Source: Pelagibius marinus (lineage in GTDB: Bacteria > Pseudomonadota > Alphaproteobacteria > Kiloniellales > Kiloniellaceae). Taken from it: DNA of 64,000 nt. This document shows positions 1 to 64,000 of this stretch, piece by piece; the first letter of the stretch is position 1, and each line of letters begins with the position of its first letter. The notes beneath the pieces are model-generated. The model saw nothing but the letters and a program-made list of their open reading frames with translations, had not been told where the DNA came from and did no database searches. The position numbers were made by a program, and so were the translations under genes. The stretch spans positions 1-64,000 of the forward strand of contig NZ_JACSDK010000001.1 of the NCBI RefSeq assembly GCF_014925385.1, in the 5' to 3' direction.

Positions 1-150
1 GACTTTCTGCTGGTGGTGCCGGGCATTCGCCCCACCTGGGCGGCGGCCGGCGACCAGAAGCGCATCATGACCCCCGAGGACGCGGTGGGCGCCGGCGCCG
101 ACTATACCGTCATCGGCCGGCCGGTCACCGCCGCCCGAGACCCCCCGGCC
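1..150 (+). pseudogene. Fragment duplicating the 3' part of pyrF
   Basis: The first 150 bases align without gaps to 6675-6824 inside the intact pyrF of this window. Bases 1-88 are identical and six mismatches are packed between 89 and 146; after about 151 the match ends abruptly and cytidylate kinase coding sequence begins. The reading frame matches pyrF and encodes its C-terminal phosphate-binding part. There is no start codon and no 5' half. The position at the window edge and the mismatches clustered near the join suggest a chimeric contig end rather than a real gene duplication, but the sequence alone cannot settle this. Confidence 0.8.
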
Positions 151-151
151 G

Positions 152-769
152 CGCGGCCTGGCCGCCGCGCTGAACTACGCCTACCTGGACCCCGGCTCCA
201 TCTACCGCGCCGTGGCGGCCCGGATCCTCGCCGCCGGCGGCGACCCGCAGGACCCGGAAAGCGCCGCCGCGACAGCCCGGGAGTTGACCCCCGCCGACCT
301 GGAACGCGACGACCTGCGCCGCGAGGATGTGGGCCAGGCGGCCTCCCAGGTGGCGGCGATTCCCGAGGTGCGCAGCGCCCTTCTGGACTTCCAGCGCGGC
401 TTCGCCGCCGCGCCGCCGGGCGGCCCCGAGGGGCCCCGGGGCGGGGCGGTGCTGGACGGCCGCGACATCGGCACGGTGGTCTGCCCGGAGGCGGATATGA
501 AATTCTTCCTAACAGCCTCGGTTGAAGCCCGCGCCATGAGACGGCATAAAGAGTTGCTAGAACGGGGCGAGAAGAGTATATACGCCCGCGTTTTGCAGGA
601 CTTGCGCGAGAGGGATGCGCGCGACAGCGGGCGGGCGACCGCCCCCTTGAAAGCCGCGGATGATGCGGTACGGCTTGATACCAGCGGCATGGATGCCGAT
701 CAGGCCTTCGAGTTCGCCATGGCGGAGATCGCCCGGCGGCGCGACCAGGAACGGTTTCAGGAAAACTGA
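152..769 (+). CDS. cmk: Cytidylate kinase, 5' truncated
   Basis: Cytidylate kinase phosphorylates CMP and dCMP with ATP in the cytoplasm. The frame opens with [13 protein letters not shown], which lies just after the P-loop in family members, so the start codon and the phosphate-binding loop are missing. Visible family features are the [12 protein letters not shown] segment, the [14 protein letters not shown] motif and the C-terminal [13 protein letters not shown] segment. About 205 residues remain of a usual 215-225. The lost part is replaced by pyrF-like sequence, so the truncation probably reflects the assembly rather than the genome. It lies just upstream of rpsA, the usual order. ATG codons inside the frame (for example 212) are too late to be real starts. 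Confidence 0.85.
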
Positions 770-784
770 AGATCCCGTTGTTCC

Positions 785-862
785 AAGGCAGGACCGAGCC
801 TTTTCGGCCTGCTTTGAGCGCAAAGCCCCGCAAGACAGACCGCCCGGGATGGTCCCGGGAAG
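785..862 (+). promoter_or_regulatory. Structured leader upstream of rpsA
   Basis: The 146-base gap between cmk and rpsA contains two evident stem-loops. One pairs GCAGG and CCGA around 788-797 with TCGG and CCTGC around 104-111 past 700, with one bulge. The second is a perfect 7-bp stem, CCCGGGA (843-849) with TCCCGGG (853-859) around a TGG loop. S1 represses its own translation through a structured leader in Escherichia coli, so a similar role is possible here. Neither hairpin has a proper T tract, so they are not obvious terminators. Confidence 0.35.
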
Positions 863-915
863 ACCGGCGGCAAACCGCCCGGCCTGGATAGTGCACGAAC
901 GAAAGGACTGACTAC

Positions 916-2646
916 ATGGCTGAAGCAGCCACCACCGATACCGCCGCCAAAGAGAGCTTTGCGGCCCTGCTTGATGAATCCCTCGGCACTGAAGACGGCC
1001 TCGAAGGCAAGGTCCTTCGCGGTACCATCATCGCGATCGACGGCGACACCGCCGTTGTCGACGTTGGCCTGAAGTCGGAAGGGCGCGTCGCCCTCAAGGA
1101 ATTCGCCGAGGCCGGCCAGATGCCGGAGCTCAAGGCCGGCGACGAGGTCGAGGTCTATCTGGAGCGCATGGAGAACAAGAACGGCGAGGCCATGCTGAGC
1201 CGTGAGAAGGCCAAGCGCGAGGAAGCCTGGACCCAGTTGGCCAAGGCTTTCGCCGACAATCAGCGGGTGACCGGCACCATCTTTGGCCGCGTCAAGGGTG
1301 GCTTCACCGTGGACCTTTCCGGCGCCGTGGCCTTCCTGCCCGGCAGCCAGGTGGACATTCGACCGGTGCGCGACGTCAGCCCGCTGATGGGCACCCCGCA
1401 GCCCTTCCAGATCCTCAAGATGGACCGTTCGCGCGGCAACATCGTGGTCTCGCGCCGCGCCGTGCTGGAGGAGACCCGGGCCGAGCAGCGTTCGGAGCTG
1501 GTGGCCAACCTGAAGGAAGGTCAGGTCCTGACCGGCGTGGTGAAGAACATCACCGACTACGGCGCCTTCGTGGACCTGGGCGGCGTCGACGGCCTGCTGC
1601 ACGTCACCGACATCTCCTGGAAGCGCATCAACCACCCGACCGAGGTGCTGTCCATCGGCCAGCAGGTCCAGGTGCAGGTGATCCGCTTCAACCCGGAGAC
1701 CCAGCGCATCAGCCTGGGCATGAAGCAGCTGGAGGCCGATCCCTGGGAAGGCGTCGCCGCCAAGTACCCGGTCGGCACCAAGTTCACCGGCCGCGTCACC
1801 AACATCACCGACTACGGCGCCTTCGTGGAGCTGGAAGCCGGGATCGAGGGCCTGGTCCACGTCTCCGAGATGAGCTGGACCAAGAAGAACGTCCATCCGG
1901 GCAAGATTGTCTCCACCTCCCAGGAGGTCGAGGTCATGATCCTCGACGTCGACGAGCAGAAGCGTCGCATCTCCCTGGGCCTCAAGCAGTGCGGCAACAA
2001 TCCCTGGGAAGCTTTCCTGGAGACCTACCCCGCGGGCAGCGAGCTGGAAGGCGAGATCAAGAACATCACCGAGTTCGGCCTCTTCGTCGGCCTGCCCGGC
2101 GAGATCGACGGCATGGTCCACCTCTCCGACCTGGACTGGAACCTGTCCGGCGAGGAAGCGGTCAAGCAGTACAACAAGGGTGACAACGTCAAGGTCAAGG
2201 TGCTGGACGTCGACGTCGAGAAGGAGCGCGTCAGCCTGGGCATCAAGCAGCTGGGCGAGGATCCCTTCGCCGGCTCGACCGAGAACCTGAAGAAGGGCGA
2301 CGTGGTCACCTGCACGGTGCACCAGGTTACCGACAACGGCATCGAAGTGCAGGTTGGCGAAGGCGCCATCGGCTTCATCCGCAAGGCCGAGCTGTCGCGT
2401 GACCGCAGCGAGCAGCAGCCCACCCGCTTCGCCGTCGGCGAGAAGGTCGATGCGCGCATCACCGCCATCGACCCCAAGACCCGCAAGATCGCCCTGTCGA
2501 TCAAGCAGCGGGAGATCGCCGAGGAGAAGAAGGCCGTCGCCGAATACGGCTCCACCGAGTCCGGCGCCAGCCTGGGCGACATCCTGGGCGCGGCCATCTC
2601 CGAGGCCCGGGCCAAGGCCGAGGGCGACGACAAGAAGGAAGACTAG
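916..2646 (+). CDS. rpsA: 30S ribosomal protein S1
   Basis: S1 binds mRNA on the 30S subunit and helps start translation of structured or weak-site messages. The 576-residue protein has six S1 (OB-fold) repeats starting near residues 31, 115, 201, 286, 373 and 461. Repeats 3 to 5 carry the best GxVKNITDYGAFVDL-type cores, and the first two are divergent as in other S1 proteins. The start ATG follows GAAAGGA at 901-907. It lies downstream of cmk and upstream of ihfB, the conserved proteobacterial order, and ends at a strong terminator. Length and domain count are normal. Confidence 0.98.
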   Translation: MAEAATTDTAAKESFAALLDESLGTEDGLEGKVLRGTIIAIDGDTAVVDVGLKSEGRVALKEFAEAGQMPELKAGDEVEVYLERMENKNGEAMLSREKAKREEAWTQLAKAFADNQRVTGTIFGRVKGGFTVDLSGAVAFLPGSQVDIRPVRDVSPLMGTPQPFQILKMDRSRGNIVVSRRAVLEETRAEQRSELVANLKEGQVLTGVVKNITDYGAFVDLGGVDGLLHVTDISWKRINHPTEVLSIGQQVQVQVIRFNPETQRISLGMKQLEADPWEGVAAKYPVGTKFTGRVTNITDYGAFVELEAGIEGLVHVSEMSWTKKNVHPGKIVSTSQEVEVMILDVDEQKRRISLGLKQCGNNPWEAFLETYPAGSELEGEIKNITEFGLFVGLPGEIDGMVHLSDLDWNLSGEEAVKQYNKGDNVKVKVLDVDVEKERVSLGIKQLGEDPFAGSTENLKKGDVVTCTVHQVTDNGIEVQVGEGAIGFIRKAELSRDRSEQQPTRFAVGEKVDARITAIDPKTRKIALSIKQREIAEEKKAVAEYGSTESGASLGDILGAAISEARAKAEGDDKKED

Positions 2647-2712
2647 AGCAGCCCGCGTCCGGGCGGCCGGGGCCGAAAGGCGCTCCGCCCGCGCCTGGGT
2701 TGCAGGAAAAGA

Positions 2713-2749
2713 ACGGCCCGCCGAACTCCCGGCGGGCCGTTTTCTTTTG
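2713..2749 (+). terminator. Rho-independent terminator after rpsA
   Basis: A perfect 11-bp stem (2713-2723 with 2730-2740) closes a 6-base loop and is followed by TTTTCTTTT. It lies 67 bases after the rpsA stop codon and should separate rpsA from ihfB transcription. Confidence 0.92.
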
Positions 2750-2832
2750 CGCCCCCGGTGCAGGGGCCCCGCGAAAACGCATGGAATCCTTGCGCTTCCG
2801 GTGATTTTTCGATCCTCTGCATTCATCGAAAA

Positions 2833-2887
2833 AACGTTTGTTCTGAAAGGCTTATCCTTGACGCCCGAACGTTCCTCTGGCAACGTT
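2833..2887 (+). promoter_or_regulatory. Probable ihfB promoter region with three AACGTT boxes
   Basis: The 331 bases between the rpsA terminator and ihfB hold no gene. An A/T-richer patch contains the palindromic hexamer AACGTT three times (2833-2838, 2868-2873, 2882-2887) and a -35-like TTGACG at 2858-2863. A candidate -10 at 17 bases (CAACGT) is poor, so the transcription start is uncertain. The boxes may bind a regulator or be chance. Confidence 0.3.
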
Positions 2888-3080
2888 TCCTGCACTTGCA
2901 GGCTGGGCAGAGGTCCCGGTGGTGCGAGGGCAGCGCGATGCGACCGCGGCAGGGAAAAACAAAAGCACAAGATTCCCCGCCGAAACCCAGTCGATAACGG
3001 CGGCGGATCGTGACCTGCGGGAGGTAGAACGGGATGGGGACGCCGGCCGCATCGCGGGTCGGGAGGGGAACGATGTCGCT

Positions 3081-3362
3081 ATGACGAAATCAGAACTGAT
3101 CCAACACATCGCGGATCTGAATCCGCACCTTTACCATCGAGACGTAGAGCGTATCGTGACGACGATCTTCGACGAGATCAGCGAAGCGCTCTCCCGGGGG
3201 GACAGGGTCGAGCTGCGTGGCTTCGGAGCCTTTTCGGTGAAACGCCGCGAGGCCCGGGTCGGCCGCAACCCGCGTACGGGTACGGCGGTGAACGTCTCGG
3301 AAAAGCACGTTCCCTTCTTCAAGACCGGCAAGCAGCTGCGCGAACGCCTGAACAACCGCTGA
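3081..3362 (+). CDS. ihfB: Integration host factor subunit beta
   Basis: IhfB pairs with IhfA to form the nucleoid protein that bends DNA sharply at specific sites. The 93-residue protein begins [11 protein letters not shown], the family N terminus, and carries the [25 protein letters not shown]-binding arm with the GRNPRTG signature that inserts in the minor groove. The frame is open further upstream, but ATG 3081 gives the normal length and is preceded by GGGAGGGGAA. An ATG at 3073 is out of frame. It follows rpsA as in most proteobacteria. Confidence 0.96.
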
Positions 3363-3491
3363 GCCCGGACTCCCCGCCGCCCGGGCAACCTGCGGGGGCG
3401 CCGGGGGGAATTTTATGACGGGTCTCGCGAAGCGGCGCCGATTGGGCTAAAGTCCGCCTGTGACCTTGGACCCTGAACGGCAGTTGCGCCC

Positions 3492-3854
3492 GTGCACTAC
3501 ATCTACGTGATCGTCACCGCCCTGTTCCTGATCGTCTTCGCGACCTTCACGTCGGCGAACCTGCAGGGCGTGACCATCGACTTCTGGCCCTTCGAATACC
3601 AGATCAACGCGCCCTTCGCCCTGGTCGCCCTGGGCTGCCTGCTGGTCGGCTTCCTGGTCGGCGCCTTCCTCATGTGGCTGCGCTTCGGCGCCGCGCGCGC
3701 CCGGGCCCGCCGGGCCGAGCAGCGCGCCGCCGTGCTGGAACGGGAACTGGGGGAGCTGAAGCGCTCCGCCGCCAGCGCGCCGCGCGGCCCCGGCGGCGGC
3801 TCTGCGCCCCAACTCGCTGCCCCCGAGCTCAAAGCGGTCTCCGGCAGGAATTAG
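3492..3854 (+). CDS. lapA: LapA-domain (DUF1049) inner membrane protein
   Basis: LapA-type proteins are small inner-membrane proteins; the gammaproteobacterial LapAB pair works in lipopolysaccharide assembly control. The 120-residue product has two membrane helices (about residues 3-21 and 40-64) separated by the short FWPFEYQINAPFA loop, then a basic coiled-coil-like tail (RARARRAEQRAAVLERELGELKR) and a low-complexity end. The start is GTG. No lapB partner is beside it. A TAAAGT -10-like box at 3448-3453 may drive it, but its -35 is weak. The position after ihfB is typical of Alphaproteobacteria. Confidence 0.82.
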   Translation: MHYIYVIVTALFLIVFATFTSANLQGVTIDFWPFEYQINAPFALVALGCLLVGFLVGAFLMWLRFGAARARARRAEQRAAVLERELGELKRSAASAPRGPGGGSAPQLAAPELKAVSGRN

Positions 3855-3861
3855 CTTTCCC

Positions 3862-4797
3862 ATGCGCGTCATCTCCGCCGCGGAGGTCGAGGCCGCGCTC
3901 GACTATCCCAGCCTTGTCGAGCGCCTGCGTCAGGCATTCCGCCGCGATATCGAGGTGCCGCTGCGCCATCACCACGACATCGAGGTGACGGGCGGCAACA
4001 GGGCGACCCTGCTGCTGATGCCGGCCTGGCAGGTCGACCGGCACATCGGCGTGAAGATGGTCACTGTCTTCCCCGACAACGGCCAGCGTTCGCTGCCCGC
4101 GATCATGGGCATCTACATCCTGTTGGACGGCAAGACCGGCTCGCCGCTGGCGCTGATCGACGGCCCCAAGCTGACGGTCAAGCGGACCGCCGCCGCCTCG
4201 GCGCTGGCCGCGCACTACCTGGCGCGGCAGGATGCCGAGCGCCTGCTGATGGTCGGCACCGGCGCGCTGGCGCCGGAACTTATCATGGCCCATGCGTCCG
4301 TGCGGCCGATCTGCAACGTGCTGATCTGGGGCCGCAACCCGAAGAAGGCGGAGAAGCTGGCCAAGCGCATGAACCGCCATGACTTTCGCGTCGACTGGAC
4401 CGACGATCTGGAGGCGGCGGCGCGCGGCGCCCATGTCATTTCCTGCGCCACGCTCTCGAGCGAGCCGCTGATCCACGGCGCGTGGCTGCAGCCCGGCACG
4501 CATGTCGACCTGGTCGGCGCCTTCCGCCCGGACATGCGCGAAACCGACGACGAGGCCGTACGCCGCGCCCGCGTTTTCGTCGACACCCGCGCCGGCGCCA
4601 CCAAGGAGGGCGGCGACATCGTGCAGGCGGTGGAGTCCGGCGCCCTGGACCCGGACGACATCGCCGGCGACCTTTTCGAGATAACCCGGGGCGAGCGCAG
4701 CGGGCGGCGCTTCTACGACCAGATCACCCTCTTCAAGTCGGTGGGCACCGCCATCGAGGATCTGGCCGCCGCGCAGCTTGCCTACGAGCGGGCCTAG
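3862..4797 (+). CDS. Ornithine cyclodeaminase / mu-crystallin family protein
   Basis: The family includes NAD(P)-dependent ornithine cyclodeaminase, which makes proline from ornithine, and Delta1-pyrroline-2-carboxylate and alanine dehydrogenases. The 311-residue protein shows the substrate-site lysine in GVKMVTVFP (Lys65), arginine in KRTAAAS (Arg108), the GTGALAPEL dinucleotide-binding turn near residue 129 and the late CVxGAFRPDMRE-like segment. It begins seven bases after lapA and precedes a flavin oxidase. The neighbour suggests a role in oxidising or reducing cyclic or N-substituted amino acids. The true substrate cannot be read from sequence, so no symbol is given. Confidence 0.85.
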   Translation: MRVISAAEVEAALDYPSLVERLRQAFRRDIEVPLRHHHDIEVTGGNRATLLLMPAWQVDRHIGVKMVTVFPDNGQRSLPAIMGIYILLDGKTGSPLALIDGPKLTVKRTAAASALAAHYLARQDAERLLMVGTGALAPELIMAHASVRPICNVLIWGRNPKKAEKLAKRMNRHDFRVDWTDDLEAAARGAHVISCATLSSEPLIHGAWLQPGTHVDLVGAFRPDMRETDDEAVRRARVFVDTRAGATKEGGDIVQAVESGALDPDDIAGDLFEITRGERSGRRFYDQITLFKSVGTAIEDLAAAQLAYERA

Positions 4798-4984
4798 CCC
4801 GGCCCGGGGGGCCGCCGGACCCAGGCTGGCCGCCGACTTTGTGACGGGGATACCGGGAGGCTGGATTTCGGGCCGCCCCGGCGTTATGCAGGACGCGGCG
4901 CCCCGCCGGTGATCCGCTGCCGAAGCCTGTATCGGCGGCGGCCTGGGTCGGCGGGCAGGCCAGCAGGCAAGAAGGTGCAAAGCC

Positions 4985-6103
4985 ATGAAAGTCATTATCA
5001 TCGGGGGCGGCATCGTCGGCTTGTCGACGGCCTGGGCCCTGGCGCGCAGCGGCCACGAGGCGCTGCTTTTCGAGCAGGGACCGCTGCCCCACGACGGCGG
5101 CGCCTCCTATGATCAACACCGTTTGATCCGCCTGCCCTACGCCGACCAGATCGGCTACTGCGCCATGGTCATCGACGCGCTGAAGGCCTGGCAGAGGATG
5201 TGGGACGACCTGGGCGAGTCCCACTACGCCGAGGTCGGCAGCCTGGCCCTGTCGAGCGAGGAGGGCGACTGGGCCGACCTGTCGCGCCAGACCCTCGACC
5301 ACCTGAGCCTCGATTACGCCACCCTGGACAAAAAGCAGATCGAGGCGCTCTGCCCCTTCATGAAGGTGCCCGAGAACGTCTGGGGCCTGCACAACGAGGC
5401 GGGCGGCGTGCTCTTCGCGGCGCGCATCGTCGAGGCGCTGATCCGCGACCTCGGCCACCGCGGCGTGAAGCTGCGCGACGAAACCCGCATTGTCGGCGTC
5501 GATCCGGCGGCCGGTTCGGTGACCCTGGAAAACGGCGAGCGCGAAAGCGCCGACGCCATCGTCGTCGCCGCCGGCGCCTGGACCGCCAAGCTGTTCCCCG
5601 AGTTGCAGCGCCGCGCCGTGCCGCACCGCCAGGTGGTGGCCTACATGGAGCCGCCGGAGGCCCACGCCGAATCCTGGGCCAAGGCGCCGGTCATGGTGCA
5701 CCTGCTGAACGACGTCGACATCTACGCCGCGCCGCCGGCCGGCGGCACCGAGCTGAAGTTCGGCTGCGGCCAGCACCGCCGGCCCGGCGACCCGGACAGG
5801 CTCGACCCCCTGGGCGACGACGAGGCCGCCCAGGTGGCCGGCGCCTTCGAGCCGCTGCTGCGCGACTTCGCCGACTACAAGGTGCTGCGCGGCCAGGTCT
5901 GCCCCTACGCCATCGCGCCGGACGAGCGCTTCGTCACCGAGAGCAACGGTCCGGTCCTGCTGATCGGCGGCTGCAGCGGCCATATGTTCAAGTTCGGCGC
6001 CCTGATGGGCGAGCAGCTGGCGCGCACCGCCACCGGCGAGACCGCCTTCAAGGACTTCAAGCTCTGGGCGGAAGGCCGCCACCAGAGCCTGACCCGCAAC
6101 TGA
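4985..6103 (+). CDS. FAD-dependent amine/amino-acid oxidase, sarcosine oxidase-like
   Basis: A DAO-family flavoprotein of 372 residues, resembling monomeric sarcosine oxidase and N-methyltryptophan oxidase. The N terminus is a clear FAD-binding fold (KVIIIGGGIVGLSTAWALA, residues 2-20). The C-terminal block QVCPYAIAPDERFV followed by CSGHMFKFGALMGE corresponds to the region of monomeric sarcosine oxidase where a cysteine carries covalent flavin. Cys306 here is the matching residue, so covalent FAD is likely. It probably oxidises an N-methyl or cyclic secondary amine to an imine, releasing peroxide. It lies between the cyclodeaminase-like gene and pyrF, and the 187-base gap before it holds nothing else recognisable. 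Confidence 0.85.
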   Translation: MKVIIIGGGIVGLSTAWALARSGHEALLFEQGPLPHDGGASYDQHRLIRLPYADQIGYCAMVIDALKAWQRMWDDLGESHYAEVGSLALSSEEGDWADLSRQTLDHLSLDYATLDKKQIEALCPFMKVPENVWGLHNEAGGVLFAARIVEALIRDLGHRGVKLRDETRIVGVDPAAGSVTLENGERESADAIVVAAGAWTAKLFPELQRRAVPHRQVVAYMEPPEAHAESWAKAPVMVHLLNDVDIYAAPPAGGTELKFGCGQHRRPGDPDRLDPLGDDEAAQVAGAFEPLLRDFADYKVLRGQVCPYAIAPDERFVTESNGPVLLIGGCSGHMFKFGALMGEQLARTATGETAFKDFKLWAEGRHQSLTRN

Positions 6104-6137
6104 AGACCACACGCATGACGACGGAGAGGAAGCCATC

Positions 6138-6875
6138 ATGAGCAGCGACCTGAAACCCCACGAGCGCATCTTCGTCGGCCTCGACACGCCGGACATCGAC
6201 AAGGCCGCGCACCTGGCCAAGACCCTGGTCGGCAGCGTCGGCGGGGTGAAGATCGGCAAGGAGCTGTTCACCGCCCAGGGCCCCGACGGCGTGCGCATGG
6301 CCGCCGGCGGGACGCCGCTGTTCCTGGACCTGAAGTTCCACGACATCCCCAATACCGTGGCCGGCGCCATCCGCGCCGCCGTGCACCTGCGCCCCAAGAT
6401 CGTCAACGTTCACGCCTCCGGCGGGCGCGCCATGATGATGGCGGCGGCCGAGGCGGCGCGCGAGGCGTCGGAGGACCTGGGCGTCGAGCGCCCCCAGGTG
6501 ATCGGCGTCACGGTGCTGACCAGCCTGGACGCGAAGGACCTGGAAGAAGTCGGCCAGATGGGGCCCGCCGAGGCCCAGGTGGAGCGCCTGGCCCATCTGG
6601 CCCAGGACAGCGGCCTGGACGGCGTGGTCTGCTCGCCGCGGGAGATCGCCCTGCTGCGCCGGGCCTGCGGACCGGACTTTCTGCTGGTGGTGCCGGGCAT
6701 TCGCCCCACCTGGGCGGCGGCCGGCGACCAGAAGCGCATCATGACCCCCGAGGACGCGGTGGCCGCCGGCGCCGACTATATCGTCATCGGCCGGCCGATC
6801 ACCGCCGCCGAAGACCCCCTGGCCGCCGCCCGGCGCATTGCCGCCGACCTGGACGCGGCGGCGGTGGATGCCTGA
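6138..6875 (+). CDS. pyrF: Orotidine 5'-phosphate decarboxylase
   Basis: PyrF decarboxylates OMP to UMP, the last step of de novo pyrimidine synthesis. The 245-residue protein has the catalytic DLKFHDIPNTV motif (Asp-x-Lys-x-x-Asp) near residue 63, the KIGKEL segment, and the C-terminal VVPGIRPTW and IVIGRPITAAEDP phosphate-binding loops. ATG 6138 follows GGAGAGGAAG. Its 3' part (6675-6824) is nearly duplicated at the very start of the window. It is the last recognised gene before the seven-gene membrane array. Confidence 0.96.
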   Translation: MSSDLKPHERIFVGLDTPDIDKAAHLAKTLVGSVGGVKIGKELFTAQGPDGVRMAAGGTPLFLDLKFHDIPNTVAGAIRAAVHLRPKIVNVHASGGRAMMMAAAEAAREASEDLGVERPQVIGVTVLTSLDAKDLEEVGQMGPAEAQVERLAHLAQDSGLDGVVCSPREIALLRRACGPDFLLVVPGIRPTWAAAGDQKRIMTPEDAVAAGADYIVIGRPITAAEDPLAAARRIAADLDAAAVDA

Positions 6876-6895
6876 GCGCGGCGGCGGATAACCGC

Positions 6896-7777
6896 ATGAC
6901 GCAGGAACAACCGGCCGCGCCGGGCGGCCCGCCCGAAGGGCCGCTCGCCAACGTGGTGATCTGGGAGACCCTGATCGCCGCCTTCGCGATCACCTTCCGC
7001 GACCCCGGGCTGCTGCTCCGCGCCGCGGCCGGCGGGCTGCTGTTGCTCGCGGCCACGACCCTGGTCAGCGTTGCGCTGCCGCCCAACCCCTTCACCCTGC
7101 TGTTGATGCTTCTGGCGCCGATCGCCGCCTACAGCCATTTCGGCGTCAACTGGTACCGGGCGGTCCTGCTCGGCCCGCAGGGGCTGATCCGCCCGGCGCT
7201 GCGCTGGGACCGCCGGCACTGGCGCTTCTTCGGTCTCGGCCTGCTGCTGGGCGGCGGCCTGCTGGCGCTCGGCGGCGTGCTGTCCATGAGCCTGCCCCTG
7301 CCTCCGGCGCTCATCGCCCTCTGCCTGCTCTACCCGGCGGCGCGCAGCAGCTTCCTCTTCCCCGCCATCGCCGTGGAGGAGCCCTACAGCCTCGCCTACG
7401 CCTGGCGCCACACCAAGGGACAGGGCGGACGCCTGACCGTGCTGCTGCTGCTCGCCGGGCTGCCGCTGTTCCTGATCGTCGCCATCGCCGTCAGCCTGCT
7501 CTTCGATGCCCTGATCGGCATTTCCCTCTTCGACGTCGCATCACTGCAGGCCGGCGCGCCGGGCGCCCCCGAAGCGCGCCTCGGCGAGATCACGGGCGAG
7601 GGCGGGGACCTCGCGATTTCCCCGCTGAAGACCCTCAGCTTGAAGATGATCACCGAGGCCCTGACCATGGGGGTGCTGGCGGTGCTCTACAGCATCGTCG
7701 CCCTGGCCTTCCGCCGCTGCACCGGCTGGGTGCCCGCGGCGCCGGCGGGCCCGCCCGCCGACCGCGGTGCGCCCTGA
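6896..7777 (+). CDS. Array membrane protein 1 of 7
   Basis: This 293-residue integral membrane protein has no function I can name. About six helices are visible (roughly residues 40-60, 63-88, 109-130, 133-155, 177-205, 250-272). It shares three features with the next six genes: NWYRAVLLG after helix 2, the central FPAIAVEEPYSLAYAWRHTKG segment (the AWR codons start near 7400) and a CTGW motif near the C terminus. It lacks the ERFE ending of most paralogs. It starts 20 bases after pyrF and is separated from the next copy by about 100 bases, so it may be the founding or a separately expressed member. The central motif recalls membrane domains annotated next to glycerophosphodiester phosphodiesterases, but that is a loose resemblance from memory. 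Confidence 0.85.
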   Translation: MTQEQPAAPGGPPEGPLANVVIWETLIAAFAITFRDPGLLLRAAAGGLLLLAATTLVSVALPPNPFTLLLMLLAPIAAYSHFGVNWYRAVLLGPQGLIRPALRWDRRHWRFFGLGLLLGGGLLALGGVLSMSLPLPPALIALCLLYPAARSSFLFPAIAVEEPYSLAYAWRHTKGQGGRLTVLLLLAGLPLFLIVAIAVSLLFDALIGISLFDVASLQAGAPGAPEARLGEITGEGGDLAISPLKTLSLKMITEALTMGVLAVLYSIVALAFRRCTGWVPAAPAGPPADRGAP

Positions 7778-7792
7778 TTCCGGCCCTTTCCC

Positions 7793-7819
7793 TTGGTCGA
7801 ATTCCGGGCTAGCTGTTAT
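7793..7819 (+). promoter_or_regulatory. Weak candidate promoter before array gene 2
   Basis: TTGGTC (7793-7798) and TGTTAT (7814-7819) are 15 bases apart in the only sizeable gap inside the array (7778-7881). If real, it would let genes 2-7 be transcribed apart from pyrF and gene 1. The spacing is short, so confidence is low. Confidence 0.25.
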
Positions 7820-7881
7820 CGTTCTGGTTGGCAGGGTGCCGGAGAGGAGGCGCCGCGACAACGCAACTGGGGGAAGACATC

Positions 7882-8772
7882 ATGTCGATGGATGAGATGC
7901 CGGCAACGCCGATGAAGCTGTCTTTCGAGGCCACCTTCAGCGGCGCCTTCTCCACCGTTTTCGGCCAGTTCTGGATGTTCATCAAGGCGGCGCTGCTGCC
8001 GCTGCTGCTGGGCGTGGCGCTGGGCGTGGCCGGCGTGGCGCTGCTGTTCGTCGACCCGGCTCTGGCGCTTCCGGTCCAGTTTCTCGGCCTGCTGCCCTTC
8101 GCCATGCTGGGCGTCGCCTGCTGCCGTCTGACGCTGATCGGGCGCGCCGCGGGCGCCCTGCCGCGGCCCGTCTTCGGGCGGCGCACCTGGGTTTATTTCG
8201 GCTACACCCTGCTGTTCACCCTGTTCCTGTGGATACCCGTCGTCGTCGTCGGCTTCACGCTGCTCGGCAGCAGCCTGATCACGCTGGGAACCGACCCGGA
8301 GAGCCTCGACCCGGCAAACGCCGCGGCCATGGGCTACAGCGTCTTGCTGCTGTTTCCCGCCTACCTCATCTACTTCTACTTCCTGCTGCGCCTCAGCCTA
8401 GTGTTCCCGGCGGTCGCGGTGGACCAGAAGCTGGGCCTCGGCGGTTCCTGGCGCCTGACGCGCGGCGCGGCGGGCTTCAAGCTCTATGCCGTCTATGCCG
8501 TGCTCGTGATCGTTCTGCTCATCGCCATCATGATCGCCATGTTCGTGGTCAACGCCATCGTCGGCCTGTTCTGGTTCGGACCCGACTTCTCGCAGGACCC
8601 CGCGGACATCGACGTTGTGGCGGTGCTCGCCAGCCAGGCGCCGTCGCTGGTCCTGGGGCTGATCTTCGAATACCTGGGCTTTGCGATCATGATCGCCGCC
8701 CTGGCCGGCGCCTTCGCCCAGCTCAGCGGCTGGGGCGGCCCGCGCGAGGAAATCCTCGAGCGCTTCGAATGA
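7882..8772 (+). CDS. Array membrane protein 2 of 7
   Basis: A 296-residue, roughly six-helix membrane protein of unknown function. It shares with its neighbours an N-terminal amphipathic stretch (LSFEATFSGAFSTVFGQFWMF), a CCRLTLIGRA loop after helix 2, the central LVFPAVAV then SWRLTRGA motif (near 8446) and the LSGWGGPREEILERFE C terminus. ATG 7882 is chosen because GGGGGAAG precedes it; the frame is open further upstream to a TTG at 7828. Its TGA overlaps the next ATG as ATGA, so gene 3 is probably translationally coupled. Together with gene 3 it best represents the family's common ending. Confidence 0.87.
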   Translation: MSMDEMPATPMKLSFEATFSGAFSTVFGQFWMFIKAALLPLLLGVALGVAGVALLFVDPALALPVQFLGLLPFAMLGVACCRLTLIGRAAGALPRPVFGRRTWVYFGYTLLFTLFLWIPVVVVGFTLLGSSLITLGTDPESLDPANAAAMGYSVLLLFPAYLIYFYFLLRLSLVFPAVAVDQKLGLGGSWRLTRGAAGFKLYAVYAVLVIVLLIAIMIAMFVVNAIVGLFWFGPDFSQDPADIDVVAVLASQAPSLVLGLIFEYLGFAIMIAALAGAFAQLSGWGGPREEILERFE

Positions 8773-9587
8773 GTGTCCTGGAACACGCAACGACAGGCCG
8801 CCGCAAGCTGTCGATCTGGCAGGCAACCAAGGCAGCCTACCGCAGCACCTTCGCCAACCCGGGCCGCCTCGCCATTGCCGCGGCAGTCCCTTTCGTGCTG
8901 TCGCTGCTGCTCGACGGCTTCTTTGCGCCAGAAGCCTCAGGATTCGGCCTGACCCTGGCCTACACCGCCGCCAGCACCGCCATTCTAGCTCTCTTCGAGT
9001 TGACCTGGCTGCGCTTCCTGCTGTTGGGGCCGGCTCAAGCAGAGACCGGACTGCTGCCCGGCACTAACCGGCGGCTGCCGTCCTTTGTCGCATACAGTCT
9101 GCTGCTGCTGCTCCTTTTCATGCCGGCGCTGCTTCTCGTGCAGATCACGCAGGAAAATCCGGAGTCGGCATCGGCCGGCATCGTCATCGGAACGATCGTC
9201 GTCTACGTCCTCGCGATCTATCTCTGCACCCGCTTCATTCTGGTCTATCCGTGGATCGCCGTCGATGCACCGGAGCGCCTGACCGCATCCTGGCGCGCGA
9301 CGGCGGGCAACGGCCTGCGCCTGATCTTTGCCATACTCCTGGCCGGCATTCCCCTGCTCGTGACGGCGGGCATCATCATTGTCGTCGTTGTGGTTGTCTT
9401 CCATGGCGATGCCCAGCAGATAAACATCGCCGCGCAGCAAGGCCTCATGCCGTGGGTGAGCAACGCCATCGGCAATCTGCTGGTCTACATCTTCTACGCG
9501 CTCAGCTGCGGCGTCACGGCCTACGCCTTCTCGGCGCTGACCGGCTGGCAGGGCGATCGCCGCGAATTGCTGGAGCGGTTTGATTGA
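8769..9587 (+). CDS. Array membrane protein 3 of 7
   Basis: A 272-residue membrane protein with about six helices and no known function. Family features are KLSIWQATKAAYRSTFANPG at the N terminus, LTWLRFLLLGPA after helix 2, FILVYPWIAV followed by ASWRATAGN (near 9288), and the ending LTGWQGDRRELLERFD. The start ATG overlaps the preceding TGA by four bases (ATGA). The following gene starts inside this stop codon with TTG. Helix 5 is an unusually long run of I and V residues (GIIIVVVVVVF). The cytoplasmic or periplasmic side of the termini cannot be fixed without a topology calculation. Confidence 0.87.
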   Translation: MSVLEHATTGRRKLSIWQATKAAYRSTFANPGRLAIAAAVPFVLSLLLDGFFAPEASGFGLTLAYTAASTAILALFELTWLRFLLLGPAQAETGLLPGTNRRLPSFVAYSLLLLLLFMPALLLVQITQENPESASAGIVIGTIVVYVLAIYLCTRFILVYPWIAVDAPERLTASWRATAGNGLRLIFAILLAGIPLLVTAGIIIVVVVVVFHGDAQQINIAAQQGLMPWVSNAIGNLLVYIFYALSCGVTAYAFSALTGWQGDRRELLERFD

Positions 9588-10435
9588 GCCGAACCGGGGA
9601 GAACACCGGGGCCGCCCCGGGCGGCGAGCTGCGGGCGGCGGTCTTTGCCGTCAAGGCCTTCCACAACGTCTTTCGCACCCCCTGGGCTTTCGCAAAAATC
9701 GCTGCCCTGCCGGGATTGCTGATCTTGGGTATTCTTTGTGCCGCCAATTGGATTGCCTGGCCCAACCTCTACCTAGCGTCGTTTGGGCTGGGCGCCCTGG
9801 CTATTCCCCTCAGCGCGCTCGGCTTCGGCTGGCTGTGCTTTTCCCTGCGGGAGGCCCCGCCGCGGTTCTTGTCCGCCAGGCAGTGGAGCCCCTCCTACCT
9901 CCTGGTGTTCCTCTACAGCCTGCCCTGCGTGCTCTGGTTCGTAGCAGTGCCCGTCCTCCTGCTGGCGATGCTCCAGTCCTTCGCCGGCACGGCCCTCGAG
10001 CCCAGCTTCGAGGCGGGTCTGATCGTGGGCCTCTGCCACATCTCGCTGGGTCTCTATTTCATATCGCGCCTGATGCTGGCGACACCGGCAATCACCGCCG
10101 GCATGGATAGGACCCCCAAAGCCGCGTGGCGGCTGGCAGAAGGGCGGAGCCTGCGCCTTTTCGGCGGCCTCTACCTGCTCGTCGTCATCGTGCTGGCGGG
10201 GAGCATCTTCTGCCTTATCGGCTACTCCACCCTGATCAACCTGGCCAAGATCCCGCTGGGCATCTTCACCGATCCCCTCTGGCGCTATTGGTGGCTGCCG
10301 GACCGTTTTCAGGTGATCATCAGCCTCGGCCTCACGGCCGGTGCTGTTGTCTTCGCGGAATACTTGGCCCTGGTCTACCGCACGCTCACCGGCTGGCGCG
10401 GGCCGCAGCGGGAACTTCTGGAGCGATTCGAATGA
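9584..10435 (+). CDS. Array membrane protein 4 of 7
   Basis: A 283-residue membrane protein of unknown function, the most divergent central copy. The loop after helix 2 reads GFGWLCFSLREAP, the central motif is ATPAITAGMDRTPKAAWRLAEG (tryptophan codon near 10127), and the C terminus is LTGWRGPQRELLERFE as in genes 2 and 3. The start must be TTG at 9584, in a TTGA overlap with gene 3. A rare start codon inside a coupled string may reduce its translation relative to the neighbours. The next gene begins in an ATGA overlap. Confidence 0.84.
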   Translation: MSRTGENTGAAPGGELRAAVFAVKAFHNVFRTPWAFAKIAALPGLLILGILCAANWIAWPNLYLASFGLGALAIPLSALGFGWLCFSLREAPPRFLSARQWSPSYLLVFLYSLPCVLWFVAVPVLLLAMLQSFAGTALEPSFEAGLIVGLCHISLGLYFISRLMLATPAITAGMDRTPKAAWRLAEGRSLRLFGGLYLLVVIVLAGSIFCLIGYSTLINLAKIPLGIFTDPLWRYWWLPDRFQVIISLGLTAGAVVFAEYLALVYRTLTGWRGPQRELLERFE

Positions 10436-11214
10436 GCACTCAGGGACCACCGCCCGATCCGGTCGCGCGGTTGCAACTCTGGCCGACCGTCACCGAGGGC
10501 CTGAACCTGCTGCTGGCCAACCTGGGCGCCATGGCCAAGCTCGCGCTCTGGCCGCTGCTGCTCAGCATGGCCGCCGACTTCGCGCTGACGGCGACCTTCT
10601 GGGGCACGCCGCTTTACGGTGTCCTGAGGCTGCTCTGCCTGAACCTCATCTGGGTGCTCTTCGCCGTCGGCTGGCTGCGCCTGCTCCTCTTGCAGGACCG
10701 CAGAGTCATTCGCGTCTTTCCGCAGCTGACCCCGGACTACCGTCGCTTCACCTTCTACACGCTCGTCATCGCCCTCTTCGACCTGGCGCTGCAGCTCGGC
10801 CGCCGCTATCTGGATGACGTGCCCGACGACTTCGGCGCGCCGGGGCTCGAATACTGGCTGGCCTTTCTCGCGATCTCTTTCGTGAAGCTGCGCTTCTCCT
10901 TCGTCTATCCGGCGGTGGCCGCCGGGGAGACCTACAGCCTGGCGCTCTCCTGGCGGCACAGCGCCGGCTCCAGCCTGGCGCTGTTCGGCGCCCAGCTCAT
11001 CGCCGTCTTCATTCCGCTCATCCTGCTGAGCTACCTCGCCAACGCCCTGGCGGCCAGCCCCGACGCCTTTGTGCAGATCCTGATCTGGGTCGGCTCCTAC
11101 GCCGTGATGTGGCCGCTGGAGGCCGCCTACCTGGCGATCCTCGTCGTCGCCTTCCGTACCTGCACCGGCTGGGTCCCGCCGCCCGACAAGGCCATCGTGG
11201 AGCGCTTCGAGTGA
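10432..11214 (+). CDS. Array membrane protein 5 of 7
   Basis: A 260-residue membrane protein, the shortest copy, of unknown function. It has RLQLWPTVTEGLNLLLANLG at the N terminus, AVGWLRLLLLQDRR after helix 2, FSFVYPAVAAGETYSLALSWRHSAG in the centre (tryptophan codon near 10951), and CTGWVPPPDKAIVERFE at the end. The central motif and CTGWVP tail are closest to gene 1, which suggests these two share a more recent ancestor or have kept the older form. The open frame continues upstream, but ATG 10432 in an ATGA overlap gives the same layout as the other copies. Confidence 0.86.
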   Translation: MSTQGPPPDPVARLQLWPTVTEGLNLLLANLGAMAKLALWPLLLSMAADFALTATFWGTPLYGVLRLLCLNLIWVLFAVGWLRLLLLQDRRVIRVFPQLTPDYRRFTFYTLVIALFDLALQLGRRYLDDVPDDFGAPGLEYWLAFLAISFVKLRFSFVYPAVAAGETYSLALSWRHSAGSSLALFGAQLIAVFIPLILLSYLANALAASPDAFVQILIWVGSYAVMWPLEAAYLAILVVAFRTCTGWVPPPDKAIVERFE

Positions 11215-12188
11215 GTGCGACGTCAAACGAAGCGGCGAAGGCGGCGGCGGCGACCACGCGCCTGCCGGTCTGGTCGACCGCTGCGGCGGCCTGCAGCGCA
11301 GTTGCACGAAACCCCGGAACCTTCCTCAGGCTCGCCGCATTTCCGATCCTGCTCTGCCTGCTGATCCCGTTGGCAACGCTGCCCCTCTACCCCTTCATCA
11401 CGGAACAGCTTAATCGCTGGGGCGACATTCCGCTTGGCGCCTTGTTCGACAAGGCGGGACTGGAAAGCTTCATTGATCAGGTCCTGCTCTGCATACCCTT
11501 CACGCTCTTCCTCAGTCACTGGCTGCAGTTTCTCGCCGGCGGGGCATCCTCGCGGGTCACCGGAGCAATCTGGACTGAGCGCGACCTCGGCGTGATGGTC
11601 TACTGCCCGCTCTTCATTCTTCTCCCCCTGCTCATCTTTCTCAATTCCCTCTGGGAGCACTACGAGGCCCTTTCGGCCGAGCCCGGCTTCCTTCTATCGA
11701 CCATGTACTTCATCGGCTACAGCGCCGAGTGGCTCATCTATCTCGGCGTCTTCGCCCCCTACCTGTTCGCCTTGGCCGTCAACCTTCTTCTGCTTTCCCC
11801 CAGCGGACCGGCCTTCGCGGCGGCGGCGGCCGGCGAGCGCCTCGGGCTTTTTGCGGCCTGGCGGCTGACCCGTGGTCTCACCTTCCGCCTGCTGTGGCTT
11901 TGGCTGCTACTCTACGCCGGAACAGGCGTCGTCGGCGGGCTCCTGTCTTCTGCAATCGAATCGGCCTACAGCAACGGTCTTGAAGCAGGCTTCGACCCGA
12001 GCTTTGGCCTCATTCCACCGGACAACACCTTTGCCTGGGTCGCCGTCTGGCAAGTTGTGCAGCTGCCGCGCACGTTCTTTGTCTTTGTTGCCGCAGCCTT
12101 GATCGCCAGCGTCTGCCTGCGCGCCTACCACGGCGAAAACCCCGCAACATCCAGCGCACAACAACAGATCATGGAGCGTTTCGAGTGA
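11211..12188 (+). CDS. Array membrane protein 6 of 7
   Basis: A 325-residue membrane protein, the longest copy, of unknown function. After a short polar lead it shows ATTRLPVWSTAAAA, nearly repeated at the start of gene 7, then LSHWLQFLAGGASS after helix 2 and GPAFAAAAAGERLG with AAWRLTRGL in the centre (near 11856). The C terminus keeps only QQQIMERFE of the family ending, and the GW motif is lost. It starts at GTG 11211 in a GTGA overlap. Codon use is visibly richer in A/T endings than in pyrF or trpB, as in genes 3 and 7. It and gene 7 appear to be a recent sister pair by their N termini. Confidence 0.86.
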   Translation: MSATSNEAAKAAAATTRLPVWSTAAAACSAVARNPGTFLRLAAFPILLCLLIPLATLPLYPFITEQLNRWGDIPLGALFDKAGLESFIDQVLLCIPFTLFLSHWLQFLAGGASSRVTGAIWTERDLGVMVYCPLFILLPLLIFLNSLWEHYEALSAEPGFLLSTMYFIGYSAEWLIYLGVFAPYLFALAVNLLLLSPSGPAFAAAAAGERLGLFAAWRLTRGLTFRLLWLWLLLYAGTGVVGGLLSSAIESAYSNGLEAGFDPSFGLIPPDNTFAWVAVWQVVQLPRTFFVFVAAALIASVCLRAYHGENPATSSAQQQIMERFE

Positions 12189-13105
12189 GTGCAGAGACAC
12201 AAGCAGCTGCGGCAGCCACGCGCCTGCCGGTCTGGCCCACCGTGCGCGGTGCCTATGCGGGCGTCCTCACAAACCTCTGGCCGCTGACGAAGCTCGCCGC
12301 ACCTCCGTTGCTCGTCGCCCTGGCGATTCCGCTCACCACGGCCCCTTTCGATCCAATCACCACCTTGGTGCTCTTCCAACTCGTCGGCCGCGACACTGCC
12401 TATCTGCTGGAAATCGCCGGCATCCACCAGATGATCGACTTCGCGCTTTTGCTGATCCCCTTTTCCTACTTTGCAGTGAAGTGGCTGCACTTCTTGCGGC
12501 TAGGACAAGACCTCGGTGCCGCCACATCGTCGCCGGGAGCCGGAGGCTACCTGCTCTTCCTGCGACTCAGCCCGCTCCTTTTTGGGATCTATCCCGCAAT
12601 CGTGTTTCTCAATCAGATCTACATCGCCTATGGGTATGTGATCAGCCTACGGACATCTCTCGCCGATCCGGTCAGCACGCTACTGGTCCAACCTCATTGG
12701 ATCTATGGACTCGTCGCCGGCACGATGTTGGAGATCGTCATCGTCGCCCGGTTTGCCCCTGCCTTCGCCACCGCTGCCTATGGCGCGCCCGTCTCCCTGC
12801 GCGCGGCCTGGCGCAGCACCCGCGGGCAGACTTTCCGCCACGCGCTTATCTGGCTGCTCACCTATCGCCTCGCCTGGTTCGTTTTTGCGTACAGCATTGC
12901 CTCAGCTCTAGCGGAATTGCAGATTCCTGACAGGCTTTCTTTCCATGCGCTGTTTGGTGGCGGGAGCCTTGAAGAAAGAATGATCCTGGCATCAATGGAG
13001 CTGCCCCTAATCGCCGCGATGTTTGCGGTCATCGCACTGGGCCTCGGCTTCCTCGCCGACGTCCGCCGGCCATCAAGCCCGCGCACCCTCGCCGCCTTCG
13101 ACTGA
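12185..13105 (+). CDS. Array membrane protein 7 of 7
   Basis: A 306-residue membrane protein of unknown function closing the array. Shared features are ATRLPVWPTVRGAY at the N terminus, FAVKWLHFLRLGQD after helix 2, and ARFAPAFATAAYGAPVSLRA followed by AWRSTRGQ (near 12806). The C terminus ends RRPSSPRTLAAFD, a degenerate form of the ERFE/D tail. It begins at GTG 12185 in a GTGA overlap with gene 6. A candidate trpF promoter begins six bases after its stop, so the array operon probably ends here, though no terminator hairpin is visible. Confidence 0.86.
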   Translation: MSAETQAAAAATRLPVWPTVRGAYAGVLTNLWPLTKLAAPPLLVALAIPLTTAPFDPITTLVLFQLVGRDTAYLLEIAGIHQMIDFALLLIPFSYFAVKWLHFLRLGQDLGAATSSPGAGGYLLFLRLSPLLFGIYPAIVFLNQIYIAYGYVISLRTSLADPVSTLLVQPHWIYGLVAGTMLEIVIVARFAPAFATAAYGAPVSLRAAWRSTRGQTFRHALIWLLTYRLAWFVFAYSIASALAELQIPDRLSFHALFGGGSLEERMILASMELPLIAAMFAVIALGLGFLADVRRPSSPRTLAAFD

Positions 13106-13110
13106 CCCGG

Positions 13111-13140
13111 TTGACTCCGGGCGCCCGAGCGGCGCTAATC
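13111..13140 (+). promoter_or_regulatory. Candidate sigma-70 promoter of trpF
   Basis: TTGACT (13111-13116) and CTAATC (13135-13140) are 18 bases apart, eight bases before the trpF ATG. If used, the transcript would have almost no leader. The box sits directly after the last array gene. Confidence 0.4.
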
Positions 13141-13148
13141 CCGCCGTC

Positions 13149-13796
13149 ATGACTGTCCAGGTGAAAATCTGCGGCCTCTCGACGCCGGAGGCCATGACCG
13201 CCGCCATCGAGGGCGGGGCCGCCTTCGTGGGGCTGGTGTTCTATCCGCCGAGCCCGCGCGCTCTCACGCCCGCCCAGGCCGCGCCCCTGGCGGCGATGGT
13301 GCCGGAGGGGGTCGTGAAGACCGGCTTGCTGGTCGACGCCGGGGACGCCACGATCGAGGCCATCCTGAAAGAGGTGCCGCTGGACCTGCTGCAGCTGCAC
13401 GGGGCCGAGAGCCCGGCGCGGGTGGCGGAGATCAAGGCGCGCTTCGGCCTGCCGGTCATGAAGGTGGTGAAACTGCGCGGCCAAGGCGACCTGGAGGCCG
13501 TCGATCCCTACCTGGAGGCCGCCGACCGCCTGCTGTTCGACGCCAAACCGCCCGCGGACATGGAAAACCCCCTGCCCGGCGGCAATGCCGTGGCCTTCGA
13601 CTGGACCCTGCTGGCCGGGACGAGCTGGCCGCTGCCCTGGATGCTGGCCGGCGGGCTCACGCCCGAAAACGTCGCCCGGGCGGTGGAGATTTCCGGCGCC
13701 CCGGCGGTCGACGTCTCCTCCGGCGTGGAGGACGCGCCGGGACGGAAGAATCCGGCCAAAATCAAGGCCTTCCTGGCCGCCTGCCGGGCGCTTTAG
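13149..13796 (+). CDS. trpF: Phosphoribosylanthranilate isomerase
   Basis: TrpF converts phosphoribosylanthranilate to carboxyphenylamino-deoxyribulose phosphate in tryptophan synthesis. The 215-residue barrel has the N-terminal VKICGLSTPEAM motif with the catalytic cysteine, FVGLVFYPPSPR, LLQLHGAESPARV, a DAKPP-like loop near residue 135 and the C-terminal LAGGLTPENVA and DVSSGVEDAPGRKN phosphate-binding loops. ATG 13149 fits the family N terminus; the frame is open further upstream into gene 7. It should be the first gene of a trpFBA unit, but a 369-base gap with a large palindrome separates it from trpB. Confidence 0.95.
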   Translation: MTVQVKICGLSTPEAMTAAIEGGAAFVGLVFYPPSPRALTPAQAAPLAAMVPEGVVKTGLLVDAGDATIEAILKEVPLDLLQLHGAESPARVAEIKARFGLPVMKVVKLRGQGDLEAVDPYLEAADRLLFDAKPPADMENPLPGGNAVAFDWTLLAGTSWPLPWMLAGGLTPENVARAVEISGAPAVDVSSGVEDAPGRKNPAKIKAFLAACRAL

Positions 13797-13833
13797 CGGC
13801 CCCTGAAAGGCTGAATTCCGCCCTTTCGGGGCA

Positions 13834-13862
13834 TTGCGGAGACGGCCCTAATCGGGCAAAGT
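13834..13862 (+). promoter_or_regulatory. Candidate promoter upstream of the trpF-trpB palindrome
   Basis: TTGCGG (13834-13839) and CAAAGT (13857-13862) are 17 bases apart. The sequence around the -10 (GGGCAAAGTCCGCC) closely resembles GGGCTAAAGTCCGCC upstream of lapA, which supports it as a promoter. Transcription would start near 13869 and run through the palindrome into trpB. Confidence 0.4.
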
Positions 13863-13899
13863 CCGCCCTTCATCAACGATAAAACGCGAACAAGGACCA

Positions 13900-14163
13900 G
13901 CCCGGATTTCTCAAGCTATGGCGGACGTCACGGAGACAAATTTGATGACAGGCAAGGAAAGACGCGCAGGGCGTATCGGCAATACGGGCAAGCGGCTTGA
14001 CGCCGCCTGTCATCAAATTTGCCCCGCCCTTGAGGTCGTCTCAGGAAGCCCGCCGGGGGCGTCGAAGTCCTCAACCGTAGGCACCGCTACGCTTTTCGGA
14101 CTTCTCCTGCCCAGCGGGCTTCCTGAGACGATGACGTTCCACCATAGTTTGAGAGATCCGGGC
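13900..14163. repeat. 264-bp branched palindromic element between trpF and trpB
   Basis: The outer arms 13900-13921 and 14142-14163 are inverted copies matching at 20 of 22 bases, and pairing extends inward over ACGTCA/TGACGT. Inside lie two perfect 17-bp inverted repeats: 13937-13953 with 14005-14021 (51-base loop), and 14037-14053 with 14114-14130 (60-base loop). Each loop contains further small stems, such as GAAGTCC (14064-14070) with GGACTTC (14098-14104) and CGTAG with CTACG near 14076-14091. As RNA or single-stranded DNA it folds into a three-way junction. The right outer arm ends two bases before the trpB ATG. It could be a small mobile palindromic element or a structured leader. The 82-codon frame running through it looks spurious. 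Confidence 0.88.
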
Positions 14164-14165
14164 TA

Positions 14166-15407
14166 ATGTCCCCCATGGAGACGCTCAACACCTACCGCGC
14201 CGGGCCCGACGAGGCCGGGCATTTCGGCATTTTCGGCGGCCGCTTCGTCGCCGAGACGCTGATGCCGCTGATCCTGGACGTGGAGCAGGCCTACACCGCC
14301 GCCCGCCAGGATCCGAGCTTCCAGAGCGACTACGACTACTACGCCAAGCACTACGTCGGCCGGCCGAGCCCGCTCTACTTCGCCGAGCGCCTGACCGGGG
14401 AGCTGCGCAAGGGCGCGCCCTCGGACAAGGGCGCCAAGGTCTACTTCAAGCGCGATGAGCTGAACCACACCGGCTCCCACAAGGCCAACAACGTGCTGGG
14501 GCAGATCCTGCTGGCCCGGCGCATGGGCAAGACCCGCATCATCGCCGAGACCGGGGCCGGCCAGCACGGCGTCGCCACCGCCACCTTCTGCGCCCTCTTC
14601 GACCTGCCTTGCGTGGTCTACATGGGCGCCACCGACATCGAGCGCCAGGCCCCCAACGTCTTCCGCATGAAGCTGCTGGGCGCCGAGGTGAGGCCGGTGA
14701 CCAGCGGCACCGGCACCCTGAAGGACGCCATGAACGACGCCCTGCGCGACTGGGTCGCCAACGTCGAGAACACCTTCTACATCATCGGCACGGTGGCCGG
14801 CCCGCACCCCTATCCGGCCATGGTGCGCGACTTCCAGTCGATCATCGGGCGTGAGACCCGCGAGCAGATCATGGAGGCCGAAGGCCGCCTGCCCGACGCG
14901 CTGGTCGCCTGCATCGGCGGCGGCTCCAACGCCATGGGTCTGTTCCACCCCTTCCTGGACGACAAGGACGTGGCCATCTACGGCGTCGAGGCGGCCGGCC
15001 ACGGCATCTCCTCGGGCGAGCACGCGGCCTCGCTGACCGGCGGACGCCCCGGCGTGCTGCACGGCAACCGCACCTACCTGCTGCAGAACGACGACGGCCA
15101 GATCCTCGACGCCCATTCGATCTCCGCCGGCCTGGACTACCCCGGCATCGGGCCGGAACACTCCTGGCTGCACGACATCGGCCGCGCCAACTATGTCTCG
15201 GCTACCGATGCGGAGGCGCTGGAGGCCTTCCAGCTCTGCTCGCGCATCGAAGGCATCATCCCGGCGCTGGAGCCGGCCCACGCGCTGGCCTACGTGCGCA
15301 AGCTGGCCCCGCAGATGGGCCGCGACCAGATCATCGTCATGAACCTGTGCGGGCGCGGCGACAAGGACGTCTTCACCGTCGCCGCCGCTCTGGGAGTTGA
15401 GCTGTGA
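14166..15407 (+). CDS. trpB: Tryptophan synthase beta chain
   Basis: TrpB is the PLP enzyme that joins indole and serine to give tryptophan, in complex with TrpA. The 413-residue protein has the PLP lysine in HTGSHKANN (Lys106), [12 protein letters not shown], the [10 protein letters not shown] phosphate-cradle loop near residue 255, and [19 protein letters not shown]. The start is ATG 14166, with a second ATG at 14175 possible. The only purine-rich ribosome-binding candidate (GAGAGA, 14151-14156) lies inside the right arm of the palindrome. It overlaps trpA by four bases (GTGA). Confidence 0.97.
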
Positions 15408-16240
15408 GTGAAGCCAGCCGTATCGAGAAGCGCTTCGCCGCGGTGAAAGCCGAGGGCCGCGGCGCGCTGGTCACCTTCGTCACCGCCGGCGATCCGGACT
15501 ACGACACCTCGCTGGAGATCGTGAAGGGCCTGCCGGGCGCCGGCGCCGACCTGATCGAGCTGGGCATGCCGTTTTCCGATCCCATGGCCGAGGGTCCGCC
15601 GATCCAGGCCTCCAGCCTGCGCGCGCTGAAGGCCGGCATGACGCTCAACAAGACGCTGGACATGGTGCGCGAGTTCCGCAAGGACGACGCGGACACGCCG
15701 ATCATTCTCATGGGCTATTTCAACCCCATCTACAGCCACGGCGTCGACCGCTTCGTGAAGGATGCCAAGGTGGCCGGGGTCGACGGCCTGATCATCGTCG
15801 ACCTGCCGCCGGAAGAGGACACGGAGCTCTGCCTGCCGGCGCTGGAGGCGGGCATCCACTGGATCCGCCTGGCCACGCCGACCACCGACGACAAGCGTCT
15901 GCCGGTGGTCCTCAACAACACCAGCGGCTTCGTCTACTACGTCTCCATCATGGGTATCACCGGCACCGCCGCGGTGCCGACCGACCATGTGCGCGAGGCG
16001 GTGGCGCGGCTGCGCCGCCACACCGAACTGCCGGTCGCCGTCGGCTTCGGCATCCGCACGCCGGAGCAGGCCGCTACCATTTCCGGCGTCGCCGACGGCG
16101 CGGTCGTCGGCTCGGCCATCGTCGATGCGGTGAAGGCGGAACTGGACGACAACGGCAAGGCGAAACCCGGTCTGGCGGCCAAGGTGCTGGCCCTGGTAGA
16201 GTCCCTGGCGAACGGCGTCCGCGGCAACCGCGCCGCGTAA
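15404..16240 (+). CDS. trpA: Tryptophan synthase alpha chain
   Basis: TrpA cleaves indole-3-glycerol phosphate and passes indole to TrpB. The 278-residue barrel has [12 protein letters not shown], the catalytic glutamate in [16 protein letters not shown], the catalytic aspartate in [14 protein letters not shown], and the [11 protein letters not shown] and [10 protein letters not shown] phosphate loops. It starts at GTG 15404 inside the trpB stop, a sign of translational coupling for a fixed-ratio complex. accD follows 35 bases later. Confidence 0.96.
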
Positions 16241-16275
16241 CAAACGGTTGGGAACAAGGGGAGATCGACCCGCCC

Positions 16276-17337
16276 ATGAACTGGATCACCAACTACGTCA
16301 GGCCGAAGATCCGCGCCCTGGTGCAGAAGCCCGAGGTTCCGGACAATCTCTGGGAAAAGTGTTCCAGCTGCGGGCAGATGATCTTCCACCGCGAACTGGA
16401 GAACAACCTGCGGGTCTGCCCGCACTGCGGCTACCACATGCGCATTCCGGCGCGCCGCCGCCTGGAGCTGCTGTTCGACGACGCCAAGTTCAAGGTCATC
16501 GAGCTGCCGGAAGTGGTGCACGATCCGCTGAAGTTCCGCGACCGCAAGCGCTATAGCGAGCGCCTGCGCGACGCCCAGGCCAAGAACGGTGCCGACGAGG
16601 CCATTGTGGTGGCGCACGGCGAGATCGGCGGCAAGCCCACGGTCATCGCCGTCTTCAACTTCGCCTTCATGGGCGGTTCCATGGGCATCACCGTGGGCGA
16701 GGGTCTGCTGGCCGCGGCGCGCCTGGCGGTGATGCAGGAAGCCACGCTCATCGTCATTCCCGCCTCCGGCGGCGCGCGCATGCAGGAGGGCATCCTCTCG
16801 CTCATGCAGATGCCGCGCTCGGTCGTCGCCGTGGAGATGGTCAAGGATGCGGGCCTGCCCTACATCGTGGTGCTGACCGACCCCACCACCGGCGGCGTCT
16901 CCGCCTCCTTCGCCATGCTGGGCGACATCGCCCTGTCCGAGCCCGGCGCCACCATCGGCTTCGCCGGCAAGCGCGTCATCGAGGAGACCATCCGCGAATC
17001 CCTGCCCGAGGGCTTTCAGAGCGCCGAGTACCTGCTGGAGCATGGCATGGTCGACATGGTGGTGCGGCGCGGCGAGCTGCGCGACACCCTGGTGACCATC
17101 ATCAGCCTGCTGCGCGACAGGACGCCGGTCGCCGAGGTCGTGCCGCTGGGCGAGGGCAAGAAGGGCGCCGCCCGCAAGGCGGAGCCCGCAGTCGAGATTC
17201 CGCCGGCCCCGCAAACCGGCAAGGCCGCGGGCAACGGCGAGGACAAGAGTGCCGCCAAGGCGCCCGCCAAGGCCGCGGCCGACGACGGGGCCGAGGCCCC
17301 GGCAAAGCTTGGGGAGGGCGATGCCCCCCGCAAGTGA
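16276..17337 (+). CDS. accD: Acetyl-CoA carboxylase carboxyltransferase subunit beta
   Basis: AccD pairs with AccA to transfer carboxyl from biotin to acetyl-CoA, the committed step of fatty acid synthesis. The 353-residue protein has the four-cysteine zinc ribbon (CSSCGQ near residue 34 and CPHCGYH near residue 53), then the crotonase-like core with SGGARMQEG and TDPTTGGVSASFA. After about residue 285 an Ala/Lys/Pro-rich, probably unstructured tail of some 65 residues follows, longer than in Escherichia coli but common in Alphaproteobacteria. It overlaps folC by 17 bases. Confidence 0.96.
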   Translation: MNWITNYVRPKIRALVQKPEVPDNLWEKCSSCGQMIFHRELENNLRVCPHCGYHMRIPARRRLELLFDDAKFKVIELPEVVHDPLKFRDRKRYSERLRDAQAKNGADEAIVVAHGEIGGKPTVIAVFNFAFMGGSMGITVGEGLLAAARLAVMQEATLIVIPASGGARMQEGILSLMQMPRSVVAVEMVKDAGLPYIVVLTDPTTGGVSASFAMLGDIALSEPGATIGFAGKRVIEETIRESLPEGFQSAEYLLEHGMVDMVVRRGELRDTLVTIISLLRDRTPVAEVVPLGEGKKGAARKAEPAVEIPPAPQTGKAAGNGEDKSAAKAPAKAAADDGAEAPAKLGEGDAPRK

Positions 17338-18673
17338 TGCGCCGGAGATTGTCCCGCAGGGCAAGACCAGCGACGCGGTCCTCGACCGCCTGACCCGCCT
17401 GCATCCCAAGGTCATCGACCTCTCGCTCGGCCGCGTCGAGCGGCTGCTGGACCGCCTCGGCCATCCTGAGCGGCGCCTCGCCCCCGTGGTCCATGTCGCC
17501 GGCACCAACGGCAAGGGCTCGCTGCTGGCCTTCCTGCGCGCCATGCTGGAGGCGGCGGACAGACGCGTGCAGGTCTACACCTCGCCGCACCTGGTGCGCT
17601 TTCACGAGCGCATCCGCCTCAGCCGGGGACTCATCGACGAGGCGGCGCTGATCGCCCTGCTGGAGCGCTGCGAGGCGGAGAACGGCCCCGAGCCCATCAC
17701 CTTCTTCGAGGTCACCACCGCCGCCGCCTTCCTGGCCTTCGCCGAAGATCCCGCGGACATCCTGCTGCTGGAGACCGGCCTGGGCGGCCGCCTGGACGCC
17801 ACCAACGTCATCGACCGGCCGCGCCTCACCGCCATCACCCCGGTCGCCCTCGACCACCAGCAGTTCCTGGGACCTTCGCTGGAGGTCATCGCGCGGGAGA
17901 AGGCGGGCATCATGAAGCCGGGTGTGACCTGCGTCACCGGCCCGCAGGAACCGGCGGCCCTGGCGGTGCTGGAACAGCACGCGCGCGAGACCGGCGCGCC
18001 GCTCTTCGCCTACGGCCGCGACTGGACTTTCACCGCGACGCCCGGGGGCTTCCGCTATGAAGACGCGAAGGGCCTTCGCAAGCTGCCGAAGCCGGGCCTG
18101 CTGGGCAGCCACCAGATCGCCAATGCCGCCCTGGCCGTGGCCTGCGCCGCGCAGCTCGGGGAATTCGACCTCAGCGACAATGCCATTGAGGCGGGGATCG
18201 CCCGGGCGACCTGGCCGGCGCGCCTGCAACGCCTGACCAAGGGCCCGGTGGTGGAGGCCCTTCCGGCGGGCTGGGAGCTGTGGCTGGACGGCGGGCACAA
18301 CCCCGCCGCCGGGCAGGCCCTGGCCGAGACGATAAGGGCGGAATGGGGGGAGGGCGCAGCCGGGCGGCCGCTGGACCTGGTCTACGGCATGCTCGACACC
18401 AAGGTGGCCGCCGGCTACCTGGAGGCCCTGGCGCCCTTGACGCAGTCGCTGCAGGCGGTGCGCATTCCCGGCGAGGCCGCCAGCCTCTCCGCCGAAGCCG
18501 CCGCCGACCACGCGCAGAAGGCAGGGATCGACGCCGCCCCGGCGGACTCGGTCCTGGCGGCCGTGCAGCGCCTGGTCGAAGAGGGAATCGATTCGGGAAG
18601 CGGCAAACCGCACCGCATTCTCATCTGCGGCTCGCTCTACCTGGCCGGCCACGTGCTGGCGGAGAACGGCTGA
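17321..18673 (+). CDS. folC: Bifunctional folylpolyglutamate / dihydrofolate synthase
   Basis: FolC adds glutamate to dihydropteroate and folates. The 450-residue protein is a Mur-ligase-type enzyme with the ATP loop VAGTNGKGSLLAFLR near residue 53, TSPHLVRFHERIR, FFEVTTAAAFLAF, LLLETGLGGRLDATNV and the C-terminal WLDGGHNPAAGQALAE motif. ATG 17321 is preceded by GGGGAGGG and lies within the end of accD. The accD-folC pair is conserved in proteobacteria. It converges on the minus-strand gene at 18735. Confidence 0.95.
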   Translation: MPPASDAPEIVPQGKTSDAVLDRLTRLHPKVIDLSLGRVERLLDRLGHPERRLAPVVHVAGTNGKGSLLAFLRAMLEAADRRVQVYTSPHLVRFHERIRLSRGLIDEAALIALLERCEAENGPEPITFFEVTTAAAFLAFAEDPADILLLETGLGGRLDATNVIDRPRLTAITPVALDHQQFLGPSLEVIAREKAGIMKPGVTCVTGPQEPAALAVLEQHARETGAPLFAYGRDWTFTATPGGFRYEDAKGLRKLPKPGLLGSHQIANAALAVACAAQLGEFDLSDNAIEAGIARATWPARLQRLTKGPVVEALPAGWELWLDGGHNPAAGQALAETIRAEWGEGAAGRPLDLVYGMLDTKVAAGYLEALAPLTQSLQAVRIPGEAASLSAEAAADHAQKAGIDAAPADSVLAAVQRLVEEGIDSGSGKPHRILICGSLYLAGHVLAENG

Positions 18674-18734
18674 CCCCGGATGCCCGGTCGCTGTCGGGAG
18701 AGACCGTGGCGACAGCCCGGGCCGCAGCGACGGC

Positions 18735-19199
18735 TCAGTAGTTGTTGGTGACGGCGATGTAGTCCGGGTCTTCCTGGGCGTCGCGCTCGAACGTCAGGAA
18801 CTCGTAGTAGCCGCAGCGCTTGCGCCCGGGATACTCGCGGCAGATCTTGGGCCGCGCCTCGTAGATGGTGCAGCGGCGCTTATCCGTGTCGAAGAACCAG
18901 CAGATGCTGCCGAAGTGCTCGTCCTTCTGGTGGCGCAGCACGCGCGGGGCCTTCTTCATGCCCTTTTCCTTGAAGCCCTTCTTGGTGTAGCGCTTCTCGG
19001 CCTCTTCCTCGCTCACCTTGAAATGCTCCGCCAGCCGCTTGATGTCCTTCGGCTTGGCGTGGATGTTCGGGTAGGAGCAGCAATACCCCGGACACTTCAG
19101 ACAGTCGTACTTTTCTTTTCCCACGGAGAAGACCTTCTCACCTGATCGTTTCTTGTTCTTCGCGACTCTGACAACGAGACCAGCGCGGACCTTCGGCAC
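18735..19199 (-). CDS. YkgJ-family cysteine cluster protein
   Basis: A 154-residue cytoplasmic protein with the zinc/iron-chelating CxxCxxxCC-type cluster: CLKCPGYCCSYP near residue 33, then CWFF, CTIYEARPKICREYPG and CGYYEF. Proteins of this family bind metal through these cysteines and their biochemical role is unknown. The sequence is very lysine-rich for this genome. The listed start is GTG at 19199 with a poor ribosome-binding site, so a start a few codons further in is possible. A strong terminator separates it from trxA upstream. Confidence 0.82.
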   Translation of the reverse strand: MPKVRAGLVVRVAKNKKRSGEKVFSVGKEKYDCLKCPGYCCSYPNIHAKPKDIKRLAEHFKVSEEEAEKRYTKKGFKEKGMKKAPRVLRHQKDEHFGSICWFFDTDKRRCTIYEARPKICREYPGRKRCGYYEFLTFERDAQEDPDYIAVTNNY

Positions 19200-19262
19200 T
19201 CAGCGCCGCCCTGTCAAGGGTCGCATCATGAAGATCACAGGTTAAGAGCTTGCAAACAAAGA

Positions 19263-19294
19263 AAAACCCCGCCGGATCCTTCCGGCGGGGTTTT
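19263..19294 (-). terminator. Rho-independent terminator downstream of trxA
   Basis: A perfect 14-bp stem (19263-19276 with 19281-19294) with a 4-base loop. Read on the minus strand it ends in GGGGTTTTTCTTT, a good T tract about 90 bases after the trxA stop. Read on the plus strand it is followed by only four T residues, so its main job is to end the addBA-trxA transcript. Confidence 0.9.
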
Positions 19295-19306
19295 GGGGCA
19301 TCTTTC

Positions 19307-19340
19307 GGGGGGATACCGTACTAACTGGGGGAATACCGTA
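19307..19340. repeat. Two 14-base direct repeats near the trxA 3' end
   Basis: GGGGGGATACCGTA (19307-19320) and GGGGGAATACCGTA (19327-19340) differ at one base and start 20 bases apart. They lie in an unusually A/T-rich 80-base patch between the trxA stop and its terminator. No function is evident; they would be in the 3' untranslated region. Confidence 0.6.
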
Positions 19341-19383
19341 TTTGGAAGCTAACATACCTTGTTACACCCTACCATTTAGGGTG

Positions 19384-19704
19384 TCAGACAACGGATTCAA
19401 CCCATTCCATCAACTGTCCCTTGCCGACCGCGCCGACCTTGGTCGCCGCCACCTGGCCGTCCTTGAACAGCATGAGGGTCGGGATGCCGCGCACGCCGTA
19501 CTTCTGGGGCGTATGCGGGTTGTCGTCGATGTTGATCTTGGCGACCGTGACCCGGCCGCCCATCTCCTCCGCAATCTCTTCCAGCGCAGGCGCGATCATC
19601 TTGCAGGGTCCGCACCATTCGGCCCAGAAATCAACGAGGACAGGCCCCGCCGCCTGCAGAACATCCTGTTCGAACGTACCGTCGCTGGTCGGTCTAGTGC
19701 TCAT
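19384..19704 (-). CDS. trxA: Thioredoxin
   Basis: Thioredoxin reduces protein disulfides in the cytoplasm. The 106-residue protein has the WCGPC active site (Cys31, Cys34), the LVDFWAEW strand and the GIPTLMLF cis-proline loop. Length is normal. It lies 96 bases downstream of addA on the same strand, the order usual in Alphaproteobacteria. Two adjacent perfect palindromes fill much of that gap and may control it. A terminator follows. Confidence 0.97.
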
Positions 19705-19763
19705 AGAAACTTACCCCTGTAACGGTGCTGCCGAGGGGCCGGGCTGGCCCCAAGGTCCGATTC

Positions 19764-19793
19764 ACATTGGCATCAATGTAGGGAGCGCCCTAC
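19764..19793 (-). promoter_or_regulatory. Paired palindromes upstream of trxA
   Basis: ACATTG-GCAT-CAATGT (19764-19779) and GTAGGG-AGCG-CCCTAC (19778-19793) are two perfect 6-bp inverted repeats that overlap by two bases in the addA-trxA gap. The first has the form of a repressor or activator site. The second could be a weak hairpin after addA. No clear -35/-10 pair was found with them. Confidence 0.4.
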
Positions 19794-19800
19794 CGGAGCG

Positions 19801-22800
19801 TCAAGGCGCGTAATCCCTCAGCAGCGCATCGCTGAGTTGCATGAGACGGGGTTGATCCGTCCAAAGCAGATAGCTGCGAATCGCCCGTCCCGGGTAGATC
19901 CGCGCCAGCAGCGCCCGGTAGGCGGCCATTTGTTTCAGGTAGAGGCTGGGAACATCTTCCGGTGCCGCCGGCGCCGGCCGCTGGCTCTTGAAATCGATGA
20001 ACGAGACCGAGTCGCTTTCTACCAGAAGACGATCGACCTGGCCGGCGATCGCTTGCGGCCCGACGGCGGTTTCCACCAGCCCGGCCAGCGGCACCTCGGC
20101 CCGGCTGCCGGGGCCGAAAAGCGGCGCCAGTTCCGGCGCTTCCAGCACCTTCAGCACCTCCGCCAGGATCTCCGCCTGCTGCTCGGCGCCCAGGTCGTGC
20201 AGCGGACTGGCGAGAAAGGCCCGCCCCGCCGCGGCACGCTCGGCTTCGGGCAAATCGGGCAAGGACTGCAGCAGCCGGTGAATGAGCAGGCCGCGGCGGA
20301 AGCGGCGGCCCGAATCGGGCCCCAGCGGCGAGCGCGAGGGCGGCTCGGCCTCCGCCGGGCGCGAGGGCGCCAGCGGCTGCGGCGGCGCGGGCTCCGGCGG
20401 CGCGGCCTGGCGCGCCCAATCCGGCAGAGCCTCCACCGTCGACCCGGCGGCGGCTTCCGGCGCCGCGGCTTCGGCCGTCACCGGGGCCGTCTGCGGGCGC
20501 GCCAGCCGCCAGCCCGGCCCGGCCCAGCCTTCGGCCCCCAGGTTCCCGGGACTCTCGGCGGTGAAGTCGAAGTCGACGGCCTCGGCCTCTCCCCCTTCCG
20601 CCAGGCGCGCGAGGGCGTTGTCGACCAGCTGGTACCAGTTGCCCTGCGGCGGCGTGTTCTTCGTCAGCCAGCCGCAGAGGTAGAGGCGGTCCTGGGCGCG
20701 GGTCAGCGCGACGTAGAGCAGGCGGCGGTATTCCTGTTCCTGGGCGCGCTTGCGCGCGGCCCGCGCCTCGCCCAGCAGCGGCAGGTCGTAGTCGCGCTTC
20801 ACCGGCCAGACGGCGAGCGGCGGCTTCCGGGTCTCCCTGGCCTTGGCGTCCTCGACCCACAGCAGGCCGTCGGCGGCGCTCGGCAGCTGCAAGGTGTCGG
20901 GCAGGATCACCACCGGGGCCTCCAGCCCCTTGGAGCCGTGCACGGTCATGAGGCGCACCGCGCCGTGCTCCTGCTCCAGGTCGCGCTTGATCTCCAGCTC
21001 ACCGGCGGAAAGCCAGTGCAAGAAGCCTTCGAGCGAGGGCGCGTTCTCGCGCTCGTAGGTCAGCGCCAGGGAGAGAAACTCGTCCAGGGGATCGGCGGCG
21101 TCGGGGCCGAGGCGGCCGAGGATCTTCTCGCGCCCGCGCCCGGCGCCCAGCAGGCCCGAGTAGAGTTCGAAGGGCGCCACGTAGTCCGCCTGCCCCGCGT
21201 GGTCTTCCAGGAAACGCCGCGCCGCGGCGAAGGCTTCGTCTTCCGGCGCCATTTCGCCGAGGCGCTGCCACAGGCTTTTGCGGCCGCGGTCGTAAGCCAA
21301 CCGGAAAAGCCGGTCTTCGTCGAAGCCGATGAAGGGCCCCTTCAGGACGCAGGCCAGCGTCAGGTCGTCTTCGGGCAGCAGCAGCACCCGGCCCAGGGCC
21401 ATGAGGTCCATGACCGCGAGCTGCTCGGTCAGGCGCATGCGGTCGACGCCGGCCACCGGCACGCCCAGCGTCTTCAGCTCGCGCACCAGTTCTGTGATGA
21501 AGCTGTTGCGCCGGCGCACCAGGATCATCACGTCGCCCGGCTGGATGCGCCGCCCCTTCGCGGCCAGGCGGCACTGAGGATCGTCGGCGCCTTCGGGCGC
21601 CTGCGTCCAGTACCAGATGCGCCGGGCGACCAGGCGGGCGAGGCGCAGCGGCGCCGGGCTGTCGCTGCGGCCCGGCAGCGGCAGGGCCCAGGACTCCAGC
21701 TCCTCCGCCTCGGCCGGCGGCGCCGGCGGCCAGAGCTCGACCTGCCCGGCCTCGCCCAGGCGCCTGGCCAGGTGGCGGATCTCCGGCTCGCCGAACAGCA
21801 CGCCGTCCTGCGCCTCGGCGGCGGCGAAGACCGCGTCCACGGTGCGCAGCACCGCCTCGGTGGAGCGGAAGGAGACCGCCAGCGACACCGGCCGCCACTT
21901 GTGTCGCGCCTGCTTTGCGCGTTCGCGAAAGAGGCCACGCAGGCGCTGGAACTCCGCCGGGTCGGCGCGCTGGAAGGAATAGATCGACTGCTTGGGATCG
22001 CCGACGGCGAAGACCGTGCGCAGGGCCGCGTCGCGGTTCTCGTGCGCGCCCTCGCCGGTGAAGAACTCGGAGGTCAGCATCTCGACGATGCGCCACTGCT
22101 CCGGGCTGGTGTCCTGCGCCTCGTCGACCAGCAGGTGATCGAGGCCGCCGTCCAGCTTGAACAGCACCCAGGAGACGCCGCCCTGGCGCGCCAGCAGACG
22201 CGCCGAGAAGTGGATGAGGTCGTCGTAGTCGAGCAGCACCCGCGCTTCCTTGTGGCGCTGATAGGCGCCGATGATGGCGTCACCCAAAATCAGCAGCGCC
22301 CTTGTGGCCCGCGCCACGGTGATGGCGTTGCGCTTCTCGGCCACCAGGACCAGGCGCTCGGCCTCGTCCTGCAGCGCCTCCAGCGCGCCGGGGAAATCCT
22401 CGGCGGGCTTCTTGTTCAGGAGCCGCTTCTGGATCTCGCCCTTCTGCGTGAGGAAGAGGGCGACGTGGCTGTCGAAAGCCTCCGTCCGCGCCGCATCCTC
22501 CGCCGCCAGCCAGCCCGCCAGCGTCGCGCCCTTTTGCTTCTCTTTGTCGGAGCTGTTGTGCCAGGCCTCCATCGCCAGCCTCAGCCCGGCGCGGTCGAAG
22601 GCGCCTTCGGCGCAGGCGGCGGCGGTGACGTCCTCCGGCGTCTCGGCGGGATCGACCCCCAGCAGCGCGAAGACCTCCTCGCCCAGGCGGTCGACGCCCC
22701 CGCGCGCGGCGATCACCTCGGCCAGGCGTCCGCGCTCGTGGATGAGCTGCTGCACCACCTCGGTGAAGCGTTCCTCCTGCAGATGCGCGATGAGCACGGT

Positions 22801-23349
22801 GATGGCCTCGGCGAGGCGGCCCTGGCCGTCCAGCGCCGCGGCCAGCACCTCCACCCGCGCGGTCTCCAGCAGGTCGGCGGCCTCGTGCTCGTCCAGCACC
22901 TTGGCGTTGGGCGCGACGCCGGCCTCCAGCGGGAAGCGGCCGAGCAGCGCCTGGCAGAAGGCGTGGATGGTCTGGATCTTGATGCCGCCGGGCGTGTCGA
23001 GCACGCGGGCGAAGAGGGCGCGGGCGCGCGGCAGCAGGTCGTCGTCCACCGGCCCGCCGGTCAGTTCTTCCAGGCTCGCGCGCAGCGCGGCTTCCCCGGC
23101 GGTGACCCAGGCGGCGAGGCGCCCGGACAGGCGGTTGGCCATCTCCGCCGCCGCCGCCTTGGTGAAGGTGAGGCAGAGGATCTTGCCGGGCTCGCTGCCG
23201 CGCAGCAGCAGGCTCAGCACACGGTCGACCAGCACCTTGGTCTTGCCGCTGCCGGCCGAGGCCGAGACCCAGACCGAAGCCTCCGGGTCCGCCGCCTCGC
23301 GCTGCTTGGCCGTCGCCTCGGCGAGGATCTTTTCCGCCGCCGTGCTCAT
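19801..23349 (-). CDS. addA: Double-strand break repair helicase-nuclease AddA
   Basis: AddA is the UvrD-type helicase and nuclease subunit of AddAB, which processes double-strand DNA ends for recombination. The 1182-residue protein has Walker A SASAGSGKTKVLVD near residue 29, LLVDEAQDTSPEQW, FAVGDPKQSIYSFQRADP, LMTVHGSKGLEAPVV and LLYVALTRAQDRLYL helicase motifs. Between about residues 970 and 1040 a Pro/Ala-rich linker leads to the C-terminal nuclease, whose VDRLLVESDSVSFIDFKSQ motif and QMAAYRALL helix are intact. It overlaps addB by four bases (ATGA). Confidence 0.96.
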   Translation of the reverse strand: MSTAAEKILAEATAKQREAADPEASVWVSASAGSGKTKVLVDRVLSLLLRGSEPGKILCLTFTKAAAAEMANRLSGRLAAWVTAGEAALRASLEELTGGPVDDDLLPRARALFARVLDTPGGIKIQTIHAFCQALLGRFPLEAGVAPNAKVLDEHEAADLLETARVEVLAAALDGQGRLAEAITVLIAHLQEERFTEVVQQLIHERGRLAEVIAARGGVDRLGEEVFALLGVDPAETPEDVTAAACAEGAFDRAGLRLAMEAWHNSSDKEKQKGATLAGWLAAEDAARTEAFDSHVALFLTQKGEIQKRLLNKKPAEDFPGALEALQDEAERLVLVAEKRNAITVARATRALLILGDAIIGAYQRHKEARVLLDYDDLIHFSARLLARQGGVSWVLFKLDGGLDHLLVDEAQDTSPEQWRIVEMLTSEFFTGEGAHENRDAALRTVFAVGDPKQSIYSFQRADPAEFQRLRGLFRERAKQARHKWRPVSLAVSFRSTEAVLRTVDAVFAAAEAQDGVLFGEPEIRHLARRLGEAGQVELWPPAPPAEAEELESWALPLPGRSDSPAPLRLARLVARRIWYWTQAPEGADDPQCRLAAKGRRIQPGDVMILVRRRNSFITELVRELKTLGVPVAGVDRMRLTEQLAVMDLMALGRVLLLPEDDLTLACVLKGPFIGFDEDRLFRLAYDRGRKSLWQRLGEMAPEDEAFAAARRFLEDHAGQADYVAPFELYSGLLGAGRGREKILGRLGPDAADPLDEFLSLALTYERENAPSLEGFLHWLSAGELEIKRDLEQEHGAVRLMTVHGSKGLEAPVVILPDTLQLPSAADGLLWVEDAKARETRKPPLAVWPVKRDYDLPLLGEARAARKRAQEQEYRRLLYVALTRAQDRLYLCGWLTKNTPPQGNWYQLVDNALARLAEGGEAEAVDFDFTAESPGNLGAEGWAGPGWRLARPQTAPVTAEAAAPEAAAGSTVEALPDWARQAAPPEPAPPQPLAPSRPAEAEPPSRSPLGPDSGRRFRRGLLIHRLLQSLPDLPEAERAAAGRAFLASPLHDLGAEQQAEILAEVLKVLEAPELAPLFGPGSRAEVPLAGLVETAVGPQAIAGQVDRLLVESDSVSFIDFKSQRPAPAAPEDVPSLYLKQMAAYRALLARIYPGRAIRSYLLWTDQPRLMQLSDALLRDYAP

Positions 23350-26300
23350 GACTCGTCAGGTCCCACCGCCCACTCGGCCAGGCGCGAGAGGTGGTCATAG
23401 TCGTTGAAGCGGGGCGCCAGCTCCGGGCGCGGCCGGCAGGCGTAGGGCGTCTTCGGATTGTCGAACTCGGCGACCAGACGCTGCAGCCCCTCCAGCGCCT
23501 GGGCGGCCAGGGTCGCGGGATCGCTCCGGCTGGCGGCCAGCACCTCGCCCGGCGGCGTGCCGCCGGACAGCCGCCAGAAGGCGAGGCTGCCGACCGGCCC
23601 CCCGGGCAGCCCCTCGAAGCCGCCCGCCAGGGCGATGGCCGCCTCCAGGGGAAGCTGCGGGGCGAAGCCGCGCTCGACCTTCTTCTTTTCCGGCGGCGCG
23701 CCGGTCTTGTAGTCGATGATCTCCAGCGCGCCGTCGCGCATGCGGTCGATGCGGTCGGCCTTGGCGGTGAGGATGAAGGGCGCGTGCGGAGCGTCGAGCG
23801 TCAGCTTGCCCTCAACCTCCACGAAGCTCTCGGCGATGGCGGGACGGCGCGCCTGCTCCTCGGCCAGGAACCACCGGGCGACGCGCAGGAAGCGCGGCCA
23901 CCAGAAGGCGAAGGCGCCGGGCTTGGCGCTGATCGGGTGGAAGACCTCGGCGCCGATCTCCAGCAGACGGTCGAGGGCGTCGGCGGGCAGCGCGTCCGGA
24001 AAGGCGTCGAGGAAACGCTCCAGCGCCGCGTGCACCAGGGTGCCGCGTTCCGCCGCGCCGGGGTCGGCGTCCAGCGGGTCGAGCGGCCTGAGACGCAGGA
24101 TCTCGCGCGCGTAGAGCGCGTAGGGGTCGCCCATCCAGGTTTCGATGCGCGTCACCGAGAGCTTACGAGGCCGCGCCTCCACCGGCGGGCAGGGCAGCGG
24201 CTGCTTGATCGGCGCGACCGTGGCCGGCGCGTCGAGCGCCGCGGCCCAGGCCTTGAGCTGGGCTTGCTCGCCGTGCAGGTCGGCGCTGAGGCCGAGGCCC
24301 TCGCGCAGGGCGTCGATGCGCCTCAGCCAGCGCGCCGGCACCGTGGGCGCGCCCTCGACCCGCTCGGCGCGCGTCAGGTAGACCCGCGGCGCGCAGAAGC
24401 CCTGGAAGAAGTCGTGCGCCGCCAGGCCGATGCGCCGTTCGGGCAGCGGCAGCCCGAAAGCCGACTGCATGGGACGGCTGAGCCAGGGGCCGGGGTCGAC
24501 CTCCGCCGGCCAAGTGCCCTCGTTGAGGCCGCCCAGCACCAGCAGGTCCGCGTGCTGCAGGCGCGCTTCCAGCGGTCCAAGAATGGAAACACGCGGATGC
24601 AGGCCGTAGCGCGGCCGCACGGCGCGCCCGGCCATCAGGGCCTCCAGCGCCGCCGGGTAGTGCAGCCCCTTGGAGACCGGCGTCGCCAGCGCCGCCTCGC
24701 GCAGTTCCGCCGCGAAAGCCGCCGCGGCCTCCCCGGCGTCGCCGGCCCAGAGCCGCTCGGCCCCGCTCTCCTTGTCGCTGGCCGCCAGGGCCTCGGCGGC
24801 GGCCAGATGCGCTTCCACGAGGTCGCTGAGCCGCCTGGCGTCGCCCGCGCCCCTGTCGTCCGGGCCGTCGCCCAGCGCCTCGACGAAGGGCGCCAGCTCG
24901 GCGGCCAGGCGGTCGAACCATGTCACGAGCCCCTCGCCCGCCCCGGCCCCGACCAGGGCCTTGCGCAGGCCGTCCAGCCCGGCGGCCGGGCGCGCGCCGC
25001 GCAGCACCCGTAGTTCCAGGGCGCGCACCTTGCGGCGGAAGGCGGCGGGGGATTGCCCGCCGGCGGCCAGCGGATGCTTCAAGGCGGCGAGCAGCGCCAC
25101 CGGCGCAAAGCGCTCGGCCACCATGGCGGCGGTCAAGCGCAGGAAGACGCCGGGCGGGGTGTTGGCGAGGCTGAGCCCGGCGGAGTCGTCGACCTCGACG
25201 CCCCAGCGCTTGAGGTTGACGGCGACGCGGCGCGCCAGATCGCGGTCGGGCGTGATGAGCGCCGCGGTGCTGGCCGGCTGCGCCACCTGGCGGCGCAGCA
25301 GCAGGGCGATGACCAGCGCCTCTTCGCCCGGATCGGCGCAGTCGGCGCGGCGCACGCCGTCCAGCGCAGAGCCGAAATCCGCCGCCTGGGCCTCGTGCCA
25401 GCGCGCGGTGGCCCCCGGCGGGCGCAGGGCCAGGTTGGCGAAGCGCGCGCGCGCCGGGTCAACCTGCGGCACCCCCCCTTTAGCTTCAGGGTCTTCCGTC
25501 CAGGGCTCCACCGCCCCCCGGTCGAGGCCAAGACGGTCGAGCAGCTGCGCCATGCCGTGCTGCGGGTGGCCCGGGTCGCGGCGGATCTCGTTCCAGGTCT
25601 CAGCGTCGCAGTCCAGGTCGAGGCCCGGCAGCAGCACCGCCCCCTGGGGCAGGCCGGCGACGGTCTTCAGCAACTCGGCGGTGGCGGGGATGGAGCCGGT
25701 GGAGCCGGCGGCGATCACCGGGTCGGCGGGCGGGCGGCGCCGCCAGGCGGCGGCCTGCAGCTCGGCGAGACGCCGTCGGCGCTCGGCCGGCCCGATGCAG
25801 CCCAGGGCCGCCAGGATCTTCGGCCACTCCTCGGTGACGATGGTGAGGAACTCCAGGGTGATCTGCCAGTGCTCGGCATAGTCCTCCGGCACCAGGCCTT
25901 GCAGGGCGGCGAAGTCCAGGCCCTCGGTCTCCACCTGGTCGAGCAGGCGCGCCAGCTCGGCGCCGAGGCGGATTGCCTGGTCCTCGCTCATGGCGCTGGC
26001 GCCGGCCTCGGCGGCGACGGCGCGGCTGTGGGTCAGGATGCAGGAGGCCAGCAGCAGCTGGCGCTGAACGGCGGAGATGGCGGGCGGCAGGGTCGCCTCG
26101 GCCGCGCTGCCGCCGACGAAGGGCGCCTCGAAGAGCAGTTCCTCCGGGTCGAGGTCGCCCAGCGGCAGCAGGCGCGGCAGCAGCAGCGGCGCGCCGCCGG
26201 AGGCGCGCAGGAAGGCCGCCTGCAGGGAGCGGCAAGCGCGCCGCGTCGGCAGCAGCACGGTGGCCACGGCGAGGCGGTCCGGGCTTTCCGCAGTGCGCCG

Positions 26301-26375
26301 CAGCAGCCCGGCGGCCAGGGCATCGACAAAGGACTGTCCGGCAGGGATCGTGAAGACGGCCGGCGCGGAGGGCAT
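23346..26375 (-). CDS. addB: Double-strand break repair protein AddB
   Basis: AddB is the second AddAB subunit, with an inactivated helicase fold and an active C-terminal nuclease. The 1009-residue protein, of the alphaproteobacterial type, starts MPSAPAVFTIPAGQSFVDAL and has ATVLLPTRRACRSLQAAFL where a Walker A would be, so ATP is probably not bound here. The nuclease motif is LTAKADRIDRM then LEIIDYKTGAPP near residue 895. The cysteines that hold an iron-sulfur cluster in Bacillus AddB are not apparent. The start at 26375 is set five bases after murU; the frame is open 72 codons further but those are murU antisense. Confidence 0.93.
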   Translation of the reverse strand: MPSAPAVFTIPAGQSFVDALAAGLLRRTAESPDRLAVATVLLPTRRACRSLQAAFLRASGGAPLLLPRLLPLGDLDPEELLFEAPFVGGSAAEATLPPAISAVQRQLLLASCILTHSRAVAAEAGASAMSEDQAIRLGAELARLLDQVETEGLDFAALQGLVPEDYAEHWQITLEFLTIVTEEWPKILAALGCIGPAERRRRLAELQAAAWRRRPPADPVIAAGSTGSIPATAELLKTVAGLPQGAVLLPGLDLDCDAETWNEIRRDPGHPQHGMAQLLDRLGLDRGAVEPWTEDPEAKGGVPQVDPARARFANLALRPPGATARWHEAQAADFGSALDGVRRADCADPGEEALVIALLLRRQVAQPASTAALITPDRDLARRVAVNLKRWGVEVDDSAGLSLANTPPGVFLRLTAAMVAERFAPVALLAALKHPLAAGGQSPAAFRRKVRALELRVLRGARPAAGLDGLRKALVGAGAGEGLVTWFDRLAAELAPFVEALGDGPDDRGAGDARRLSDLVEAHLAAAEALAASDKESGAERLWAGDAGEAAAAFAAELREAALATPVSKGLHYPAALEALMAGRAVRPRYGLHPRVSILGPLEARLQHADLLVLGGLNEGTWPAEVDPGPWLSRPMQSAFGLPLPERRIGLAAHDFFQGFCAPRVYLTRAERVEGAPTVPARWLRRIDALREGLGLSADLHGEQAQLKAWAAALDAPATVAPIKQPLPCPPVEARPRKLSVTRIETWMGDPYALYAREILRLRPLDPLDADPGAAERGTLVHAALERFLDAFPDALPADALDRLLEIGAEVFHPISAKPGAFAFWWPRFLRVARWFLAEEQARRPAIAESFVEVEGKLTLDAPHAPFILTAKADRIDRMRDGALEIIDYKTGAPPEKKKVERGFAPQLPLEAAIALAGGFEGLPGGPVGSLAFWRLSGGTPPGEVLAASRSDPATLAAQALEGLQRLVAEFDNPKTPYACRPRPELAPRFNDYDHLSRLAEWAVGPDES

Positions 26376-26379
26376 CGCG

Positions 26380-27114
26380 CTATCTCTGGCCCGAGGACTC
26401 GGCGAGATAGTGCAGGGCATCCTCGACCGCGCGCAGTTCCTCCGGCGTGCCGACGTGATACCACTCGCCGTCGTGGCGCAGGCCCCAGAGGCGCTCGGCC
26501 TCCTGCGCCTTGTCGTAGAGCTTGTTGAGCGAGAAGGAACCGGCGGGCGCGCCCGCGAAGAGGCGCGGGTGCAGGATCTGGATGCCGGCATGGATAAAGG
26601 GCGCGATCTGGCGCTCCTGACGGCGGCGCAGGCGGCCCGACGGGTCCATGAGATAGTCGCCGATGCCTTCGTAGCCGAAGGCGCTGACGGTCGGATGCAG
26701 CAGCAGAAGCGCGTCCATCTCCTTTTCGTCCCAGGCCAAGGCGAGGCGTCGCAGCGCCGGGGTCAGGCCATCGAGCCAGCAGACGTCGCCGTTCAGGACG
26801 AAGAAGGGATCTTCGCCCAGCAGCGGCAGGGCCTTGGTCACACCGCCGCCGGTCTCCAGCAGGTCTTCCTCTTCGGAGAACACGATCTGCGGGCCGCTGC
26901 GGCCCTTCAGATGCGCTTCGATCATCTCGCCGAGATAATGCAGGTTCACGACCACTTTGGTGATGCCCGCGTCCTCGAGGCGGTCGAGGATGGTGTCCAG
27001 CATCGCCCGGCCGCGCACCTGGACCAGCGGCTTGGGCAGGCTGTCGGTAATCGGGCGCATACGTTGACCGAGGCCCGCCGCGAGAACCATGGCGGTCTTG
27101 GGGGTATCGGTCAT
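26380..27114 (-). CDS. murU: N-acetylmuramate-1-phosphate uridylyltransferase (MurU)
   Basis: MurU makes UDP-MurNAc from MurNAc-1-phosphate, bypassing de novo UDP-MurNAc synthesis in peptidoglycan recycling. The 244-residue protein has the nucleotidyltransferase signature AMVLAAGLGQRMRPITDSLPKPLV (residues 8-31), the NGDVCW metal site near residue 109 and a YHVGTPEELRAVE ending. The immediate upstream gene is the matching sugar kinase AmgK, with a 4-base overlap, which favours MurU over a generic mannose-1-phosphate guanylyltransferase. Confidence 0.88.
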   Translation of the reverse strand: MTDTPKTAMVLAAGLGQRMRPITDSLPKPLVQVRGRAMLDTILDRLEDAGITKVVVNLHYLGEMIEAHLKGRSGPQIVFSEEEDLLETGGGVTKALPLLGEDPFFVLNGDVCWLDGLTPALRRLALAWDEKEMDALLLLHPTVSAFGYEGIGDYLMDPSGRLRRRQERQIAPFIHAGIQILHPRLFAGAPAGSFSLNKLYDKAQEAERLWGLRHDGEWYHVGTPEELRAVEDALHYLAESSGQR

Positions 27115-28160
27115 ACCTTCGTTTCCTCTTGCGTATCGGGATCTTCATGGGGCCTTGCGGGAACGCCGCGCAGCGCGGCGGGAGCCTCGCGGTCGAACCA
27201 GTCTTTCACCGGCGCCAGAACCGGCTGCCGCAGGTCGCCTTCCAGCAGGCGCCAGACACGCGGGATGTGCTGCAGGTAGCCGTGCTTGCCGTCGCGGCGC
27301 GACAGGCGCGTGAAGATTCCGATGATCTTGGCGTTGCGCTGCGCGCCGAGGGCGTAATAGGAGGCGGTGAAGGCCCAGCGGTCGATCTCGTTGCGCATGC
27401 CGGCGTGATAGCGCTCCAGCATCTCGGTCACCACCGCCTCGGAAACGTCGCGGCGCGCATCCTCCAGCAGGGAGACGAGGTCGTAGCTGATGGGGCCGAT
27501 GACACCGTCCTGGAAATCCAGCAGGCCGCAGCGCGCGACTCCCTCGCGGCCTTCCAGGACCATGAGGTTGTCGACGTGGTAGTCGCGCAGCACCAGTTTG
27601 TGCGGCACCTGGTCTGCAGGGGGCAGCATGGCCGGCAGGACCTCGCGCCAGGCCGCCAGGTAGGACTCGCGCTGCGCTGCCGGCGTCTCCCGCCCGGTCA
27701 TGGCCGGCAGGAACCAGTCGACCAGCAGGGCCGCCTCGGTCAGCAGCTTTTCCTCGTCGTAAGGCGGGATCTTCGGGGACTCCACCCACCAGCCGTGATG
27801 CAGGGCGACCAGGGTGTCCGTCGCCAGGCGGTAGAGCTCCGCCTCGTCGGCGCCTTCGGCCAGGGCGCGGGTGAAGGTGGTGTCGCCGAAATCCTCCAGC
27901 AGCAGGAAGCCGGCCTCGCGGTCGATGGCCAGCGTCTGCGGCGCGCTGAGACCGATCTCGTCCAGGCAGCCGGCGAGGAAGTCGAAGATGTCGACGTTCT
28001 CCTGCGGCGGCGGCGCGTCCATCAGCACCGCCCTCTTGCCGTCCCAGGTCAGGCGGTCGTAGCGCCGGAAGGAGGCGTCGGCCGCCAGCACCCGGCGCTC
28101 GGCAGCGCCCCAGCCGGCCGACTCCAGAAAGCGCTGCAGCAGTGCCTCACGATCCGCCAT
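27111..28160 (-). CDS. amgK: N-acetylmuramate/N-acetylglucosamine kinase (AmgK)
   Basis: AmgK phosphorylates the anomeric carbon of MurNAc and GlcNAc recovered from cell-wall turnover, feeding MurU. The 349-residue protein is an aminoglycoside-phosphotransferase-fold kinase: FRRYDRLTWDGKRAVLMDAPP at the N terminus, FLLLEDFGDTTF, KLVLRDYHVDNLMVLEG (catalytic HxDxxxxN, here YHVDNL) and GLLDFQDGVIGPISYDLVSLL (metal-binding aspartate). ATG 28160 is chosen because it overlaps the tsaE stop as TGATG and gives the family N terminus; upstream codons are in tsaE. Confidence 0.88.
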   Translation of the reverse strand: MADREALLQRFLESAGWGAAERRVLAADASFRRYDRLTWDGKRAVLMDAPPPQENVDIFDFLAGCLDEIGLSAPQTLAIDREAGFLLLEDFGDTTFTRALAEGADEAELYRLATDTLVALHHGWWVESPKIPPYDEEKLLTEAALLVDWFLPAMTGRETPAAQRESYLAAWREVLPAMLPPADQVPHKLVLRDYHVDNLMVLEGREGVARCGLLDFQDGVIGPISYDLVSLLEDARRDVSEAVVTEMLERYHAGMRNEIDRWAFTASYYALGAQRNAKIIGIFTRLSRRDGKHGYLQHIPRVWRLLEGDLRQPVLAPVKDWFDREAPAALRGVPARPHEDPDTQEETKV

Positions 28161-28666
28161 CAGCTCCGCAACTCCGCCAGACGTTGGGGCCAGTCGCCGG
28201 CACCGTCCAGGCACGCCGCGCGCGCGCCCTCATCGCCGTAGCTCAGGGTGAGCGAAAGCGCCTCGGCCGGCAGCAGGCCGCCCAGGCGTTCGGGCCACTC
28301 GATGAGGGTGATGCCCTCGCCCAGCGCTTCGGAAAGGCCCAGCTCGTGGACCTCCGCCGGGTCCTCGATGCGATAGAGGTCGAAATGCCAGACCGGCGCC
28401 GGGTCGCGCTCGTAGACCTGCACCAGGGTGAAGGTCGGGCTCGGCACCTCCTCTTCCGCCGCGCCTTCCGGGCCCGGCAGGGCGCGGATCAGGGCGCGGG
28501 CCAGCGCCGTCTTGCCGGCGCCGAGATCACCGTAGAGGGCCACCACGTCGCCGGGCCGCAGGATCGCCGCCAGGGCGCGGCCCAGCCGCTCGGTCGCTTC
28601 GAGGTCGGGCAGCGGCAGACGAAGGGGCAGAGCGCTGGCTGAAGGCATGGGAGTCGCTGTCATCAT
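28160..28666 (-). CDS. tsaE: tRNA threonylcarbamoyladenosine biosynthesis protein TsaE
   Basis: TsaE is the ATPase that powers turnover of the TsaBD complex making the t6A modification at position 37 of ANN-decoding tRNAs. The 168-residue protein has Walker A LYGDLGAGKTALARALI near residue 44, the SPTFTLVQVY motif, HFDLYRIEDPAEVHELG and the IEWPERL segment. It is somewhat longer than the usual 150 residues at the N terminus; Met2 or Met7 are alternative starts. It heads the tsaE-amgK-murU-addB-addA string and is divergent from the reductase at 28920. Confidence 0.95.
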   Translation of the reverse strand: MMTATPMPSASALPLRLPLPDLEATERLGRALAAILRPGDVVALYGDLGAGKTALARALIRALPGPEGAAEEEVPSPTFTLVQVYERDPAPVWHFDLYRIEDPAEVHELGLSEALGEGITLIEWPERLGGLLPAEALSLTLSYGDEGARAACLDGAGDWPQRLAELRS

Positions 28667-28776
28667 CTGCGGGCTGTTTTACCGGGCGACCAGGGCTGCG
28701 GCAACTGTCGCGGGCGCGCGCCCGGCCGGGCGGCCGGGCCGCAAAACGGCCGCGGGCGGCCGCAGCCCGGCTTGTA

Positions 28777-28805
28777 TTGGACAGCCTCGCCCGCCATGTT
28801 AAGCC
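28777..28805 (+). promoter_or_regulatory. Candidate promoter before the ferredoxin/flavodoxin reductase gene
   Basis: TTGGAC (28777-28782) and TAAGCC (28800-28805) are 17 bases apart in the 253-base divergent gap between tsaE and the reductase. The rest of the gap is very G+C-rich with several imperfect GGCCG/CGGCC stems and no gene. Confidence 0.3.
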
Positions 28806-28919
28806 CTGCAATCCCAGCGCCTTCATGGAGGGCGCGCCTTGACCCTTCCCCGGCCGCGCGGGGCGCGAGAAACTCTTAGGAAACAAGGGCCCGGCCGCGG
28901 CCCGCAAGGGAGAAGCTTC

Positions 28920-30002
28920 TTGCCGGATCAGACCCTCTCATCCGCCCCCCCCTCCACCCAGGACCCCCTGACGACGGATGTGGCGATCATCGGCGCCGGC
29001 CCGGTGGGGCTCTTCGCCGTCTTCGAATGCGGCATGCTGAAGATGCGCTGCCGGGTCATCGACACCCTGGAGGTGATCGGCGGCCAGTGCGCGGCGCTCT
29101 ACCCGGAAAAGCCGATCTACGACATTCCCGGCTACCCGCAGGTCATGGCCCAGGAACTGGTCGACCGCCTGGCCGAGCAGGCCGCGCCCTTCGAGCCGGT
29201 CTACCACCTGGGTCAGCAGGTGACCGGGCTGGAGCGCCAGGAGGCCCATCAAGAGGGTGGAGGCCGCTGGCGACTGACCACCTCGACCGGCGCGCAGATC
29301 GACGCCGCCGCCGTCGTCATCGCCGCCGGCTGCGGCGCCTTCGGCCCCAACCGGCCGCCGCTGGCCGGCATCGAGGATTACGAAGGCACCTCCGTCCACT
29401 ACCTGGTGCAGCGCCGCGAGGCCTTTCGCGGCCGCCGCGTGGTCATCGCCGGCGGTGGCGACTCCGCCGTCGACTGGGCGATCTCCCTGGCCGAACTGGC
29501 CGAGAAGGTCTACGTGGTGCACCGGCGGCCCAAGTTCCGCGCCGCCCCGGAGAGCGTCGAGCGCCTGCACCGCCTGGCCGAGAGCGGCAAGATCGAGCTG
29601 GTGATCCCCTATCAGCTCGCCGCGCTGGAAGGCGACGGGCGGCAACTGAGCGGTGTCGTGGTGGCCGACATGACCGGCGTGCGCAAACTGATCGCGGCCG
29701 ACAGCCTGCTGCCCTTCTTCGGCCTCTCCATGAACCTGGGGCCGATCGCCGACTGGGGCCTGCAGCTCGACCATCATCACATCACCGTCAATCCGGCGAC
29801 CAGCGAGACCAGCGCCGCAGGCATCTTCGCCATCGGCGACATCGCCCACTACCAGGGCAAGCTGAAGCTGATCCTCACCGGTTTTTCCGAGGCGGCCATG
29901 GCCGCCCACGCCATCCGCCCGCTGGTCTACCCGGGCGAGGCGCTGCACTGGGAATACTCCACCACAAAGGGCGTGCCGGCGGGCGAGACGGCGGCGGGCT
30001 AG
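28920..30002 (+). CDS. Thioredoxin-reductase-like ferredoxin/flavodoxin-NADP+ reductase
   Basis: A 360-residue FAD/NAD(P)H oxidoreductase of the type that passes electrons between NADPH and ferredoxin or flavodoxin. It has the FAD loop VAIIGAGPVGLFAVFECG near residue 22, GGQCAALYPEKPIYDIPGYP, the NADPH loop VVIAGGGDSAVDWAISLA near residue 174 and FAIGDIAHYQGKLKLILTGF. The redox CxxC of true thioredoxin reductases is absent between the two domains, as expected for this reductase class. TTG 28920 is chosen because AAGGGAGAAG lies just upstream; an ATG at 28839 is in frame but poorly placed. Confidence 0.88.
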   Translation: MPDQTLSSAPPSTQDPLTTDVAIIGAGPVGLFAVFECGMLKMRCRVIDTLEVIGGQCAALYPEKPIYDIPGYPQVMAQELVDRLAEQAAPFEPVYHLGQQVTGLERQEAHQEGGGRWRLTTSTGAQIDAAAVVIAAGCGAFGPNRPPLAGIEDYEGTSVHYLVQRREAFRGRRVVIAGGGDSAVDWAISLAELAEKVYVVHRRPKFRAAPESVERLHRLAESGKIELVIPYQLAALEGDGRQLSGVVVADMTGVRKLIAADSLLPFFGLSMNLGPIADWGLQLDHHHITVNPATSETSAAGIFAIGDIAHYQGKLKLILTGFSEAAMAAHAIRPLVYPGEALHWEYSTTKGVPAGETAAG

Positions 30003-30053
30003 ATCAGAGCAACTTGTCCGCGTCCACCTGGAGGCGGGTTGCTCCAGCGGCGC

Positions 30054-32429
30054 CTACTCCGCCACGTCGCGGTCGACGGCGTCTTCGTCGCCGCTGTCCA
30101 GTGGCATCTGGCCCAACGGCACGTGGCAGATCACCTGGGTGCCGCCGCCGACGCGGGATTCCAGCTCCACCCGGCCGCCGTGCAGCTCGATGAGGCTCTT
30201 CACCAGCGAGAGACCGAGGCCGGCGCCGCTGTGGCGCGTCTCCAGGGAGCCGCGCTCGAACTTGCCGAAGACCCGCTCGCGGTCCTCCTCCGGGATGCCG
30301 ATGCCGGTGTCGGAGACCTCCAGCAGCACTTCCTCGGGCAGGCGCTTGGCGGCGATCGTCACCACGCCGCCTTCCTTGGTGAACTTCAAGGCGTTGGACA
30401 GCAGGTTGAAGAGGGCCTGGCGCAGGCGCCGTCCGTCGGCCAGCAGCTCGCCGGCCTCTTCGTCGCAGACCAGCTTCAGCTCGATGTTGCGGCTGTGCGC
30501 GCGCTCGCGGCCCAGGGTGAAGATCGATTCCAGCAGGGAGTGAATGTCGGTCGGCTGCAGGTCGAGCTGCAGGTAGCCGGCCTCGATGGAGGCCAGGTCG
30601 AGGATGTCGTTGATCAGCGCGATGAGCTGCTGCGAGGACTGCACGATGGCGTGGCTGTACTCGAGCTGGCGCTCGTTCAGCTCGCCGAAGAACTGGTTCT
30701 CCAGCACCTCGGCGAAGCCGATGATGGCGTTCAGCGGCGTGCGCAATTCGTAGGAGATGTTGGCGATGAACTCCGACTTCAGGCGGTCGGCGGTCTCCAG
30801 CGCCTCGTTGCGCTCGATGAGGGCGCGCTCGACGCGCAGGGTGTCGGTCACGTCGACATAGCTGAACAGCACGCCGCCGTCGGGCAGCGGCACCTGCGCC
30901 CAGTCGATGGCGGAGCCGTCACTGCGTTCAATGCGGCCGCTGCGCGTATCGGGATCGGTGGTGCGGGTAATGATCTGCTCGGCATAGGCCGGCCAGTCTT
31001 CATCGGCGATGTCGAACAGGCTGCGCGCCTTGACCAGGACGTCGCGCACATGCGGCTCGCCGCGCAGGAACTCCACATCCAGATGCCACATCTCGCAGAG
31101 CCCTGGATTGAAGAGCTTCAGGCGGCCGTCGGCGCCGTAGACCGCGACGCCTTCGTAGAGATTGTCGATGGTCTCGCGCTGCACCTCGGTCAGGGTGTTG
31201 TAGCTGCGCTCCAGCGCCAGGCGATCGGTCACGTCCTCGTAGGACAGCAGGATGCCGCCGAAGGGATGCGGCGTGACCACCATGCGCAGGGTGCTGCCGT
31301 CGGGCAGGTGCACCAGCTCCTCTTCCTGGGCGATGAGGGTCGCGTACTTCTGCAGCACCTCGCGCTTGTAGGCCGGGAAGTTGGGGAACTCCGGGAAGCG
31401 CCGGCGCTCGCGCAGCGCCTCCAGCACGTCGCCCAGGTGCGGCTGCGACTGCAGGAAATCCTCCTCCAGCTCCCACAGCCGCGCGTAGGCGGTGTTGAAG
31501 AACATCAGGTGCAGGTCGCGCCCGTAGATAGCGATGGCGGTGGAGAGGTTCTCCAGCATCTCCGACTGCACGCGGATGTGTCGGCCGAGCTCCGCCTGAA
31601 CCTCCTCCAGCTGAGTGCGGTCGAAGGCCAGGCCCAGTGTCTCGCCCTTGCCAAAGGGCAGCTCGAAGACCTCCAGCAGATGGCGCTCGCCGCCCATGAC
31701 CACATGGTGGCTGTCGCTGCAGGGCTCGCCCTTCTCGCGTGCCTGGGCCGCCAGGGCCTGGGCCGCCGCGGCCTTGGCGCGGCCCAGCAGCTCGGCGCCG
31801 TCCTTCAGGACCGTCTCCACCTCGGCGTCTACGGCCTGGGCGTAGAAGCGGTTGCAGTCGGTCAGCTTGCCCGTGCCGTCGCGCAGCCAAAGGGCCATGG
31901 GCAGGCAGTCGATCACCGCGCGAAGGTGCTTGGCCTCGGCCTTCAGCGCGGCCTCGCGGCGCGCCGCCACCGAGCGGTCCTCCAGCCACACCGCCCCCGT
32001 GCCGCCGGCCGGGCGGCGCCCGCGTAGCACCAGCAGGCGGCTGCCGTCCTTCAAGCGTGCTTCCGCGTCGAAGGCCGTGCCGGCGCTGTGCAGCTCCTGC
32101 AGCGCCGGCTCGACCCGCGCCCGGGCGCCGGCGTCGAGGGCATCGAGAAGCTGGCTTTCGCCGATCGGCGCCTCGGCCGGCAGGCCCAGCAACTCGGCGG
32201 CCGCCGGGGCGGCGGGCGGCGCGGTGCCGGCGCCGGCCGCGATCTGCGGCCCCGGCGCGGCGCGCAGGGGGTGGGTCAGGGCCTTGGCGCGGCCTTCCGC
32301 GGCCAGGGTCTGGGCCTCGCTGGCTTCCAGGGCTTTGCGTGCGGTGAGGGCGGCCCGGACGCAGAAGACCAGGGCGACGAGGGCAACAAGGAGAAGCAAG
32401 GGCCAGACGAGCCCGCCTGCCTCAAGCAT
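30054..32429 (-). CDS. divL: DivL-type PAS sensor pseudokinase with tyrosine in the H-box
   Basis: DivL is an unorthodox kinase that controls the CckA-ChpT-CtrA cell-cycle pathway in Caulobacter. The 791-residue protein has one N-terminal membrane helix (residues 8-29), several PAS modules between about 150 and 530, and a full kinase core. The H-box reads FIANISYELRTPLNAIIGF, with Tyr560 (codon 30750-30752) in place of the phospho-accepting histidine, the hallmark of DivL (Tyr550 in Caulobacter, from memory). The ATP-binding boxes are intact: LFNLLSNALKF, VSDTGIGIP and GAGLGLSLVKSLIELHGG. It lies between the tsaE region and ahcY. It should act by protein contact rather than autophosphorylation on histidine. 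Confidence 0.85.
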   Translation of the reverse strand: MLEAGGLVWPLLLLVALVALVFCVRAALTARKALEASEAQTLAAEGRAKALTHPLRAAPGPQIAAGAGTAPPAAPAAAELLGLPAEAPIGESQLLDALDAGARARVEPALQELHSAGTAFDAEARLKDGSRLLVLRGRRPAGGTGAVWLEDRSVAARREAALKAEAKHLRAVIDCLPMALWLRDGTGKLTDCNRFYAQAVDAEVETVLKDGAELLGRAKAAAAQALAAQAREKGEPCSDSHHVVMGGERHLLEVFELPFGKGETLGLAFDRTQLEEVQAELGRHIRVQSEMLENLSTAIAIYGRDLHLMFFNTAYARLWELEEDFLQSQPHLGDVLEALRERRRFPEFPNFPAYKREVLQKYATLIAQEEELVHLPDGSTLRMVVTPHPFGGILLSYEDVTDRLALERSYNTLTEVQRETIDNLYEGVAVYGADGRLKLFNPGLCEMWHLDVEFLRGEPHVRDVLVKARSLFDIADEDWPAYAEQIITRTTDPDTRSGRIERSDGSAIDWAQVPLPDGGVLFSYVDVTDTLRVERALIERNEALETADRLKSEFIANISYELRTPLNAIIGFAEVLENQFFGELNERQLEYSHAIVQSSQQLIALINDILDLASIEAGYLQLDLQPTDIHSLLESIFTLGRERAHSRNIELKLVCDEEAGELLADGRRLRQALFNLLSNALKFTKEGGVVTIAAKRLPEEVLLEVSDTGIGIPEEDRERVFGKFERGSLETRHSGAGLGLSLVKSLIELHGGRVELESRVGGGTQVICHVPLGQMPLDSGDEDAVDRDVAE

Positions 32430-32573
32430 CCGGTCCTCCGCGGCGCCGGGCCCGATGGTCTGCGTGGCATGCCAAATGGCCGGCGACCGTCCCCGCTGCT
32501 GTTGCGAAGACCGCCGCGCCGCTGCCCCGCCGGCCGGACCGGCGCTCTGTCGAGGCCCCTCTCACGGCATGGG

Positions 32574-32602
32574 AGTCTAAGCTGAAGCCGCGAAGGCGGC
32601 AA
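32574..32602 (-). promoter_or_regulatory. Candidate sigma-70 promoter of divL
   Basis: Read on the minus strand, TTGCCG (32602-32597) and TAGACT (32579-32574) are 17 bases apart, about 145 bases before the divL start. A perfect 8-bp GC-rich hairpin (32616-32623 with 32631-32638) between ahcY and this promoter lacks a T tract. Confidence 0.45.
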
Positions 32603-32648
32603 GCAAGGCTGTCACGGCGCCGGAAGGGGCCCGGCGCCGCCGCAGGCA

Positions 32649-34049
<1,401 letters not shown>

Positions 34050-34181
34050 GCTGTCCTTCCTACATCCGGGTGCGGCCACCTCACCGGCTCGGTGCCGGTC
34101 CCGCCGCGTCAAGAATAGAGCGGCTCATGTATCAGCCCGCGCGCCAAGCCGCAAGGCCGTGCGGAGAGGAAGAGATGCCGC

Positions 34182-35963
34182 TTAATTCGCCATTTCGTTG
34201 AAATCGTCTAGCAGGGCGGCGATGCGCCCGCTGTCGACCTGCTCCATGATCATCATGGCCCGGCGGCCGGCGGCGTGCATGTCGATGGAGAGGATGCGGC
34301 TCTTGACCCGGGGGATGGCTTTGGCGGTCATCGACAGTTCACGCACCCCCAGTCCCACCAGCAGGGCGGTAAAGCGCGGGTCGCCGGCGATCTCGCCGCA
34401 GACCGAGACCGGAATGCGCGCCCGCAGCGCCGCCTCCACGGTGAACTGGATGAGCCGCAGGACCGCCGGATGCAGGGGATTGAAAAGGTGGGCGACCTGC
34501 TCCTCGCCGCGGTCGATGGCCAGGGTGTACATGGTCAGGTCGTTGGTGCCGATGGCGAAGAAATCCGCCGACTGGGCCAGGGAATCGGCGGCCAGGGCGG
34601 CGCCCGGCACCTCGATCATCGCGCCCACCGGCGGCAGGGGGTCGGCGATGGCGACGCCGCGCCGGGAGAGGCGCCGGGCGGTCTTGTCCAGCTCCTTGCG
34701 CACGGCCCGGATCTCACCCGGGGTGGTGATCATCGGCAGCAGGATGCGCAAGGGGCCGTGGGCGCCGGCGCGCAGCATGGCGGCCAGCTGCGGGCGCAGC
34801 AGCTTGGGCTCCTTCAACGACAGCCGGATGGCGCGCAGGCCCAGCGCCGGATTGGCGGCCTCGCCCAGGTGCTCGCCGAGGGAGGAGGCCAGCTTCTCGC
34901 CGCCCACGTCGAGAGTACGCACCGTGACCGGGCGGCCCCGCATGGCCTTTACGATCTGCGCCAGGGCTTGGTACTGCTCCTCCTCGCCGGGCAGGTCGGC
35001 GCGGTTCATGTACATGAACTCGGTGCGCAGCAGGCCGACGCCCTCGGCCCCGGTCTCGACGGTCTGCTCCAGTTCGCGCGGCAGCTCCATGTTGACCTGC
35101 AGGGTGACGCGCTGGCCGTCGCGGGTCTCCGCCGGCACGTCGCGCAGGCGGGCCAGCGACCGGGCCTCGCGCGCGATGTCCTTCAGACGCCGCTCATAGC
35201 CGGCCAGCCGGCGGGCCGTCGGATTGACGATGATCAGGCCGTTGGTGCCGTCGATGATAAGCTGGTCGCCGCTGCGCACGGTCGGCAGCAGGTCCGGCAC
35301 GCCGACCACCGCCGGCATGCCCAGCGAACGCGCCATGATCGCCGTGTGGCCCTCGGCGCCGCCCAGCACGCAGGCGAAGCCGCCGATCTGCCGCGGGTCC
35401 ATCAGGGCCGTGTCGGCGGGCGAGATCTCCTCGGCGATGACGATGCTGCCTTTCTCCAGGCCGCCGAAACCGTGGTAGGCCTCGTCGGTGAGACAGCGCA
35501 GGATGCGGTGGCCTACCTCGCGCACGTCCTCGGCGCGGGCGCTGAGATAGCTGTCCTCCATGGCCTCGAATTCCTGGGCGATCGCGGAAATCTCCGCCAT
35601 GACCGCGGCCTCGGCGTTGCGCCGGTCGCTGTCGATACGCCGCTCGATGCCGCCGACCAGGCGGCTGGAGTTCAGCATCTGCCCGTGCGCTTCCAGGAGG
35701 TAGCCCAGTTCCTCGGCGGCCAGGCCGTGGATGCCCAGCGCTTTTGCCTTCAGCTTGCCGACCTGGCGCAGCGCCTTGTCGATGGCCTCGCCCAGGCGCA
35801 CCTTCTCGGCCTTCACGCGCCCGGCGGGGATCTGGTACTCGGGAACCTGCAGGTCACCGGCCTCGCGCACGTGCGCGGGCCCGATGGCCACGCCGGGGGC
35901 GACGCCGAGGCCTTCGAGTATCAGTTCCTCCCTACGCTTCTTGCTCTTCTTATCCGTCTTCAT
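34182..35963 (-). CDS. ptsP: Phosphoenolpyruvate-protein phosphotransferase (enzyme I)
   Basis: Enzyme I takes phosphate from phosphoenolpyruvate to a histidine and passes it to HPr. The 593-residue protein lacks the GAF domain of PtsN-type EI, so it is of PtsI size. It has the phosphohistidine in GGAEGHTAIMARSLG (His206), GADGVGLLRTEFMYMNR near residue 310, the RTLDVGGEK substrate loop, and IGTNDLTMYTLAIDRG and VSVCGEIAGDP near the C terminus. No sugar EIIBC genes lie nearby, so it feeds regulation. The start at 35963 overlaps the ptsH end by 14 bases. It could equally be called ptsI. Confidence 0.93.
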   Translation of the reverse strand: MKTDKKSKKRREELILEGLGVAPGVAIGPAHVREAGDLQVPEYQIPAGRVKAEKVRLGEAIDKALRQVGKLKAKALGIHGLAAEELGYLLEAHGQMLNSSRLVGGIERRIDSDRRNAEAAVMAEISAIAQEFEAMEDSYLSARAEDVREVGHRILRCLTDEAYHGFGGLEKGSIVIAEEISPADTALMDPRQIGGFACVLGGAEGHTAIMARSLGMPAVVGVPDLLPTVRSGDQLIIDGTNGLIIVNPTARRLAGYERRLKDIAREARSLARLRDVPAETRDGQRVTLQVNMELPRELEQTVETGAEGVGLLRTEFMYMNRADLPGEEEQYQALAQIVKAMRGRPVTVRTLDVGGEKLASSLGEHLGEAANPALGLRAIRLSLKEPKLLRPQLAAMLRAGAHGPLRILLPMITTPGEIRAVRKELDKTARRLSRRGVAIADPLPPVGAMIEVPGAALAADSLAQSADFFAIGTNDLTMYTLAIDRGEEQVAHLFNPLHPAVLRLIQFTVEAALRARIPVSVCGEIAGDPRFTALLVGLGVRELSMTAKAIPRVKSRILSIDMHAAGRRAMMIMEQVDSGRIAALLDDFNEMAN

Positions 35964-36279
35964 CGAACTTGCCGGCGACCAGCTTCGCCAGCGCCTCCAC
36001 CGCATTCTCTGCGCCGGGGCCGGAGGCCTCCACGTCGATCTCACAGCCCGGCCCGGCGGCCAGCATCATGAGACCCATGATCGAACAGCCGGAGACCCTC
36101 GTGTCGCCCTTGACCACGGTGATCTGGGCATCGAAGCTCTCGGCCAGCTTCACGAACTTGGCGGCGGCGCGGGCGTGCAGGCCTTTCTGGTTGCAGATGG
36201 TCAGGCGCCGCTGCACGGCATCCTGCGCCTCCGCCTGCGCGGCCGCGTCGGCTGCCGCATCTTCCAGCTTTCCGGTCAT
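35950..36279 (-). CDS. ptsH: Phosphocarrier protein HPr
   Basis: HPr carries phosphate from enzyme I to EIIA. The 109-residue protein is about 20 residues longer than standard at its acidic, Ala-rich N terminus. His35 in NQKGLHARAAAKFV is the catalytic phosphate carrier and Ser66 in SGCSIMGLMMLAA matches the regulatory serine phosphorylated by HprK (31 residues apart, as in His15/Ser46). HprK is encoded two genes upstream, so both phosphorylation states are expected. Ten bases separate it from the EIIA gene. Confidence 0.95.
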   Translation of the reverse strand: MTGKLEDAAADAAAQAEAQDAVQRRLTICNQKGLHARAAAKFVKLAESFDAQITVVKGDTRVSGCSIMGLMMLAAGPGCEIDVEASGPGAENAVEALAKLVAGKFDEDG

Positions 36280-36289
36280 TCCCAGCCCT

Positions 36290-36697
36290 TCATTCCTTGT
36301 CCGCGTCGAGCAGCTGCGAGGCCACGTTGATGTACTTGCGGCCGGCGAGCTGGGCCTGGGTGACCGCCTCGGCCAGGGAGGCGCTGCTGCGCAGCCCCGT
36401 AAGCTTGATCAGCATGGGCAGGTTGATGCCGGCGATGACCTCGACCTGGCCCTTGTCGAGCACGGAGATCGCCAGGTTCGAGGGCGTACCGCCGAACATG
36501 TCTGTCAGCAGCACCACCCCGTCACCTTCATCGGCCTTCTCCACCGCGTCGATGATGTCCTGGCGGCGCTGCTCCATGTCGTCTTCCGGTCCGATGCAGA
36601 TCGCCGTCACGTTCTCCTGCGGCCCGACGACGTGCTCCAGAGCCTGGACGAACTCTACGGCGAGCCGCCCGTGGGTTACCAAGACGAGACCGATCAT
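36290..36697 (-). CDS. PTS EIIA component, mannose family
   Basis: A 135-residue single-domain EIIA of the mannose (ManX) fold. His9 in MIGLVLVTHGRLA is the phosphorylated residue, and LLTDMFGGTPSNLA is the family signature. With no EIIB, EIIC or EIID genes in reach it probably works as the end acceptor of a regulatory relay with PtsP and HPr, as known in other Alphaproteobacteria. ATG 36697 follows CAGGGAG; the frame is open 30 codons further upstream without support. Confidence 0.92.
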   Translation of the reverse strand: MIGLVLVTHGRLAVEFVQALEHVVGPQENVTAICIGPEDDMEQRRQDIIDAVEKADEGDGVVLLTDMFGGTPSNLAISVLDKGQVEVIAGINLPMLIKLTGLRSSASLAEAVTQAQLAGRKYINVASQLLDADKE

Positions 36698-36852
36698 CCC
36701 AAACTCCCTGCCCGCCAGTGCAAATCCCCGGCTTTCCGCCGGGGATACGCTGGTCTTGCTTGTTCTCCGGCCATGATAAGGGCCCAATCGCGGCCCCGGG
36801 TCAACTCCCCCACCCGCAAGCTCAAGGCCTTGGCCCCACCCTCACCCCGGCC

Positions 36853-38301
36853 TCACTGGGGGCCCGCCGCACGGGCCGGCTCGCGTGCGATGTCGCGGTG
36901 CGCCAGGTGCACCTGGCGGCCGCCGGCGCCCAACCAGGCGGCCAGGCGGCCGGCCACGAAGGCCGGGCGGTGGCGCCCGCCCGGGCAGCGCCCGGCGAAG
37001 GTCAGATAGCTCTTCCCCTCGCGCTCGTAGCGCGGCAGCAGCCCCTCCAGCATGGCCGTCAGCTGCGTGAAGAAGGGCGCGAAGCCGGAATCGCGCTCCA
37101 CGTAGGCGCCGACGGCGGCGTCCTGGCCGCTCAGCGGCTTCAGCTCCGGGTCGTAGTGAGGGTTGGCCAGGAAACGCACGTCGAAGACCAGATCGGCCTC
37201 GCGCGGCAGGCCCTGGCGGAAAGAAAAGGAGGTGACGAAGACCGACATGCCCAGCGTGGCGGCCAGGCCGAAGCGCCCGAGCAGCTGCTGGCGGAAGTCG
37301 GCCGGCGTCAGATAGGAGGAATCAATCATCAGGTCGGCGCGCTCGCGCAAGGGCGCCACCAGGCGGCGCTCCGCCGCGATGCCGTCGGCCACCGGGCGGC
37401 CCTGGGCCAGCGGATGGCGTCGCCGCGTCTCGGTGAAGCGCCGGCCCAGCACCTCGTCCTCGCAGTCCACGAACAGCAGGGTGATGGCGAAGCGCGGATT
37501 GGCTGTCAGGCGGTCGAGCTGTTCCAGCACCGGGCCCACCGCGAAGTCGCGGGTACGGATGTCGACGCCGATGGCGATGGGGCGCTGCAGGCCGACCTCG
37601 TTCACCACCACTTCGAGCAGGCTGAGCGGCAGGTTGTCGATGGCCTCGTAGCCCTCGTCCTCCAAAACGCGCAGCGCCGTCGAGCGGCCGGCCCCCGACA
37701 TGCCGGTGACCAGCACCAGGCGCGTGCGCCCAGCGGAGGAATCCGGCGCCGTCTCCGGCTGCGCCGCCGACTCGGCCGCGCCCTCTGTCAGGATGTCGTC
37801 GCTCATCTTCCCACCAAGCCGGGAGGCCTCCCCCGTTGCGGCGCGCATTATAAGCGTCGCGGCGCGGCGCAAGGCAAGGTGCAGCTTCTCCGGCGCGGAA
37901 ATCTGCGCCGGATCGAGATCGATGCGCTGGAGGCATACACCCGCAATGGTTTCGTGATCCTCGGCCGGCAGACGCTCGATCCGCGCCGCCGGCTTGAGGT
38001 CGGCCACCAGGGCGACGGGAATGCCTTGACGGTAGGGCTGCTCGACGATGCCCAGGCCGCGCACCTCCAGCTTGCCGGCGATGGTCTCGGGCGGCGCCGC
38101 CAGCAGGCGCCCCTCGCGGACCTGCAGGCGGGTCTGGTCGTCGCTGACGAGAACCGCGCCGCGGTCGATCATGCGCAGCGCCAGGTCGGACTTGCCGGCC
38201 CCCGAAGGGCCGCGCAGCAGCACCGCCCAAGGCCCCAGCGCGGGGTCGGCGATAGCCACGGCGGTGGCGTGGATCAACTCGGCGGCGCCTGCCTCTGCCA
38301 T
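36853..38301 (-). CDS. HprK-RapZ fusion: HPr kinase/phosphorylase domain joined to RNase adapter-like ATPase
   Basis: One 482-residue frame encodes two proteins that are normally separate. Residues 1-160 are the short alphaproteobacterial HprK, with Walker A RGPSGAGKSDLALR (about 31-38) and LEVRGLGIVEQP. Residues 190-482 are RapZ/YvcJ, with Walker A VTGMSGAGRSTALRVLED (about 200-207), AIDNLPLSLL, GVDIRTRDF, FDVRFLANPHYDPELKPLSG and the C-terminal CPGGRHRPAFVAGRLA block. No stop codon lies between them. An internal ATG (37806) after GGTGGGAAG could also make a 317-residue RapZ alone. The start ATG 38301 has AGGG before it. HprK should control HPr Ser66 and RapZ should sense cell-wall precursors or bind RNA. 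A missed stop codon is the main alternative. Confidence 0.87.
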   Translation of the reverse strand: MAEAGAAELIHATAVAIADPALGPWAVLLRGPSGAGKSDLALRMIDRGAVLVSDDQTRLQVREGRLLAAPPETIAGKLEVRGLGIVEQPYRQGIPVALVADLKPAARIERLPAEDHETIAGVCLQRIDLDPAQISAPEKLHLALRRAATLIMRAATGEASRLGGKMSDDILTEGAAESAAQPETAPDSSAGRTRLVLVTGMSGAGRSTALRVLEDEGYEAIDNLPLSLLEVVVNEVGLQRPIAIGVDIRTRDFAVGPVLEQLDRLTANPRFAITLLFVDCEDEVLGRRFTETRRRHPLAQGRPVADGIAAERRLVAPLRERADLMIDSSYLTPADFRQQLLGRFGLAATLGMSVFVTSFSFRQGLPREADLVFDVRFLANPHYDPELKPLSGQDAAVGAYVERDSGFAPFFTQLTAMLEGLLPRYEREGKSYLTFAGRCPGGRHRPAFVAGRLAAWLGAGGRQVHLAHRDIAREPARAAGPQ

Positions 38302-38322
38302 GCCCTGCTCCACGCCCCGGGC

Positions 38323-40044
38323 CTAGTCGGCCGGCAGGCGCACGACGAAGCAGGCGCCGCAGACCTCGCCGTCGGGGCCGTGGCGGTTCTCCGCCTTGAT
38401 GGTGCCGCCGTGGGCCTCGACGATCTGCTGGGAGATGGAAAGACCAAGTCCGGAATGGGTGCCGAACTTCTCGCCCGCCGGCCGCTCGGTATAGAAGCGC
38501 TGGAACACCGCCTCCAGCTTTGCCTCGGGAATGCCCGGGCCCTCGTCGGAGATCGACACCACGACTTCGTCGCCCTGGCGCTGGGCCGCGAGGCGGATGG
38601 TGCCGCCCGGCGGCGAGAAGGTGACGGCGTTGCTGATGAGATTGCGGAAGACCTGGCCGAGGCGCCCTTCGATACCGGGCACCGAGAGGTCCTGGTGGTC
38701 GAGCACGTCGAGCGCGAAGCGCGGCGCGCCCTGCCGCTCCACGGCCTCCTGCACCGCCACCAGGGCGCGCAGCAGATCGCCGACGTCGACCGCCTCCGTT
38801 TCCGCGCGCGACAGCTCGGCGTCCAGGCGCGAGGCATCGGAGATGTCGCTGATCAGGCGGTCGAGGCGGTGCACGTCGTCGAGGATGATCGACATCAGCT
38901 TCTTCTGCTGCTCCGGGTCCTCGACCCGCGCGACGGTTTCCACCGCGCTGCGCAGTGAGGTCAGCGGATTCTTGATCTCGTGCGCCACGTCTGCGGCGAA
39001 AGCCTCGATGGCGTCGAGGCGCGCCCAGAGCGCATCGGTCATGGCGCGCAGCGCGTCGGAAAGGTCGCCGATCTCGTCGCCGCGCCGGGTGAAGTCGGGA
39101 ATCTCGAACTGCCGTCCCTTGCCGGAGCGCACCTGGTCGGCGGCCAGGGCGAGGCGGCGGATCGGCCGCGCGATGGTACCGGCCAGATAGAACGACAGCA
39201 GCACGGTGACGCCGAAGGCGACGCCGCAGACGATGAGGATGTCGCGCCGGCGGTCGTCCACCGCCGCGTCCACCACGGCGCCGTCCTTCGACAGCATCAG
39301 CGCGCCCAGCACCTGGCGGTAACGCTGCACCGGCACGGCGACGGAGAGCACCAGGCGGCCCTGGCGATCGACGCGCACCATGCCGGGGCTCTGTCCGCCC
39401 AGGGCGCCCAGGACCTCCCGGTAGTCCGCGGCCTTCTGCTCCCGCGCTTCCTGATAGATCGGGAAGTTGTCCTTGCCCGGGATCCATTGGACGACGAAGT
39501 TCAGCAGGCGGCGCAGCAGGCCGAGACCGCCTTCGCCCTGGGGCGGCAGGGCCTGGATATGCACCTGCCCGCCGGGCCCGCCGAGCACGAAGCTGTCGGC
39601 GAGGATCTCGCCGGAACGCGCGAAGATGCGCGCGCGCACGCCGGTATCGACCAGCAGTACGCGCATGAGGTTGCGCGTCACCTCCGGCAGCAGGCGCTCG
39701 TCGCCGACCTGGGTGGCGACCACCGCGGTGGAGCCCAGCGACAGCGAGAAGGCGCGTGCCTGGATGCGCAGGGAGTCGATCTCGGCGGCGATCAGGCTGT
39801 CGCGGTACTGGTCGAGGTGCATGAGGCCCAGCACCGGGATCAGCAGCACCAGCACGTTGATGGTGAGGATGCGCCGGGTCAGCGGCGAGCGCCAGCCGCG
39901 CGGGCGGCGCCGGGCCGGGCGCGGCGCAGCGCCCTCGGCGAGGCGCGGGGCATCGGACGACTTGTCCGATGCGGCCCCCGAGGCACCGCCGGCCTTGCCG
40001 TTCTGGCGTAGCAGCACGCGGCCGCTCTGGCTTTCGAGGCTCAT
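38323..40044 (-). CDS. chvG: Sensor histidine kinase ChvG (ExoS-like)
   Basis: ChvG senses acid or envelope change and phosphorylates ChvI. The 573-residue protein has a basic Pro/Arg-rich N terminus, a first membrane helix near residues 58-77, a periplasmic sensor domain of about 185 residues, a second helix near 268-290, HAMP, the H-box FAADVAHEIKNPLTSLRSA (histidine near residue 350), FRNLISNAVTFSPPGG, ISDEGPGIP and HSGLGLSISQQIVEAHGG. It lies downstream of chvI and upstream of hprK-rapZ, the order known in rhizobia and relatives. Confidence 0.92.
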   Translation of the reverse strand: MSLESQSGRVLLRQNGKAGGASGAASDKSSDAPRLAEGAAPRPARRRPRGWRSPLTRRILTINVLVLLIPVLGLMHLDQYRDSLIAAEIDSLRIQARAFSLSLGSTAVVATQVGDERLLPEVTRNLMRVLLVDTGVRARIFARSGEILADSFVLGGPGGQVHIQALPPQGEGGLGLLRRLLNFVVQWIPGKDNFPIYQEAREQKAADYREVLGALGGQSPGMVRVDRQGRLVLSVAVPVQRYRQVLGALMLSKDGAVVDAAVDDRRRDILIVCGVAFGVTVLLSFYLAGTIARPIRRLALAADQVRSGKGRQFEIPDFTRRGDEIGDLSDALRAMTDALWARLDAIEAFAADVAHEIKNPLTSLRSAVETVARVEDPEQQKKLMSIILDDVHRLDRLISDISDASRLDAELSRAETEAVDVGDLLRALVAVQEAVERQGAPRFALDVLDHQDLSVPGIEGRLGQVFRNLISNAVTFSPPGGTIRLAAQRQGDEVVVSISDEGPGIPEAKLEAVFQRFYTERPAGEKFGTHSGLGLSISQQIVEAHGGTIKAENRHGPDGEVCGACFVVRLPAD

Positions 40045-40070
40045 CGTCTGACGGCCTTCAAATCAGACCC

Positions 40071-40775
40071 CTAGGCTTCCCGGTAGCGATAGCCGACACC
40101 GTAAAGCGTCTCGATCTGCTGGAAGCTGTCGTCGACATCGCGGAACTTCTTGCGCAGCCGCTTGATGTGGCTGTCGATGGTGCGGTCGTCGACATAGACG
40201 GATTCGCCGTAGGCGGCGTCCATCAGCTGGTCGCGATTCTTCACGTGCCCGGGACGCTGGGCCAGGGCCTTCAGAATCAGGAACTCGGTCACCGTGAGGT
40301 TGAGGCGTTCGCCCCTCCAGGTGCAGAGGTGGCGCGCCGGATCGAGAGTCAGCTCGCCGCGCACCAGGGGCGCCTCCGGCGCCTCGCCGGAGACCGCGTC
40401 CTCCTCGCCGCCCTTCTCGCGGCGCAGCAGCGCGCGGATGCGTTCGATCAGCAGGCGCTGGGAGAAGGGCTTGGTGATGTAGTCGTCGGCCCCCATGCGC
40501 AGCCCCAGCACCTCGTCGATCTCGTCGTCCTTGGAGGTCAGGAAGATGACCGGGAGGTTGGAAGCCTTGCGCAGATGGCCCAGCAGTTCCATGCCGTCCA
40601 TGCGGGGCATTTTGATGTCCAGCACCGCCAGGTCGACCGGGCTGGCGGAGATCCCGCGCAGCGCCTCGGCGCCGTCGTTGTAGGTGCGCACCTTGAAGCC
40701 CTCGGCCTCCAGGGCGATGGAGACCGAAGTCAGGATGTTGCGGTCGTCGTCGACCAGGGCAATGGTGTCTTGCAT
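40071..40775 (-). CDS. chvI: Response regulator ChvI, OmpR family
   Basis: The partner of ChvG and a transcription factor for acid, envelope and carbon genes, including pckA in Agrobacterium. The 234-residue protein begins [18 protein letters not shown] (acidic pocket), has the phosphorylated aspartate in [13 protein letters not shown] (near residue 53), [26 protein letters not shown], and a C-terminal winged helix with [14 protein letters not shown] and a [11 protein letters not shown] ending. ATG 40775 fits the family start; the frame is open further upstream over a repeat-rich leader. Confidence 0.94.
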
Positions 40776-40892
40776 GGGCCTAGAATTCTGGGAACCCCTC
40801 TCATTAGACCAGATCGCGGCGGAAAGTGCCCGCTTTCCCGGCACCCGGCGGTCCCGCCCGGCTCCGCCGGGGCACGTAAGCAGACCCCGGCC

Positions 40893-40937
40893 CCCGCGGC
40901 AAGCCGCCTGTGGGGCCCGCGGCAAGCCGCCTGTGGG
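40893..40937. repeat. Tandem 22-bp repeat in the chvI upstream gap
   Basis: CCCGCGGCAAGCCGCCTGTGGG occurs at 40893-40914 and again at 40916-40937, separated by one G, then decays into a partial third copy (GGCGGCAGAGCGCC). Each unit contains GCGGCAAGCCGC, an inverted repeat. The 377-base gap 40776-41152 between chvI and the next kinase holds no gene. It also has an inverted GGAAAG/CTTTCC pair at 40821-40838. The repeats could be regulator sites or a slippage product. Confidence 0.75.
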
Positions 40938-41152
40938 CCCGGCGGCAGAGCGCCGGTCTCCCCCCGCTTTCGCGGCCCCGCCGCCGGACCGGCGGGAAGC
41001 CACAATGCGGGCCAGCCTGGCCAGCGACTGTGGCCATTTTGCGGCATTTTCTGGATAGATAGGGATCGATTCCCCGACTGGAAAGTGGGCGGAACCGGCG
41101 GATTACCTGGGGATTTTCGAAGGCTACGGGGCCCGGCGGGGCTATTGCGGCC

Positions 41153-43462
41153 TCAGCCGGCCTTGTGTGTTTTTGAGTGGGTTTCGGTCGCCACGGCGGC
41201 CGGCGCGGCCAGCAGCCGTTCGGCCGGGAAAATGACGTTCACCAGCGTGCCCTTGCCTGGGGCGCTCTCCAGGGTGATGCGCCCGCCGTGCAGCTCGACC
41301 AGCGACTTCACCAGCGGCAGGCCGAGCCCGGTGCCCTCGTAGCGGCGGTTGAGTTCGCTTTCGGCCTGCACGAAGGGCTCAAAGACGCGTTTGTGGTCCT
41401 TCTCGGCGATGCCGATCCCGCTGTCGCGCACCGCCAGCACCAGTTCCTCCCCGGTGAGGCGCAGTTCCACCGTCACCTCGCCGCCGGGCTCGGTGAACTT
41501 CAGCGCGTTGGCCACCAGGTTGAGCAGCACCTGCTTCAGGGCGCGTTCGTCGCCGTGCAGCAGTGGCAGGTCGTCGCAGATCTCGAGATGCAGGGCCAGT
41601 CCGCCGCTGCGCGCCTTGGCCTCCATGAGGCTGATCGTGCGCAGCACCAGCGCAGCGGTGTCGATGGCGCTCTCGTTCAGCGCCGACTGGCCGGCCTCGA
41701 CCCGCGAGAGGTCCAGGATGTCGTTGATGACAGCCAGCAGGTGCTCGCCGCTCTCTCGGATATGGCCGATGTATTCCTTGAATTTTTGCAGGCTGGCAGG
41801 GCCATCGGCCTGGCGCTCCAGCAGCTGGGCGAAGCCGATGATGGCGTTCAAGGGGGTACGCAGTTCGTGGCTCATGGTCGCCAGGAAAGCCGACTTGGCC
41901 TGGTTCGCCGCCTCGGCGCCCTGCTTGGCCTTCATCAGCGCCATCTCGGCGGCCTTGTCTTCGGTCACGTCCCGCGTGGTGCCGATCAGCTTGAGGGGCA
42001 CGCCCGTCGCGTCGCGTACCACCTCGGCTATTTCGCTGACGTAGCGAACGGTCCCGTCCGGATGAACGACGCGGTGGTCAACGATGTAGAGATCCTGCCG
42101 CTCGACCTCCTCCATCGCCCGGTTCACCGCCGCCTTGTCGTCGGGGTGGACGCTGTCGAGAAAGGCCTCGTAAGAAGCCTCCGTCTCGCCGGGCACGTAG
42201 CCGAGAATGCGGAACTCTTCGTCGGACCAGATCGAGGTGCCCTGGCGCAGGTCGTTTTCCCAGCTGCCGACGCGGGCAATACGCTGCGCCTCCACCAGGC
42301 GGCTGCGGCTGTCCCGCAGCTCCGCCTCGGCGCCCTTGCGAACGATCATGCCGGCCAGCACGTCGGCGACCGCGCGCAGGTGGTTGACCTCGGGATCGTC
42401 GCGCTCACGCCCGTCGGGCAGGCAGAGCAGCAGCACGCCCAGGGTCTCGCCGTTTGAGACGATGGGCACGGAGTAGTGGCCGTGCGGCGCCATGCCGTCG
42501 TATTGGTTGTCGTGGCGCTCGTCCACATGGGCGGCATGGACGATGGTCTGGCTGACGGCGGCGCGCCCGCAGAGGCAGTGGCCGTAGGGCACTTGGTCGC
42601 AGATCGACTGCAGGGCCGGCGCGAGGTTGCTCTGCACCGCCAGGCGCAGCCGCCCGTCCTCCGCCAGAAAGATGCCGCCGCGCGGCTCCACCGACAGCCA
42701 GGGGGCCGCGATGACGATGTCCAGGGCCTGCGACAGCTGCTCTTCCAGGGAGTCGTTGCCGAGCGAGATCTGCAGCAGCTGGTTGAGGGTCGCCAGGTGC
42801 TCGCGGCTCTGTTCGTGCTTTTCCTCGGCCTGCTTGGCCTTGCTGCGCTGCTGGCCGGCGGTGAGCAGCAGCAGGCCGACGGCGCTGAGCATGGCGAGCA
42901 ACTGGGAGATCAGGTAACCGAAAGGCGCGAACCAGTCGATCGGCCGCAGCCAGGGAAAGTCGAGCTTGTGCAGCCCCCAGGCGAAGAGGGCTATGCCGAC
43001 GAGGCGGCCCGCGGCCAGCGCCTCGTTCTGGCGGCAGCGCAGCAGGCAGAGACCGGCGTAAGACAGCGCCGCGCCGGAGACGAGATAGAGCGGAATGCTG
43101 CGCAGCATGAAGTCGTCGATGACGAAGGTGGTGAGCGCCGCCCACGCCGCGGCGCCGCCGATCACGTGGCAGAGGGTCATCACCGGGACCGCGCGGCCGA
43201 CAAAGCGCAGGGTTCCGGCCATCAGCAGCAGGGACGCGGTGACCTGCGCGCTTTCCGCGAGGAAGGTATGGAGAGCCGGATCCAGATAGCCGCCGACCAG
43301 ATAGCCGGCCAGACGCACCACCCAGAGCCCGAAGCCGGCGGTCCAATAGCCGACGCCCGGGGGAGCGCCCGGCATAGCCCGCAGATAGGCCAGCGCCGCA
43401 AAGAGCACCGTGGCGCCGATCAGCGAGCCCCAAATGGTCGCCGAGACAGAAAACTCGATCAT
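41153..43462 (-). CDS. Membrane GAF/PAS hybrid sensor histidine kinase
   Basis: A 769-residue sensor kinase of unknown signal. Residues 1-205 form about seven membrane helices (a MASE-like sensor block). A short coiled coil (KAKQAEEKHEQSREHL) leads to a GAF domain (about 235-390) containing CDQVPYGHCLCGRAA, a PAS/PAC domain (about 395-515) with EEFRILGYVPGE and HPDDKAAVNRAMEE, then FLATMSHELRTPLNAIIGF (phospho-accepting histidine), LNLVANALKF, VRDSGIGI and GTGLGLPLVKSLVELHGG. No receiver domain or adjacent regulator is present. The upstream gap carries a perfect CtrA-type box, suggesting cell-cycle control. Confidence 0.9.
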   Translation of the reverse strand: MIEFSVSATIWGSLIGATVLFAALAYLRAMPGAPPGVGYWTAGFGLWVVRLAGYLVGGYLDPALHTFLAESAQVTASLLLMAGTLRFVGRAVPVMTLCHVIGGAAAWAALTTFVIDDFMLRSIPLYLVSGAALSYAGLCLLRCRQNEALAAGRLVGIALFAWGLHKLDFPWLRPIDWFAPFGYLISQLLAMLSAVGLLLLTAGQQRSKAKQAEEKHEQSREHLATLNQLLQISLGNDSLEEQLSQALDIVIAAPWLSVEPRGGIFLAEDGRLRLAVQSNLAPALQSICDQVPYGHCLCGRAAVSQTIVHAAHVDERHDNQYDGMAPHGHYSVPIVSNGETLGVLLLCLPDGRERDDPEVNHLRAVADVLAGMIVRKGAEAELRDSRSRLVEAQRIARVGSWENDLRQGTSIWSDEEFRILGYVPGETEASYEAFLDSVHPDDKAAVNRAMEEVERQDLYIVDHRVVHPDGTVRYVSEIAEVVRDATGVPLKLIGTTRDVTEDKAAEMALMKAKQGAEAANQAKSAFLATMSHELRTPLNAIIGFAQLLERQADGPASLQKFKEYIGHIRESGEHLLAVINDILDLSRVEAGQSALNESAIDTAALVLRTISLMEAKARSGGLALHLEICDDLPLLHGDERALKQVLLNLVANALKFTEPGGEVTVELRLTGEELVLAVRDSGIGIAEKDHKRVFEPFVQAESELNRRYEGTGLGLPLVKSLVELHGGRITLESAPGKGTLVNVIFPAERLLAAPAAVATETHSKTHKAG

Positions 43463-43534
43463 GGAATTCCGGGCACGAAGATTGGGTCGGACGACGGACG
43501 CAGTTTCACACCCATGCGGAGTAGCATCGTCTTG

Positions 43535-43550
43535 GTTAAGGGCGAATTAA
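43535..43550 (-). promoter_or_regulatory. CtrA-type binding site (TTAA-N7-TTAAC)
   Basis: Read on the minus strand, positions 43550-43535 are TTAA, seven bases, then TTAAC, an exact match to the full CtrA consensus of Alphaproteobacteria. It lies 73 bases upstream of the membrane kinase start, where CtrA boxes commonly overlap the -35, with a TACT-containing -10 candidate downstream. The same window encodes DivL, which works upstream of CtrA. Confidence 0.55.
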
Positions 43551-43614
43551 GGAACCGGCGCGGAATCGCGCTTGGCCCAATCTCAGCGCCGCCGCGGGCG
43601 CGGCGCTGCCCGGC

Positions 43615-43643
43615 TTGACAAAACAATATAACCTGGGAGCTTA
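43615..43643 (+). promoter_or_regulatory. Candidate promoter of the PAS_5 gene
   Basis: A perfect TTGACA (43615-43620) is followed after 17 bases by AGCTTA (43638-43643), in the only A/T-rich part of the 243-base divergent gap, 63 bases before the ATG. The -10 is weak. Confidence 0.35.
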
Positions 43644-43705
43644 GAGCGCTCCTCCCTAGGTGGTGCGGCAGATCGCCTGGCGGCACGGTTCGCAGCAAGG
43701 CAAGC

Positions 43706-44230
43706 ATGGCATTACGGAAACATCAGCGGCTCCCTGACGGCACCATTCTGAAACGCTGCTCCACGCGGGAGTTCCTGGACTCCTGCCCGCCGCTGATCGC
43801 CGAGTTCTTCCATTACTGGGATAGCCTGCGCCAGGGCCGCGCCATGCCCAGGCGCGCCGATTTCCATCCCGAAGCCGTGGTGCGGCAGCTCCCCGGCGTC
43901 CTGCTGCTCGACGTCGAAGGGGTCGACGCCGAGGGGATCGGCATCTACCGCTACCGCGTCGTCGGCACCGCGGAAGTGGACCTGCGCGGGCATGATCCGA
44001 CCGGCAAGCTGGTGCAGGAGGGCTTCTTCTGGTCCAGCCTGGAAGACGCGCTCGATTGCTACGAGACGATCCGCAAAAGCCGCAGCTTTCTCTACGAGAA
44101 CGCGGAGTTCATCTCCCCGGAAGGCCGCTGGCGCGCCGAGCATGCGGTCATCGTTCCCTTTTCCGACGACGACGAGACGGTGACGCAGATCATGGTCTAC
44201 TCCCTGGCGCGCAGCAGCCACGAGGGCTGA
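43706..44230 (+). CDS. PAS_5-type small sensory protein
   Basis: A 174-residue soluble protein of the PAS_5 (PF07310-like) kind common in Alphaproteobacteria and usually of unknown role. Family features are the CPPLIAEFFHYWDSLRQGRAMPRRADFHPE N-terminal helix pair, GVLLLDVEGVD, YRYRVVGTAEVDLRGHDPTGK (the PAS-like strand and turn) and a late IVPFSDDDETVTQIMVYS strand. There is no output domain. It is divergent from the membrane kinase and shares its regulatory gap, so it may be a ligand or regulatory partner of that kinase; this is inference from position. Confidence 0.8.
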   Translation: MALRKHQRLPDGTILKRCSTREFLDSCPPLIAEFFHYWDSLRQGRAMPRRADFHPEAVVRQLPGVLLLDVEGVDAEGIGIYRYRVVGTAEVDLRGHDPTGKLVQEGFFWSSLEDALDCYETIRKSRSFLYENAEFISPEGRWRAEHAVIVPFSDDDETVTQIMVYSLARSSHEG

Positions 44231-44290
44231 GCCCCGCCAACGCCTACGGCTCCTTGCCGCTTCCCATCCTTTGCCGCTTTCAGGTGCCTC

Positions 44291-44327
44291 TTGACAGGAA
44301 CCTATATTTCTATAATTTTGGAAATAT
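44291..44327 (+). promoter_or_regulatory. arsR promoter and overlapping operator
   Basis: TTGACA (44291-44296) and a perfect TATAAT (44311-44316) are 14 bases apart, short for a standard promoter. A perfect inverted repeat ATATTTC (44304-44310) and GAAATAT (44321-44327) surrounds the -10 and runs into the ATG at 44326. Binding there would block the promoter, as expected of an ArsR repressor. Transcription from this -10 would begin within a few bases of the ATG, giving a leaderless message. Confidence 0.65.
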
Positions 44328-44670
44328 GGAAAAAGAAAGCGTCCTCACCGGCCTCGCCGCCCTGTCCCAGGAAACGCGCCTGGACATCTTCCGCCTGCTG
44401 GTGGCGCGCGGTCCGGCGGGTCTGGCGGCCGGCGATATCGGCGCCCGCCTGGGGCTGCCGGCGGCCACCCTGTCGTTCCATCTGAAAGAACTGCGCCGGG
44501 CCGAGCTCGTCACCTGCCGGCGCGCCGGACGCTCGCTGATCTACGCGGCCGATTTCACCGCCATGCGCGGGCTGGTCGGCTATCTGACCGAGAACTGCTG
44601 CGGCGGCGGCTGCGAATCCCCCGCCCCAGACAAAAGCTCGGAAGCAATCCCGGAGGAGAGCCCCGCATGA
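44326..44670 (+). CDS. arsR: ArsR-family metalloregulator
   Basis: A 114-residue winged-helix repressor. The core reads ALSQETRLDIFRLLVARGPAG, then the recognition helix LPAATLSFHLKELRRAELV and RAGRSLIYAADF. The cysteines Cys64 and the C-terminal ENCCGGGC set (Cys91, Cys92, Cys96) suggest As(III) or methylarsenite sensing through C-terminal residues, unlike the classical CVC site in helix 4. ATG 44326 is internal to a longer open frame and lies in its own operator. It overlaps arsI by four bases (ATGA), so it controls arsI. Confidence 0.88.
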   Translation: MEKESVLTGLAALSQETRLDIFRLLVARGPAGLAAGDIGARLGLPAATLSFHLKELRRAELVTCRRAGRSLIYAADFTAMRGLVGYLTENCCGGGCESPAPDKSSEAIPEESPA

Positions 44671-45155
44671 AGCGCCTGCACGTGCACATCAGCGTCGACG
44701 ACCTGGACAAGTCCGTCGGCTTCTATTCCACCCTCTTCGGGACGGCGCCCAGCGTGCTGAAGGACGACTACGCCAAGTGGGCGCTGGACGATCCGCGGGT
44801 GAACTTCGCCATCTCCAAGCGCGCCCGCACGGCCGGCCTGGACCATCTGGGCATCCAGGTGGACGAGGCCGAAGAACTGGCAGAAGTCGCCGGGCGGCTC
44901 GCCGCCTCCGGTGCCGAGCTGCTGGAGCAGAAGGACGCGGCCTGCTGCTACGCCCGCTCTGACAAGGCCTGGGTGAACGACCCCCAGGGCATCGCCTGGG
45001 AGACCTTCCATTCCCATGGCGAGATCACCCGCTACGGCGAGGACGGGCGCGAGGAGGCTGCCGCCTCGGCCTGCTGCGCCGACCTGCCCTGCGGCACCGA
45101 CGAGCTGGCCGCCGCGCAAAAGACCGGCGACGGCGACAAGGCCTGCTGTGGTTGA
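44667..45155 (+). CDS. arsI: ArsI-type C-As lyase (glyoxalase/CadI family)
   Basis: ArsI is an Fe(II) and O2-dependent extradiol-type enzyme that breaks the carbon-arsenic bond of trivalent organoarsenicals. The 162-residue protein has the family N terminus KRLHVHISVDDLDKSV, YAKWALDDPRVNFAIS, metal ligand candidates His5, His60 (GLDHLGIQV) and Glu112 (WETF), and the vicinal cysteines Cys93-Cys94 with Lys100 in ACCYARSDKAW that hold the arsenical. After residue 126 it carries an extra tail with five more cysteines (136, 137, 142, 160, 161). No arsM, arsC or efflux pump is in the window, so the pair would handle imported organoarsenicals only. Confidence 0.88.
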   Translation: MKRLHVHISVDDLDKSVGFYSTLFGTAPSVLKDDYAKWALDDPRVNFAISKRARTAGLDHLGIQVDEAEELAEVAGRLAASGAELLEQKDAACCYARSDKAWVNDPQGIAWETFHSHGEITRYGEDGREEAAASACCADLPCGTDELAAAQKTGDGDKACCG

Positions 45156-45164
45156 AGGGCGCAA

Positions 45165-45200
45165 AAATGCTGCGCAGCATGGATTTCCACGATGCGCAGC
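45165..45200 (-). terminator. Terminator at the end of the psp operon
   Basis: GCTGCGCA (45169-45176) pairs perfectly with TGCGCAGC (45193-45200). Read on the minus strand the stem is followed by ATTTTTGCGCC, a short T tract, 35-70 bases after the pspC stop. A perfect 14-base palindrome, ATGCTGCGCAGCAT, lies at 45167-45180. The convergent arsI message could also stop here. Confidence 0.55.
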
Positions 45201-45234
45201 AAAATGCGGTTTCTCAATTAGTTAAGGGCTGAAT

Positions 45235-45699
45235 TCAGGCCTCGAGGTCGCGAAAGGCGCGATGCAGCTTGGCCTCCGAGGAGGTGACGAAGGCTTCCAT
45301 GTTGCGGATGCGCTGTTCCTGCTCGCGGTAGCGGTGGCGCAGGCGCGACAGGGTTTCGCTGGGCTTCACACGCACCTGACGCCAGAACTCCTTCTCCGCG
45401 TCGGACTGATACTCGAACGCGGGCGCCCGGCTGATGAACAAGGCGGCCAGGAAATAGCAGACCAGGGTCGGCAGGGTGAACATGAAGAGCGCGATGACCG
45501 CGATGATGCGCACCACGAAGACGCTGACGCCGAAGTAGTCGGCCAGGCCGGCGCAGACGCCGAAGAGCTTGCCGCGCTCGGTGTTGCGGTAGAGGCGGCT
45601 CGGCCGCGGGCCGGCGCCGGGACCGCAGCCCGGCCGGCTCCCACCCTCGGCGTGGGGGTTTTGGCCGCGCGGGCGGCAGGGGCTGGGGCGCGGACACAT
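45235..45699 (-). CDS. pspC: PspC-domain envelope stress protein
   Basis: PspC is an inner-membrane member of the phage-shock response that senses membrane stress and binds PspA or PspB. The 154-residue protein has a Cys/Pro-rich N terminus, the PspC core RLYRNTERGKLFGVCAGLADYFGVSVFVVRII followed by two membrane helices (about residues 62-100), and a C-terminal amphipathic helix of 50 residues (SETLSRLRHRYREQEQRIRNME). ATG 45699 overlaps the pspB stop as TGATG. Confidence 0.92.
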   Translation of the reverse strand: MCPRPSPCRPRGQNPHAEGGSRPGCGPGAGPRPSRLYRNTERGKLFGVCAGLADYFGVSVFVVRIIAVIALFMFTLPTLVCYFLAALFISRAPAFEYQSDAEKEFWRQVRVKPSETLSRLRHRYREQEQRIRNMEAFVTSSEAKLHRAFRDLEA

Positions 45700-45920
45700 C
45701 ACAGCTGCTTCCTCCAGTCGGTCACCTCGGCATCGAGGATACGTTCCAGCGCGTTGATGCGCTGCTCCATGCGCTCCGAGTTCTTCCACAGCTCCTCGAG
45801 GAGCTGCTCCTCGTCACTCGACAGCGCCTTGGTCGCCTTCCAGCGCGTGGTGTAGTGGGCGATGATCCAGATCGGCGCCACCACGGCCAGGAAGATGATA
45901 CCTAATGCGTTGTAATCCAT
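45699..45920 (-). CDS. pspB: Phage shock protein B
   Basis: A 73-residue inner-membrane protein that works with PspC to draw PspA to the membrane. One N-terminal helix (LGIIFLAVVAPIWIIAHYTT, residues 6-25) is followed by a cytoplasmic coiled coil (SSDEEQLLEELWKNSERMEQRINALERIL) as in the family. It lies between pspA and pspC, 31 bases after pspA. Confidence 0.92.
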   Translation of the reverse strand: MDYNALGIIFLAVVAPIWIIAHYTTRWKATKALSSDEEQLLEELWKNSERMEQRINALERILDAEVTDWRKQL

Positions 45921-45951
45921 AGAACTCTAACTCCTGGGACCGGCCGGTGCC

Positions 45952-46656
45952 TCACTCACCGTCAGCGGACTTGGGGGCGGCCTTGGGGCCGGCCTTCCCG
46001 GCGGCGACCTTCGCCTTTAGCGCCGCCAGCTCGTCCTCGATGGCGGATTCGGCGGCCAGCTCGGAGATCTCCTCGGCCAGCGACTTGCCACGGCCCAGGT
46101 CGAAGGCTTCCACCTCGCCCTCGGCCTCGTCCAGCTTCTTTTCGACCTGCTCGAAGCGGGCGAAGGCCTCGTCGACGCGGCCGTCATAGAGGTTGCGGCG
46201 CACCTTGAGGCGCGAGGAGGCGGTCTCGTGGCGGGCGGTCAGCGCCTGCTGCTTGGCCTTGGCCTCGCGCAGCTTGCTCTCCAGCTTGGCGATGTCGGCC
46301 TCACCCTGGGCCAGCATGGCGTCGAGTTCCTCCAGTTCCTCCTTCAGCAGCTCCGCTGCCTCTGCCATCTTGGCCTTCTCCACCAGGGCGCCCTTGGCCA
46401 GATCCTCGCGGCCCTTGGAGAGCGCCAGTTCGGCCTTCTCCTCCCAGTTCCGCTGCGCATCTTCCAGGCGGCCCAGCTTGCGGGCGCTTTCCTTCTTCTC
46501 GGCGATGGTCTTGGCGGCCGTTGAGCGCACCTCCACCAGGGTGTCCTCCATCTCCTGGATCACTAGGCGGATGATCTTCTCGGGATCCTCGGCCCGATCG
46601 AGGATGGAGTTGAGGTTGGAATTGATGATGTCGGTGAGGCGGGAGAAGATACCCAT
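45952..46656 (-). CDS. pspA: Phage shock protein A
   Basis: PspA binds stressed inner membrane and, in resting cells, inhibits PspF. The 234-residue protein is of the ESCRT-III-like PspA/IM30 family: amphipathic MGIFSRLTDIINSNLNSILDRAEDPEKIIRLVI at the N terminus, then long coiled coil with ARKLGRLEDAQRNWEEKAELAL and VRRNLYDGRVDEAFARFEQVEKKLDEAEGE. The tail is Ala/Lys-rich. ATG 46656 follows AAGGA. A small hairpin GGCTCTT/AAGAGCC (46704-46720) sits between it and the small upstream gene. Confidence 0.95.
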   Translation of the reverse strand: MGIFSRLTDIINSNLNSILDRAEDPEKIIRLVIQEMEDTLVEVRSTAAKTIAEKKESARKLGRLEDAQRNWEEKAELALSKGREDLAKGALVEKAKMAEAAELLKEELEELDAMLAQGEADIAKLESKLREAKAKQQALTARHETASSRLKVRRNLYDGRVDEAFARFEQVEKKLDEAEGEVEAFDLGRGKSLAEEISELAAESAIEDELAALKAKVAAGKAGPKAAPKSADGE

Positions 46657-46753
46657 CGGTCTCGATCCTTGTCGCTTGCTCTCGGTTATCTCGGGGTTGC
46701 GGCGGCTCTTCACAAGAGCCCGTTGCAGTCACATGGGGTCAGGTCTTGCGTAT

Positions 46754-46927
46754 TCAGCCCAGCAGCGCGCCGATCAGCAGGCCCCCGGCGAACATCAGCC
46801 AGTGGTCGGCGGTGCGGCTCTTCAGGTAGCTGCGGGTGCGCTCGACCCAGCGGTCGAAGTCCCGGGAGTTCCCTCCGGCCTTACGCCCTGAATCAAAGCT
46901 GTCTGACGTGTCGTTCCAGCGGCTCAT
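46754..46927 (-). CDS. 57-residue membrane protein at the head of the psp operon
   Basis: This small gene reads MSRWNDTSDSFDSGRKAGGN, then SRDFDRWVERTRSYLKSRT, then a single hydrophobic helix DHWLMFAGGLLIGALLG ending at the C terminus. The charged amphipathic part followed by a C-terminal helix suggests a tail-anchored inner-membrane peptide. It is the first gene after the sigma-54 promoter, with GGGAAGCG before the ATG, and pspA starts 97 bases later. It is not PspB, PspC or a recognisable PspD. It is too short for standard ORF cut-offs, but position, ribosome site and composition support it as real. Confidence 0.72.
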   Translation of the reverse strand: MSRWNDTSDSFDSGRKAGGNSRDFDRWVERTRSYLKSRTADHWLMFAGGLLIGALLG

Positions 46928-46992
46928 CGCTTCCCTGTCTCTCTATCTCGTGGCTTGAGGCCCCGACGATCCGGTGCCTTTCACCTGGTTAT

Positions 46993-47009
46993 TGGCAAGC
47001 CGCGTGCCA
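46993..47009 (-). promoter_or_regulatory. Sigma-54 promoter of the psp operon
   Basis: Read on the minus strand, 47009-46993 is TGGCACGCGGCTTGCCA: TGGCAC, five bases, TTGC, a near-perfect -24/-12 element with correct GG and GC spacing. It lies about 66 bases before the small psp gene and opposite the pspF activator. Confidence 0.85.
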
Positions 47010-47090
47010 GACCGGGCCGCTTCTCTCAAGTAATTGATTCAACGTTCATTTCTGCCGCCACAGGCGGCGGGGGCCACCCCCGAAAGGCGA

Positions 47091-47119
47091 CAGAAAATGC
47101 GATTTCTTAGTGTTTTCTG
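47091..47119. promoter_or_regulatory. Candidate PspF upstream activator site
   Basis: CAGAAAA (47091-47097) and TTTTCTG (47113-47119) form a perfect 7-bp inverted repeat with a 15-base centre, 85-110 bases upstream of the sigma-54 promoter and just before the pspF start. The location fits an enhancer that would also let PspF control itself. A TATATT -10-like box at 47132-47137 suggests a nearly leaderless pspF message. Confidence 0.45.
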
Positions 47120-47143
47120 CTACTTTGTGGCTATATTTGCGCC

Positions 47144-48219
<1,076 letters not shown>

Positions 48220-48223
<4 letters not shown>

Positions 48224-49272
48224 GAAGGCAGCTCCAGCGTCGAGCGTTCACCCAGGTCGTCGCGGTGCCGGGCCAGCCAGGCCTCGGCGGCGCCACGGCC
48301 GACCTCCTTCAGCTCGCTGACGAAGCCCCAGTCGGCGCGGTGCTTGCTGGCGCCGTCCAGCCCGCGCATGGCCGCGCCGCCTTCCAGCAGGTGCAGCTTC
48401 AGACCCTTCACCTGGGCGCTGAGCCCGCAGCCCCGCCGCCCGGCCATCTGGCCCATGTAGCCCAATGCCTCCAGCTCGCGCATCAGGGGTGCGTTGAACA
48501 TGATCTGGTTGCGCCGGTTGTCGATCTGGCGCGCGCTTAAGGGCACCTCGTCGGCGGTCAGCGAGTCGATCTGCACGATCATCACGTCGCGGGCCGCGCA
48601 GTTGAAGACCAGCGGGAAGATCGTGGGGTTGGCCATGAAGCCGCCGTCCCAGTAATGCGAGTCGCCGATCGCCACGGCCTTGTAGAGGTGGGGCAGGCAG
48701 GCGGAGGCGAGCAGCACCTCCACGCACATGTCCTCGTTCTCGAAGACCACGGCACGGCCCTGCTTCAGCTCCGTGGCCGAGATGAAGAGGCGCAGCGCGC
48801 GGTCGTCCTGCAGCGCCTCGAAGTCGATGACGTCCTCCAGCATGCCGCGCAGCGGGTTCACGTTCAGCGGGTTGAGCTGATAGGGCGAGAACATGCGCGT
48901 CATCATCTGGAAGGCCGGGGCGACCGCCAGGGGCGGGCCGAAGTCGGCCAGCTTGCTGACCCGGCGCCACAGTTCCTCCAGGGTCCGGCGCGCGCCGCCT
49001 CTGGGATCGCTGCGGCCGCCGGCCTGCCAGCCCGCCGCCAGGGCCGCCGCGTTCAGCGCCCCGGCGCTGGCCCCGCTCAGGCCCTCGATCTCGATCCAGG
49101 GCTCCTCCAGCAGGCGGTCCAGGACACCCCAGGTGAAGGCGCCGTGCGCGCCGCCGCCCTGCAGGGCGAGCGTCAGGGGACGGGGCGTCAGCGCCCGCGC
49201 CGCGCGGCGCCCAGGCCTGAGCGGCGGACGGATCCGCGCGGCACTTCGCACAGCGACGTTTTCGGCAACCAT
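48220..49272 (-). CDS. Patatin-like phospholipase
   Basis: A 350-residue patatin with a Ser-Asp catalytic dyad. Motifs are the oxyanion loop LALQGGGAHGAFTWGVLDRL near residue 36, the nucleophile serine in IEGLSGASAGALNAAAL and the aspartate in YWDGGFMANP. DUF3734-like C-terminal features may be present but are not certain. The start at 49272 is set by GGAGG four bases upstream; an earlier in-frame ATG at 49299 is less well placed. No signal peptide is seen. It lies tail to tail with pspF, which hints at a role in membrane lipid remodelling, by position only. Confidence 0.88.
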
Positions 49273-49692
49273 ATGGCCTCCAGACGGGGTCTGGGGCATT
49301 TCCCTACCCGGACGGCTCTTCTCGGCCAGTCCGCCGCGGCACAGCGCGGTCTTGGGGATAACTTCTAAATTGCATTGATGAACAGGCACTTAAACTATGA
49401 ATACCGACAATCTCGGCGGGCCAGCGAAGCGGCGAAGGGCAGGGCCGGGAAAAGTCACCGGGCAGGCGCCGCAAGGAGGAGACTCCGCTGCCGGAAAAAA
49501 CACATAATCTGCATGGCCAAGCCTGGCGGAATTGACTATCTCTCTGCCAGCCACCCTCCTTGGGCAGCAGGGTAAGAGGCATACCTACGGAGGCCCGTTA
49601 CAAGGCCCCCGCAACGACCCCGAAACGGGGCGCGACCGTAGCGCCGGTCGAGAAAACGAAGGACCACAGAGAAAGCTCGGGAGGAAAGAGCA
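49273..49692. other. Intergenic region between patatin and pckA
   Basis: The 420-base divergent gap holds no convincing gene. An A/T-rich patch at 49355-49410 is the likeliest promoter area for the patatin or pckA. A weak pckA promoter candidate is TTGGGC (49560-49565), 16 bases, TACCTA (49582-49587). CCCCGAAACGGGG (49618-49630) is a small hairpin in the pckA leader. No ChvI site could be assigned by eye. Confidence 0.5.
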
Positions 49693-51303
49693 TTGGATAA
49701 CGTCGGCAAAGCCGTCAGTCGGAACGGCCTGGGTCAGCACGGCCTCAAAGATCTTCGTACCGCCTTTTGGAACCTCGATACCGCCGCCCTCTATGAAGAG
49801 ACCCTGAGGCGCGGCGAAGGCCAGCTTGCCGAAGGCGGCGCCCTGGTGGTGCTGACCGGCAAGCACACGGGCCGCTCGCCCAACGACAAGTTCATCGTCC
49901 GCGAGGCCGAGACCGAGAGCGACATCTGGTGGGGCAACGTCAACGTCGCCATCGACGAGGCCGGCTTCGAGCGGCTGCACGGCAAGCTGATCGACTACCT
50001 GAAGGACCGCGACGTCTTCGTGCAGGACGTCTACGCCGGCGCCGATCCGGACTATCGCCTGCCGGTGCGCGTGGTCAGCGAGAGCGCCTGGCACTCGCTC
50101 TTCACCCGCAACATGTTCATCCAGCCGCCCGAGAGCGAGCTGGGCGACTTCCAGCCGCAGTTCACGGTGCTGCACGCGCCCTTCCTGCACGCCGACCCGG
50201 AGGTCGACGGCACGAACAGCGAGAGCTTCATCGTGGTCAGCTTTGCGCGGCGCACGGTGCTGGTCGGCGGCACCGTCTATGCCGGCGAGATCAAGAAGTC
50301 GATCTTCTCGATCCTCAACTACCTGCTGCCCGAACGCGGCGTGCTGCCCATGCACTGCTCGGCCAACATCGGGCCCGCGGGCGACACGGCGATCTTCTTC
50401 GGCCTTTCGGGCACCGGCAAGACGACGCTCTCCGCCGACGCCAGCCGCCACCTGATCGGCGACGACGAGCACGGCTGGTCGGACAACGGCGTCTTCAACT
50501 TCGAGGGCGGCTGCTATGCCAAGGTGATCCGCCTGGATCCCCAGGCCGAGCCGGAGATCCACGCCACCACCGGGCGCTTCGGCACGGTGCTGGAGAACGT
50601 GGTCATCGACCCCGTCACGCGCCGGCTGGACCTGGACGACAACCGCTACACCGAGAATACCCGCGCCAGCTATCCGCTGGACTTCATCCCCAACGTGGTG
50701 AAGAGCGGGCAGGGCGGCCAGCCGAAGAACATCATCATGCTGACCGCCGACGCCTTCGGCGTGCTGCCGCCGATCTCCAAGCTGACGCCGGAGCAGGCCA
50801 TGTACCACTTCCTCTCCGGCTACACGGCGAGGGTCGCCGGCACCGAGAAAGGCATGGGCGCCGAGCCCTCGGCCACCTTCTCGACCTGCTTCGGCGCGCC
50901 CTTCATGCCGCGGCATCCCTCGGTCTACGCCAAGATGCTAGGCGACAAGATGGCCGCCACCGGCGCCAACTGCTGGCTGGTCAACACCGGTTGGACCGGC
51001 GGCGCCTACGGCACGGGCGAGCGCATGAAGATCGCCTACACCCGTTCCATGGTGCGCGCGGCGCTCAGCGGCATACTCGACCAGATCGCCGCGGCCAAGC
51101 ATCCGCAGTTCGGCCTGCTGATGCCGGAGACCTGCCCGGACGTGCCGGCCGAGGTGCTGAACCCGCGCAACACCTGGAACGACAAGCAGGCCTACGACAC
51201 CACGGTGCGTGACCTGACCCAACGGTTCGAGGCGAACTTCAAGCAGTTCGAGAACTACGTCGACGACGGCGTGGTGGCCGCCGGCATCCGCCCCGCGGCC
51301 TGA
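49693..51303 (+). CDS. pckA: Phosphoenolpyruvate carboxykinase (ATP)
   Basis: PckA turns oxaloacetate and ATP into phosphoenolpyruvate, the entry to gluconeogenesis from organic acids. The 536-residue protein has [18 protein letters not shown], the metal-site lysine and histidine in GEIKKSIFS and MHCSANIG, the P-loop [14 protein letters not shown] near residue 235, [21 protein letters not shown] and [14 protein letters not shown]. The start is TTG 49693 after GGGAGGAAAG. In many Alphaproteobacteria pckA lies divergently beside chvI; here about 9 kb separates them. Confidence 0.97.
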
Positions 51304-51322
51304 CGACGCACAAGAGCCGGCG

Positions 51323-51366
51323 ACGGCCCGTTCCCGCCGGCGACGGGAACGGGCCGTTTCCTTTTT
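51323..51366 (+). terminator. Rho-independent terminator after pckA
   Basis: A perfect 14-bp stem (51323-51336 with 51344-51357) around a 7-base loop is followed by TTTCCTTTTTG. It begins 20 bases after the pckA stop. Confidence 0.93.
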
Positions 51367-51379
51367 GAGGTCCCTGACT

Positions 51380-51407
51380 TTGTGCTTGGGAGCGCAATGC
51401 CTATACT
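51380..51407 (+). promoter_or_regulatory. Candidate promoter of the TetR gene
   Basis: TTGTGC (51380-51385), 16 bases and TATACT (51402-51407) lie just after the pckA terminator and 33 bases before the GTG start, which supports a separate transcript. Confidence 0.5.
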
Positions 51408-51439
51408 CCGCCAGGCAAGATGATTCGGGGGAAAACAGG

Positions 51440-52018
51440 GTGTCGGGACTCACCGCCGAGAGGGTGCTGGACGTCGCGCAGGAGCTGATCCAGACGCGCG
51501 GCTACAACGGCTTCAGCTTTCGCGACATCGCCGAGGCCATCGGCATCAAGTCGGCCAGCATCCACTACCACTTTCCCGGCAAGAGCGACCTGGGCGTCGC
51601 CCTGGTGGCGCGCTACCGCGGTCTCTTCGGCGAGGAGCTGGCTGAGGTGCGGCGGCGCCAGGCGACGGCGCCGAAGCGCCTGAAATGCTTCATCACCCTG
51701 TTCCGCCGCACGCTGACCGAGCGGCGCCTCTGCCTCTGCGGCGTGCTGGCCGCCGAGCGCGGAAGCCTCCCCGCGGAGGTCAACGCCGAGGTCAGCGCCT
51801 TCTTCCGGCTCTGCGAGGACTGGCTGGTCGAGGTGCTGAAAGAGGGCCGAGCCGCCGGGGAGATCGAGTTCCGCGGGCCGGCCACGGCCCTGGCCGGCCA
51901 CCTCATCGCCTTGCTGGAAGGCGCGATGATGATGGCCCTCAGCCTGGACGACCTGGACCGCTTCGACAAGGCGGCCCAGGGCTTCCTGCGCATCCTCAAG
52001 CCGGCGGTGGACGGCTAG
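51440..52018 (+). CDS. TetR/AcrR-family transcriptional regulator
   Basis: A 192-residue repressor-type protein. The N-terminal DNA-binding domain is GLTAERVLDVAQELIQTRGYNGFSFRDIAEAIGIKSASIHYHFPGKSDLGVALV, with recognition helix KSASIHYHF (YHF is the usual hinge). The C-terminal ligand domain has CLCGVLAAERGSLP and RLCEDWLVEVL, resembling regulators of the TetR_C_11 kind. GTG 51440 follows GGGGGAA. It converges on the potassium channel gene, so its target is not obvious. Confidence 0.88.
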   Translation: MSGLTAERVLDVAQELIQTRGYNGFSFRDIAEAIGIKSASIHYHFPGKSDLGVALVARYRGLFGEELAEVRRRQATAPKRLKCFITLFRRTLTERRLCLCGVLAAERGSLPAEVNAEVSAFFRLCEDWLVEVLKEGRAAGEIEFRGPATALAGHLIALLEGAMMMALSLDDLDRFDKAAQGFLRILKPAVDG

Positions 52019-52029
52019 CCGCTTGGGGC

Positions 52030-52809
52030 CTAGCTGGCGCCCTCGGTCTCGATTCTGATGGTGCGCCCGCAGTGCTTGCAGTGCACCGCGTCGGGATCGT
52101 GGCGCGTCAGGCCGCAGTCCGGGCAGGTGTAGCGGACCTTGCGCGGCTGGAACACGGCCTGGGCCAGGCGCAGGAAGAGGGCCACCCCCACCACCATGAT
52201 GACCACCGCCAGCAGGCGTCCTAACTCGTCCTTCAGGGTGATGTCGCCGAAGCCGGTGGTGGTCAGCGTCGCCACGGTGAAGTAGAGCGCGTCCAGGTAG
52301 GTGGTGATGTCCGGGTTCTGCTGGTGCTCCAGGGTGAAGACCAGCGCCGTGGTGACGAAGATGAAGACGCCGAGGTTCACGCAGGCGACGACCACGTCCT
52401 CGTTGCGGCGGAAGAAGGCGGTCTCGCGCCTGAGGTCGCGCAGCACGTGGTAGGAGTGCAGCAGGCGCAGCGCGCGCAGCACCCGCAGGAAGGCGAAGGT
52501 CGTGGTGATGAAGGGCGCGAGCAGCAGCGTCAGGATCACCAGGATGTCGGCCAGGGTGTAGAGCTGGCGCAGCATCTGCAGCTTCTTCGGGGCGATCCAG
52601 AGGCGCGCCAGGAAGTCGGCCAGGATGACGAGGCCGATGATGAAGTCGGCGGTGAGAATGAAGGTGGTGGGGAAGTTCGGCGCGGTGACGACGAAGAAGG
52701 CGATGGTCAGGATGTCGAAAGCCATGAGGCCGTAGCGAAAGCGCGTCGCGGTTTCGCTGCTGCCGGTGTAGAGCATCCGCACCGTCTGCTTCAGCCTCAG
52801 TTCGGCCAT
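52030..52809 (-). CDS. Voltage-gated-type potassium channel with C-terminal zinc ribbon
   Basis: A 259-residue six-helix ion channel. Helices S1-S6 lie roughly at residues 28-43, 50-70, 85-103, 105-122, 140-160 and 195-218. S4 carries the arginine ladder FLRVLRALRLLHSYHVLRDLRR. The pore is YFTVATLTTTGFGDI, so the selectivity filter is TTTGFGD (184-189) with Phe187 where most channels have Tyr. The C terminus is a four-cysteine zinc ribbon: CPDC (229, 232) and CKHC (244, 247). ATG 52809 follows GAAGGAGG. A metal- or redox-sensing role for the ribbon is possible. Confidence 0.9.
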   Translation of the reverse strand: MAELRLKQTVRMLYTGSSETATRFRYGLMAFDILTIAFFVVTAPNFPTTFILTADFIIGLVILADFLARLWIAPKKLQMLRQLYTLADILVILTLLLAPFITTTFAFLRVLRALRLLHSYHVLRDLRRETAFFRRNEDVVVACVNLGVFIFVTTALVFTLEHQQNPDITTYLDALYFTVATLTTTGFGDITLKDELGRLLAVVIMVVGVALFLRLAQAVFQPRKVRYTCPDCGLTRHDPDAVHCKHCGRTIRIETEGAS

Positions 52810-52831
52810 GCCGCCTCCTTCACCCCAAACC

Positions 52832-53947
52832 TCACTGCAAAAAGGCGGGCAGACGATCCAGGAATCTCTCCACATCCTCCTGGGTGGTGAAGAGATGCAC
52901 CGAGACCCTGACGCGCCCGTTGTCGCTCCACACCAGGATATCCTCTTCCGCCGCGCGGCGCATCACGGCCTCCGGGTCGGAACAGACGAAGCAGACGTTG
53001 CCGGCGTGCTTCGCCGCGCCCGCGGGGGTCATGACCTCCAGGCCCAGGCGGGTGAGGCGGGCGATGAGACGTTCGGCCAGGGCGCGGTTGTGCGCGGCGA
53101 TGGCCTCGATACCGAAGCTTTCCAGGTAGGCGAGGGACTCGCGCAGCAGGTAGGCGCCCAGGTGCCCGGCGTTGCCGTATTCGAAGCGCCTTGCATCGGG
53201 CTTCATCACGTAGTCGGCGGGGCTCGCCCCCGGATCGGCGGAAGACCAGCCGGCGCCGTCCGGCGCGAAGTCCGGTTGCCGTCTCCGGTTCCAGCCGAGG
53301 ATGCCCTCGTGAAGCCCGAGGGCGAACTTGTAGCAGGCGGTCACCAGGAAATCCGAGAGGTCGCCGCGCAGCGGCACCGCGCCGAAGGCGTGGCTGGCAT
53401 CGACCATCAGCGCCGCGCCCTTGTCCGCCAGGCCCGCAGAGAGTTTCTCCAGGTCGAGGTGCTGGCCGGTCAGCGCATTCACCTGGCTGACGTAGACCAG
53501 GCGCGTGCGCGCGTCGCAGGCGGCCAGCAGGTCGTCTTCGTTCAGCACCCAGCCGCACGCCGGGACCATCGTCACCTCGACGCCCCGGCGCTTCAGGCTG
53601 GCGAAGGCGTAGCGCCCCGAGGCGTAGTCCAGTTCCGGCGCCACCACCTTGTCGCCGGGCTGCCAGTCGAAGCCGGAGACCACGCCCATGATGGCGTCGG
53701 AAGCGTTGCCCAGCAGGGCGATGTCGCCCGCCTCAAGACGCATCATCCGCGCGATCTGCGCGCGCACCTCGTCGTCGACCTTCCAGTGGGTCCAGTAGCC
53801 GTCGTAGCCCCTCGACTTGTCGCGGGCGAAAGCCTCGAAGGCCTCGCGGTGCTTCACCAGCAGCGGCGGCTCGCCGCCGGTCGCCAGGTGCACCTTGCCT
53901 TCCAGGCCGATGAAGTCGCGCTGGGGCGCGGGCAGGATGCGGCTCAT
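52832..53947 (-). CDS. Class V aminotransferase-fold PLP enzyme
   Basis: A 371-residue PLP-dependent enzyme related to cysteine desulfurase/selenocysteine lyase and isopenicillin epimerase-like proteins. Features are HLATGGEPPLL at the N terminus, GNASDAIMGVVSGFDW (cofactor phosphate region), VSQVNALTGQHLDLE, the PLP-binding DASHAFGAVPL aspartate and histidine, and the Schiff-base lysine in TACYKFALGLHEG. There is no desulfurase cysteine loop that I can identify, so the substrate is unknown. It follows the 29-codon ORF by nine bases and precedes the potassium channel by 22, all on the minus strand. Confidence 0.85.
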   Translation of the reverse strand: MSRILPAPQRDFIGLEGKVHLATGGEPPLLVKHREAFEAFARDKSRGYDGYWTHWKVDDEVRAQIARMMRLEAGDIALLGNASDAIMGVVSGFDWQPGDKVVAPELDYASGRYAFASLKRRGVEVTMVPACGWVLNEDDLLAACDARTRLVYVSQVNALTGQHLDLEKLSAGLADKGAALMVDASHAFGAVPLRGDLSDFLVTACYKFALGLHEGILGWNRRRQPDFAPDGAGWSSADPGASPADYVMKPDARRFEYGNAGHLGAYLLRESLAYLESFGIEAIAAHNRALAERLIARLTRLGLEVMTPAGAAKHAGNVCFVCSDPEAVMRRAAEEDILVWSDNGRVRVSVHLFTTQEDVERFLDRLPAFLQ

Positions 53948-53956
53948 CGGCGCGCC

Positions 53957-54046
53957 TTAACTTCCGCCGCAGCAGGCGTCGCCCGGCTGCTTGGGCGGGC
54001 AGGCGAGGGTGGAGCGACGTTCGACCTCTGGCCGCTGCGGCTGCAT
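53957..54046 (-). CDS. 29-residue cysteine-rich small ORF
   Basis: The predicted peptide is MQPQRPEVERRSTLACPP followed by KQPGDACCGGS. GGGGGAGG sits two bases before the ATG, nine bases after polA ends, and its stop is nine bases before the PLP enzyme. Three cysteines in 29 residues and a CCGG ending suggest metal binding. It is too short for codon statistics. The tight fit between two genes and the strong ribosome site favour a real gene, but it may instead just be a leader that couples translation of the PLP enzyme. Confidence 0.5.
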   Translation of the reverse strand: MQPQRPEVERRSTLACPPKQPGDACCGGS

Positions 54047-54055
54047 GACCTCCCC

Positions 54056-56833
54056 CTAGTGCGCCTCGGCCCAGTTGGCGCCGGTGCCGGCGTCGGCGGT
54101 AAGCGGCACCGAGAGCTCGACGGCCGGCGCGCAGGCGTTCTCCATCACCTCGCGCACCAGGGCCGAGGTGTCGTCGACCTCGTCCTTCGGCACTTCGAGC
54201 AGCAGTTCGTCGTGCACTTGGAGCAGCATGCGCGCGCCGAGCTTGGCGTCTTCCAGCGCCGGCACGACGCGGATCATCGCGCGCTTGATGATGTCCGCCG
54301 CCGTGCCCTGGATCGGCGCGTTGATGGCCGCGCGCTCGGAGAAGCTGCGCCGCGCCGGGTTCTTGTCCTTGATGCCCGGCACGTGGATCTTGCGCCCGAA
54401 GAGGGTGGTGACGAAGCCCTGCTCGCGCGCCGCCTTCTTCATCTTGTCCATGTAGTCGCGGATGCCGGGATAGCGCTCGAAGTAGGCGTCGATATAGGCC
54501 TTGGCCTCGCCCTGGGCGATGCCAAGATTCTGCGCCAGGCCGAAGGCGGAGATGCCGTAGATGATGCCGAAGTTGATGGCCTTGGCCTTGCGGCGGGTCA
54601 TGGGGTCCATGCCCTCGATGGGCACGCCGAAGACCTGCGAGGCGGTGATGGCGTGGATGTCCTGGCCTTCGTGGAAAGCCTGCTTCAGGGCGTCCACCTC
54701 GGCGATGTGCGCGGTGAGGCGCAGCTCGATCTGGCTGTAGTCGACCGAGAGCAGCACGTGGTCCTTCTCGGCGACGAAGGCGGTGCGGATCTTGCGGCCT
54801 TCTTCGGTGCGCACGGGAATGTTCTGCAGGTTGGGGTCGTTGGACGACAGCCGCCCGGTGGAGGCCACGGCCTGGGAATAGGAGGTGTGGACGCGCCCCG
54901 TCTCCTCGTTGATCTGATTCTGCAGGGCGTCGGTGTAGGTGCTCTTCAGCTTGGAGACATGGCGCCAGTCCAGCACGCGGGCCGGCAGGTCGTGGCCCTG
55001 GTTGGCCAGGCCCTCCAGGATGTCGGCGCCGGTGGCATAGGCGCCGGACTTGCCCTTCTTGCCGCCGGGCAGGGACATCTCGTCGAAGAGGATCTCGCCC
55101 AGCTGCTTGGGCGAGCCGATGGTGAACTCGCGCCCGGCCAGCTTGTAGATCTGCTTCTGCAGTTCGTCGATGCGCTTGGCGAAGTCGTTGGACATGCGGT
55201 GCAGGGTGGCGCGGTCGACCTTGATGCCGGTCAGCTCCATCTCCGCCAGCACCTGCACCAGCGGCCGCTCGATGGTCTCGTAGACCGTGGTCAGGCGGTC
55301 GCTGACCAGGCGCGGCTTCAGCACGTCGTAGAGGCGCAGGGTGATGTCCGCGTCCTCGGCGGCGTAGTCCAAGGCCTTGTCGAGCGGCACCTTGTCGAAG
55401 GTCACCTGGTTCTTGCCGCTGCCGGCGACCTCCTTGAACTTGATGGTCTGGTAGTCGAGGTGCAGCTGCGCCAGCTCGTCCATGCCGTGGCCGTGCAGGC
55501 CGCCTTCGACCACGTAGGACAGCAGCATGGTGTCGTCGATGGGCGCCACCGAGATTCCCTGGCGGGCGAAGACCAGCATGTCGTACTTGATGTTCTGGCC
55601 GACCTTGAGGACGCCGGGGTCCTCCAGCAGCGGTTTCAGCGCGGCGATGGCCTTCTTCAGCGGGATCTGCTTGGGCGCCTCGGCGGCGCCGTCGAAATCC
55701 AGGCCGCCGTCGTTGGTATCCGCCGCCCTGTGCCCCAGCGGGATGTAGCAGGCCTGGCCCGGCGCGGTGGACAGCGAGACGCCGACCAGCTCCGCCGCCA
55801 GGGGGTCGAGGGAGGTGGTCTCGGTATCCACCGCGATGACGCCGCGAACCTGCGCCGCCGCCACCCAGCGCTCCAGGGCCGCCATGTCCTGCACCAGCTC
55901 GTAGGAAGCCTCCTTGGCGGACTCCGGCGCCGCTTCCGCGGGCGTCGCGATCTCCTCGGCGCCGCCGATCTGGTCGGAAAGCCGGCGCAGCAGGGAGCGG
56001 AACTCGTAGCGCTCCAGGAAGGCGCGCAGGTCCTCGGGCTCCGGCTGCCTGAGGCCGAAGTCCTTCAGGTCGACCTCCACCGGCGCGTTCTGGTCCAGGG
56101 TGACGAGCTGCTTGGAGATGCGCGCCAGCTCGGCGTTCTCGATCAGCTTCTCGCGGCGCTTGGGCTGCTTGATCTCCCCGGCGCGCGCCAGCAGGGATTC
56201 CAGGTCACCGTATTCCTCGATCAGCTGCGCGGCGGTCTTCACGCCGATGCCCGGCACGCCGGGCACATTGTCGGTGGAATCTCCGGCCAGGGCCTGCACG
56301 TCGACCACCTTGTCCGGCGTCACGCCGAACTTCTCCTTCACCTCCTCGTAGCCGATCTTGCGGTCCTTCATGGGGTCGAGCATGGCGATGCCGCCGTCGA
56401 CCAGCTGCATCAGGTCCTTGTCGGACGACACGACCGTGACCTCGATGCCCGCTTCCCTGGCCTGGCGGGCGTAGGTGGCGATGAGGTCGTCGGCCTCGTA
56501 GTTCTGCAGCTCGATGCAGGGCAGGTTGAAAGCCCGGGTCGCCTCGCGGATCGCCGCGAACTGCGGGATCAGGTCCTCCGGCGGTTCCGGCCGGTGCGCC
56601 TTGTACTCCGGGTAGATCTCGTTGCGGAAGGTCTTGCCCGACTTGTCGAAGATGACGGCGATGGCGTCGGCATCGCTGTCGCGCAGCAGCTTCACCAGCA
56701 TGTTGGTGAAACCGAAGGTGGCGTTGGTGGGCGTGCCGTCGGAGGTGTTGCGCGGCGGAATGGCGAAATAGGCCCGGAAGATGTAGCCGGAGCCGTCGAC
56801 CAGATAGAGGTGCTTGTAGGGGGCTTTCGTCAT
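54056..56833 (-). CDS. polA: DNA polymerase I
   Basis: PolA fills gaps and removes RNA primers. The 925-residue protein has all three domains. The 5' nuclease (1-290) shows LVDGSGYIFRAYFA, the metal-site VSSDKDLMQLVD and DSTDNVPGVPGIG. The 3'-5' exonuclease (about 330-510) keeps VIAVDTETTSLDP and NIKYDMLVF, so proofreading looks active. The polymerase (530-925) has GRLSSNDPNLQNIPVRTE, LLSVDYSQIELR, the finger helix RRKAKAINFGIIYGIS and LQVHDELLLEVP. It starts 82 bases after the zinc-ribbon gene. Confidence 0.97.
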   Translation of the reverse strand: MTKAPYKHLYLVDGSGYIFRAYFAIPPRNTSDGTPTNATFGFTNMLVKLLRDSDADAIAVIFDKSGKTFRNEIYPEYKAHRPEPPEDLIPQFAAIREATRAFNLPCIELQNYEADDLIATYARQAREAGIEVTVVSSDKDLMQLVDGGIAMLDPMKDRKIGYEEVKEKFGVTPDKVVDVQALAGDSTDNVPGVPGIGVKTAAQLIEEYGDLESLLARAGEIKQPKRREKLIENAELARISKQLVTLDQNAPVEVDLKDFGLRQPEPEDLRAFLERYEFRSLLRRLSDQIGGAEEIATPAEAAPESAKEASYELVQDMAALERWVAAAQVRGVIAVDTETTSLDPLAAELVGVSLSTAPGQACYIPLGHRAADTNDGGLDFDGAAEAPKQIPLKKAIAALKPLLEDPGVLKVGQNIKYDMLVFARQGISVAPIDDTMLLSYVVEGGLHGHGMDELAQLHLDYQTIKFKEVAGSGKNQVTFDKVPLDKALDYAAEDADITLRLYDVLKPRLVSDRLTTVYETIERPLVQVLAEMELTGIKVDRATLHRMSNDFAKRIDELQKQIYKLAGREFTIGSPKQLGEILFDEMSLPGGKKGKSGAYATGADILEGLANQGHDLPARVLDWRHVSKLKSTYTDALQNQINEETGRVHTSYSQAVASTGRLSSNDPNLQNIPVRTEEGRKIRTAFVAEKDHVLLSVDYSQIELRLTAHIAEVDALKQAFHEGQDIHAITASQVFGVPIEGMDPMTRRKAKAINFGIIYGISAFGLAQNLGIAQGEAKAYIDAYFERYPGIRDYMDKMKKAAREQGFVTTLFGRKIHVPGIKDKNPARRSFSERAAINAPIQGTAADIIKRAMIRVVPALEDAKLGARMLLQVHDELLLEVPKDEVDDTSALVREVMENACAPAVELSVPLTADAGTGANWAEAH

Positions 56834-56915
56834 GCCCCGGAGAATGCCGGACCCCCCCGGCGAAGTCGAGCGCCTAGGGACCGGGAAGCTGACAGCTGCT
56901 GACGATTCGGCGGCC

Positions 56916-57092
56916 CTATTCCGCTGCCGTGTCCTGCTTCAGGACGAAGCGGCGGCCACAGTAGGGGCAGTCGATCTGGCCCTTGCCTTCCATGTTGAGG
57001 AAGACGCGCGGATGGCCGAGCGGGCCCTTGCCGCCGTCGCAGGCAACCGTCGGGGTGTCCACGTCGATGATTTCAGGCGGCTCCATGGCCAT
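56916..57092 (-). CDS. Small zinc-finger domain protein (NDUFS6-like)
   Basis: A 58-residue protein of the zinc-finger family related to the C-terminal domain of complex I subunit NDUFS6. The likely zinc ligands are Cys18 (VACDGG), His27 (LGHPRVFLN), and Cys42 and Cys45 (DCPYCGRRFVL). GGAGAAG lies upstream of ATG 57092. The frame is open far upstream, but that part is antisense to the ligase gene. Alphaproteobacteria use this type of protein as a complex I accessory or assembly factor. No nuo genes are nearby. Confidence 0.85.
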   Translation of the reverse strand: MAMEPPEIIDVDTPTVACDGGKGPLGHPRVFLNMEGKGQIDCPYCGRRFVLKQDTAAE

Positions 57093-57151
57093 AGGTGTCT
57101 TCTCCGGCAGGGATGTGGCTGGCCGCGATGATAGCGTCGCCGCGCCAGGGT

Positions 57152-58615
57152 TCAATCCCCCTGTTTGGCCTTCGTTTCGTCCCCCGGGCCGGGCCCGCCT
57201 TCCGGCGGAATCCGGCTGACGAAGGTCTCGAACTTGCCGCTGGGCCCGCGCGGGATCTCGGCCATGTAGCTGAAGCGCACCTGGAAGGGGTAGCCGCTGC
57301 GGAAATGCAGCCATTCCCGCAGCTTGGCCTCGTCCTCGGGCCCCAGGGGCACCGCCGTGGCCAGCTTGATCTCGATGTCGTCCAGGCCGTGCTGGAGGAT
57401 CTGGTACTGGCGGATGCCGGCCACCCCGGTGTGGTAGATGTCGCCCATCATCGGCCAGCCGCGCCGGCCGTCGGGATACCTGAGCGTGTTGCGCAGCCGC
57501 CCCAGCACGCGGGTCAGCACCGGCAGGCCGCGCCCGCAGGGGCAGGGCGGTCCGACCTCGGCCATGTCGCCCAGGGCGTAGCGGATCATCGGCGTGGCGA
57601 AGTTCATCAGCGAGGTGACCACCACCTCGCCCGCCTCGCCGGGGCCGCAGGCCCGCCCGGTCTCGTCCAGCACTTCCAGGATCACCGCCTCGCCCTGGAC
57701 GTGATAGTGCTCGTGCTCGGGGCACTGCAGCGCCAGCAGGCCGTTCTCCTGGGAGCTGTAGCCGTCGACGATGGGCAGCCCCCAGACCTCGCGGCACAGC
57801 TCGCGCGTTTCCGGCGGCAGGGTCTCCGAGAGGGTCCGCACCTCGCGCAGGCCGGGGAAGCTGATCCCCTGATCCCGGCAGTGCAGCAGCAGCTCGCGCA
57901 GGGTCGAGGGATAGGTCAGCAGGTAGCCGGGCCGGAACCGCTGCAGCCACTCGGCCTGCTGCGCCGCGGTGGTGTTGATGTTCAGCACGTTGCTGGGCCC
58001 GCTGGAAAACAGGCCCTTGGCCCAGCGCCCCCAGCTCTTCGCCGCCGCGCCCCGGGGGTAGTCGGCGGTGCCCGGCGGGCTGGGGCGAATGGCGGCCAGC
58101 CGGGCGGAGAAATCGCGCTCGTGCCAGTGGTGGTCGCGCAGGGAGAGCGCCTGCCAGAAGAGCCGGGTGATCCGCGTGCCCCGCACCGTCACCACCTGGC
58201 CGGTGGAGCCGCTGGAGCTGATCTCGTGGATCTCGCCGTGGCCCGGCGGCACGACCGGACTGTGCAGCGCCGCCCCCGCCTGCTGCAGCTCGGCCCGGCG
58301 CAGCACCGGAACCCGCGACCAGATCTCGGGCGTCAGCGCCGCGCCCGGCCGGAAGCCGGCCCCGGCCAGGCGCTCCCGGTAGAAGGGCACATGGCGCCAG
58401 GCGTGCTGCAACAGCGCCGCCGCCTGGCGCAGCTGCTGGCGGCGCAGCTCCTCGGCCGGCCACCACTGGCTCTCGCCGAACTGCTGCAGCAGCGCCAGCG
58501 TCACCGCCGCCGCGGACCGCGGCAGCGCCGGCCAGGCAAGGGTCGGATCGCCCGAGGGCAGCGGGTGAAAGACGGGCTTCCTGCCGCCGGCGCCTCGCGT
58601 CCCCGAGCCGCTCAC
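57152..58615 (-). CDS. CapK/PaaK-like adenylate-forming enzyme, copy 1
   Basis: A 487-residue member of the phenylacetate-CoA ligase-like ANL family, often annotated as CapK. It has the P-loop-like SSSGSTGQVVTV near residue 165, YLLTYPSTLRELL, VDGYSSQENGLLALQCPEHEHYHVQ (aromatic-Glu motif region), NFATPMIRYALGDMAEVG (ATP aspartate) and a CPCGRGLPVLTRVLGR metal-like motif. The C-terminal swing domain ends PRGPSGKFETFVSRIP with the catalytic lysine region. GTG 58615 overlaps the upstream stop as GTGA. Its substrate, probably an aryl or acyl acid, is unknown. Confidence 0.86.
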   Translation of the reverse strand: MSGSGTRGAGGRKPVFHPLPSGDPTLAWPALPRSAAAVTLALLQQFGESQWWPAEELRRQQLRQAAALLQHAWRHVPFYRERLAGAGFRPGAALTPEIWSRVPVLRRAELQQAGAALHSPVVPPGHGEIHEISSSGSTGQVVTVRGTRITRLFWQALSLRDHHWHERDFSARLAAIRPSPPGTADYPRGAAAKSWGRWAKGLFSSGPSNVLNINTTAAQQAEWLQRFRPGYLLTYPSTLRELLLHCRDQGISFPGLREVRTLSETLPPETRELCREVWGLPIVDGYSSQENGLLALQCPEHEHYHVQGEAVILEVLDETGRACGPGEAGEVVVTSLMNFATPMIRYALGDMAEVGPPCPCGRGLPVLTRVLGRLRNTLRYPDGRRGWPMMGDIYHTGVAGIRQYQILQHGLDDIEIKLATAVPLGPEDEAKLREWLHFRSGYPFQVRFSYMAEIPRGPSGKFETFVSRIPPEGGPGPGDETKAKQGD

Positions 58616-60045
58616 GCGTTTGGCTCCCTCAGCGCCCGGGCCTCGGCGTCCGGGATGTCGCAGCGGAAATCCTGGAACTTGCCGCCGGGGCCGCGCGGGA
58701 TCTCCTCGTGGTAGGTCACCCTGATGGGGAAGTCGTGCTGGCAGCGGTAGCGGACCCACTCGATGATCTTGGCTTCCTCGATGCCCGTCAGGCGGCGCGT
58801 GGCGACAATCCTCATCTCCAGGTCATCGATGGCGTGCTGAATGAGCTGAAACTGCCGGATCTCCGGAAACTGCGTGTAGTTGAACTCGCCCATCAGGGCC
58901 CAGGCCTTGCGGCCGTCGGGATAGACCAGCATGTCCCGGTTGCGCCCGAGGATGCGTTTGAGCACCGGCAGGCCGCGCCCGCAGGGGCAGGCCTCGCCGA
59001 CCTCCGCCATGTCGCCCACGGCATAGCGGATCATCGGCATGGCGAAGTTGGAGAGCGGCGTCACCACGACTTCGCCCACCTCGCCGGGGGCGCAGGGCTT
59101 CCCGGCCTCGTCGATCACCTCCAGCAGCACCGCCTCCGACTGCACGTGATAATGCTCGTGGTCCGGGCACTGCAGGGCGAGGTAACCGGCCTCCTGGGTG
59201 CTGTACATGTCGACGATCTTCAGGCCCCAGACCTCGCGGCACAGCTCCCGCGTCTCCGTCGGCAAGGCCTCTGAAAGGGTGCGCACTTCGCGCAGCTTCG
59301 GGAAAGTGACGCCCTCTTCCCGGCACAGCAGCAGCAGATCGCGCAAGGCCGAGGGATAGATCAGCAGGTAGTCGGGCTGCCGGCGCTGCAGCCAGTCCAG
59401 CTGTTCCTCGACGCGGGCGACGATGGACAGCATGACGCTGGGGCCGGTGGCGAAGAGGCCCTTCAGGGCCCGGCCCCAGATGTCGCTGCGGGCGCCGTCC
59501 GGATAGGCGGCCACGTCGTTGGGAAAGGAGCGGATGGCCGCCAAGGTGCCGCCGAAGTCGCGGCGGTGCCAGAGGTGCTCGCGCAGTGACAGCACGTCGT
59601 AGAACAGCTGCACCATCGCGCTGCCGCGCGCCCTGACCGGCCGCCCGGTGGAGCCACTGGTGGAAAGCTCGTAGGTCTCGCCGTGGCCTTCGGGCAGCAC
59701 CGGGCTGTAGAGCGCCTCGCCCGCCTGCTGCAGCTCGGCCCGGCGCAGCACCGGGATGTTGGACCAGACCTCCGGCGTCGGCACCTTGCCCGGCAGGTGG
59801 CCGGCCAGCGCCAGGCGGTCGCGGTAGAAGGGAACGTGGCGGTAGGCGTGGTCGAGCAGCGCCCCGGCCTGGCGCAGCTGGCGGGCCTGCAGCTCCTCGG
59901 GCGCCAGCCATTGGCTCTCTTCCAGCTGCTGCAGCAGGGCCGTGGTGAGCGCCGGCCCCGGGGCCGGCAGCGCCGGCCAGGCCACGGAGGCATGGGCGCT
60001 GGGCAGGCGGTGGTAAGGGGGCCGGGTATCGGGCGGACGGCTCAT
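58612..60045 (-). CDS. CapK/PaaK-like adenylate-forming enzyme, copy 2
   Basis: A 477-residue paralog of the downstream gene; the two share layout from HASVAWPALP through PRGPGGKFQDF with more than half the residues visibly alike. It has LSTSGSTGRPVRA, LLIYPSALRDLLLL, VDMYSTQEAGYLALQCPDHEHYHVQ, NFAMPMIRYAVGDMAEVG and CPCGRGLPVLKRILGR. The pair is translationally coupled. Tandem ligases of this type without a thiolation protein or CoA gene next to them suggest transfer to CoA or a small acceptor. It is the first gene of the minus-strand run. Confidence 0.86.
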   Translation of the reverse strand: MSRPPDTRPPYHRLPSAHASVAWPALPAPGPALTTALLQQLEESQWLAPEELQARQLRQAGALLDHAYRHVPFYRDRLALAGHLPGKVPTPEVWSNIPVLRRAELQQAGEALYSPVLPEGHGETYELSTSGSTGRPVRARGSAMVQLFYDVLSLREHLWHRRDFGGTLAAIRSFPNDVAAYPDGARSDIWGRALKGLFATGPSVMLSIVARVEEQLDWLQRRQPDYLLIYPSALRDLLLLCREEGVTFPKLREVRTLSEALPTETRELCREVWGLKIVDMYSTQEAGYLALQCPDHEHYHVQSEAVLLEVIDEAGKPCAPGEVGEVVVTPLSNFAMPMIRYAVGDMAEVGEACPCGRGLPVLKRILGRNRDMLVYPDGRKAWALMGEFNYTQFPEIRQFQLIQHAIDDLEMRIVATRRLTGIEEAKIIEWVRYRCQHDFPIRVTYHEEIPRGPGGKFQDFRCDIPDAEARALREPNA

Positions 60046-60327
60046 GCGTTCCGGATAGCATTGGCGGCGAAGCCGGCGAAAGGTCTTAGTATGGGGACCT
60101 TGAATCCCTCGCCGGGCTGCACATGTGATCTATGTCCTAGCCTCAAGGGGTAAAAAGAGGCTGGAAACAGGAGCATACCACCCTTTTGCGGCCCCATGGC
60201 CCGTCACCTTGGCCCCCACATTGACCGTTGGGGAGGGCGGTGCTACCCATGGCCGCCGCGTCCCGGCCCCGGCGCAGCAGCGATGCGTGCCCCTGAAGAC
60301 GGCCCGGGAAGATCAGAAAAGGCAGCA
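60046..60327. other. Divergent gap between the ligase pair and the ABC gene
   Basis: The 282-base gap shows no convincing gene. It contains two inverted repeats: AAGGTC/GACCTT (60080-60085 with 60096-60101) and AGCCTC/GAGGCT (60139-60144 with 60157-60162). Either might be an operator for one of the flanking units. Open frames crossing it look spurious. Confidence 0.45.
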
Positions 60328-61437
60328 ATGAGCAGCGACAACTCCAGCTTGACCGGCAGCGGCCCGCAAGCCCGTGTGGTGCCGGGCCCGGGCGCCGGGA
60401 CCACTGACACGGCCCTGGGAACGCCCCAGGATTCGGCCCGGGAAGCGGCGGAAAGGCTGCCCGAGATGGCCGTCTCGGTGACCGGACTGACCAAGACCTA
60501 CAAGGCCAGCGGCAAGTCCCCGGCCAAGAAGGCGCTGAGCGCCGTCGACCTGGACATCCCGCGCGGCTCCCTCTTCGGCCTGCTGGGCCCCAACGGCGCC
60601 GGCAAGTCCACGCTGATCAACATCCTGGCCGGGCTGGTGAACAAGACCGCGGGCAGCGCCAGCATCTGGGGCTACGACATCGACGCCAACCCGCGCCAGG
60701 CGCGCGCGGCCATCGGCGTGGTGCCGCAGGAGCTGAACATCGACCCCTTCTTCACGCCGCGCGAGCTGCTGGAACTGCAGGCCGGGCTCTACGGCGTGCC
60801 GCCGGCCGAGCGCATGAGCGACCGGATCCTCGCCGCCATGGGCCTGGCCGACAAGGCGGAAGCCTATGCCCGCACGCTTTCCGGCGGCATGCGCCGCCGC
60901 CTCATGGTGGCCAAGGCCATGGTGCATCAGCCGCCGGTGCTGGTGCTCGACGAGCCCACCGCCGGCGTCGACATCGAGCTGCGCCAGCAGCTCTGGGCCA
61001 ACGTGCGCGAACTGAACCGCGCCGGCACCACGGTGCTGCTGACCACGCACTACCTGGAAGAGGCCGAGGAGCTCTGTGACCGCATCGCCATCATCAACCA
61101 CGGCAAGGTGATCGCCTGCGACGACACCGAGAGCCTGCTGGCGCGCGTCGACAACAAGGCCCTGACGCTGATCTTCGACCGCGAACTGGAGAGCGTGCCA
61201 GACTGCCTGACCGCCTTCAATCCGGAGCAGACCGGGCGGCGGCGCCTGCAGTTCCATTACCACGCCAGCGAAAGCCCGGTGCCGCAGATTCTGGACGCGG
61301 TCTGCGCGGCCGGGCTCTCGGTGATCGACATGTCGACCGAGGAAGCCGATCTGGAGGACATCTTCCTGCAGCTCACCCGCGGCGCGCACGACACGCCGCC
61401 CGAAGGCTCCGCCGGCAGCGACGATGCGGCTGCCTGA
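60328..61437 (+). CDS. ABC transporter ATP-binding protein
   Basis: A 369-residue ATPase of the ABC-2/drug and polysaccharide exporter type. After an unstructured 45-residue lead it has Walker A LLGPNGAGKSTLINILAGL near residue 95, VVPQELNIDPFFTPRE (Q-loop), the signature TLSGGMRRRLMVAKAMV, Walker B VLVLDEPTAGVDIE and the switch histidine in LLTTHYLEEAEELCDR. The C-terminal 80 residues match the regulatory domain of this class. No permease lies beside it. The following lipoprotein gene overlaps by 14 bases. ATG 60328 is favoured over in-frame upstream codons. Confidence 0.9.
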   Translation: MSSDNSSLTGSGPQARVVPGPGAGTTDTALGTPQDSAREAAERLPEMAVSVTGLTKTYKASGKSPAKKALSAVDLDIPRGSLFGLLGPNGAGKSTLINILAGLVNKTAGSASIWGYDIDANPRQARAAIGVVPQELNIDPFFTPRELLELQAGLYGVPPAERMSDRILAAMGLADKAEAYARTLSGGMRRRLMVAKAMVHQPPVLVLDEPTAGVDIELRQQLWANVRELNRAGTTVLLTTHYLEEAEELCDRIAIINHGKVIACDDTESLLARVDNKALTLIFDRELESVPDCLTAFNPEQTGRRRLQFHYHASESPVPQILDAVCAAGLSVIDMSTEEADLEDIFLQLTRGAHDTPPEGSAGSDDAAA

Positions 61438-62617
61438 GGGATTACGCCTCGCCAGGCCCCGCTTGGCCAACTTAAACCTGGCCGCGCGGCTGCCGGCCCT
61501 GCTGCTGATCCCCTTGCTGATCCCCTTGCTGATCCTGGGCGCCTGCGCGCCGCGCGTGGCGCCGCCGGGCCCGGGCCTGGCCGCCACCGGCCTCACCGCG
61601 CCCGCCTTCACCGAAGAAAACTTCATCACCGCCGACGGCACGGAACTGCCGCTGCGCCACTGGGCGCCGCGGGAAGGGGAGGCGGCCGCGCGCGGCGTGG
61701 TCCTGGCGCTGCACGGCTTCAACGACTACAGCCACGCCTTTGCGGAGTCCGGCCCGGCGCTGGCCGCCCAGGGCCTGCTCGTCTACGCCTACGACCAGCG
61801 CGGCTTCGGCGAGGCGCCGCACCGCGGGCTCTGGGCCGGGGTCGAGGTGCTGACCGGCGACCTTGCCGAGGCCGCCGCGCTGCTGCGCCGCCGCCATCCC
61901 GGGCTACCGCTCTACCTGCTGGGCGAGTCGATGGGCGGAGCCGTGATCCTGGCCGCCCTGGGCGGACCCGACGCGCGCCCCGAGGTCAGCCAAGCCGACG
62001 GCGTCATCCTGGCCGCCCCGGCGGTCTGGGCACGCTCGACCATGCCGTTCCACCAGCGCGCCGCCCTGTGGCTCGGCGCGCGGCTGTTTCCCTGGGCCAA
62101 GTTCACCGGCCGGGGCCTGGGCATCCAGGCCTCCGACAACATCGAGATGCTGCGCGCCCTGGGCCGCGACCCGCTGTTCATCAAGGAGACCCGGACCGAT
62201 GCGATCTACGGCCTCGTCAACCTGATGGACGCCGCCCTGGCCGCCGCGCCCGAGGTGAAGACCCCCACCCTGCTGCTCTACGGCGAGAAGGACGAGGTGG
62301 TGCCGGCCGAGCCGGTGTTCGCCTTCTGGCGCCACCTGCCGCCCGAGGCCGAGACCCGGACCCCGGGGCGCCGGCGCTTCGCCCTCTATCCCGAGGGTTG
62401 GCACATGCTGCTGCGCGACCTGCAGGCCCAGGTGGTGATCGACGATATTGCCGCCTGGACCGGCGACAGGGCGGCGCCGCTGCCTTCCGGCGCCGAGGAA
62501 ACCGCGGCCGCCGCCCTGAAGGGCGCGGCAGAAGGCGGGGCAGAGGACGGCGAAAAGGCCGGGGATGGGGCCGAGGGCGATGCCGCCGCCGCGGCCTGCG
62601 AGGCCGCCGCCTGCTGA
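61424..62617 (+). CDS. Lipoprotein alpha/beta hydrolase, lysophospholipase-like
   Basis: A 397-residue serine hydrolase resembling monoacylglycerol lipase or lysophospholipase L2. The N terminus is a lipoprotein signal with lipobox LILGAC (Cys near residue 41), so it should be membrane-anchored in the periplasm. A 12-base tandem repeat (about 61505-61538) encodes LLIPLLIPLLIL in the signal helix. The catalytic set is LALHGFNDYSHAF (oxyanion), the nucleophile GESMGGAV near residue 168, and late GEKDEVV and EGWHMLLRD (aspartate and histidine). The last 50 residues are an Ala/Glu/Gly-rich acidic tail ending in two cysteines. Confidence 0.88.
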   Translation: MRLPEGLRLARPRLANLNLAARLPALLLIPLLIPLLILGACAPRVAPPGPGLAATGLTAPAFTEENFITADGTELPLRHWAPREGEAAARGVVLALHGFNDYSHAFAESGPALAAQGLLVYAYDQRGFGEAPHRGLWAGVEVLTGDLAEAAALLRRRHPGLPLYLLGESMGGAVILAALGGPDARPEVSQADGVILAAPAVWARSTMPFHQRAALWLGARLFPWAKFTGRGLGIQASDNIEMLRALGRDPLFIKETRTDAIYGLVNLMDAALAAAPEVKTPTLLLYGEKDEVVPAEPVFAFWRHLPPEAETRTPGRRRFALYPEGWHMLLRDLQAQVVIDDIAAWTGDRAAPLPSGAEETAAAALKGAAEGGAEDGEKAGDGAEGDAAAAACEAAAC

Positions 62618-62730
62618 AATCGTCGGATTTCCGGGCCCCGCAAAGCCCTTTGCGCCCCTCGGGTTCTTGCAGTATTGTCCCGGCGTTTCTTGGGGCCGTT
62701 CCATCAGGGACCGCCCGGCCCCGCTCACGG

Positions 62731-62807
<77 letters not shown>

Positions 62808-62836
62808 GACCCCCTGAAACTCCGAACCGCTAGCCC

Positions 62837-64000
62837 CTACAACGCTGCGCGCATGACCGCGATGAGGTCGTCGGCGAAGTTCGCGGTGGTGAACTCGGTG
62901 AGCGCCTTCCGGCGGCCGGCCTCGGCGATGGCCTGGGCATCGTCGAGACGCTCGCGGAAATAGGGCTGCAGGCCGGAGGGATCGCAGTCGTCCATGAAGA
63001 GGATCTCCTTGCCCTCGCCGAAGCGTTCGGCCAGGTAGCTGTTCTTGTCGGAGATCACGCAGGCGCCCAGCAACATGGCGTTGCTCACCCGCTCCGTCAC
63101 GACGGTGGTGTAGGTCGGCGTCACGTTGATGGCGAACTTGGCGGCGAGGAAGAGCCGGCGGGCGCGCGCGGCCTCGACGGCGCCGACCAGCTCGATGTTG
63201 GGGCGCTGTTCCAGCCCCGGAATCATGGAGCGGCGTGTCGGATTCCAGGTGACGACGATGCGCAACGCCGGGTCCAGTCGCGCCAGCCCGGCGACGGTGT
63301 TCAGGCGGCGGTCGAGGCGAATGCGCAGGTCGAGGCAGGACAGCACCAGCATCACCGAGAGGTCGACCTTGGACATCGGGTGACTGAGCCTCGGCGGCTC
63401 GCCGAAGTGGCGCGTGCAGGAGTCCAGGAACAGCGTCAGCATGGAGCCGTCGCGCAGGGTCAGCCCGGTCTCGTAGACCTCGTCGATCACCTTGACCATG
63501 GGGCTCCCGGTTCTGACGTATTGCGCCCGCAGCTGCTCCACCGTGGGCGTCGTCTGGTTGAAGCCGCAGGACATGAAGACGTCGAGCGGCCTCTCGGCCA
63601 GGAGACGGATTTCCTCCGCCGCCGGCGGGACCTCGGTCACCACCGCCGCGACGGTGTGGAAATGACTGAGGCGCGGATTGACGAAGCGGGCCTCGGCCTC
63701 GAACTCCGGCGTCGGCGCGACGAAATGCGCGGTCTGCGAGGCTCCCTCGATGCGCGGCCACATGAAGCGGGAGAAGGGATGGTCCTGCAGCATCGCGAAG
63801 ACCGGCCGGTCCAGCACCTCGAAGAGGTTGCGGCGTGCGGGACCGCCGGCCTCGGAGTAGGTCAGGGAGAGGTCGTAGAAGCGATGCCCCAGGTAGAGGG
63901 CGGTGTGGGGCTCGGCCACGCAGGTCATGATCTGGCGCTGGAAATCGGCGCTGCCGCCGTCCAGGATCACGTGTTCCAGCCCGCGCGCCTCGATGGCCGC
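62837..64000 (-). CDS. Glycosyltransferase-like protein, 5' end beyond window
   Basis: The frame runs from the stop at 62837 to the window edge with no stop, so the start is outside; GTG codons near 63970 are unlikely starts. The visible 388 residues look like a GT-B/CgeB-type fold. There is an N-terminal half with HTALYLGHRFYDLSLTYSEAG and VDLSVMLVLSCLDLRI, then a C-terminal nucleotide-sugar half with RIVVTWNPTRRSMIPGLEQRPNIELVGAV, FAINVTPTYTTVVTERVSNAMLLGACVISDKNSYL and FGEGKEILFMDD. The RVSNAMLLGACVISD block resembles the conserved EVFNSMACGALVISD part of such enzymes. Donor and acceptor are unknown. It is convergent with tRNA-Arg. Confidence 0.7.
   Translation of the reverse strand, partial: AAIEARGLEHVILDGGSADFQRQIMTCVAEPHTALYLGHRFYDLSLTYSEAGGPARRNLFEVLDRPVFAMLQDHPFSRFMWPRIEGASQTAHFVAPTPEFEAEARFVNPRLSHFHTVAAVVTEVPPAAEEIRLLAERPLDVFMSCGFNQTTPTVEQLRAQYVRTGSPMVKVIDEVYETGLTLRDGSMLTLFLDSCTRHFGEPPRLSHPMSKVDLSVMLVLSCLDLRIRLDRRLNTVAGLARLDPALRIVVTWNPTRRSMIPGLEQRPNIELVGAVEAARARRLFLAAKFAINVTPTYTTVVTERVSNAMLLGACVISDKNSYLAERFGEGKEILFMDDCDPSGLQPYFRERLDDAQAIAEAGRRKALTEFTTANFADDLIAVMRAAL

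Follow-up and report, generated by a model that had tools for sequence, protein, structure and literature searches.

The seven tandem genes between pyrF and trpF in Pelagibius marinus are identified by sequence comparison as the product of lineage-specific amplification, starting from a gene resident in the Kiloniellales pyrF-X-trpF interval. Their products can be placed as distant members of the UPF0259/DUF975/GPDPase_memb superfamily, and the gene content of the array seems to change by recombination, mostly at a 15-base gene-end element. Superfamily membership and this mode of evolution, taken jointly, are considered quite probable. The preferred explanation as a whole, which adds to amplification, superfamily and recombination a role of the array as a repertoire of membrane protein variants, is assigned a probability of about 0.5.

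Organization of the array

The window analysed here is a stretch of 64,000 nucleotides of contig NZ_JACSDK010000001.1. ORF coordinates, alignment and BLAST confirmed the seven consecutive plus-strand paralogous genes of a preliminary description, and the five 4-base overlaps that it had reported to chain genes 2-7 (ATGA, TTGA, ATGA, GTGA, GTGA) coincide exactly with ORF ends and starts (Table 1). The array genes are probably co-translated, and the gap between genes 1 and 2 is the probable start of the coupled block formed by genes 2-7. A start at the alternative TTG (7828) would lengthen gene 2 by 18 residues. Promoter-like sites were found at chance level (1 versus 0.6 expected), with none on the plus strand in the gap between genes 1 and 2, and terminator-like sites numbered 9 versus 5.0 expected. 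The array does not include any toxin, receptor or soluble partner gene.

Table 1. Features of the pyrF-trpF interval and its flanks (positions in the window).
Feature	Position	Strand	Remarks
pyrF, upstream flank	6138..6875	+	tblastn anchor in relatives; 95-96% identity to G004
Array gene 1 (slot 1)	6896..7777	+	resident copy type; without ERF[ED] tail
Gap between genes 1 and 2, 104 bp	7778..7881	+	holds Shine-Dalgarno-like GGGGGAAG
Array gene 2 (slot 2)	7882..8772	+	ATG start with GGGGGAAG leader; modelled
Array gene 3 (slot 3)	8769..9587	+	ORF and tree
Array gene 4 (slot 4)	9584..10435	+	TTG start inside overlap
Array gene 5 (slot 5)	10432..11214	+	ORF and tree
Array gene 6 (slot 6)	11211..12188	+	GTG start; modelled
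Array gene 7 (slot 7)	12185..13105	+	GTG start; gene 6 is closest paralogue; tail LAAFD
trpF, downstream flank	13149..13796	+	tblastn anchor in relatives; trpB, trpA next
Gene-end element 1, GAGCGNTTYGANTGA	8758..8772	+	counterpart of recombination joint in G004
Gene-end element 2	9573..9587	+	pattern search
Gene-end element 3	10421..10435	+	other counterpart of G004 joint 1
Gene-end element 4	11200..11214	+	counterpart of G004 joint 2
Gene-end element 5	12174..12188	+	pattern search

Homology and superfamily membership

Within genes 1-5, every one of the ten possible pairs except genes 1 and 4 (E 0.03) was linked by BLAST at an E-value of 5e-6 or better. Genes 6 and 7 match each other at 5e-24, and their best links to genes 1-5 lie near 6e-4. 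A profile search of the whole genome, with E-values up to 10, matched only the seven array proteins. Among the shared motifs proposed in the preliminary description, the S/A-W-R-x-x-x-G block is present in all seven proteins, with W-R-x-x-x-G invariant in their alignment, and the others hold in part. W-x-R/H-x-x-L-L-G is exact only in genes 1 and 3, with near matches in genes 5 (LLQ) and 7 (RLG). P-A-x-A occurs in genes 1, 2 and 5, but is replaced by PWIA in gene 3, PAIT in gene 4, AAAAA in gene 6 and ATAAY in gene 7. The GW...ERF[ED] C terminus is found in genes 2-5, but gene 6 has ERFE without GW, gene 1 has GW without ERF and gene 7 has neither.

None of the seven proteins reaches a Pfam cut-off (gene 3 matches GPDPase_memb weakly, at a below-cut-off E-value of 5e-4), NCBIfam and PHROGs return no known family for them, and a PDB sequence search found no relative. 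Evidence for their affiliation comes from alignment comparisons. The family alignment A2, comprising 110 of 119 sequences (two G003 fragments, L061, one L074, three L077, L087 and one L098 were left out), was matched by hhalign to A8, a local UPF0259/DUF975-like family, over 225 columns with probability 98.2 and E 5.8e-14, as computed for one comparison; the A1 alignment matched A8 at 5.5e-7. Two A8 members in turn match UPF0259, DUF975 and GPDPase_memb weakly (E 1e-4 to 4e-3). Nine Pfam families were matched in all by the 110 A2 members at an E-value of 0.05 or better, including DUF7544 in 23 members and GPDPase_memb in 20; the best member attained 1.1e-7, and the relative L112 exceeds the DUF7544 cut-off (29.5 versus 27 bits). 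Comparisons by hhalign with three GDPD-fused domains (probability 4) and with Escherichia coli YciC (probability 0.4) were not significant.

The array proteins share with the UPF0259 (YciC)/DUF975/GPDPase_memb/DUF7544 superfamily a core around P-A-x-A/V...S-x-x-x-T-x-G, and the A8 family and the non-slot-1 copies of the genus have a C-terminal F-D/E end in common. The long array, the gene overlaps and the ERF[ED] tail are features of the array branch, which lacks the glycerophosphodiester phosphodiesterase domain that follows the membrane domain in three superfamily members (PF10110 and PF03009, both over cut-off). A second superfamily locus in the genome of the window adjoins MoxR-type, DUF58, SpoIIM and RDD genes. 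The names UPF0259, DUF975 and GPDPase_memb denote families that are uncharacterised or recognised only as a domain. The preliminary description had named, as grounds against its own reading, an explanation of the array by one known transporter or channel family occurring singly elsewhere, and this applies in part: members are indeed single in many relatives and the superfamily is wide, but we know of no tested function for it. Searches of the open-licence literature by family name, pyrF/trpF order, host genera and MoxR cluster returned nothing on the array family.

The pyrF-trpF site in relatives

An initial contig scan with gene 5 as query returned no relative. Among 60 fetched loci, chosen by us from the family matches and with some genomes contributing two or three, tblastn anchors placed pyrF and trpF around one to nine family copies in 39; five had trpF only and 16 neither flank. 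The array had been described as inserted between pyrF and trpF, a reading that is rejected because relatives usually hold family members there: across the Kiloniellales, the site is typically occupied by one or a few copies of the family. Among 19 chosen loci where the member lies outside the pyrF-trpF interval, none of the neighbouring genes recurred in more than three.

Copy numbers in seven same-genus relatives are 1, 3, 4, 5, 6, 8 and 9, with one copy in G005 and three in G004, and the sister of the clade formed by the window and G004 carries slot 1 only. One genome survey scored at most eight candidates per genome, so that its copy numbers are lower bounds; G006 has nine family matches but eight ORFs. 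No genes other than family copies occur in the interval of the window and of the seven genus arrays, and no gap exceeds 403 bp.

Orthologous slots and their age

A first tree covered the window and half of the fetched loci (30 of 60) with 79 rows, excluding those shorter than 170 aa. A 50-row tree, together with the species tree, resolved the copies into seven orthologous slots, with ultrafast bootstrap values of 100, 99, 100, 98, 100 and 99 for slots 1, 3, 4, 5, 6 and 7; in slot 2 the pairing with G007 received 100 and the wider slot 91. Slot 1 is present in all eight genus genomes and co-occurs with a slot-2 type and slot 5 in seven of them; these are the regular members of the array. Slots 4, 6 and 7, found in three, three and two of the eight genomes, are accessory. 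Every slot has an ortholog in G001, which belongs to the other clade of the genus, and the high divergence among copies is therefore old, as the preliminary description had proposed. Most simply, the seven slots would predate the split of the genus, exchange between species being the alternative. Block order differs between the window and G001.

Recombination at gene ends

Close species pairs differ in gene content by whole genes, with single slots or pairs lost or exchanged. Two species pairs only (G000/G004 and G001/G006) were close enough for boundaries to be placed at the DNA level. Of the eight boundaries in these pairs, five fall inside a 15-base gene-end element or no more than 4 bp away from it; the element encodes ERF[ED]-stop and contains the start codon of the next gene. 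Of the remaining three, two map to spacers, one ahead of gene 2 and one ahead of trpF, and the third lies 56 bases or more upstream of the gene 2 stop codon. The chance of such a placement was calculated as 2.6e-10, a guide at most, given that it assumes uniform boundaries and counts only the five at elements. All five genomic hits of the element pattern are in the array, which proves little because the pattern was derived from these same five sites and the number of hits expected by chance is 0.13. The arginine codon reads CGC, CGG, CGA, CGC and CGT at elements 1-5, so that every CGN form occurs, and a fixed site of DNA recombination was rejected on this ground.

The C-terminal tail of genes 2-6 and of most of their counterparts reads hydrophobic-x-x-R-F-D/E-stop, with LAAFD in gene 7. 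This tail is kept as protein, because the arginine codons vary and 11 of 30 xRF[ED]-tailed copies have no overlapping next gene. The latter copies, and the ends of second copies in genus g3 (DRFS, ERFS, ERFA and ETFS in L047, L050, L055 and L056), also rule out the tail as a by-product of the Shine-Dalgarno sequence of the next gene.

Between the window and G004, dN/dS is 0.53 for gene 1 and 0.41 for gene 5, versus 0.10-0.20 for five flanking genes. Among G002, G003 and G007, four of five comparisons fell in the range 0.27-0.42 and the fifth gave 0.90. Six orthologous pairs of G001 and G006 gave 0.14-0.33; these copies evolve slowly, and general positive selection is therefore not shown. One copy in G003 is broken by two TAG codons, and copy 9 of G001 looks suspect.

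Predicted fold and conserved regions

Models of genes 2 and 6 (pLDDT 87.5 and 82.2) present six long helices and short elbow helices, with hydrophobic moments of 0.21-0.52 in the short helices and 0.06-0.18 in the long ones. The highest-probability PDB match in Foldseek was for both models PNS1, a eukaryotic CTL protein (probability 0.98 and 0.82; TMq 0.52 and 0.39; E 0.40 and 0.47), and the next fold family for the gene 2 model was CysZ (probability 0.51 and 0.38). The predicted fold is a short helix followed by a helical hairpin, three times over, resembling CTL/PNS1 and CysZ; an internal threefold repeat was not significant by hhalign (P 0.012-0.34). The layout predicted by the models, helix hairpins parted by short membrane-parallel helices, is like that of CTL/SLC44 proteins (PNS1, CTL1), but these proteins have 10 helices versus the six long helices modelled here. 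Passages of PMC13160678 report that CysZ is also similar to PNS1, and those of PMC5967866 describe hemi-penetrating hairpins and dual-topology oligomers in CysZ, which set it apart from the array models. Neither Choline_transpo (CTL/SLC44) nor EI24 (CysZ) matched any of the 110 family members at an E-value of 0.05.

From the models and from charge counts, for which we chose the segment borders, both termini and the elbows are predicted to face the cytoplasm and the variable loops the periplasm. The third elbow is 60-75% identical within four slots and the predicted periplasmic loops 15-44% identical in 11 of 12 values. This contrast between faces is not universal: identity in the second elbow of slot 5 reaches only 29%, and the least conserved part between gene 1 and its G004 ortholog is helix 4 (44%), not a loop.

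Possible functions of the array

In the preferred explanation, the third cytoplasmic elbow and the tail would engage a common partner or membrane function, and the diverged remainder would confer on each copy its own specificity. The array would then be a turnover-prone repertoire whose variants can replace one another on a shared platform, and no fixed machine; in behaviour it would be most like polymorphic membrane immunity or stress-protection arrays. This functional part is tentative and, on its own, rather doubtful. Membrane proteins under weak constraint would also be expected to show loop variability and quick turnover; many relatives keep a single copy, which hints at a housekeeping function not accounted for by a repertoire, and the broken G003 and suspect G001 copies fit birth and decay without need. 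A more specific version, with a cassette array of prokaryotic CTL/SLC44-fold proteins exchanged in frame at the 15-base joint and coupling a variable periplasmic repertoire to a constant cytoplasmic docking platform, is unlikely.

It is possible, if short of probable, that these are envelope or lipid homeostasis proteins, with a lipid-facing CTL/SLC44-like bowl, paralogues specialised by lipid or condition and extra copies acting as dosage or condition variants. The three superfamily members with a fused phosphodiesterase domain and the second superfamily locus described above favour this role, as does the unidentified larger ligand in CTL structures, on which passages of PMC13160678 speculate in terms of lipid homeostasis. 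However, no lipid gene adjoins the array, the link to the CTL fold is weak, and a lipid role alone leaves copy exchange unexplained.

A strict immunity array, in which each copy neutralises one polymorphic antibacterial toxin by analogy with TsaI and the TspA variants, seems quite improbable. Like the polytopic products of this array, with one to nine non-identical tandem copies recombining at short shared blocks, the TsaI/EsaG/TipC arrays of Firmicutes are strings of non-identical paralogues; passages of PMC9484751 describe EsaG and TipC strings recombining at shared blocks and a polytopic TsaI in 2-16 copies. Those families are nonetheless different, TsaI itself showed little recombination according to the same passages, and the joints seen here lie mostly at gene ends. 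Furthermore, no toxin gene is present in the interval of the window or the seven genus arrays, DUF443 is absent from the Pfam families matched by the 110 members, the NCBIfam tandem five-TM family TIGR01218 matches one of the 110 (E 0.013), and many relatives keep a single copy. A known defence family was likewise rejected for the 110 members, the single PADLOC match having an E-value of 0.02.

Neutral birth and decay, with tandem duplicates in a permissive operon diverging without selected new roles, also has a low probability. The broken and suspect copies, the reduction to one in G005 and the raised dN/dS between the window and G004 and among G002, G003 and G007 point to it, but the six G001/G006 pairs are under purifying selection and slots with a conserved tail and third elbow are common to the genus. 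Weakest is the proposal of the preliminary description that the seven proteins are subunits of one hetero-oligomeric complex: genes 2-7 overlap, and the three regular members keep company in seven of the eight genomes, but one species of the genus retains a single copy, which makes an obligate complex of seven subunits unlikely. The range of one to nine copies, the sister carrying slot 1 only, the loss or exchange of single slots or pairs, the patchy accessory slots and the differing block order also weigh against it.

Under the preferred explanation, the array keeps elbow and C-terminal tail constant while changing the remainder, and the gene-end joint would be a clear natural case of whole-gene modular shuffling that preserves translational coupling. 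If the cassette version were true, the joint would comprise the docking tail and the next start, so that any recombination there would leave the array functional and translationally coupled. What CTL proteins do is disputed, and species with one, three and nine copies within one genus may offer a ready comparative and genetic system for probing the role of the fold.

Distribution of the family at the pyrF-trpF site

An ORF check confirmed seven consecutive plus-strand genes between pyrF and trpF, with genes 2 to 7 chained by five 4-base overlaps, and alignment and BLAST upheld the homology of the encoded proteins. The motifs listed in the preliminary description are real but not universal: nothing in the seven-protein alignment is invariant apart from a single Ala, a single Pro and the central-block W-R-x-x-x-G. 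A profile built from the seven matched these and nothing else in the whole 5.44-Mb genome.

Coordinates of the array flanks and of the second locus of the same genome
Feature	Sequence	Position	Strand	Remark
pyrF	window	6138-6875	+	upstream flank of the seven-gene array
trpF	window	13149-13796	+	downstream flank of the seven-gene array
ORF	L189 (G000:C13:44000-58000)	3529-4479		precedes the three genes
Gene	L189	4476-5240		
Gene	L189	6553-7314		
Gene	L189	7371-8108		

Family members were present in 65 of 98 whole genomes, comprising the genome itself, all seven relatives in the genus, 14/15 in the rest of the family, 32/38 in the order and 11/37 in the class. Among 60 loci fetched around family matches, both pyrF and trpF flanked the copies in 39, trpF alone in five and neither in 16; one or few family members between pyrF and trpF are thus usual in the order. 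The interval also contains other genes in a few genomes. In a same-family genome (G010; L048, 2834-5682), two genes separate the last family copy from trpF; judged by eye, one encodes a secreted protein of the repeat type and the other a membrane protein that resembles VanZ but is extended at its C terminus. On two Kiloniellales MAG contigs (L110, L111), trpF and trpB are not adjacent but some 6-7 kb apart, with trpB downstream. Of 289 genomes sampled from the class, 108 had a family match at E 1e-6; with up to eight candidates scored in each genome, none outside the genus exceeded five copies. The Escherichia coli gene yciC (L128, 4921-5664), the namesake of UPF0259, lies about 3 kb from trpA, with ompW, yciE, yciF and yciG between them, a proximity that is likely coincidental.

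Orthologous slots and copy turnover

Copy number within the genus was seven in the window and nine, four, six (the last one broken), three, one, eight and five in the relatives. In a careful tree of 50 rows, every window gene grouped with orthologs from other species, defining seven orthologous slots. Slot 1 was found in all eight genus genomes, slot 5 and a slot-2 type in seven each, slot 3 in six, slots 4 and 6 in three each and slot 7 in two. In one relative, G001, all seven slots are represented, arranged as 1-2-2'-5-6-3-4-7, and there is a ninth, unplaced copy; the window order is 1-2-3-4-5-6-7. Five flanking proteins gave the species tree ((window, G004), G005) versus (G003, ((G001, G006), (G002, G007))). 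Taken with the slot orthologs, this topology is most simply explained if the seven slots predate the genus split and were later partially lost, down to a single copy in G005. Window genes 2 and 5 group with G007 copies, contradicting the species tree, which suggests that copies have also been exchanged between species.

The last G003 copy (L041, 7768-8571) is interrupted by two TAG stops. In the last G001 copy (L039, 13551-14354), which lacks the conserved tail, a TGA lies shortly before the first usable start. Both are possibly decaying copies.

Recombination boundaries and the gene-end element

Although its five flanking proteins are 93-96% identical to those of the window, G004 lacks slots 3, 4, 6 and 7. 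Its array (L042) contains two joints. At the first, slot 2-like sequence continues to the stop codon and slot 5 takes over from its start, switching between 7384 and 7395; at the second, slot 5 runs to its stop and is followed by sequence found after slot 7, switching between 8162 and 8169. The corresponding gene-end elements, 15-base stretches that encode ERF[ED]-stop and hold the next start codon, span 7379-7393 and 8158-8172. Between G001 and G006, homology stops exactly at an element end twice and starts 4 bp before an element once; on its right side, the exchanged block extends 27 and 38 bp past the last gene. Gene 2 has been exchanged between the window and G004 (39% amino-acid identity), the G004 copy grouping with slot 2'. 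On the left, BLAST homology stops at window position 7830, in the spacer before the gene; on the right, identity over the final 56 bases places the end of the exchange 56 bases or more upstream of the stop. Across both genome pairs, 5/8 boundaries fall at a gene-end element and 0/8 at mid-gene; the three away from an element are the two of the gene 2 exchange and the right-hand one of the G001/G006 block.

A genome search with the pattern GAGCGNTTYGANTGA, itself derived from the five window junctions, returned only those junctions (reversed control, 0); with 0.13 matches expected by chance, this shows only that the pattern is not a dispersed site. All four CGN forms of the Arg codon occur in the element, which argues that it is maintained as protein and would serve as short homology for recombination. 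Among 34 intact genus copies outside slot 1, 30 end in xRF[ED]-stop and 33 in F[ED]-stop, endings found in 0/8 slot-1 copies; 11 of the 30 are followed by no overlapping gene. Elements directly before a start codon, yet 190-331 bp from the previous gene, occur upstream of 8790 in L039 and of 4039 and 5060 in L041, and are probably scars of deleted copies.

Selection and conserved faces

Between the window and G004, dN/dS was 0.53 for gene 1 and 0.41 for gene 5, against 0.10-0.20 for the five flanking genes. Since dS was also raised (0.44 and 0.31, against 0.14-0.25), exchange may contribute to this difference. Six orthologous pairs between G001 and G006 gave 0.14-0.33, and their flanks 0.03-0.23. 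Within slots 1, 2, 3 and 5, the third elbow, one of the short helices between hairpins in the predicted models, shows 60-75% identity with segment borders set by hand. For the predicted periplasmic loops, 11 of 12 identity values fall at 15-44%, and the remaining one comes from a stretch that is largely gaps. Mean Lys plus Arg content is 2.1-2.2 in the three elbow segments versus 0.1-0.4 in the periplasmic loops, whose lengths vary. Two observations speak against a simple division into two faces: the second elbow of slot 5 is just 29% identical, and in gene 1 helix 4 is the part least conserved relative to G004.

A second locus in the same genome

Locus L189 carries near-tandem UPF0259/DUF975-like membrane genes, three of which were found by search and end in AAVFD-stop. 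The preceding ORF appears similar by eye, with a different ending and no Pfam match; RDD, SpoIIM, DUF58, MoxR-type and DUF4350 genes are neighbours. Locus L192 of G004 has five ORFs ending in VFD, two of them matched by search, and L191 of G002 has three matched genes. The array tails LAAFD and LGVFD (slot 7) and LAVFD (last G006 copy) are intermediate between xRF[ED] and AAVFD. The tails of both loci may derive from one ancestral tail and could bind the same partner.

Possible function of the array

We tentatively favor, at a probability of about 0.3, a turnover-prone repertoire built on a common platform. A role in lipid or envelope homeostasis comes next, as an alternative of similar probability. 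Strict toxin immunity appears unlikely, as does, to the same degree, mere drift of copies; the subunits of a single complex envisaged in the preliminary description rank last, as quite improbable. The TsaI and EsaG arrays (PMC9484751) resemble the pyrF-trpF array in behavior, not in family, and that study found little recombination for TsaI. No papers on the protein family of the array were found among the open-licence papers searched. The superfamily and this style of array evolution are already known; the joint at the gene ends is unusual, as is the large size of the array.
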